This document shows positions 1 through 22,582 of a DNA stretch of 22,582 bases, piece after piece. Origin of the DNA: a virus; IMG/VR virus record IMGVR_UViG_3300037485_002818, positions 1-22,582 of that record; one strand, given 5' to 3'. Both the position numbers and the translations under genes were made by a program. Numbering within the stretch: position 1 is the first letter of the stretch; each line of letters begins with the position of its first letter. The notes under the pieces are model-generated. The model did no database searches. It was not told the origin of the DNA and saw only the letters and a list, made by a program, of their open reading frames with translations.

Positions 1-180
1 CCACGCGTTGCGGCGCACGAGGTCGCGGCTCTTGATGCGCAGTTCGGTGTTGGTCGCCAGCATCGCGGCGACCGCGCCCGGGTTGCCGGGCATCCAAGCC
101 AACGAGCGGCGACCACGGCCAGCCGCTTCGTGGACGGGTTGCTGGCCGAACAGGCTTCGGATCTTCGAATACCAGGCCAT
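1..180 (-). CDS. Phage portal protein, lambda gpB type (N-terminal part only)
   Basis: This is the first 60 codons of a gene that runs out of the window. The translation starts MAWYSKIRSLFGQ and continues with a stretch ending in the SRDLVRRNAW motif that is typical of lambda-family portal proteins, which form the dodecameric ring at one capsid vertex through which DNA is packaged and ejected. The start ATG shares one base with the stop of the gpW-like gene (TGATG), so the two are probably translationally coupled. The order TerS-TerL-gpW-like-portal matches the lambda head operon, which supports the call. Capsid protease, major capsid and tail genes would be expected further left, outside the window. 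Confidence 0.85.
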   Translation of the reverse strand, partial: MAWYSKIRSLFGQQPVHEAAGRGRRSLAWMPGNPGAVAAMLATNTELRIKSRDLVRRNAW

Positions 181-401
181 CAGAACCCCTTCGAGGTCGT
201 GACCCGGATCTGGCGCGGCGCACCCGGCCATAGTCCGGTGGCGGCTGCCTGCTCCAGGATGCCGCGCTTGACTTCGCGGATCGCAGCTTTCAGTTCATCG
301 ACCGAGCGGTACTCGACGGTCTTGTCGCCGAAGCTGACGCGGTGTTCGCCCTTGGCGAGCGCGGTCTCCAATGCCTGGAGTTGGGCTTCTGTGTAGGCCA
401 T
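180..401 (-). CDS. gpW-like head-tail joining protein
   Basis: A 73-aa basic protein (MAYTEAQLQALETALAKGE...). The length, the two-helix N-terminal half, the central segment RVSFGDKTVEYRSVDEL and the position just before the portal gene all fit the lambda gpW family. These small proteins attach to the portal after packaging, stop DNA leakage and prepare the head for the connector and tail. The start ATG overlaps the stop of the upstream fibre-like gene by one base (TGATG), and its own stop overlaps the portal start in the same way. The family call rests on sequence feel and gene order. Confidence 0.8.
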   Translation of the reverse strand: MAYTEAQLQALETALAKGEHRVSFGDKTVEYRSVDELKAAIREVKRGILEQAAATGLWPGAPRQIRVTTSKGF

Positions 402-793
402 CAGCGGTACACCACGAGGTTGATTTCAGAGGAGTCGTCAAACGACGACGCGGCCGTCGCACACGAGACGTCGACGTACTGCGCGGTCTTCAGGTCGGAG
501 CTGGCACGTACCAGGGCCAAGCGCTGCTGACCGGTGTTGGTGCTGCTGCGCGCGAGCGCCGTCCAGCAGTAATTCGCATCCGGCATCGCCACAGCGAAAT
601 GCACGCGGTACCGGCCCGCCGCCGTGCGCACCACGCTGGCGACGTTGTGCGCGCTGGCGATCACGACCTGACCGCCCACGTAGCCGAAGCTGACCCAAAC
701 CCGGGCAATGCCGGGATGCGTGGCGTCGATCTTGGTTTTGACCTCGAAGCCGATGCGCGCCGCCAAAGCGGCGATGCTGGAAGCGAGGCTCAT
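401..793 (-). CDS. Fibre-tip-like phage structural protein
   Basis: A 130-aa protein. The first 25 residues (MSLASSIAALAARIGFEVK) resemble the start of the preceding gene. The rest matches a pattern common at the tips of phage fibres: RVWVSFGYVGG, then a GRYRVHFAVAMPDANYCW segment around residues 60-80, and a beta-rich end with INLVVYR. I infer a surface-exposed beta domain of a virion fibre or decoration protein. No catalytic motif is visible. It is translationally coupled on both sides by TGATG overlaps. It lies between the large terminase and gpW-like genes, where lambda has only gpW, so it is probably head-associated or a displaced fibre gene. Experimental role unknown. Confidence 0.6.
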   Translation of the reverse strand: MSLASSIAALAARIGFEVKTKIDATHPGIARVWVSFGYVGGQVVIASAHNVASVVRTAAGRYRVHFAVAMPDANYCWTALARSSTNTGQQRLALVRASSDLKTAQYVDVSCATAASSFDDSSEINLVVYR

Positions 794-1284
794 CAGGCCA
801 GCGCGCCGTCAAAGATCACGACGAAATCGGTGTCGGTGTTGCCGACATCACTGACAGCGACCGCACCAATGTTGGTACGTGCTTGCAGTTGCTCGGCCAC
901 GGTCAGGGTCTGCGCCGCATCGAAGCGGACACGGAGATTGACCGCAGCCAGAATCGCGTCCAGGCCGCTGGTACCGCTCTGCAGCGCCTGCTGGATTTCC
1001 ACCAGGGTGTCGTAGGCAGCATCGGCTCCGCCCAGGATGTCGGTCTTGAGCGCGTCCAGCAGCGACACGATCTTGTTCGACGAGTAGGTGCTGGTGGTGG
1101 CGATCTGGTTGTCATCGATGGCCATCGCGGACAGAACCGCTGCCTTGAGCTCGTTGATGGCGGCGACCAGACTCGACTTGTCGTTGGTGGACAGGCTGGC
1201 CAGACTGCCTGCCGTCGCGCGGACGTCGTTGAACTCCTGGGCAACCCGGATGACCAGGCTCTCGATACGGGTGGCAAGACTCAT
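793..1284 (-). CDS. Fibre stalk-like phage structural protein
   Basis: A 163-aa protein with a helical N-terminus (MSLATRIESLVIRVAQEF), a segment LSTNDKSSLVAAINELKAAV typical of phage fibre stalks, and a C-terminal QTLTVAEQLQARTNIGAVAV motif followed by DTDFVVIFDGAL. The linker and NIGA-type repeats are common in trimeric fibre or head-decoration proteins. A strong ribosome site (GAGGAG, 5 bases before ATG) precedes it, 17 bases after the TerL stop. The first nine residues of this and the next gene are alike (MSLAxxIxxL), which suggests one assembly, with this protein as stalk and the 130-aa protein as tip. That division of labour is inference. Confidence 0.6.
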   Translation of the reverse strand: MSLATRIESLVIRVAQEFNDVRATAGSLASLSTNDKSSLVAAINELKAAVLSAMAIDDNQIATTSTYSSNKIVSLLDALKTDILGGADAAYDTLVEIQQALQSGTSGLDAILAAVNLRVRFDAAQTLTVAEQLQARTNIGAVAVSDVGNTDTDFVVIFDGALA

Positions 1285-1301
1285 GAAAACTCCTCTGAAA
1301 A

Positions 1302-3269
1302 TCAGGACAACCAGCGGCTCTTGATGACGCGCCGCCGTGGTGGGGTTGCAGAAACAGAGAGGCCACCGCGTTGGGTGGCCTCGTCTGGGTCGAATGCTTG
1401 AATCGGGGGTGGCTCATCCGGTGGCCGTTCCATCCCGAGTTGGCGTTCCAGTTCGCGCCAGTGGCGTTCCTCGAAGCGATCCAGGCCCGCCGCCGATGCG
1501 GCCGCGCGGGCGTACACGTAGCAATCGAGCGCTTCATTGCGCTCGCGCATCTTTTGCCATTCGCGCACCGGGAAGCCGTTGCGGTCGCGACGGGTAATCA
1601 ACTGTTCGGCGCAGAGCTGCTGAATGAACTCCGCGTCAATCTTTGGCAAGTGAACGAACCCCGTCGGGTAGACGGTGGTCACGCCGTCCTCGCTGACGTC
1701 CGCGCCCTTGCGCAGGTTGTTGTAGAACTCCAGCTTGCCGATGCCAACCGCCACCGTGAACACCTTGATGCCCCGGCGCAGCTTCTTGCCGCCCTGCGAA
1801 ACATCGATGGCCGTCGGCGTGCCGATCAGGGCCGCGCCGCGCGGCACCCCCTTGACCGGCATCACGCGCGGGTCACGGCAGGCCCGCACGAAGGCGTAGG
1901 CCTCCTGCGTCGCAAAGCCGGTGTCCAGAGCGAAACGGGCCAGCGGCATCGCCACGCCCGAGGCGTGCGTCCAGTTTTCGGCGAGCAACTCGGCGAGTCG
2001 CTTCCACACGGCGTCTCGGGCGGTGTCGCCCATCAGCACGCGGTGTTCGACCAACCAGGACTCCTTGCCGCGCCCGAAGGCCCAGATGGACGCCTCGATG
2101 CGATCCTTCTGCACGTCGGCAGCGCCCACCAGGAGCAACCCACCCGGCGGCACCGTGCCAACCCGGTAGTCCTCGCGGCGTTCGACCAGCCGTTGCCAAT
2201 CTGGCGCTTCGCCTTCCTCAACCCAGGTTTCACCTAGTTCGGTGTTTTTGAAGGTCTTGATGGCGGCCGCCGACCCCGATTCCTTGTTCACAGAGCTTTC
2301 CCACGCGGCAGCAATGTCGCGCCAACCGCGCCAGCCAACCGGGCTGTAAAGCGACGACAGGTGAAACCCCGCTGTCTTGCCCGTGCCGTCGCTGATCATC
2401 GCGCGCCACTCACCGTGCTCCAGCATCCAGGTCTTGTGGTGCTCGGCAATCGACTTATCGCAGGACTCGCAGATGTAGGACGCCGTGTCCGGTTGCCCCT
2501 TTTCCCATCGCAACTGCTCGAAGCGCAGCCATTGGCGATGCGAGCAGTGCGGACAAGGCAAGAAGTAGCGACGTTGGTCACTGGCCTCGTACTCGCGTTC
2601 GATGGCGCTCGCCCCCGAGATCGTCGGCGTCGACACGATGAAGATCTTGCGCCGGGCAAAGGTTCGCGTGCGCGCCTCGGCCAGCGAGATCGCATCACCT
2701 TCACCCTCGACGTCCAGCGGATACCCGTCAACCTCATCGAGGAACAGGTAGCGCACCGGCATCGAGCGCAAGCCCACCGCGCTGTTCGCCCCGGTCATCA
2801 CCAGCACGCCGCCCCGGAACTCCTTGGCCAGAATGGTGTTGCCCGAGTCGCGTGACCGTGCTGGGGAGATCAATTCGCTCAGTGCCGCCGACTCCTCGAT
2901 CAACGGATCGATCCGCTGCTTGGAATTGCGCTTAGCCATATCCACCGTTGGCCACACCGCCATCATCGGCCCCGGTGCGTGGTGAATCACATAGCCAATC
3001 CAGTTCGAGCCCATTTCAGTCGCACCGAGCTGTGCGGCTTTCATGAACACCACGCGCTCGACCGGCGAAGTCGGCGACAGGCAGTCCATGATGGCCTTCA
3101 GGTACGGCGTGCGGCTGGTGCGCCAGCGCCCAGGCTCAGCGGACGCCTTGCTCGATAGCATCCTGTGGCGATCCGACCATTCAGAGACCGAGAGCAGAGG
3201 ATCAGGTGTCAGCCCTTCACGCCACGCGCGCTCGATTTCGGCAGCGCCTTCGTATTCAACATTCAGCAT
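1302..3269 (-). CDS. Phage terminase large subunit, lambda gpA (GpA) family
   Basis: A 655-aa packaging motor: an ATPase that pumps DNA through the portal, plus a nuclease that cuts concatemers. Visible motifs are a divergent Walker A, KAAQLGATEM at residues 77-86 (compare the KSARVGYSK-like loop of lambda gpA), a Walker B LFLDEVDGYP at 175-184, a VSTPT motif-III-like segment near 212-216, and a four-cysteine zinc-finger-like element at C239, C242, C267 and C270. The C-terminal third would hold the RNase H-fold nuclease. Full length for the family. The start overlaps the TerS stop (TGATG), and the gene starts the late head cluster together with TerS. Confidence 0.95.
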   Translation of the reverse strand: MLNVEYEGAAEIERAWREGLTPDPLLSVSEWSDRHRMLSSKASAEPGRWRTSRTPYLKAIMDCLSPTSPVERVVFMKAAQLGATEMGSNWIGYVIHHAPGPMMAVWPTVDMAKRNSKQRIDPLIEESAALSELISPARSRDSGNTILAKEFRGGVLVMTGANSAVGLRSMPVRYLFLDEVDGYPLDVEGEGDAISLAEARTRTFARRKIFIVSTPTISGASAIEREYEASDQRRYFLPCPHCSHRQWLRFEQLRWEKGQPDTASYICESCDKSIAEHHKTWMLEHGEWRAMISDGTGKTAGFHLSSLYSPVGWRGWRDIAAAWESSVNKESGSAAAIKTFKNTELGETWVEEGEAPDWQRLVERREDYRVGTVPPGGLLLVGAADVQKDRIEASIWAFGRGKESWLVEHRVLMGDTARDAVWKRLAELLAENWTHASGVAMPLARFALDTGFATQEAYAFVRACRDPRVMPVKGVPRGAALIGTPTAIDVSQGGKKLRRGIKVFTVAVGIGKLEFYNNLRKGADVSEDGVTTVYPTGFVHLPKIDAEFIQQLCAEQLITRRDRNGFPVREWQKMRERNEALDCYVYARAAASAAGLDRFEERHWRELERQLGMERPPDEPPPIQAFDPDEATQRGGLSVSATPPRRRVIKSRWLS

Positions 3270-3808
3270 CAGTCCACCCGGGGCCGGAGTTCGCCCAGTT
3301 CCTGCAGGTGCTCACGTATCGCCGCCTCCAGGGCGACGTGCATCGTGTGCGGATCGATATTGAGCTTGGCCGCCATCTGCGCAGAGATGCGCGCGGGCCA
3401 GTTCAGCCACGCATCACGCTCGGAGCGCGCCAACTTGAAGACGTGGGCGATGGCCTGCGGCCGATCCACCAACTCGCCCTTCAGTCGGGCCAGACGCACC
3501 TTGTTCGTCTGCGCCTTGACGACCTCGTTGACCGTGCGCGCCTGAAGTAAGGACGCGCCGCCAGCGGGTAATGCGGCGGGCCCATCACCGCCAACACCCG
3601 TACCGCCTTCCGGCACGGCGACCTTTGCGGCCTTGGCCCGCGTACCGGTCTTCGGCACATCGGAGTTGCGAGCCCACTCGCGATCAGCACGGTCGGCATC
3701 AATGGTGCCGTCAGCCTCCGGCGTGATCCGACCTGCGCGAATTGCCTTGTGAACAGCGGTGTCGGTCACACCACGGTGACGGGCGTAAGCGCGAATCGAA
3801 ATGCCCAT
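3269..3808 (-). CDS. Terminase small subunit-like DNA-binding protein (Nu1-like)
   Basis: A 179-aa protein with an N-terminal winged-HTH-like start (MGISIRAYARHRGVTDTAVHKAIRAGRI, residues 1-28), a DGTIDADRADREWARNSD region and a helical C-terminal half (KLARSERDAWLNWPARISAQMAAKLNID). This resembles phage DNA-packaging proteins that bind cos or pac and recruit the large subunit. It lies directly upstream of TerL with overlapping stop and start, which is the usual TerS position. No convincing Shine-Dalgarno sequence precedes its ATG. The 117-base gap to the divergent small gene at 3926 must hold its promoter if the late operon is not read through from the methyltransferases. Confidence 0.85.
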   Translation of the reverse strand: MGISIRAYARHRGVTDTAVHKAIRAGRITPEADGTIDADRADREWARNSDVPKTGTRAKAAKVAVPEGGTGVGGDGPAALPAGGASLLQARTVNEVVKAQTNKVRLARLKGELVDRPQAIAHVFKLARSERDAWLNWPARISAQMAAKLNIDPHTMHVALEAAIREHLQELGELRPRVD

Positions 3809-3860
3809 TTTGAGAACCGGTTAACCCTTCAATCATTTTTTCGACCTTCACTCGAAATCA

Positions 3861-3893
3861 GCTTGGCTTCTCTCTGGAACAGCGCGTTCATAC
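3861..3893 (+). repeat. Shared leader element, copy 1
   Basis: Two conserved blocks, GCTTGGCTTC (3861-3870) and GAACAGCGCGTTCATAC (3877-3893), are separated by six variable bases. The second block contains a small inverted repeat GAAC/GTTC. An AAGGAAG ribosome site and the ATG at 3926 follow. Unlike copies 2 and 3, there is no upstream strand able to pair with GCTTGGCTTC, so copy 1 lacks the 5' half of the hairpin. It lies at the left edge of the plus-strand array, next to the divergent TerS gene. Confidence 0.8.
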
Positions 3894-3925
3894 GGACGTC
3901 ATCAACACCATCAAAGGAAGCAGCA

Positions 3926-4123
3926 ATGAGCAAGTTCGAACAACTCCTGACCCAGATCGCACAAAACAAGCTGGGCATCGAAACCCTGGAAACCCGCAAG
4001 TCAGACAGCCTCGACTTCCACGACGTGGCGGTCTGGTGCCTGCGCGACGCCCTGGAGGCCGCGTTCAACGCAGGCGTCGAACAAGGCCGCAAGGCGGCGA
4101 AGTCGGACAAGGCCAACAGCTGA
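3926..4123 (+). CDS. Small DUF6900-like protein (65 aa)
   Basis: A 65-aa acidic, helical protein starting MSKFEQLLTQIAQNKLGIETLETRKSD and carrying the DSLDFHDVAVW core, followed by a second helix ending in GVEQGRKAAK. The pattern matches my memory of the DUF6900 family of short mobile-element proteins; function unknown. The ATG at 3926 is chosen over an upstream in-frame start at 3749 because AAGGAAG lies five bases before it and because the shared leader ends there. It runs opposite to the flanking phage genes. Its stop is inside TGATCA (4121-4126), a context shared with the next two genes. It could equally be an unrelated small DNA-binding or antirestriction-type protein. Confidence 0.75.
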   Translation: MSKFEQLLTQIAQNKLGIETLETRKSDSLDFHDVAVWCLRDALEAAFNAGVEQGRKAAKSDKANS

Positions 4124-4135
4124 TCAAGAACCTTC

Positions 4136-4186
4136 GAAGCCAAGCAGAAAACGCTTGGCTTCACTCCCGAACAGCGCGTTCATCAC
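4136..4186 (+). repeat. Shared leader element, copy 2 (with perfect hairpin)
   Basis: GAAGCCAAGC (4136-4145) pairs perfectly over 10 bp with GCTTGGCTTC (4153-4162) across a 7-base loop. After six bases comes GAACAGCGCGTTCAT (4169-4183) with its own GAAC/GTTC pairing. The ribosome site AGGAGAAG (4211-4218) and the ATG of the DUF3489 gene follow. There is no T-run after the hairpin, so it is not an ordinary intrinsic terminator. Confidence 0.85.
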
Positions 4187-4221
4187 GTCACCCCATCAAC
4201 CCCTTGCACAAGGAGAAGCAA

Positions 4222-4737
4222 ATGACCACCACCCAACTGACCCCGGCCCAGCACGCGATCCTGGCTTACGCCCTCGAACACACCGACGGCAAGATCGACT
4301 GGTTCCCCGACAACATCAAAGGCGGCGCACGCAAGAAGGTGCTCGACGGCCTGTTCAACCGCGCGCTGATCACCTCCGACGGCACCCACTGGTTCGTCGC
4401 CGCCGAGGGCTACGACGCGATGGGGCGCGAACGGCCTGCACCTGCGCCTTTGGTCGCCGACCCCGAAATCGAGGCCACCGTCGCAGCCGCAGAGGCCACG
4501 TGGGCCAAGGAACGCGCAGAGGCCAAACCCCGCACCCGAGAGAACAGCAAGCAGGCCACCGTGATCCAGATGCTGCAGCGCCCCGAGGGCGCAACCGTGC
4601 AGCAGATCTGCCAGACCACCGGCTGGCAGGCGCACACGGTGCGCGGCACCTTTGCCGGGGCCTTCAAGAAGAAGCTCGGCCTGACCATCGTCTCGGACAA
4701 GGTCCAAGGTGGCGAGCGGGTCTACCGGATCACCTGA
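4222..4737 (+). CDS. DUF3489 family protein
   Basis: A 171-aa protein. Residues 1-65 look like a winged-helix start (LTPAQHAILAYALEHTDGKI, then LFNRALITSDGTHWFV). The C-terminal block from about residue 108 contains SKQATVIQMLQRPEGATVQQ and TGWQAHTVRGTFAGAFKKKL, the hallmark of DUF3489, a family usually found beside DUF2924 and serine recombinase genes. The role is unknown; the HTH-like block suggests DNA binding. ATG 4222 has AGGAGAAG just upstream; the longer in-frame start at 4036 lies inside the previous gene and is rejected. Here it is separated by about 15 kb from the DUF2924-recombinase operon but carries the same leader. The stop lies in TGATCA (4735-4740). Confidence 0.9.
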   Translation: MTTTQLTPAQHAILAYALEHTDGKIDWFPDNIKGGARKKVLDGLFNRALITSDGTHWFVAAEGYDAMGRERPAPAPLVADPEIEATVAAAEATWAKERAEAKPRTRENSKQATVIQMLQRPEGATVQQICQTTGWQAHTVRGTFAGAFKKKLGLTIVSDKVQGGERVYRIT

Positions 4738-4754
4738 TCAGAAAGATCGAGAAA

Positions 4755-4798
4755 GAGGCCAAGCAGCGCTTGGCTTCTCAATCGAACAGCGCGTTACT
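4755..4798 (+). repeat. Shared leader element, copy 3 (hairpin with G-U change)
   Basis: GAGGCCAAGC (4755-4764) pairs with GCTTGGCTTC (4768-4777) across a 3-base loop. One A-U pair of copy 2 is a G-U pair here, so pairing is kept despite a base change. GAACAGCGCGTT (4784-4795) follows, after which the sequence diverges. CAAGGAG (ribosome site) and ATG 4835 come next. Confidence 0.85.
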
Positions 4799-4834
4799 AC
4801 GGGTGTCGCAACGATCACCCCCAAGGAGCCAGAG

Positions 4835-5203
4835 ATGAACACAAACCAGCAAATGCCCGCCACCCAGAACGATGCCTGGGGCTTTTGGGGCACGATGAAC
4901 GAACACGCCAGCGCCGCGTGGCCCCTGGCGATGACCGCCATCTCAGACGCCACCAGCCAGCCCCTCGAATCAGTCCGCGTCTTCCTCGACAGTCGCCACG
5001 GCCGCCACTTTGCGGACGATGTGCAAAACGGGCTGTACCGGGGCCAGACCCTGGCGGACGCGATCAACGCCGCCAACCAACAGTGGATGGGCTGGACGAT
5101 TGGCCGCCAGACCAGCAAGCAGTACGGCATCCCGCGCGGCCTGCCTTACCTGACGGGGTTCGTGATTCATTGCGAGATCGCGGAAGAGTCGATCGCCGCC
5201 TGA
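4835..5203 (+). CDS. Conserved hypothetical protein (122 aa) of the leader-linked array
   Basis: A 122-aa soluble protein beginning MNTNQQMPATQNDAWGFWGT. It is rich in Trp and helices, with SVRVFLDSRHGRHFADDV in the middle and IGRQTSKQYGIPRGLPYLTG near the end. I do not recognise a named family; proteins of this look occur as hypothetical genes in proteobacterial plasmids and islands. ATG 4835 is supported by CAAGGAG seven bases upstream and by the leader; an in-frame start at 4709 would translate through the leader and is rejected. The 3' end overlaps the convergent methyltransferase gene by 37 bases, which is unusual and suggests a junction formed by deletion. The stop lies in TGATCA (5201-5206). 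Confidence 0.75.
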   Translation: MNTNQQMPATQNDAWGFWGTMNEHASAAWPLAMTAISDATSQPLESVRVFLDSRHGRHFADDVQNGLYRGQTLADAINAANQQWMGWTIGRQTSKQYGIPRGLPYLTGFVIHCEIAEESIAA

Positions 5204-6438
5204 TCATCGAACAGCGCGCCATCCGACTCACGGGTGGCTTGCTTGCCAGTCCATTCCTGCCAGCGGCGCACGATCACGTCCGCGTACTTCGGGTCGAGCT
5301 CGATCAGCCGTGCCAGCCGTCCTGACTTTTCGGCGGCGATCAGCGTCGTGCCGGAGCCCCCGAACGGGTCGAGCACCACGTTGCCCGGTCGGCTCGAATT
5401 GCGGATCGCGCGCTCGACCAACTCCACCGGCTTCATCGTCGGATGCAGGTCGTTCTTCTGCGGCTTCTTGATGTTCCAGACGTCGCCCTGGTCGCGGTCG
5501 CCGCACCAGTGACGCTGCGCGCCCTCGGGCCATCCGTACAGGATTGGCTCGTACTGGCGCTGGTAGTCGGCCCGGCCCAGCGTGAAGGTGTTCTTGGCCC
5601 AGATGATGAACGTCGACCACTTTCCACCGGCGGCACGGAACGCTGCCTGCAGCACATCCAGTTCGCTGGACGACATCGCCACGTAGATGCCGCCCCGGCA
5701 GTTCCCGATGGTCGGCGTCAGCGCCGCCAGCAGGAAGTCGTAGAAGCCGTCGCCGAGGTTGTCGTTCAGGATCGCGCGATCCTTGCCACGCATCTTGTCC
5801 TTGGCGCTGTTGGCGTAGTTCACGTTGTACGGCGGGTCGGTGAAGACCATATCCACCGGCTCGCCATCAAGAACTCGGTCGTAGCTCTCAGCCACGGTGG
5901 AGTCGCCACACAGCAGACGGTGGCCGCCGAGCAGCCAAACATCGCCTGGACGCGAAACCGGAGTCTCGCTGACCTCGGGTACCGCATCGTCATCGGTTTC
6001 GCCTTCGGCATCCGGCTCGTCGCCCGCCATCAACTCGGCGAGCGCATCGGCATCGAAGCCGGTCAGCGACACGTCGAAGTCGTCGTCCTGGAGGGACGCG
6101 ATCTCGATGCGCAGCATCGCGTCGTCCCAGCCCGCGTTCTCGGCGATGCGGTTGTCCGCGATCACCAGTGCCCGGCGCTGCGTCGCGCTCAGATGATCGA
6201 GCACCACCACCGGCACCACCGCCAGCCCAAGCTTCTGCGCAGCGGCAAGCCGTCCGTGACCGGCGACGATCACTCCGTCGCTACCGGCGAGGATCGGATT
6301 GGTGAATCCGAACTCGGCAATCGACGCGGCGATCTGCGCCACCTGATCGTCCGAGTGGGTACGCGCGTTGCGGGCATAGGGCAGCAGCTTGGCGGTCGGC
6401 CACTGCTCGATCTTGTCCGCAAACCAAGAGGCGGTCAT
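5167..6438 (-). CDS. ParB-domain DNA methyltransferase (N6-adenine/N4-cytosine, beta order) 1
   Basis: A 423-aa protein. Residues 1-110 form a ParB/Srx-like domain (RNARTHSDDQVAQIAASI, VAGHGRLAAAQKLGL, ADNRIAENAGWDD). An acidic linker around 136-160 follows. The methylase has its catalytic motif TDPPYNVNY at 200-208 and the SAM-binding DPFGGSGTT at 357-365, with an LDPKYADVIVRRW end. Catalytic motif before SAM motif is the beta-class order. Phage orphan methylases of this form protect DNA from host restriction. No restriction enzyme gene is next to it. Its ATG overlaps the stop of the second methylase (ATGA). The last 12 codons overlap the convergent 122-aa gene and include the leader remnant. 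Confidence 0.93.
   Translation of the reverse strand: MTASWFADKIEQWPTAKLLPYARNARTHSDDQVAQIAASIAEFGFTNPILAGSDGVIVAGHGRLAAAQKLGLAVVPVVVLDHLSATQRRALVIADNRIAENAGWDDAMLRIEIASLQDDDFDVSLTGFDADALAELMAGDEPDAEGETDDDAVPEVSETPVSRPGDVWLLGGHRLLCGDSTVAESYDRVLDGEPVDMVFTDPPYNVNYANSAKDKMRGKDRAILNDNLGDGFYDFLLAALTPTIGNCRGGIYVAMSSSELDVLQAAFRAAGGKWSTFIIWAKNTFTLGRADYQRQYEPILYGWPEGAQRHWCGDRDQGDVWNIKKPQKNDLHPTMKPVELVERAIRNSSRPGNVVLDPFGGSGTTLIAAEKSGRLARLIELDPKYADVIVRRWQEWTGKQATRESDGALFDDQAAIDSSAISQ
5201..5218 (+). repeat. Truncated remnant of a further leader element
   Basis: TGATCA at the stop of the 122-aa gene runs straight into ATCGAACAGCGCG (5206-5218). That is identical over 13 bases to the second block of copy 3 with its preceding bases (4781-4793). 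The hairpin and the first block that should lie between are missing. The piece is inside the 3' end of the minus-strand methyltransferase gene. Confidence 0.55.
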
Positions 6439-7844
6439 TGCTCGGCCTCCGTGGTAGCCAGACGTTCATTGACCACCTCGTCAAAGGACTGGCCTGTTGC
6501 CAATAGCGTCACCGGCACGCCGGGGTGGTTCTGTTGGAAGCGCTTGATGGCGACATCCACGTACTCCGGCGCGATCTCCACGCTGCGACACACACGACCG
6601 GTGCGCTGCGCGGCCAACATCGTCGTGCCGCTGCCGCCAAAGGGCTCGAACACGACGTCGCCAGCATCCGAGTAGGCCTCGATCACGAATTCCGGCAGCG
6701 CCACCGGGAACACCGCCGGGTGGTCGATGTCCTGACCGATCTTGCCCTTGTGGCGCATCACGCGAATCACCGAGTCGGGAATCCGGGTGTCCTGTGTCGG
6801 CTGGCCCTTGTGCGTCCAGCCGCCGACCTCGCCGTCCTTACCACGCATGGCCGTGGACGACCCGTCTGCGCGCAGGTGCGACTCCTGGCCCGCGTGCTTG
6901 CAGGGCACGATCTTGTTGGGTTTGCGACTGGCGCGGTTGAAGTGAAAGACGAACTCGAAACTCGGGGCGAAGCGACCGGCCCAGTCCCCGGGCATCCCTG
7001 GCCCTTGATCCCAGACGTACCAAGCGAAACGCCGCCAGCCCTGCGTGCGCATCCAGCCCAGCCACGCATCCCAATACGGGATGACTTCGTTGTCTCGATG
7101 GATCAGCCCGAGGTTGACCAGCACCTGCCCGTCGTCGGCCATTGGCACCTTGGCGAACACACCGCGCATCAGGCCATCCCAATCGGTGATGCCGCCGGAG
7201 GTGTAGTCGCGCTGGTTGCCGTAAGGCGGTGAGGTGAAGCACAGCCGGGCCGCATCGCCCTGCATCAGCGTGGCGACTGCTGTCGCGTCGGTGGCATCGC
7301 CACAGATCAGACGGTGGGAGCCGATGGCCCAGACATCGCCGGTGCGGGACACCGGCACCACAGGGGCATCCGGCACATCGTCACCAGCGTCTGGCTCGTC
7401 GGCAACTGCCTCCTGGTCGGCGTCATCGGTTTCCACCTCGTCAGCGAGCAAGACCTCGATCTCGGCATCCTCGAAACCGGTCAACGCAAGGTCGTACCCG
7501 GCCTCGGACAGCTCGGCCATTTCCAGCGCCAGCATCTCCTCGTTCCAACCGGCGTCGAGCGCCAGCCGGTTGTCAGAGATGACGTAGGCACGCTTCTGCG
7601 CGGGCGAGAGGTGCGCCAGTTCTATGACCGGCACCTGATCCAGCCCGAGCTTGCGCGCGGCGGCCAGACGACCGTGGCCCGCAATGATCCCGTTGTCGCC
7701 GTCCACCAGCACCGGATTCGTCCAGCCGTACTCGACGATGCTGGCGGCGATCTTGGCCACCTGCTCGTCAGTGTGCGTGCGTGGATTGCGGGCGTAGGGG
7801 ATCAGCGCCTCGACCTTGCGGTACTCGACGTTGAGCGTGTTCAG
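6435..7844 (-). CDS. ParB-domain DNA methyltransferase 2, probable CTG start
   Basis: About 469 aa. The ParB-like N-terminus (RNPRTHTDEQVAKIAASI, IIAGHGRLAAARKLGLDQ, SDNRLALDAGW) and acidic linker parallel methylase 1. The catalytic motif is TSPPYGNQ (SPPY at about 205-208) and FGGSGTT at about 402-408 binds SAM. SPPY rather than DPPY fits N4-cytosine enzymes but is not proof. The segment between the motifs is longer and unlike methylase 1, so target specificity probably differs. There is no in-frame ATG or GTG near the start. GAGGAA lies six bases before a CTG at 7844 (N-terminus then (M)NTLNVEYRKVEALIPYARN). The longer reading from TTG 7940 passes through a terminator and is unlikely. Confidence 0.85.
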   Translation of the reverse strand: MNTLNVEYRKVEALIPYARNPRTHTDEQVAKIAASIVEYGWTNPVLVDGDNGIIAGHGRLAAARKLGLDQVPVIELAHLSPAQKRAYVISDNRLALDAGWNEEMLALEMAELSEAGYDLALTGFEDAEIEVLLADEVETDDADQEAVADEPDAGDDVPDAPVVPVSRTGDVWAIGSHRLICGDATDATAVATLMQGDAARLCFTSPPYGNQRDYTSGGITDWDGLMRGVFAKVPMADDGQVLVNLGLIHRDNEVIPYWDAWLGWMRTQGWRRFAWYVWDQGPGMPGDWAGRFAPSFEFVFHFNRASRKPNKIVPCKHAGQESHLRADGSSTAMRGKDGEVGGWTHKGQPTQDTRIPDSVIRVMRHKGKIGQDIDHPAVFPVALPEFVIEAYSDAGDVVFEPFGGSGTTMLAAQRTGRVCRSVEIAPEYVDVAIKRFQQNHPGVPVTLLATGQSFDEVVNERLATTEAEQ

Positions 7845-7856
7845 AATCGGTTCCTC

Positions 7857-7892
7857 AAAAAGAAAACCCGCCGACGGAAAACCGTGGGCGGG
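7857..7892 (-). terminator. Intrinsic terminator or attenuator just before methyltransferase 2
   Basis: On the minus strand CCCGCC, one mismatch, ACGG, loop TTTT, CCGT, mismatch, GGCGGG forms a strong hairpin followed directly by TTTTCTTTTT. The T-run touches the GAGGAA ribosome site of methyltransferase 2, so this reads as a leader terminator rather than a simple end of the upstream operon. Confidence 0.85.
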
Positions 7893-7920
7893 CTCGTGAT
7901 GGGTGCGGACTGGGGTGGGT

Positions 7921-7954
7921 GCAAACTGCAAACCCTGCAAACCTTGGTTTGCAG
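7921..7954. repeat. GCAAAC direct and inverted repeat cluster
   Basis: Three direct GCAAAC units (7921, 7928, 7937) and one inverted unit lie within 34 bases. The last direct and the inverted unit form a perfect 9-bp inverted repeat CTGCAAACC / GGTTTGCAG with only TT between (7935-7954). On the minus-strand transcript CTGCAAACC could pair with either of two following GGTTTGCAG copies, so two alternative hairpins exist about 30 bases before the terminator hairpin. It may be a protein operator or a switch for read-through. Confidence 0.75.
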
Positions 7955-8171
7955 TCGGACGCTAGGCGAATGCCGCGCTCGCGCCCCCCGCATTGCGATT
8001 CGGGAAGGAAGGACCCCTTTTGCCTGGGCCTATTGCCAAGCGCTCGGCCTCAACCGTCACCGCTGTCCAGAAGATAGCCGAAATACTACCCCCGACCGGG
8101 CTGTTTTGTTGCAGAACTGCCGGGCCTCGAAACGGACAAGCAAGGCAAGGCGAGGACAAACGCGGCAAGCA

Positions 8172-8588
8172 TTACCCTAAATTGCCCACGTTTTTGGAAG
8201 GCAACCGCACGCCCTCGCTGTTGAGGCTCGCGGCCACGACCTCCATTGCCCGCTGCCAGCGCCGCCACGCCGTGGTGCGGTCGCAGGCAAAGCGGATAGT
8301 GATGTCCCTCCAGCCGTAGCGCTTGGCCCGCATCCACACGAGGTGACGCTGCTCGACCTCCAGCCACTGCACCCAGCGCATCGTCTCCAGCATCCGGTCG
8401 ATGGCCTCAGGGCTTGGTGGGAAGGGGCGGTACACCTTCTCGTCGGCAGCAAAGGCTTCCCACTCCTTGCGCACGAAGGCAGGCCAGCAATTGAAATAGC
8501 CCTGCACACGCACAGGGGGCAGGCGTCGTCCGGTGGTGGCAGCCTCCTCGAAGCGTGCTGCCACGTCGTCAGTTGTCCACTCAGCCAT
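8172..8588 (-). CDS. DUF6362 family protein, candidate late-gene regulator
   Basis: A 138-aa protein starting MAEWTTDDVAARFEEAATTG with the VQGYFNCWPAF and YRPFPPSPEAIDRMLETM segments I associate with DUF6362. The C-terminal block WMRAKRYGWRDITIRFACDR then TTAWRRWQRAM looks like a helix-turn-helix of the sigma-region-4 kind. It is the last gene of the replication block, followed by the repeat-plus-terminator leader, which is the place occupied by Q-type antiterminators or late activators in lambdoid phages. That role is inference from position and HTH. ATG 8588 is chosen over an in-frame upstream start because the earlier residues are out of character and the short choice overlaps the previous gene by only 8 bases. 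Confidence 0.8.
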   Translation of the reverse strand: MAEWTTDDVAARFEEAATTGRRLPPVRVQGYFNCWPAFVRKEWEAFAADEKVYRPFPPSPEAIDRMLETMRWVQWLEVEQRHLVWMRAKRYGWRDITIRFACDRTTAWRRWQRAMEVVAASLNSEGVRLPSKNVGNLG

Positions 8589-8790
8589 GACGTGTCCCTC
8601 CCAGCCCGTACAGACGTTCACCGATGCGTCGCACCATCTCGCGTTCGATGAAGTCCAGACGGTCGTCGGACGCGTTGACCACCAGGATGTGCTGGTCACG
8701 CCAGCCACGTTCCTTGATGGCGTCCAGATCCGTGGCTTGCGGCTGCAGCCGACCAAGGGGGCAGCGGTATTGGGGTGTCGGAACCTTCAC
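8581..8790 (-). CDS. Small phage protein (69 aa), GTG start
   Basis: A 69-aa protein MKVPTPQYRCPLGRLQPQAT... with an acidic C-terminal helix SDDRLDFIEREMVRRIGERL. I do not recognise a family. The GTG start at 8790 is set by GGAGG just upstream and lies one base after the stop of the RuvC-like gene (TGACGTG). The stop overlaps the DUF6362 start by 8 bases. A longer reading from 8871 would run backwards into the RuvC-like gene and has poor composition. The tight packing supports co-expression with the resolvase and DUF6362. The single cysteine and lack of motifs give no function. Confidence 0.65.
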   Translation of the reverse strand: MKVPTPQYRCPLGRLQPQATDLDAIKERGWRDQHILVVNASDDRLDFIEREMVRRIGERLYGLGGTRHG

Positions 8791-8791
8791 G

Positions 8792-9256
8792 TCACACCTC
8801 CTGCGTCTCGATGGCCCAGTGCAGCAGGGCCAGTGCGTCGGCTTCGTTGTCGTCGACTGGGGTGTGACCACGCTCGCGGACGGACGTGATCATTTCGTCC
8901 TTGCCCGCATTACCTTTGCCGGTCGCGTGCTTCTTGATCGTGCCGACCGGAACGCCCTGGTACGGAATGTTGTGATGCTCACACCACGCGGTCAGGTGCC
9001 CCATGAATCCGCCGTAGGCGTGCGCCGCGTCAACGCCAGCGTGCCTCCGAACTTCCTCGAAGAACACCGCGTTGATGTGATTGCTGACCGACAGCAGTTC
9101 GTTGAGCCAGCGCTTGAATCGAAGGAAACGCATCCCGCCGCCTTCAAATCGCTGCGGCTTGAAGTGCTCCGTGCCGCTGGTGATGGTGCCGTCCAGGTGC
9201 TGCAGAGCCCACCCGGTGTGTGTGCCCAGATCGAGGGCGAGGATCGTCGTGTTCAT
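8792..9256 (-). CDS. RuvC-like Holliday junction resolvase (RNase H fold)
   Basis: A 154-aa enzyme. Acidic residues match the RuvC/RNase H-fold catalytic set: D9 in ILALDLGTHTGWAL, E67/E68 in AVFFEEVRRH, and D135/D136 and D140 in the C-terminal VDDNEADALALL motif, with the lysine-containing helix GTIKKHATGKGNAGKDEM between. In phages such proteins cut branched replication and recombination intermediates before packaging, and so can replace RusA or endonuclease VII. ATG 9256 is used; an in-frame upstream start at 9346 would lie in the inverted-repeat spacer. It follows the primase-helicase after a 128-base spacer full of palindromes. Confidence 0.85.
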   Translation of the reverse strand: MNTTILALDLGTHTGWALQHLDGTITSGTEHFKPQRFEGGGMRFLRFKRWLNELLSVSNHINAVFFEEVRRHAGVDAAHAYGGFMGHLTAWCEHHNIPYQGVPVGTIKKHATGKGNAGKDEMITSVRERGHTPVDDNEADALALLHWAIETQEV

Positions 9257-9282
9257 CGTCTTTACTCCATGTTGGGTGGGCA

Positions 9283-9372
9283 AGTGACGGATGCGACGGG
9301 TTGTCCGGACAACGTCCTTTACGTGCGCGCACGTGTAGCGCGTCAATCAGGAAACCCGTCAAATCCGTCACT
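9283..9372. repeat. Nested palindromes in the primase-resolvase spacer
   Basis: Outer arms 9283-9302 and 9353-9372 are inverted repeats matching at 18 of 20 positions. Between or touching them are two perfect palindromes, TTGTCCGGACAA (9301-9312) and ACGTGCGCGCACGT (9321-9334). The 128-base spacer between the primase-helicase stop and the resolvase start is therefore highly symmetrical. It has no long T-run, so a plain terminator is unlikely. It may be an operator, a replication origin or a resolvase substrate. Confidence 0.8.
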
Positions 9373-9384
9373 CGCCCGGATTGG

Positions 9385-11676
9385 TCAGTCATCGCGGTAG
9401 GGGTAGGCGTGGCTGTACGGCTTGGGCCTGAGGGCGATGCCCGCGATGGCGCGAGCCCCTCCGGTCAGCCGACACTTCTCGAACTTGCGAGTCGCCATCA
9501 GCTCCGAGAAGCGCTTGACCGAGCCCACGTACTCGCCCGCGCGCTCGGCCCATTCGCGCCAGTCGGCGAACAGTTCGGAGACGCCTTCGCGGTGGGACTT
9601 GGCCAGCAGACAGCGTTCTTCGATCCACTGCCCGAGCGCATCCTCGGCCTCGAAATACTCCTCGGTCGCCGACACCACGCTGGCGGGCGGCTTCAAGCCC
9701 TGGCTTTGCCAGCGGCTGCAGCCCTCGACGGCCCACGCCAGAATCCCATCGCGTTCCTTGAGCAGCTTCTCGGTCAGCCTTCCGTCGCGGCGCTCGGGCG
9801 GGATCGTCACCGTGAACGGGATCAGGTGCAGTCGGCGCTTCATCGCCTCGTCGACATTGCGGATCGACGGCTTGTGATTGCCCGCGATCACCAACTTGAA
9901 CTGCGGCAGGTACTCGAAGAAGTCTTGGCGCATGAAGCGCGCGGACACCTTGTCGCCACCGGTGATGGCCTTGACCTTGGACTCGTTCCAGCGCCGCCCT
10001 TGCTCGGTTTCGATGGATGACACGAAGCGTGCGCCGCGCAGCCCTGCGAGATCGGTGGGGTGCCGGTCGTTGCGCGCCTCCATGAACGTGTCCATCGGCG
10101 CGTTGGCCGCGTAGTCGCCCAGGATGGTGGTCAGAACGTTGACGAACACCGACTTGCCGTTCGCGCCCGTGCCGTACAAGAAGAACAGCGCGTGTTCGCT
10201 GGTGACGCCCGTCAGGCAGTAGCCAACCATCAGCTGCAGGTAGGCCATCAGATCGGCTTCGCCACCGGTGACATCCGTGAGGAAGGCTCGCCACGTCGGG
10301 CAAGCGCTGTCCGGATTGCCCTGGGGCGTGGCCGTGGTCACCTTGGTCATTCGGTCGTCGCGTCGGTGCGGGCGCATCCGGCCCGTGCGCAGATCGACCA
10401 CGCCACCGGGGGTGTTCAGCGCCCAGACATCGGCGTCCCATTCCTCGGCGGTGGATGCGTGCTTCGGGTCAGAGCGCGCGATCTTTTCAACCGACGAGAT
10501 CGTGGCGGAACTGGCCAGCTTGCCCTTGAGCCTCGGCGTGTCCGCTTTGAGCGATGCGTTGCGGCAGATGCCCCTGGAGAGATGCGACACGTAGAGCACC
10601 TGATCGGGATTCCAGCGCACACCCGTCCAGACCAGCCACTTCCCCCACAGGGCGCAGTAGCGCCAGTCTTCGCCATAGCGGCGTGTGAAGGCGCTGGACA
10701 GGCCATCCTCGGTCGTCCAATCAATGCCCGTCAGCAAGTCCGGCGAAGGCGCTTCCTCCACAGAGCGCATCACCGGCATTCGTTCGCCGACAGCCAGAAA
10801 GCCGCCGACATCGAAGCCTTCGGGAATGGCATCGGCGGCGTCCCACCCCTCCGGCTTGTCGTCGGGCGGCATCAGGATGGCGACCGAGGTCGCGCCTGCG
10901 TGCAAGATCGCCTGCGAAGCCCGGTCGGCGTAGTCCCAACCCGGCGCATCGCGGTCGGGCCAGATCAGAACCGTTTTGCCAGCCAGTGGTGACCAGTCGG
11001 TCTTGTCGACCGGGGCATTGGCACCGTGCATGGCCGTGGTGGCCACCACGCCGCTGGCGATCAATGCCTGCGCGCACTTCTCGCCCTCGACCAGGACGAT
11101 GTGGCTTGCCGCAGCAAGGCCGGGCTGGTTGAACAGCGGGCGCGGCTCAGGCGGGGCCATCTTGCGGCGCTTGGCGTCCCACGGTCGGAATTCCTTCTTG
11201 CCACCCGGTGGGTCATAGCGGTAGACGACAGCGATCAGCTTGCCAACGGCATCGAAGTAGTCCCACTTCGCCGTAGCCGGGCCGAGGTCGTCGACCGGCG
11301 CTTCCTTCTTCGTTTTGCGCACCGGCACCGACCGCGACCGCCCGAGCAGGTCAGCAGCGGCATCCAGCACGCGGGGAAAGTCGCTGTGAACGTTGATGCC
11401 GCAGTAGCCGCCGATCAGCGCATAGATGTCGCCGCCTGAGTTGTCGGCACGATCCGTCCACAGACCGGCCTTCTCACCTTCGAGCACCACCTCGAGGCTG
11501 TCACCTGGACTGCCGAGGATGTCGCCGATCAGGAACTTGCCACGGCGCTTCTTACCAGCCGGAAACATCGTGGTCAGCACCGACTCCAGTCGCGCCAGCA
11601 GATCGGCGCGAATCTCGTCTCGTTCAGATTCCCTGTTGTGCTCCGCAGGTTGGGTTGTGTCGTTGAAGTCGATCAT
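9385..11676 (-). CDS. TOPRIM plus D5/P4-family phage primase-helicase
   Basis: A 763-aa replication protein. The N-terminal half has a TOPRIM domain: VEGEK at 196-200 and DRDAPG at 241-246 provide the metal-binding acids for primer synthesis. The C-terminal half is a superfamily 3 helicase with Walker A GTGANGKS (502-509), a downstream SSIETEQGRRWNESKVKAI segment and a KLVIAGNHKPSI sensor-like motif, as in P4 alpha and D5-type proteins. No N-terminal zinc finger of the classical CxxH/CxxC kind is visible. It should prime and unwind at the element's own origin. The ATG overlaps the stop of the excisionase-like gene (ATGA). Confidence 0.93.
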   Translation of the reverse strand: MIDFNDTTQPAEHNRESERDEIRADLLARLESVLTTMFPAGKKRRGKFLIGDILGSPGDSLEVVLEGEKAGLWTDRADNSGGDIYALIGGYCGINVHSDFPRVLDAAADLLGRSRSVPVRKTKKEAPVDDLGPATAKWDYFDAVGKLIAVVYRYDPPGGKKEFRPWDAKRRKMAPPEPRPLFNQPGLAAASHIVLVEGEKCAQALIASGVVATTAMHGANAPVDKTDWSPLAGKTVLIWPDRDAPGWDYADRASQAILHAGATSVAILMPPDDKPEGWDAADAIPEGFDVGGFLAVGERMPVMRSVEEAPSPDLLTGIDWTTEDGLSSAFTRRYGEDWRYCALWGKWLVWTGVRWNPDQVLYVSHLSRGICRNASLKADTPRLKGKLASSATISSVEKIARSDPKHASTAEEWDADVWALNTPGGVVDLRTGRMRPHRRDDRMTKVTTATPQGNPDSACPTWRAFLTDVTGGEADLMAYLQLMVGYCLTGVTSEHALFFLYGTGANGKSVFVNVLTTILGDYAANAPMDTFMEARNDRHPTDLAGLRGARFVSSIETEQGRRWNESKVKAITGGDKVSARFMRQDFFEYLPQFKLVIAGNHKPSIRNVDEAMKRRLHLIPFTVTIPPERRDGRLTEKLLKERDGILAWAVEGCSRWQSQGLKPPASVVSATEEYFEAEDALGQWIEERCLLAKSHREGVSELFADWREWAERAGEYVGSVKRFSELMATRKFEKCRLTGGARAIAGIALRPKPYSHAYPYRDD

Positions 11677-11927
11677 TCGGCTCCCTCGACAGGTGCATCC
11701 GCATCCTGAGCATCACGGCCCTGGACGGCGGTGCTGCGCGTGGCCCACGCAGAGAGTTCGGACAGGCGGTAGCGCACCAGACCGCCCATCAGGTAGTGCG
11801 GAATCCGGTACTTGGTGCGCATCGCGTGGTCGGCGAACCAGTAGTACGGCAGGCGCAACGCGGCGGCCGCCTGTTTGGCATCGATCATCGGCTCGATGCC
11901 GGTGGTCGGGGTGTTGTTGTCGGTCAT
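11673..11927 (-). CDS. Excisionase-like helix-turn-helix protein
   Basis: An 84-aa protein with a MerR/excisionase-type HTH: MIDAKQAAAALRLPYYWFAD then a YRIPHYLMGGLVRYRLSEL wing around residues 35-58, followed by a charged tail. Small proteins of this form bind DNA as directionality factors or local regulators. GGAGAA precedes the ATG at 11927; an in-frame upstream start at 11972 is rejected. It overlaps the nuclease gene by ATGA and the primase gene by ATGA. Its place directly before the primase suggests it may bind the origin or regulate replication rather than integration; this is inference. Confidence 0.8.
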   Translation of the reverse strand: MTDNNTPTTGIEPMIDAKQAAAALRLPYYWFADHAMRTKYRIPHYLMGGLVRYRLSELSAWATRSTAVQGRDAQDADAPVEGAE

Positions 11928-12661
11928 GCTTGTGTTCTCCAGCAGCGGTCTTGCCACGCGCACATCCGGCACTCGAAGTGGGTCGGGTCATTGAAGGCAC
12001 GCGGCAGGAGATCTCCCGCTTCGGTCGCCGTGATGACCTTCACCGCCCGATCCGACATTCGCTGGGCCAGGGCTGCGTCAAAGGGCACGGCCTCGGTGTA
12101 GATCTCCATCGTGTCGGCGTTGAGCGCCGTGAAGATCGCCGGGTGCTCGTGCAGTTCGAGATAGGCTTGGTAGATCGCCACTTGCGCGGCGTAGACGGGC
12201 TTGGCCACGGCGAGCCGGTTCTTCTCCAGCTCGCGCCAGGACTTCATGCCGAGGCACTTGTTTTCCCAGAGCGCCGGGTAGGCAAAGCCCTCCGGGCCAT
12301 CGACGATGACACCGTCGATGTGGCCCTGCAGACGGCCATCAGCCACGGAGAAGCCAAACTGCTCGCCATCGGCCCTGCGGGTACGCAAGTCGAAACCGGC
12401 GTCGCGCAGCCACGCGACCATGCAGTCCTCCATGACGTGGCCGCGCTCGAAGATGCGCAGCATCCGGCCCGGGGTGTCCCGACCGTGATCGACGGGAGCC
12501 TTGGCGTACTCAAACTGCAGCGCACGCTCGCAGGCAGCGCCCAACCGCGAGGCACCAAGGTACTGGCGCTCGGACTGCTGGGCTCGCGCCCGCTGCATCC
12601 CGGCGTCGACCAGCGCAGTGATCTGGCCCGAGATGCTCGAAGTGGAGTTGAAGTCCATCAT
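11924..12661 (-). CDS. PD-(D/E)XK nuclease, Cas4/RecB type with Fe-S cysteines
   Basis: A 245-aa nuclease. The active site is visible as H114, D116 (GHIDGVIV) and E133-x-K135 (LWENKCLG). Four cysteines, C44 and C231-x2-C234-x5-C240, are arranged as in the AddB/Cas4 iron-sulfur nucleases: one in the N-terminal part and three at the C-terminus. It probably resects DNA ends to give the 3' single strands used by the Sak4-type annealing protein, as lambda Exo does for Beta. Two adjacent ATGs (12661, 12658) are possible; GGGGAAG upstream suits the first. Both overlap the DUF6511 stop. Confidence 0.88.
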   Translation of the reverse strand: MMDFNSTSSISGQITALVDAGMQRARAQQSERQYLGASRLGAACERALQFEYAKAPVDHGRDTPGRMLRIFERGHVMEDCMVAWLRDAGFDLRTRRADGEQFGFSVADGRLQGHIDGVIVDGPEGFAYPALWENKCLGMKSWRELEKNRLAVAKPVYAAQVAIYQAYLELHEHPAIFTALNADTMEIYTEAVPFDAALAQRMSDRAVKVITATEAGDLLPRAFNDPTHFECRMCAWQDRCWRTQA

Positions 12662-13158
12662 GGCTTCTTCCCCTTCGGTTCTTCCCAAGGCAGGTCGTCC
12701 TCCAGATCCGCGAACGGATTGGCTGCACTCGGTGTCATGGGGTCGGGCGTCGGCGTCATGCCGCGCACGGGCGGGTACTTGCTCGCCTCGTGGTGCTCAA
12801 CCATCGCCTCGGTGTAGCACGTGACGATGGCGTCGATCACCTGCAGCGCCTCGGCTTCTGAGTAGTTGCCCAGCGGTTTGGTGAAGCCGATCTCGCCTGC
12901 CGCCTCGCCGAAGGACTTGAGGCACTTGCGCATTGCGGCCAGCTCGATATCAGAGGGATCGATCATGGCGACCCCCTTGATGTCGCTGCGACCATCCTTG
13001 GCGCGCAGCCAGTTGCCGTACATCGCGTGGAACGCGAATTGGCAGCGCTGCGAGCAGAACACCCAGTCGATGGGGTAGCGCCGGGGATCGCCGACACCGT
13101 GTCGGTTGTCGGTGTGACCGAATCCCCGGGCCTGTCGTTTGCAGACCCAGCATTTCAC
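12658..13158 (-). CDS. DUF6511 family protein with treble-clef-like zinc site
   Basis: A 166-aa protein. The N-terminal C3-x2-C6 and C35-x3-C39 pairs (MKCWVCKRQARGFG and WVFCSQRCQFAF) form a likely zinc-binding treble clef. The MIDPSDIELAAMRKCLKSFG helix and the YSEAEALQVIDAIVTCYTEA segment follow, and the protein ends in an acidic DLEDDLPWE tail. This is the pattern I associate with DUF6511. Function unknown. It is coupled on both sides by 4-base or shorter overlaps within the recombination operon. The acidic tail could bind a partner such as an annealing or helicase protein, but nothing here proves that. Confidence 0.8.
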   Translation of the reverse strand: MKCWVCKRQARGFGHTDNRHGVGDPRRYPIDWVFCSQRCQFAFHAMYGNWLRAKDGRSDIKGVAMIDPSDIELAAMRKCLKSFGEAAGEIGFTKPLGNYSEAEALQVIDAIVTCYTEAMVEHHEASKYPPVRGMTPTPDPMTPSAANPFADLEDDLPWEEPKGKKP

Positions 13159-14009
13159 GCCCCCTCCTCAAAGTCTTCGGCCAGCAGCGCCAGCTGCAGC
13201 GAGCCACCCGCGAAGGCCGCTTCGCAACGGCGGTCGAAGTCGCGGTAGCAGGTCGAGCTGCGCGCAATGGCGGTGACCGCGTGAATTTGCGTTTCCAGAC
13301 GAGCGAGGCCCTGATCGGACAGCCACTGGTGGTGCTTCTGCGAGATGCCCTTGCGAGCGCGGATCTCGTCAATCAGCGTGGCGGGCAACACCGGCCCATA
13401 GACCCAGCGCTGCGTGATCTGGCCAACAACGTGGGGCGGGTTCTGGTCGTGGCCCTGGTACTTCCAGCCAAACAGCCGGTAGAGGGCGCGGTAGTAGTCC
13501 GGGTGAAAGCGGCGCTCCCACGAGGAGCACGACTGGCGCAGCAGCTTGGAGATCAGTTCCTGCAGCGCGTCAGGCGCGCGGTGGTACTGGTAGCCCGTCG
13601 CCTCGTCGATCAGCGCGACCTCGCCGGTGGTGGCCAGCGCGCGCATGATCTTCATGCAGTTGGGCACGATGCCTTGGCGGGCCTTGTGCAGCGTGCCGTT
13701 GATGGCGGCGCTGACCACCGCCGACGCGACGTCGGCAATGATCCCGGCCGGGAAGAACTGCGCCTGCCGACCTGATGGCAACAGAATCGGCTCACGAGTT
13801 TTCTCCAATGCCAACAAGGAGTTAGGCGCGAAGTCAGCCAGGAACCGGGCAAATCGGCCACCCTTGTGCGTCTCGTGGAAGCCCAGCAGCTTGGCCAGTT
13901 GGCGACGAACGTAGCCACGCTCGCCGCCCTTGAGGACGACGGCCTCGCATTGCAGATCGCCGAAACGCACGACGCCGTAGTGGCTGGCAGTGAGGACGGT
14001 TGTATTCAT
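13155..14009 (-). CDS. P63C domain protein
   Basis: A 284-aa protein with a P63C-like C-terminal half: LIDEATGYQYHR, then SWERRFHPDYYRALYRLFGW, PHVVGQITQRWVYGPVLPAT and a KHHQWLSDQGLARLETQIHA end. P63C is found in phage and island proteins of unknown activity. The N-terminal half (HYGVVRFGDLQCEAVVLKGG, RGYVRRQLAKLLGF) resembles the front of antirepressor-like phage proteins. GGGGACGG precedes ATG 14009. It lies between the SSB-like and DUF6511 genes in the recombination block, ten bases after the former. A regulatory or DNA-binding role is plausible but unproven. Confidence 0.85.
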   Translation of the reverse strand: MNTTVLTASHYGVVRFGDLQCEAVVLKGGERGYVRRQLAKLLGFHETHKGGRFARFLADFAPNSLLALEKTREPILLPSGRQAQFFPAGIIADVASAVVSAAINGTLHKARQGIVPNCMKIMRALATTGEVALIDEATGYQYHRAPDALQELISKLLRQSCSSWERRFHPDYYRALYRLFGWKYQGHDQNPPHVVGQITQRWVYGPVLPATLIDEIRARKGISQKHHQWLSDQGLARLETQIHAVTAIARSSTCYRDFDRRCEAAFAGGSLQLALLAEDFEEGA

Positions 14010-14019
14010 GGCCGTCCCC

Positions 14020-14646
14020 TCACTGAGCCCAGGACGGTTTGCCCGTCACTGGCGCGCGTTGCGGGGTGGGCGCGGCGTAGGCAGGAGCCGCTTGCGCCGG
14101 AGCGCCGGAGTTACCACCTCCCGGGCTGCCCTTCGGCGGCACGCCCTTCAATTTGGCGTAGTCGGGGTGATCGGGCTCGACTGCCAGCTTGACCACGTTG
14201 CGGTCTTGGCCCTTGGCGTCCTTCTCGATATCGACGCGCGCCAAGAACTCCAGGCCGTCCAGTTCGGCAAATCCATTGATGCGGCGCGCGGCGGCGGCCT
14301 GTGGGCTGTTGTCCTGCGGGTGGACGTTGCGGGCGCTGTTGAGCGCGGCCCGGATGAAGCTGCGCCCCATCTGGCCCCAGGTCGGGCCCTTCTTGGAGAG
14401 AAGGCCGACGTTGCTCCACATCTTGCGTTTGGCATGGTCGCCAGCGGTGACCACGAACTCGGCGGCCAGATAGATGGAACCAGTCTCGAACGACTCGGTG
14501 GCGTAGCCGCCACCCCAGCCTTGTTCGGGGTCGTCATAGCCACCCGGTTTGATGGTCATGCGCACCGGCACGACGGTGCCCTTGGGGATCAGATCGAAGC
14601 CGGATTGCTGAGAGTCGGCGTCATTGAAGTCATTCCATGCGGTCAT
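14020..14646 (-). CDS. Candidate ssDNA-binding partner of the Sak4-like protein
   Basis: A 208-aa protein. A beta-rich core (FDLIPKGTVVPVRMTIKPGG, IYLAAEFVVTAGDHAKRKMW, a GQMGRSFIRAALNSARNV helix, EFLARVDIEKD) is followed by a disordered Gly/Pro/Ala tail ending in PSWAQ. The layout (OB-like beta core plus flexible tail) and the position directly downstream of the Sak4-like gene suggest an SSB-like partner, since Sak4 proteins are known to work with cognate SSBs. The tail lacks the acidic tip of classical SSB, so this is inference. ATG 14646 has AGGAG upstream; the longer in-frame start at 14718 lies inside the previous gene. Confidence 0.6.
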   Translation of the reverse strand: MTAWNDFNDADSQQSGFDLIPKGTVVPVRMTIKPGGYDDPEQGWGGGYATESFETGSIYLAAEFVVTAGDHAKRKMWSNVGLLSKKGPTWGQMGRSFIRAALNSARNVHPQDNSPQAAAARRINGFAELDGLEFLARVDIEKDAKGQDRNVVKLAVEPDHPDYAKLKGVPPKGSPGGGNSGAPAQAAPAYAAPTPQRAPVTGKPSWAQ

Positions 14647-14651
14647 TGCGA

Positions 14652-15500
14652 TTACTCCTGAGATTCGATGTGTGTGGGGTTGGCGGCGCTGGCGGACGTG
14701 GGAACTGCGCCCGCGCACTTGGCGATCAGCGCGCCGAGATGCGGCGGCTCCAGCAGGTCGAGACGACCGCTGCGGTCTTTGGCCGGGAAGCCGTAGGGAT
14801 TGACGGTGTGCGTGACGAAGGCGCGGTAGGAGCTACCGTCCTCGGCCTTGATCTCGGCCAGCGTCACGACCTCATCGACGATGCCGGGCAGCTCCAGGCT
14901 GGTCTTGCTGCCTTCGATCTGCGGGACGAACACCTTGCGGTTGAAGTCATCCAGTCGCTCATCGAGGATGGCCACGAACACCACGTTCTTGCCACGGGCG
15001 TGCTGCAGATGCGTCAACGCGCCGATCATTTCCTGCCCAAGCAGCCCGTAGGCCGCGCGCAGATCGGGCTTTCCAGAACGATCACTGACCGCGCCGGGCT
15101 GCGTCTTGCACCACGCAAAGCACTGGCGAGACAGTTGCGTGATCGAGTCGAGGAAGAAGGTCTGGTAGCGACCAAGCTGCGTCGCATCGCCGAACCTATC
15201 GATGACGTGGTCGTAGTGCGCCTGCGAGAACGCGCTCTCCGGCGGTAGCGACTTGTCGGGGCCTGCGAGGAACACGAAGAAGTCGCGGCTCTCGGGCCAG
15301 GACGCCGGGCGGATGGTGTCGCCCGGCCAGTCGGCGACAGCCAAGTCGCCTGCCTCGATGTCAAGGAACAGCGTGGTGGCGGGGTCGAGGTCTTTGAGCC
15401 GGGACGTCTTGCCGATACCGGACTTGCCCAGCATCAGCAGCTTCACGCCCTTGCGCTCGGCCATTCGCTCGACGGCGGACACGATGGGTAGCCGCTTCAT
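14652..15500 (-). CDS. Sak4-like RecA-fold single-strand annealing ATPase (AAA_24)
   Basis: A 282-aa ATPase. Walker A GKSGIGKT lies at 25-32, a FLDIEAGD segment at 45-52 and Walker B FFLDS at 115-119, followed by SITQLSRQCFAW, a LGQEMIGALTHLQHARGKNV helix and a FVPQIEGSKTSLELPGIVDE segment. This is the AAA_24 / Sak4 pattern of short RecA-like phage proteins that anneal single strands. With the Cas4/RecB-like nuclease and the SSB-like gene it forms a complete phage recombination set. The start overlaps the previous stop (ATGA). A plain DNA-packaging or regulatory ATPase is less likely given the neighbours. Confidence 0.85.
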   Translation of the reverse strand: MKRLPIVSAVERMAERKGVKLLMLGKSGIGKTSRLKDLDPATTLFLDIEAGDLAVADWPGDTIRPASWPESRDFFVFLAGPDKSLPPESAFSQAHYDHVIDRFGDATQLGRYQTFFLDSITQLSRQCFAWCKTQPGAVSDRSGKPDLRAAYGLLGQEMIGALTHLQHARGKNVVFVAILDERLDDFNRKVFVPQIEGSKTSLELPGIVDEVVTLAEIKAEDGSSYRAFVTHTVNPYGFPAKDRSGRLDLLEPPHLGALIAKCAGAVPTSASAANPTHIESQE

Positions 15501-15979
15501 GCCTCACCCCCATCGGTGCTCAAGGTGAAGGACGGCTTGCCGGAATCGACCGTGCGGGCGGCCGCGAACTGCTGCTGCAACGCAGGCGGCCAGTTGATGT
15601 ACCGGGACTCGGACACTGAGAGCTTGACGTCGAGGTAGCCCTCGACCTTCTCGCCCGAGGCCACGATGCGCTCGGCGATTTCGCCCAACTGCTTCTGGTT
15701 CCAGCTGACCTTCTTGGGCAGCTCGAACTTGATGTGCAGCGGGCCGTCGCTGATGTGGGCGGTGCCGAAGTCACGGCCGGATTCACGCAGCGCGGCGCGT
15801 GCCTGCTCGCCGTAGCACTGCTCCAGCGCCGCGTCGAACTTGGTGCGTGCCTTCTTGAGCCAGTCAATGGCGGTGTCGAGGTTCTTGTCGACCTCGCGCT
15901 TCTGCTCGGGGGGCAGCGCGGCCAGTTGGCTCACGGACATCTCGGCGATGTCGACGGGGAAGATTGTCAGATCGCTCAT
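15497..15979 (-). CDS. Conserved phage recombination-operon protein (160 aa)
   Basis: A 160-aa protein. Residues 12-60 are helical and charged (VSQLAALPPEQKREVDKNLD, LKKARTKFDAALEQCYGEQA), probably a coiled coil. The C-terminal half is alternating beta/helix (LHIKFELPKKVSWNQKQLGE, LDVKLSVSESRYINWPPALQ). I do not know a named family. Proteins of this shape occur just upstream of Sak4-like genes, so a role in the same recombination step or in host nuclease inhibition is possible but not shown. GGAGGACGG before ATG 15979 fixes the start; the 15994 alternative adds only five residues. Confidence 0.7.
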   Translation of the reverse strand: MSDLTIFPVDIAEMSVSQLAALPPEQKREVDKNLDTAIDWLKKARTKFDAALEQCYGEQARAALRESGRDFGTAHISDGPLHIKFELPKKVSWNQKQLGEIAERIVASGEKVEGYLDVKLSVSESRYINWPPALQQQFAAARTVDSGKPSFTLSTDGGEA

Positions 15980-15990
15980 GGCCGTCCTCC

Positions 15991-16254
15991 TCACTGGTAC
16001 GCACGAGTGAAGCTCGAGTAGCGCGAGACGCGGCGCTCGAAGGCTTCGATTTCGTGCACGAGGTAGGTGACCCGGCGACCGAGCTTGCAGTAGATCGGGC
16101 CGAGCTGCTCTTGACGCCAGCGGCGCAGCGTCTTGACCGAGAGCCCCCAGCGGATGGCGAGCTCGTTTTCGTCGAGGGCGATGCAGGTGGCACCGCCGGG
16201 ATTCATCCGGCGGGGATTCCGACCGGATTCGATTGATGGAACTTGGGTTTGCAT
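15991..16254 (-). CDS. AlpA/MerR-like helix-turn-helix regulator
   Basis: An 87-aa protein with ALDENELAIRWGLSVKTLRR then WRQEQLGPIYCKLGRRVTYL: a winged HTH of the AlpA/excisionase type, ending in a basic helix (EIEAFERRVSRYSSF). It heads the recombination and replication operon and is preceded by a perfect inverted repeat that covers its ribosome site, so it is likely a regulated regulator. ATG 16254 is chosen because AGGAGG lies nine bases upstream; the 16284 start would put the ribosome site inside the gene. Repressor, activator and directionality factor are all possible. Confidence 0.82.
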   Translation of the reverse strand: MQTQVPSIESGRNPRRMNPGGATCIALDENELAIRWGLSVKTLRRWRQEQLGPIYCKLGRRVTYLVHEIEAFERRVSRYSSFTRAYQ

Positions 16255-16346
16255 TTCGATGTGCCTCCTAGATGAAATGGGCACATCGAAGTCTCCGCAC
16301 GGGTTTATGGCCCGTGTCTGGTTTGATTTATGGGCGCGCTTATGGG
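16255..16346 (-). promoter_or_regulatory. Leader with SD-covering hairpin and phased TTATGG repeats
   Basis: TTCGATGTGCC (16255-16265) and GGCACATCGAA (16280-16290) form a perfect 11-bp inverted repeat. The AGGAGG ribosome site (16264-16269) sits at the stem edge and loop, and the ATG follows directly. Upstream, CACGGG and CCCGTG (16299-16317) form a second hairpin. TTATGG occurs at 16305, 16328 and 16340 in one orientation, 23 and 12 bases apart (about two and one helical turns), which looks like an operator series. No clear -10/-35 pair. Confidence 0.65.
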
Positions 16347-17296
16347 TTGCGTCGCAGACGGTATTTGCCGCGCTTGACCAATGCGATCACGTCCTCGCGC
16401 TCGGCCTTTCCGCCGAAGGCGTCATCGAACGACTGGTAGCCGGTATTGGCGATCCTGTTGACCTCGGCCCAGGACACCTCTGGCGCGTTCTTCCCGTCGG
16501 CACTCCACATCTGCTTGACGATCTTGGCGCGCTCCGCAGACAGCTCGCGTGATTCGGAGAAGTGCGGCAACTTCAAACGATTGCCTTGGAAGAACTGCTC
16601 TGGCTCCGGCGCACCGGTGGGGGTGATGAAGCCACGCAGCACCCTGTCGAATGCGCTCGCGTCGAAAACGTCCTGACCGTCGTCCACGCGAACGAACTCG
16701 TCCAGACCGCGCATGACATGGTCGCGGGGCAGCTCAACTGGATCTCGCTGATGCCGCAAGACAATGCCGCCACGCGGCCAGATCGGATCACTCAAAACCG
16801 AGGTCATCGCGGCAACAGGAGCACGCTCCCACGCTCGGGCAACGAACACCGGGGCGAAGTCGTGGGTGCCCGCGATTCGCACTTCCCCGAGGTGCCACAG
16901 GTGGCCCGGCACGCGATGTCGGCAGTCGGATCGTCGTCGATCTTCGATGCCGATCAAGGACGCCAAGTCGGCGAGCCACACATCCACCTGGAGGGCATAC
17001 AGCGCGATGTCGGCAAGAGGTCGCTCAACCGTTCGTGACCGCTGCTGGGGACTGCGGTACCGGTACACCGCCGCGTCGTGATCGATATCAACCTCGACTT
17101 CCTGCTCAGAATCCAGGACGGGCACCATCAGATGTGTGAGGTAGTCCTCTTCCGTGATCCATCGTCGCTGCAGAAACGTCGGTCTGCATCGCCCGAGCTC
17201 GGCCGCCCTGACGCGGGAATCGACCCGGGGCAGCCGCTCCAGCGCTGCCAGAAAGCTCAGATGTGCCGACTTCGCGGTAGCGTTATCAGAACTCAC
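16340..17296 (-). CDS. Unknown protein of the XRE-linked pair (318 aa)
   Basis: A 318-aa soluble, Arg-rich protein that I do not recognise. Visible parts are an N-terminal helix (SAHLSFLAALERLPRVDSRV), a central LADIALYALQVDVWLADLAS helix, a CRHRVPGHLWHLGEVRIAGT segment and a C-terminal lysine/arginine end (VKRGKYRLRRN). No transmembrane segment, Walker motif or nuclease motif stands out. The GTG at 17296 is preferred: it overlaps the 478-aa gene by 11 bases, and the upstream in-frame reading lies wholly within that gene. The coupling says that the two proteins are made together, perhaps as a complex. The weak ribosome site fits translational coupling. Confidence 0.7.
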   Translation of the reverse strand: MSSDNATAKSAHLSFLAALERLPRVDSRVRAAELGRCRPTFLQRRWITEEDYLTHLMVPVLDSEQEVEVDIDHDAAVYRYRSPQQRSRTVERPLADIALYALQVDVWLADLASLIGIEDRRRSDCRHRVPGHLWHLGEVRIAGTHDFAPVFVARAWERAPVAAMTSVLSDPIWPRGGIVLRHQRDPVELPRDHVMRGLDEFVRVDDGQDVFDASAFDRVLRGFITPTGAPEPEQFFQGNRLKLPHFSESRELSAERAKIVKQMWSADGKNAPEVSWAEVNRIANTGYQSFDDAFGGKAEREDVIALVKRGKYRLRRNP

Positions 17297-18722
17297 GGAG
17301 CACCCCAATGCGCGTGAGCTGTTCCAGCACGCGCTTGCGGTCATCCTCGGTCTTGCTCTTGTCGTTCAGGCCGTTCGGCGACGTGATTTGGACAGCAACG
17401 TTGTGGGCCTTGCGGTGCGGCTGTTTGGCCATTCGGAACACCAGCTTCACCTGCGCCAGCGTGTATCCCGTCAGGTCGTCGATGCCATAGTCGTCGTAGG
17501 CGACCTGATAAATCTGGCGGGTGTCGCGCCGATCCTTGCCGATCAGCATCGTGCTCGACAGGTGCTGGATCAGATCACGCCCATTGGCGGCGTCGGTGGT
17601 TTGCTGCTCGAAGGGCCGGGCGACTTTGATCTGCAGGATCGAGATTTTTTCAATGCCCGCCACACGCTCCTGCTCAATGCGCTTGAGCATCGCCGGTGTC
17701 GAGAAGCCGAACAGGTCGAATTCGCGCATCGGCATGTCGTTGATCTCCCCGTCGCACGCCAAAACGACATCGCGGAAGATGGTCGCCAGTTCACGGCGCA
17801 CCTCACGGTCTTCGCAGAACACACCGAGCGCACCGGTGCCGGGCTCCCACGAGAAGCTGGCCGACATCGCTGCAGGTTCTTCGTGCTCGACCACCTCGCC
17901 GTTGGCAACCTGCCGGAAGTGCGCCGTCGATCCGTTGAAAGTTGCAGTCAGGGTGTGCAAGAGCACGGGCGTGACCTCGTCGGTGTCTTTGCCGCCGCAG
18001 CGGTCGGCATGCGCAAGATCACGGCGAGTGAACTGCTCGATGAGGATTTGGTCAGAAGCCACTTGCGGGAACAGCGCCGAAATGCGCCCGCGCAACACAC
18101 CCTCAACATCGGCATCAATGCTCGGCACCACGCCTTTCGGGCCGAGGTAGTGGCTGGAGTAGTTCTCGCTCTTCCACTGCCGATGCATCACCTGCAAGCG
18201 CTCGGCGTTGTCGAAGCGCTGATCGCGCTTGGCACCGACCTCCGGAAAATCCTGCCGCAGACAGAGGTGCAGGGCCCGGCTATACCGGTCACTGGGCGTG
18301 GCCAAGATGGCAGCGTCGCTGGCGTCTTGGTCGTCAAGGAGGGATTGGACGGCCTGCGTGCCGTACTCGTCATCGAGCAGCACCACGCGCTCGGCCGCAC
18401 GCTCGATGTGCTGCTGGACGTCCGAGCCAAGTTTGGCGACGGCGTGGAACATCGCCTTGCGGGACTGCACCGCGAGGATGCCTTTGGCCGCATCCGTAAG
18501 CGCTGCCAGTTCCGGCAGCGAAGTGGCGCTGGCACGTTCGACCAGGAGCAAGGCGAGGCCGGGACGCTTGGCTTTGCGCACCACGGTGACGAAGTGCTCC
18601 ATGCACGGCAGGATTTCCGGGCCATCGTCCGATTGACGGGGTCGCACCTGCTTCGAGGACTGCTGCTGCGCGGCAGTCGACTCGTCGTGTTCCTGGGCGG
18701 TGATCTGTTCGTCTGCTGGCAT
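17286..18722 (-). CDS. Unknown protein of the XRE-linked pair (478 aa)
   Basis: A 478-aa soluble protein that I do not recognise. A polar, Gln-rich N-terminus (residues 1-35) is followed by an alpha/beta region (PCMEHFVTVVRKAKRPGLAL), a SRALHLCLRQDFPEVGAKRD segment, an acidic middle, FCEDREVRRELATIFRDVVL, and a C-terminal half with GIEKISILQIKVARPFEQQT and a VQITSPNGLNDKSKTEDDR end. No catalytic motif is clear. ATG 18722 has AAGGAAA six bases upstream. Directly upstream is the terminator of the ImmA gene and a copy of the XRE-promoter motif, so it starts a separately controlled unit with the 318-aa gene. It could be a phage early function, a defence protein or a toxin-like factor. Confidence 0.75.
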   Translation of the reverse strand: MPADEQITAQEHDESTAAQQQSSKQVRPRQSDDGPEILPCMEHFVTVVRKAKRPGLALLLVERASATSLPELAALTDAAKGILAVQSRKAMFHAVAKLGSDVQQHIERAAERVVLLDDEYGTQAVQSLLDDQDASDAAILATPSDRYSRALHLCLRQDFPEVGAKRDQRFDNAERLQVMHRQWKSENYSSHYLGPKGVVPSIDADVEGVLRGRISALFPQVASDQILIEQFTRRDLAHADRCGGKDTDEVTPVLLHTLTATFNGSTAHFRQVANGEVVEHEEPAAMSASFSWEPGTGALGVFCEDREVRRELATIFRDVVLACDGEINDMPMREFDLFGFSTPAMLKRIEQERVAGIEKISILQIKVARPFEQQTTDAANGRDLIQHLSSTMLIGKDRRDTRQIYQVAYDDYGIDDLTGYTLAQVKLVFRMAKQPHRKAHNVAVQITSPNGLNDKSKTEDDRKRVLEQLTRIGVLREF

Positions 18723-18753
18723 AGGCAATTTCCTTTTCTAAACGAAGTGCGCG

Positions 18754-18771
18754 ATTGCGCGAGTGGTTAAC
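18754..18771. promoter_or_regulatory. Candidate XRE operator upstream of the 478-aa gene
   Basis: ATTGCGCGAGTGGTTAAC matches the motif at the XRE start region (19967-19984) at 14 of 18 positions, in the same orientation relative to the downstream gene. It lies 32 bases before the ATG, next to a weak -35-like TTGAAC (18778-18783 on the minus strand), where a bound protein could block transcription. Confidence 0.6.
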
Positions 18772-18780
18772 TGAGCGGTT

Positions 18781-18805
18781 CAAAAAATGCCGACACGCGG
18801 TCGGC
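18781..18805 (-). terminator. Intrinsic terminator of the XRE-ImmA operon
   Basis: On the minus strand GCCGAC, a 5-base loop and GTCGGC form a perfect 6-bp stem, followed by ATTTTTTG. It lies 20 bases after the ImmA stop and separates that operon from the 478/318-aa pair. Confidence 0.8.
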
Positions 18806-18824
18806 GGCGAAATGAAGGCGTTGA

Positions 18825-19676
18825 TCAGACGATCTTGGCCCCCGGCTTGAGAAGACCATAGCGCTCCATCCGTACCTGGATGAATCGTCGGTTGACGCCG
18901 AAGCGCTTGGCCACGGCCTTCTGCAAACATTCGATGTCGAAGAACCCGATATCGCCATCAGCCGTCAGGTGAAGGCAGGTGCCGGGCAAATCGGGATCAA
19001 GCGACGGGCTGCGGTGGATCGTCACACCGTGTTTCGGAGCCAACTCTTCGACCGCCAGATTCAGGCGTTGGCGCGGCACCAGCAACGACCCCATGAACTC
19101 GTTGGCACGCAGCTCGGCGAAGTATTCTTCCTTGGTGGTGTGGCCCGGAATCGCCAGCGAGGGCGTCGCAGCCGCCTCGACGACGGGCTGGACTTTCGCC
19201 AAGTGCTCCAAGTCACGGGTGGTCGTGCGGTAGGCCCGCCGCGCCGCGTCGCTGGGCTCATCGAACAAACCCGGCCCCTTGCTGGCATCCACGATCCATC
19301 CTGGCGCATCGAAGATGGCGTGGCCGAGCTCGTGCCCGAGGGTGCTCAGTACCAACTCCTCGCTGGCGTTCACGCCAACCGGTGACACCGACACCATCGC
19401 GGTGTCCGGCACGCCAGGATCGTACTCACAGATGCCCAGGACAGGGTTCCCGCGCTCGTCATGCACGACGTCACCGGTGCCGACGAACAGGTCGAAGACC
19501 ACGCCGTTGATCTTCAGGCCGGAGATGGCGCTCAGGGTGGCGAGCGAGATGGCATCGGCAGCAGCATCCACCAGTTGCTGGCGGGCCAGGACGGCGATGC
19601 CCTCAATCTCGGAATTCTTGATGTAGCTGGGGCGTTTTCGGTCGCAATGCCGGTAGCCAAGAGTCAACACCGGCAT
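18825..19676 (-). CDS. ImmA/IrrE family metallopeptidase
   Basis: A 283-aa protein with the zinc-protease motif HELGHA (H115, E116, H119) and a downstream third ligand, probably E188 in FAELRANEFMGSLLVP, both typical of ImmA/IrrE. In ICEBs1 and some phages ImmA cleaves the cognate XRE-type repressor to start induction. The C-terminal 60 residues (GFFDIECLQKAVAKRFGVNR) look like an extra HTH-like segment, so the protein is longer than minimal ImmA. The ATG follows the XRE stop with no gap (TGAATG). The pair forms a repressor/antirepressor-protease switch. Confidence 0.9.
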   Translation of the reverse strand: MPVLTLGYRHCDRKRPSYIKNSEIEGIAVLARQQLVDAAADAISLATLSAISGLKINGVVFDLFVGTGDVVHDERGNPVLGICEYDPGVPDTAMVSVSPVGVNASEELVLSTLGHELGHAIFDAPGWIVDASKGPGLFDEPSDAARRAYRTTTRDLEHLAKVQPVVEAAATPSLAIPGHTTKEEYFAELRANEFMGSLLVPRQRLNLAVEELAPKHGVTIHRSPSLDPDLPGTCLHLTADGDIGFFDIECLQKAVAKRFGVNRRFIQVRMERYGLLKPGAKIV

Positions 19677-19955
19677 TCACTTGTCCCCCGTCGCTTGCTT
19701 GCGATACATCCGTACCAGGCCCCCCACGTCGTCGCGCATGTCTGGCGGAAGGCGGCTGGCCTCAACAAAGGCGTCGTCGACATTCTCGCCAAGGATTTCT
19801 GCCGCCTTGCGGATCAGCTCGTCCTTAGGCGGCTTCTCGATGTCGCGCTCTATGCGCGACCAGTAGGCAGGCGAGATGTCCAGCTGCCGGGCGAAGTCAT
19901 TCATCTGAATGCCCTTCGCCTCCCTCTTCTGTCTGATGTAGGCACCAAATGCCAT
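19677..19955 (-). CDS. XRE-family repressor (cognate partner of ImmA)
   Basis: A 92-aa protein with a Cro/CI-type HTH at about residues 5-60: FGAYIRQKREAKGIQMNDFA, RQLDISPAYWSRIERDIEKP, then ELIRKAAEILGENVDD. A short C-terminal tail follows, as in ImmR-like repressors. ATG 19955 is preferred; a TTG at 19967 would add four residues and overlap the operator. It has a TTGACA-N17-TACGAT promoter and motif copies at its start, so it probably represses itself. It is co-transcribed with ImmA. The orientation equals that of the early genes, unlike the usual divergent CI/Cro layout. Confidence 0.88.
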   Translation of the reverse strand: MAFGAYIRQKREAKGIQMNDFARQLDISPAYWSRIERDIEKPPKDELIRKAAEILGENVDDAFVEASRLPPDMRDDVGGLVRMYRKQATGDK

Positions 19956-19966
19956 GTTGTGACCCA

Positions 19967-20040
19967 ATTGCGTGATTAGTTAATTGACGCCATCGTATCG
20001 AGCAGATCGGCGTCTGTCAACTGTTTCGTTAACGCGCAAT
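19967..20040 (-). promoter_or_regulatory. XRE-ImmA promoter and operators
   Basis: On the minus strand TTGACA (20015-20020), a 17-base spacer and TACGAT (19992-19997) make a strong sigma70-like promoter. ATTGCGTGATTAGTTAAT (19967-19984) covers the expected transcription start. A contracted inverted copy, GTTAACGCGCAAT (20028-20040), lies just upstream of the -35. GACGCC (19986-19991) and GGCGTC (20009-20014) form a further inverted repeat between the promoter boxes. Confidence 0.75.
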
Positions 20041-20182
20041 CCGGTTCCCTGCCAGACAGGCACCGCTGGCCTGCCGGGGCATCGAGGCCGGGCCACCAGA
20101 TGAGTCCGATTACCCGGAATTGCCATCCGCTTCGGAACATCGCGCACATCATCTGTGACGGTTGCAATTCCTCGGAGCCGTC

Positions 20183-20374
20183 ATGAAGAACCTCGAACTC
20201 GCATCTCCCTCAGAGATGTCCGCCAGCGCCCGCGCTGGTGAAATCACCGCCATCCTTGCGGCCGCCATCGTCCGCACCGTCGTCGCAGAAGCGCCAAAAC
20301 AGAGAGAAGTTGGCCTTGGCTTCCTGCCCGACCAGCGCGTTCATACAACCCCCTATCAACAGGAGAAGTTGTGA
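20183..20374 (+). CDS. Small protein (63 aa) at the head of the DUF2924-recombinase operon
   Basis: A 63-aa reading frame, MKNLELASPSEMSASARAGE then ITAILAAAIVRTVVAEAPKQ. The first 45 residues have a plausible amphipathic helix, and I associate similar small frames with DUF2924 operons. The last 20 codons run through leader copy 4, so that part of the protein is dictated by a nucleic-acid element. The stop shares one base with the DUF2924 ATG (TGATG). CTCGGAG lies before the start. It may be a real small protein or a leader peptide that couples translation to the DUF2924 gene. Confidence 0.45.
   Translation: MKNLELASPSEMSASARAGEITAILAAAIVRTVVAEAPKQREVGLGFLPDQRVHTTPYQQEKL
20288..20346 (+). 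repeat. Shared leader element, copy 4
   Basis: CTTGGCTTC (20315-20323) and GACCAGCGCGTTCATAC (20330-20346), with the same six-base spacing, repeat the leader of the array 15 kb away. Upstream GAAGC (20288-20292) and GCCAA (20293-20297) can pair with GCTTC (20319-20323) and TTGGC (20310-20314), leaving CTTG as a bulge, so a hairpin is kept in altered form. AGGAGAAG and the DUF2924 start follow. Confidence 0.75.
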
Positions 20375-20826
20375 TGAACGAGAAACAAGCATCCGTCGCC
20401 GCGCGGATCGCGGAGCTGTCGAGCCTGCCCATCGCCGAGTTGTGGCCAGTGTGGGATCGGTACTTCAGCAGCCGCCCCATCAACCCGAACCGCGTATTCA
20501 TCGAGTCGCGCATCGCCTACAAGATGCAGGAGGAAGCCTTCGGCGGTCTGGCGCACAACACGCGCCAGCGCCTGGAGGCCATCGGTGCCAAGCATTCCAA
20601 CATCAAGCTGCGGGCTCGCCCGCGCGACACCAACTTTGCGCCCGGCACCGTGCTGCTGCGCGAATGGGGCGACCGCGAGCACAAGGTGGCGGTCACCGCC
20701 GAAGGTCTGTTCGAGTACGAGGGAAGCACCTTCAAGAGCCTGACAGCCGTGGCCCGGCAGATCACCGGCACGCACTGGTCGGGGCCACTGTTCTTCGGCC
20801 TGACCAGCAAGGCAGGTGCGCAATGA
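20374..20826 (+). CDS. DUF2924 family protein
   Basis: A 150-aa protein with the family pattern: RIAELSSLPIAELWPVWDRY, then a SRIAYKMQEEAFGGLAHNTR helix, a PGTVLLREWGDREHKVAVTA segment and the beta-rich ending FEYEGSTFKSLTAVARQITG and HWSGPLFFGL. DUF2924 genes are regularly placed directly before serine recombinases and often near DUF3489, and the end of the domain resembles small DNA-binding modules of recombinase accessory proteins. AGGAGAAG lies before ATG 20374. The stop overlaps the recombinase ATG (ATGA). Likely an accessory to the recombinase; activity unknown. Confidence 0.92.
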   Translation: MNEKQASVAARIAELSSLPIAELWPVWDRYFSSRPINPNRVFIESRIAYKMQEEAFGGLAHNTRQRLEAIGAKHSNIKLRARPRDTNFAPGTVLLREWGDREHKVAVTAEGLFEYEGSTFKSLTAVARQITGTHWSGPLFFGLTSKAGAQ

Positions 20827-22211
20827 GCGACGCCACCCAAATCGCCTCTCCCAAGACACGCAAACGCTGCGCCGTCTACTGCCGGGTGTCGTCGGACGAG
20901 CGCCTTGACCAGGAGTTCAACTCCATCGACGCGCAGAAGGAAGCTGGCCACGCCTATGTCGCCAGCCAGCGCGCCGAGGGCTGGATTCCGGTGGCCGACG
21001 ACTACGACGACCCCGGCTTCTCCGGCGGCAACACGGATCGGCCGGGGCTAAAACGCCTGATGGCCGACATTGAGCGCGGCCAGATCGACATCGTGGTGGT
21101 CTACAAGATCGACCGCCTGACGCGCAGCCTCGCCGACTTCTCCAAGATGGTCGAAGTGTTTGAGCGCCAAGGCGTGTCGTTCGTGTCGGTCACGCAGCAG
21201 TTCAACACCACCACCTCGATGGGGCGGTTGATGCTCAACGTGCTGCTGTCCTTCGCCCAGTTCGAGCGCGAGGTCACCGGCGAGCGCATCCGCGACAAGA
21301 TCGCCGCCAGCAAGCGCAAAGGGATGTGGATGGGTGGCGTGCCGCCGCTCGGCTTCGACGTCGAGAACCGTCTGCTGGTCATCAACGACGCGGAGGCGGC
21401 GGTGGTGCGGCGAATCTTTGAGGAGATGCTGACCATCGGCTCGCCCACCCAGATTGCCGCCAACCTGACGCTGGATGGCATCACGACCAAGGCGTGGACG
21501 ACACAGGACGGCCAGACGCGGGCGGGCACGCGCATCGACAAGAAGTATCTGCACAAGCTGCTGCGCAACCGCATCTACCTCGGGGAGTTGTCGCACAAGG
21601 GCAGTTGGTACCCGGGCGTGCATCAAGCCATCATCGATCCCGGTCTGTGGGGCCGGGTTCACGAGGTGCTGGCCAAGGACGGTCACACCCGGTCGGTGGA
21701 AACCAAGATCAGGTCGCGCACCGACGCCTTGCTGCGCGGCCTGCTGTACGCACCCTCAGGCGAGCGGATGTACCCGACCTACTCGCGCAAGAACGGGCGC
21801 AAATACCACTACTACGTGTCCAAGTCGGAAGCGAGGTTCGGCGCGCCGGGCAAGAGCTACGAGCGCCTGCCTGCGCTGGAGATCGAGGGGGCGGTGGTGG
21901 CCCAGATCCGCACGGTGCTGACCAGCCCGGAGACCGTAGCGTCGGTGGTGCGGCACATCCAACGCAACGGGGCCCAGATCGACGAGGCCACCACCGTGAT
22001 GGCGATGGGACGGCTCAACAACGTCTGGGATCAACTGTTCCCGGTCGAGCGCCACCGCATCGCCAATCTGATGATCGAGCGCATCGACCTCGTCCACGCG
22101 GGCGAGGTGCAGGGGATCAAGGTGAAGTGGCGTGAGGTGGGTTGGAACGCGCTGATCGCGGAGTTCGCCCCGGACAGCATCGGTGCCGAACTGCTGGAGG
22201 TCGAAGCCTGA
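20823..22211 (+). CDS. Serine recombinase (resolvase/invertase N-domain, large type)
   Basis: A 462-aa recombinase. The catalytic N-domain shows YCRVSSDE with the nucleophile serine at S23 (or S24), GFSGGNTDRPGL, VYKIDRLTRSLADF (R98 and R101) and the MLNVLLSFAQFEREVTGERI helix at 137-156. A recombinase domain follows (IRDKIAASKRKGMWMGGVPP). The expected zinc beta-ribbon at about 304-335 (GLLYAPSGERMYPTYS, then KYHYYVS) keeps the fold pattern but has none of the usual cysteines; C16 and C20 are the only cysteines I find. It may integrate this element or act on the leader-linked cassettes. The stop overlaps the next start (TGATG). Confidence 0.93.
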   Translation: MSDATQIASPKTRKRCAVYCRVSSDERLDQEFNSIDAQKEAGHAYVASQRAEGWIPVADDYDDPGFSGGNTDRPGLKRLMADIERGQIDIVVVYKIDRLTRSLADFSKMVEVFERQGVSFVSVTQQFNTTTSMGRLMLNVLLSFAQFEREVTGERIRDKIAASKRKGMWMGGVPPLGFDVENRLLVINDAEAAVVRRIFEEMLTIGSPTQIAANLTLDGITTKAWTTQDGQTRAGTRIDKKYLHKLLRNRIYLGELSHKGSWYPGVHQAIIDPGLWGRVHEVLAKDGHTRSVETKIRSRTDALLRGLLYAPSGERMYPTYSRKNGRKYHYYVSKSEARFGAPGKSYERLPALEIEGAVVAQIRTVLTSPETVASVVRHIQRNGAQIDEATTVMAMGRLNNVWDQLFPVERHRIANLMIERIDLVHAGEVQGIKVKWREVGWNALIAEFAPDSIGAELLEVEA

Positions 22212-22582
22212 TGGACGAGTCGATGGAAACCTTTGTGCCCCTGACGTTTCGCCGCCGGGGCGTCCAACGCGTGGCTGCCGACGAGCGCAGCGTCCACGAC
22301 GTGACCCTGCTCGACGGTGTGGCACGGGCCTTTTACTGGCAGCACCTGCTGGACACCGGCGCGATGCAGAGCGGTTCGGCCATCGCCCGCGCCGAGAAGC
22401 TGCACCACTCGGTGGTCAACGAACTGCTGCGCCTGACCCTGCTGGCCCCCGACATCATTGAGCAGTTCATCGCGGGCAAGCAGCCACGGCGGCTGACGCT
22501 GATGTGGTTTCAGCGAAACCGCCTGATGGTCGACTGGCAGGCCCAGCGCCAGCTCATGGCCACCTTCGAGGAGGACGTATGA
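22211..22582 (+). CDS. ParB/KorB-like HTH protein downstream of the recombinase
   Basis: A 123-aa protein. After a basic stretch (FVPLTFRRRGVQRV), residues 30-60 contain ARAFYWQHLLDTGAMQSGSA and IARAEKLHHSVVNELLRLTL, then LAPDIIEQFIAGKQPRRLTL. The last parts resemble the HTH and following helices of ParB/KorB proteins, in which an AIA helix and a recognition helix are followed by a leucine-rich LxPxIxxxIxxG segment. It is the third member of the DUF2924-recombinase operon and is probably a DNA-binding accessory. ATG 22211 overlaps the recombinase stop; M at 22223 is a possible alternative. The stop is the last codon of the window. Confidence 0.75.
   Translation: MDESMETFVPLTFRRRGVQRVAADERSVHDVTLLDGVARAFYWQHLLDTGAMQSGSAIARAEKLHHSVVNELLRLTLLAPDIIEQFIAGKQPRRLTLMWFQRNRLMVDWQAQRQLMATFEEDV

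Follow-up and report, generated by a model that had tools for sequence, protein, structure and literature searches.

What is the short sequence that stands ahead of each of three unrelated small genes in this phage, and what does it do there? The window, meaning the whole stretch of DNA analysed, comprises 22,582 nucleotides (positions 1 to 22,582 of IMG/VR record IMGVR_UViG_3300037485_002818). The pattern GCTTGGCTTC-N6-GAACAGCGCGTT occurs in it exactly three times on the plus strand (3861-3888, 4153-4180 and 4768-4795), each time upstream of an unrelated small gene, and a fourth plus-strand copy with two mismatches (20314-20341) precedes a DUF2924 gene followed by a serine recombinase gene. 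In 100 shuffles the pattern has no match. The sequence-only reading had described a shared two-block leader with six variable bases, and three unrelated plus-strand genes amid minus-strand ones; both descriptions hold. The terminase and methyltransferase genes that border the array are both on the minus strand (Table 1).

Table 1. Leader copies, genes and hairpins of the window.
Feature	Position	Strand	Description
Leader copy 1	3861..3891	+	box A GCTTGGCTTC, N6, box B GAACAGCGCGTTCAT; without upstream hairpin
Leader copy 2	4153..4183	+	
Leader copy 3	4768..4798	+	GTTACT variant of GTTCAT
Leader copy 4	20314..20344	+	2 mismatches; about 16 kb away from the array
Terminase small subunit	3269..3808	-	left border of array
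Cassette gene 1	3926..4123	+	65 aa, DUF6900 (PF21841)
Hairpin after gene 1	4136..4162	+	10 bp, 7-nt loop; box A of leader 2 forms the 3' arm
Cassette gene 2	4222..4737	+	171 aa, DUF3489 (PF11994)
Hairpin after gene 2	4755..4777	+	10 bp (one G-U pair), 3-nt loop; box A of leader 3 forms the 3' arm
Cassette gene 3	4835..5203	+	122 aa, phrog_8020
N6_N4 DNA methyltransferase	5167..6438	-	right border of array; with ParB-like part
DUF2924 gene (PF11149)	20374..20826	+	behind leader copy 4
Serine recombinase	20826..22211	+	Resolvase and Recombinase domains; after DUF2924; start approximate

Among the matches listed, many related virus contigs and prophages also carry the leader motif, with hosts (Proteobacteria) named from record titles. 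The leader scans are a sample of matches, and all counts derived from them hold for the matches listed; genome loci were fetched in blocks of at most 8000 bases, some arrays are incomplete, and the DUF932 protein query consisted of the first 170 of 329 residues. When loci are fetched by protein and not by leader, the leader precedes 61 of 63 phrog_8020 genes and all 69 DUF6900 genes (best 80 of each search, from which 14 and 11 duplicates and 3 loci too near an end were dropped, and with a score that includes the 6-nt spacer), and in 105/130 protein-fetched loci it lies 36-39 nt ahead of the start of the protein match. All fetched loci together hold at least 643 leader copies at 21 bits or more, a redundant set mostly from loci fetched for having the leader, against 0 in reversed sequence. 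The spacer is 6 nt in 553 of 554 exact block pairs, most of the loci having been fetched with N6 in the pattern. The distance from leader to start codon is 36-39 nt in 390/532 cases with start calls weighted towards ATG, a Shine-Dalgarno match and a distance of about 38, and in 314/531 with a looser choice that favours long frames. The spacer sequence is tied to the downstream gene in family 1, where it reads TCAATC in 78 of 116 cases whatever precedes, and the link is weaker for families 0, 2 and 4.

The genes behind the leader are diverse. By profile comparison of cargo clusters, we find about 22 unrelated families: among 23 clusters with at least two members, 253 comparisons identify one homologous pair (96%) and one doubtful pair (30%). 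These 23 clusters leave out all singletons, two clusters judged out of frame or run-off, and one without an ATG start; a wider set of 44 clusters contains out-of-frame calls and contig-end stubs. Among the matches listed, 91 distinct arrays have the terminase and methyltransferase genes as close borders, and these arrays show 36 gene orders, or 34 without a doubtful cluster; before de-duplication there were 112 bounded arrays (15 of these with a distant border) and 43 orders. One bounded array can hold up to 7 leaders, and in all arrays taken together 10 gene pairs are met in both orders. Against its own cassette idea, the sequence-only reading had set a leader found only before these same genes in fixed order, or one from a known RNA family; what we find is some 22 families, pairs in both orders, and no Rfam match.

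For the proteins of the array, PDB sequence searches give no match for DUF3489 and weak matches only for the DUF6900 and phrog_8020 proteins. The predicted model of gene 3 is all-helical and finds no convincing solved match in the PDB, and the gene has a single viral match near threshold (E 1.7e-3), itself of unknown function. PADLOC run on 10 cargo proteins finds no family. The cassette genes are probably accessory and moron-like. In the methyltransferase, the ParB_N score of the ParB-like part is slightly below the Pfam cut-off. The phrog_8020 gene is nearly always last in its array, with another leader closely downstream in 1 of 125 complete copies. The partial GAACAGCGCG that follows gene 3 in the window could be taken for a leader remnant, which we rule out: TGATCATCGAACAGCGCG on the 3' side of gene 3 represents the GALFDDQ codons on the minus strand, near the methyltransferase C-terminus, so that the partial second block is coding sequence, and a similar string follows just 17 of 123 phrog_8020 genes.

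Aligned relatives differ by whole units of leader plus gene, in 27 indel classes of which 21 have identical neighbours on both sides; a further 1118 alignment pairs with an indel have no leader repeat at the junction. This presence or absence of whole units, along with the partial reordering described above, bears out the proposal that leader and gene form a unit that is gained, lost and shuffled. Units that begin with the leader give overlapping flank alignments anyway, so hybrids alone, and not overlaps, bear on the mechanism. In 39 distinct triplets whose flanks share 88% identity or more, the crossover lies wholly within positions -3 to 40 of the leader start in 19, and for 16 of those 19 the hybrid is at least 10 sites better than either parent (7 event classes). 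The crossover is not placed wholly within the leader in 20/39 triplets; in many (0,3,1) and (0,7,1) comparisons it falls upstream of the leader, and in two near the start codon. As an example, loci L234 and L156 have flanks at 99.4% and 96.8% with the crossover at leader positions 14-18. The intervals of different events (14-18, 0-10 and 32) exclude one another, which rules out one fixed crossover point and agrees with homologous recombination between repeats rather than with a site for site-specific recombination. The idea of the leader as a recombination site is supported insofar as crossovers often fall inside it (16/39 clear hybrids), and not as regards site specificity. Since the first ~40 bp are common to the cassettes, leaders could recombine by homology, either inside a single phage or when a phage meets a resident prophage, and whole cassettes would be removed, added or exchanged with expression kept intact.

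We consider very improbable an integron-like, site-specific system, with the leader as attachment site for cutting by the phage serine recombinase or another integrase. Such a system would suit the open-ended content of the arrays and the leader ahead of DUF2924 and the serine recombinase, but the crossover intervals vary and are mutually exclusive, most arrays sit at a single phage locus beside the terminase small-subunit gene, and a single 54-base leader query has no match in 72,556 plasmid records. Some cassette genes also lie behind another gene with no leader of their own (31 of 175 DUF3489 genes and 12 of 67 in family 3).

Could the leader act as a structured regulatory RNA, riboswitch- or thermometer-like, that heads each gene? 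The 10-bp hairpins described earlier at copies 2 and 3 are both present, the one at copy 3 with a G-U pair, and fold at -16.1 kcal/mol (z -6.2) and -15.1 kcal/mol (z -4.7), respectively; leader copy 1, examined likewise, has no such hairpin. These hairpins and the constant distance to the start codon are what an RNA element would lead us to expect, as are the changes that keep pairing: hairpins that retain 8 or more of their 10 pairs have 259 altered positions, and at 155 of these the change is in the 5' arm and still allows a pair, mostly G-U, a figure favoured by choosing well-paired hairpins. The core, however, has no pairing covariation in 536 contexts (columns 16-28 include 69 G-A and 31 A-C, columns 17-27 include 35 C-T), and core plus UTR folds no better than when the UTR is shuffled (in 250 leaders z averages -0.13). 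A hairpin of at least 8 bp is absent from 158/166 first leaders. The Rfam comparison called for earlier gives 0 matches at gathering score in the whole window, and the 8 sub-gathering matches in the array region at E up to 10 include no plausible family. Pairing of box A with the UTR (duplex -8.26 versus -8.77 kcal/mol shuffled) or with the Shine-Dalgarno region (-7.43 versus -7.27 kcal/mol for reversed box A) is ruled out as well. The shared regulatory RNA that had been offered as one option is not supported by the core and its folding, and we judge it improbable.

The hairpin is a separate element, contributed by some upstream genes. At 8 bp or more, it accompanies 8 of 166 first leaders versus 54/103, 51/87, 21/40 and 16/25 leaders behind families 2, 0, 3 and 4, and is found at 0/8 behind family 6 and 1/9 behind family 8. 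The mean T fraction in 149 hairpins is 0.13 with no T tract on the plus strand, which rules out a canonical plus-strand intrinsic terminator. TGATCA, which the sequence-only reading had included in the repeated unit, is indeed found at the stops of all three window cassette genes. In the four commonest families TGATC follows 58/142, 74/125, 43/124 and 11/49 stops, and in all remaining families together 6/150 (baseline, 320 of 3438 TGA stops), which rules it out as a cassette border and as part of the unit.

We favour reading the leader as a compact control element in DNA, and most likely as a promoter of non-canonical type. Its geometry would be a -35-like TTGGCT, 17 bp, a -10-like GTTCAT or GTTACT, 6 bp, and a purine start in a conserved YRYC, so that each small accessory gene would get its own transcription start from the leader, with some 30 nt of 5' UTR. 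A cassette would consist of leader, Shine-Dalgarno and gene, plus in some families a 3' tail that would pair with box A of the next leader in a terminator-like hairpin. In 231 of 347 cases 10-39 nt separate a stop from the leader that follows, so that a further promoter would hardly fit between most cassettes. We find no sigma-70 consensus promoter in the array, and both the poor -10-like hexamer and the G+C-rich box B point against a promoter. A leader peptide was dropped on inspection by eye because common variants change the residues. We put at roughly 0.6 the probability that each gene has a promoter-like leader and that cassettes are exchanged by leader-to-leader homologous recombination; from this picture we infer the promoter role and transcription start, a recogniser of the leader and an acting recombinase.

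Two other roles for the leader as DNA have to be weighed. It could be an operator where a shared repressor or activator, for instance the phage XRE or DUF3489 protein, acts over ordinary promoters. The two rigid blocks at a constant 6-nt spacing resemble a protein footprint, and the DUF3489 model has winged-helix-like structural matches (weak, none at E <= 0.001), but no consensus promoter is seen beside the leader and some arrays show no DUF3489 cassette (the gene may lie elsewhere), and we regard an operator as unlikely. Hardly credible, in our opinion, is a packaging or replication site at which the terminase small subunit or a replication protein would bind the repeated copies: the array does adjoin the terminase small-subunit gene, annotated gpNu1-like in AcaML1, but copies are tied to start codons and irregularly spaced, and they also occur 16 kb off before DUF2924 and behind lysis-type genes ahead of family 9. 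A wider version of the promoter-like reading, which we hold as doubtful, is that the leader could be a new promoter class, read by a dedicated phage factor or an alternative host factor and doubling as an anchor for cassette exchange. Prophages of many Proteobacteria would then share a pool of small promoter-tagged genes and rebuild their arrays via the leader, helped by phage annealing or recombination proteins.

The leader provides, in one 31-nt motif, a search handle for arrays of small unknown genes in prophages of many Proteobacteria, and the role of the cassette genes (counter-defence, superinfection exclusion, host takeover and others) then becomes testable by family. It also points to a possibly uncharacterised promoter type. 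Motif-anchored gene shuffling, known in T4-type phages, would then be known in temperate phages too, where the crossover is located by means of hybrid leaders.

The leader-cassette arrays are real, and the closest known systems are the PeSL cassettes of T4. The leader-cassette system itself is apparently undescribed: within the literature searched, the earlier statement that no described system has this sequence stands, and the principle is known from T4-type PeSLs. Integron gene cassettes form open-ended arrays of promiscuous small genes, and integron sites have one fixed recombination point each; here there is no single crossover point, and each cassette carries its own leader on the 5' side. 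Integron cassettes also have an attC-type folded site behind each gene; the folds examined here are simple hairpins. Morons insert between phage modules, and the position and strand of the cassettes would suit a moron. Excerpts on phage morons describe accessory genes with their own promoter and terminator for which autonomous transcription is possible (PMC5567305). Autonomous expression is putative for our cassettes, which differ in having up to 7 leaders per bounded array and one common leader sequence. SAS/ESAS, in the parts of the sources consulted, is a conserved repeat found ahead of many genes that belong to different families, with an inverted repeat upstream in about half (PMC3203893, PMC12699233); those parts do not mention gain or loss by recombination in the motif. 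SAS GGGATAGGAGCCC stands immediately upstream of the start codon, whereas the leader is another sequence, mostly 36-39 nt upstream. In the haloarchaeal virus HGTV-1, according to excerpts of its description, most left-side ORFs lie behind a TATA-box-like motif and an inverted repeat, likened to PeSLs (PMC3950731). Its host is archaeal, and it is likened to the leader by description only.

A PeSL is a T4 early promoter in a T4-like myovirus; to our knowledge, its sequence is unrelated to the leader. As summarised in papers that cite the original work (Arbiol 2010, Comeau 2014), PeSLs (promoter early stem-loop) of T4-type phages are composites of promoter and terminator stem-loop that mediate modular gene shuffling between related phages. 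Of this combination we see a hairpin behind many, not all, genes, and infer the promoter. Our arrays differ from the PeSLs so described in that they belong to temperate-type phages and prophages of Proteobacteria, mainly at one locus, have a near-invariant 31-nt core with no recognisable sigma-70 promoter, and have a hairpin one arm of which is the first block of the following leader. We would not assign the arrays to PeSL, given the lack of a sigma-70 consensus and a phage that also encodes a P4-family primase, a serine recombinase and an HTH regulator; their function appears PeSL-like. Both systems, as far as those papers describe PeSLs, repeat a motif between unrelated genes and have crossovers in the motif, here in the 16 of 39 triplets with clear hybrids inside the leader, and these hybrid leaders suggest that the PeSL logic is also at work here.

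The leader-cassette system is real and recurrent. The window (IMG/VR virus record, 22,582 bases) carries an exact GCTTGGCTTC-N6-GAACAGCGCGTT copy ahead of each of the three small genes listed in the table, and no copy appears in 100 shuffles, which bears out the sequence-only reading that these genes have a common leader. A fourth copy, with two mismatches, lies at 20314, with DUF2924 and a serine recombinase downstream.

Genes of the leader array in the window and at its borders
Feature	Position	Strand	Place in array
Terminase small-subunit gene	3269-3808	-	left border
DUF6900, DUF3489 and phrog_8020 genes	between terminase small-subunit and methyltransferase genes	+	
DNA methyltransferase gene	5167-6438	-	right border

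A gap-free alignment of 536 distinct contexts gives the leader core as CTTGGCTTC-N6-GAACAGCGCGTTCAT (box A, spacer, box B); downstream come one variable position that hardly ever holds T, five further variable positions and then YRYC. Where loci were retrieved by protein similarity, independently of the leader, it lies upstream of 61 of 63 phrog_8020 genes and 69 of 69 DUF6900 genes, these sets being the best 80 matches per search, hence close relatives, with 25 duplicates and 3 contig-end matches removed. In 105 of the 130 cases that the two sets still give, it stands 36-39 nt ahead of the protein-match start. One phrog_8020 exception has a leader with a 10-nt spacer, and the other a mere trace of box B. 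The long spacer, near position 3000 of locus L263, duplicates AATC and is a natural variant of the 6-nt spacing. The spacer is 6 nt in 553/554 distinct exact pairs from all fetched loci, most of which were fetched with N6 in the pattern. Start codons fall 36-39 nt from the leader in 390/532 cases when chosen to favour ATG, a Shine-Dalgarno match and a distance near 38, and in 314/531 under a looser choice. N6 clearly tracks the downstream gene in one cluster of cargo proteins, family 1 (TCAATC in 78/116), and more weakly in families 0, 2 and 4.

Pattern scans find at least 120 stretches with the leader in IMG/VR and at least 117 in a separate set of one genome per species. With a threshold of 21 bits, the weight matrix built from the 536 contexts yields 643 copies in 1.9 Mb of fetched sequence, which overlaps in part and was mostly retrieved because it holds the motif; the reversed sequence yields none. 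Host titles, uncounted, include many Burkholderiales, Rhodocyclales and Xanthomonadales-type genera, with single records labelled Pseudomonas, Nitrospira and others; some metagenome-bin labels may be wrong. Genome G002 was picked because it carries the motif; in a sample of 300 genomes from its order, 27 match when one mismatch is allowed, 15 of these at least twice, and a control pattern has no match. At phylum level 7/398 sampled genomes match: G002, G059, one further exact case and four genomes with a lone one-mismatch hit, possibly due to chance, the control pattern matching once. Of 50,697 phage records, a single 54-base leader query matched only the three of phage AcaML1; plasmids and E. 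coli genomes gave no match. AcaML1 has three leaders in the corresponding region, the first overlapping the annotated 5' part of the terminase small-subunit gene. Its methyltransferase position holds two adjacent methylase genes; likewise, 5167-7940 (minus strand) of the window holds two neighbouring genes, each combining a ParB-like part, just under Pfam's cut-off, with an N6_N4 DNA methyltransferase.

Behind 636 leaders there is an open reading frame. The cargo proteins form 26 clusters with at least two members, and profile comparison of 23 of these gives one homologous pair (96%) and one doubtful pair (30%), thus about 22 unrelated families. Ten cargo proteins encoded outside the window gave a single Pfam match (DUF932), and a set of ten that includes four window proteins gave no match to PADLOC defence models. 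The arrays lie mostly between the terminase and methyltransferase genes. Bounded arrays contain 1 to 7 leaders. The 91 distinct arrays whose two borders both lie within 900 bases show 36 gene orders, of which DUF6900-DUF3489-phrog_8020, as in the window, is the commonest (37/91); across all arrays, ten gene pairs occur in both orders. The proposal that cassettes are gained, lost and shuffled therefore holds in a restricted form: one core order is preferred, units are inserted or lost and some are swapped, and permutation is not free. Cargo-family genes are also seen leaderless behind another gene. In three loci (L014, L070, L134) a leaderless family-3 gene follows DUF3489, where the window has nothing; family 3 carries its own leader in other phages, so operon membership and leader can change. 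Pseudomonas phage Bise (L244) has adjacent DUF6900 and family-18 genes without a leader, so these families also occur outside the leader system.

Aligning arrays with their flanks gives 27 classes where a leader and gene block is present in one relative and absent from the other; in 21 of them the same neighbours occur in the array without the block. The 1118 other alignment pairs with an indel lack a repeated leader at their junction. The best examples show a hybrid leader in the shorter array, which matches the first leader of the longer array to the left of a point and the second to the right. For L234 against L156, with flanks 99.4% and 96.8% identical, the crossover is at 14-18 and the hybrid fits 115/120 sites, against 93 and 79 for the single parents. 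Further cases are L086 against L203 (crossover -2 to 12, 118/120 sites), L073 against L125 (17-34, 116/120), L228 against L072 (0-10, 112/120) and L043 against L035 (32, 111/120). We compared 39 distinct triplets (two leaders of a longer array and the leader of the shorter one) with both flanks at least 88% identical; triplets within one class are not independent, and the data give no direction, gain or loss. The crossover lies wholly within -3 to 40 of the leader in 19 triplets, 16 of which, in 7 event classes, fit 10 or more sites better than either parent. Three show a gain of that size with a crossover outside or partly outside that interval; for the remaining 20 a hybrid has no clear advantage, and many of them have a junction upstream of the leader. 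One fixed crossover point is ruled out, since the intervals of clear cases are mutually exclusive. The pattern fits homologous recombination between repeats. L234 and L156 are Tepidiphilus-labelled and Tepidicella-labelled contigs that share a 626-base flank at 99.4% identity and differ by one cassette at the junction, a likeness that suggests recent phage transfer between host genera.

The hairpin described as kept despite a base change is often present behind another cassette, where an upstream arm complements box A at all ten pairs in 104/287 leaders (0/287 after shuffling, 3/166 first leaders of arrays) and at eight or more in 173/287 (54 after shuffling, 15/166 first leaders). Its presence depends on the preceding gene. 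When the 5' arm of well-paired hairpins changes, pairing is mostly kept via G-U (155 of 259 altered positions) and is broken at 96. Both the selection of well-paired hairpins and the G+C-rich genomes favour such retention, so a role of the hairpin as RNA is no more than hinted at. No T tract follows it on the plus strand. Our reading is that the hairpin belongs to the upstream cassette, as a terminator-like or mRNA-end element, and uses the box A of the next leader.

The leader was first suggested as a possible shared regulatory RNA. Our results do not support this for the core: it has no pairing covariation, core and UTR fold no better than with a shuffled UTR, and an Rfam search of the window matches no family. 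From the stop codon to the next leader there are 10-39 nt in 231/347 cases, leaving little room for another promoter, and at least 150 nt in 56/347. The leader holds TTGGCT, 17 bp, GTTCAT, 6 bp and a conserved Y-R step, which is the layout of sigma-70-type promoters. Since the -35-like and -10-like hexamers are poor and a sigma-70 consensus scan finds nothing, we infer a promoter of non-canonical type that may work with an activator or an alternative factor.

The leader also serves genes beyond the array, as DUF2924 before the recombinase and the sites of family 9 indicate: in two loci inspected by eye, family 9 stands alone, downstream of holin- and lysozyme-like genes in the first and of a holin-like gene in the second. 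Near these cassettes lie genes resembling, by eye, a type I restriction subunit (L083, 6597-9699) and McrC-like proteins (L074, 3166-5467), either host defence at an attachment site or phage-borne defence. At 18825-19967 (minus strand) the window has an HTH regulator and then a gene resembling an ImmA-type peptidase by eye, to which Pfam assigns no family; together they are a possible ImmR/ImmA-like switch.

In the parts of the open-licence literature that our searches by domains, sequence blocks and idea covered, no description of the system is found, and the sole paper with GAACAGCGCGTT concerns fungal chitinase secretion; to that extent the system is undescribed, as first supposed. Its kind is already known. 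The SAS/ESAS motifs of cluster K mycobacteriophages (PMC3203893, PMC12699233) are similar in layout. The nearest known system is the promoter early stem-loop cassettes (PeSLs) of T4-type phages, described in the citing papers PMC4503421 and PMC3950731 as composite promoter-terminator motifs mediating modular shuffling; the present elements work like PeSLs and are not classed as members.
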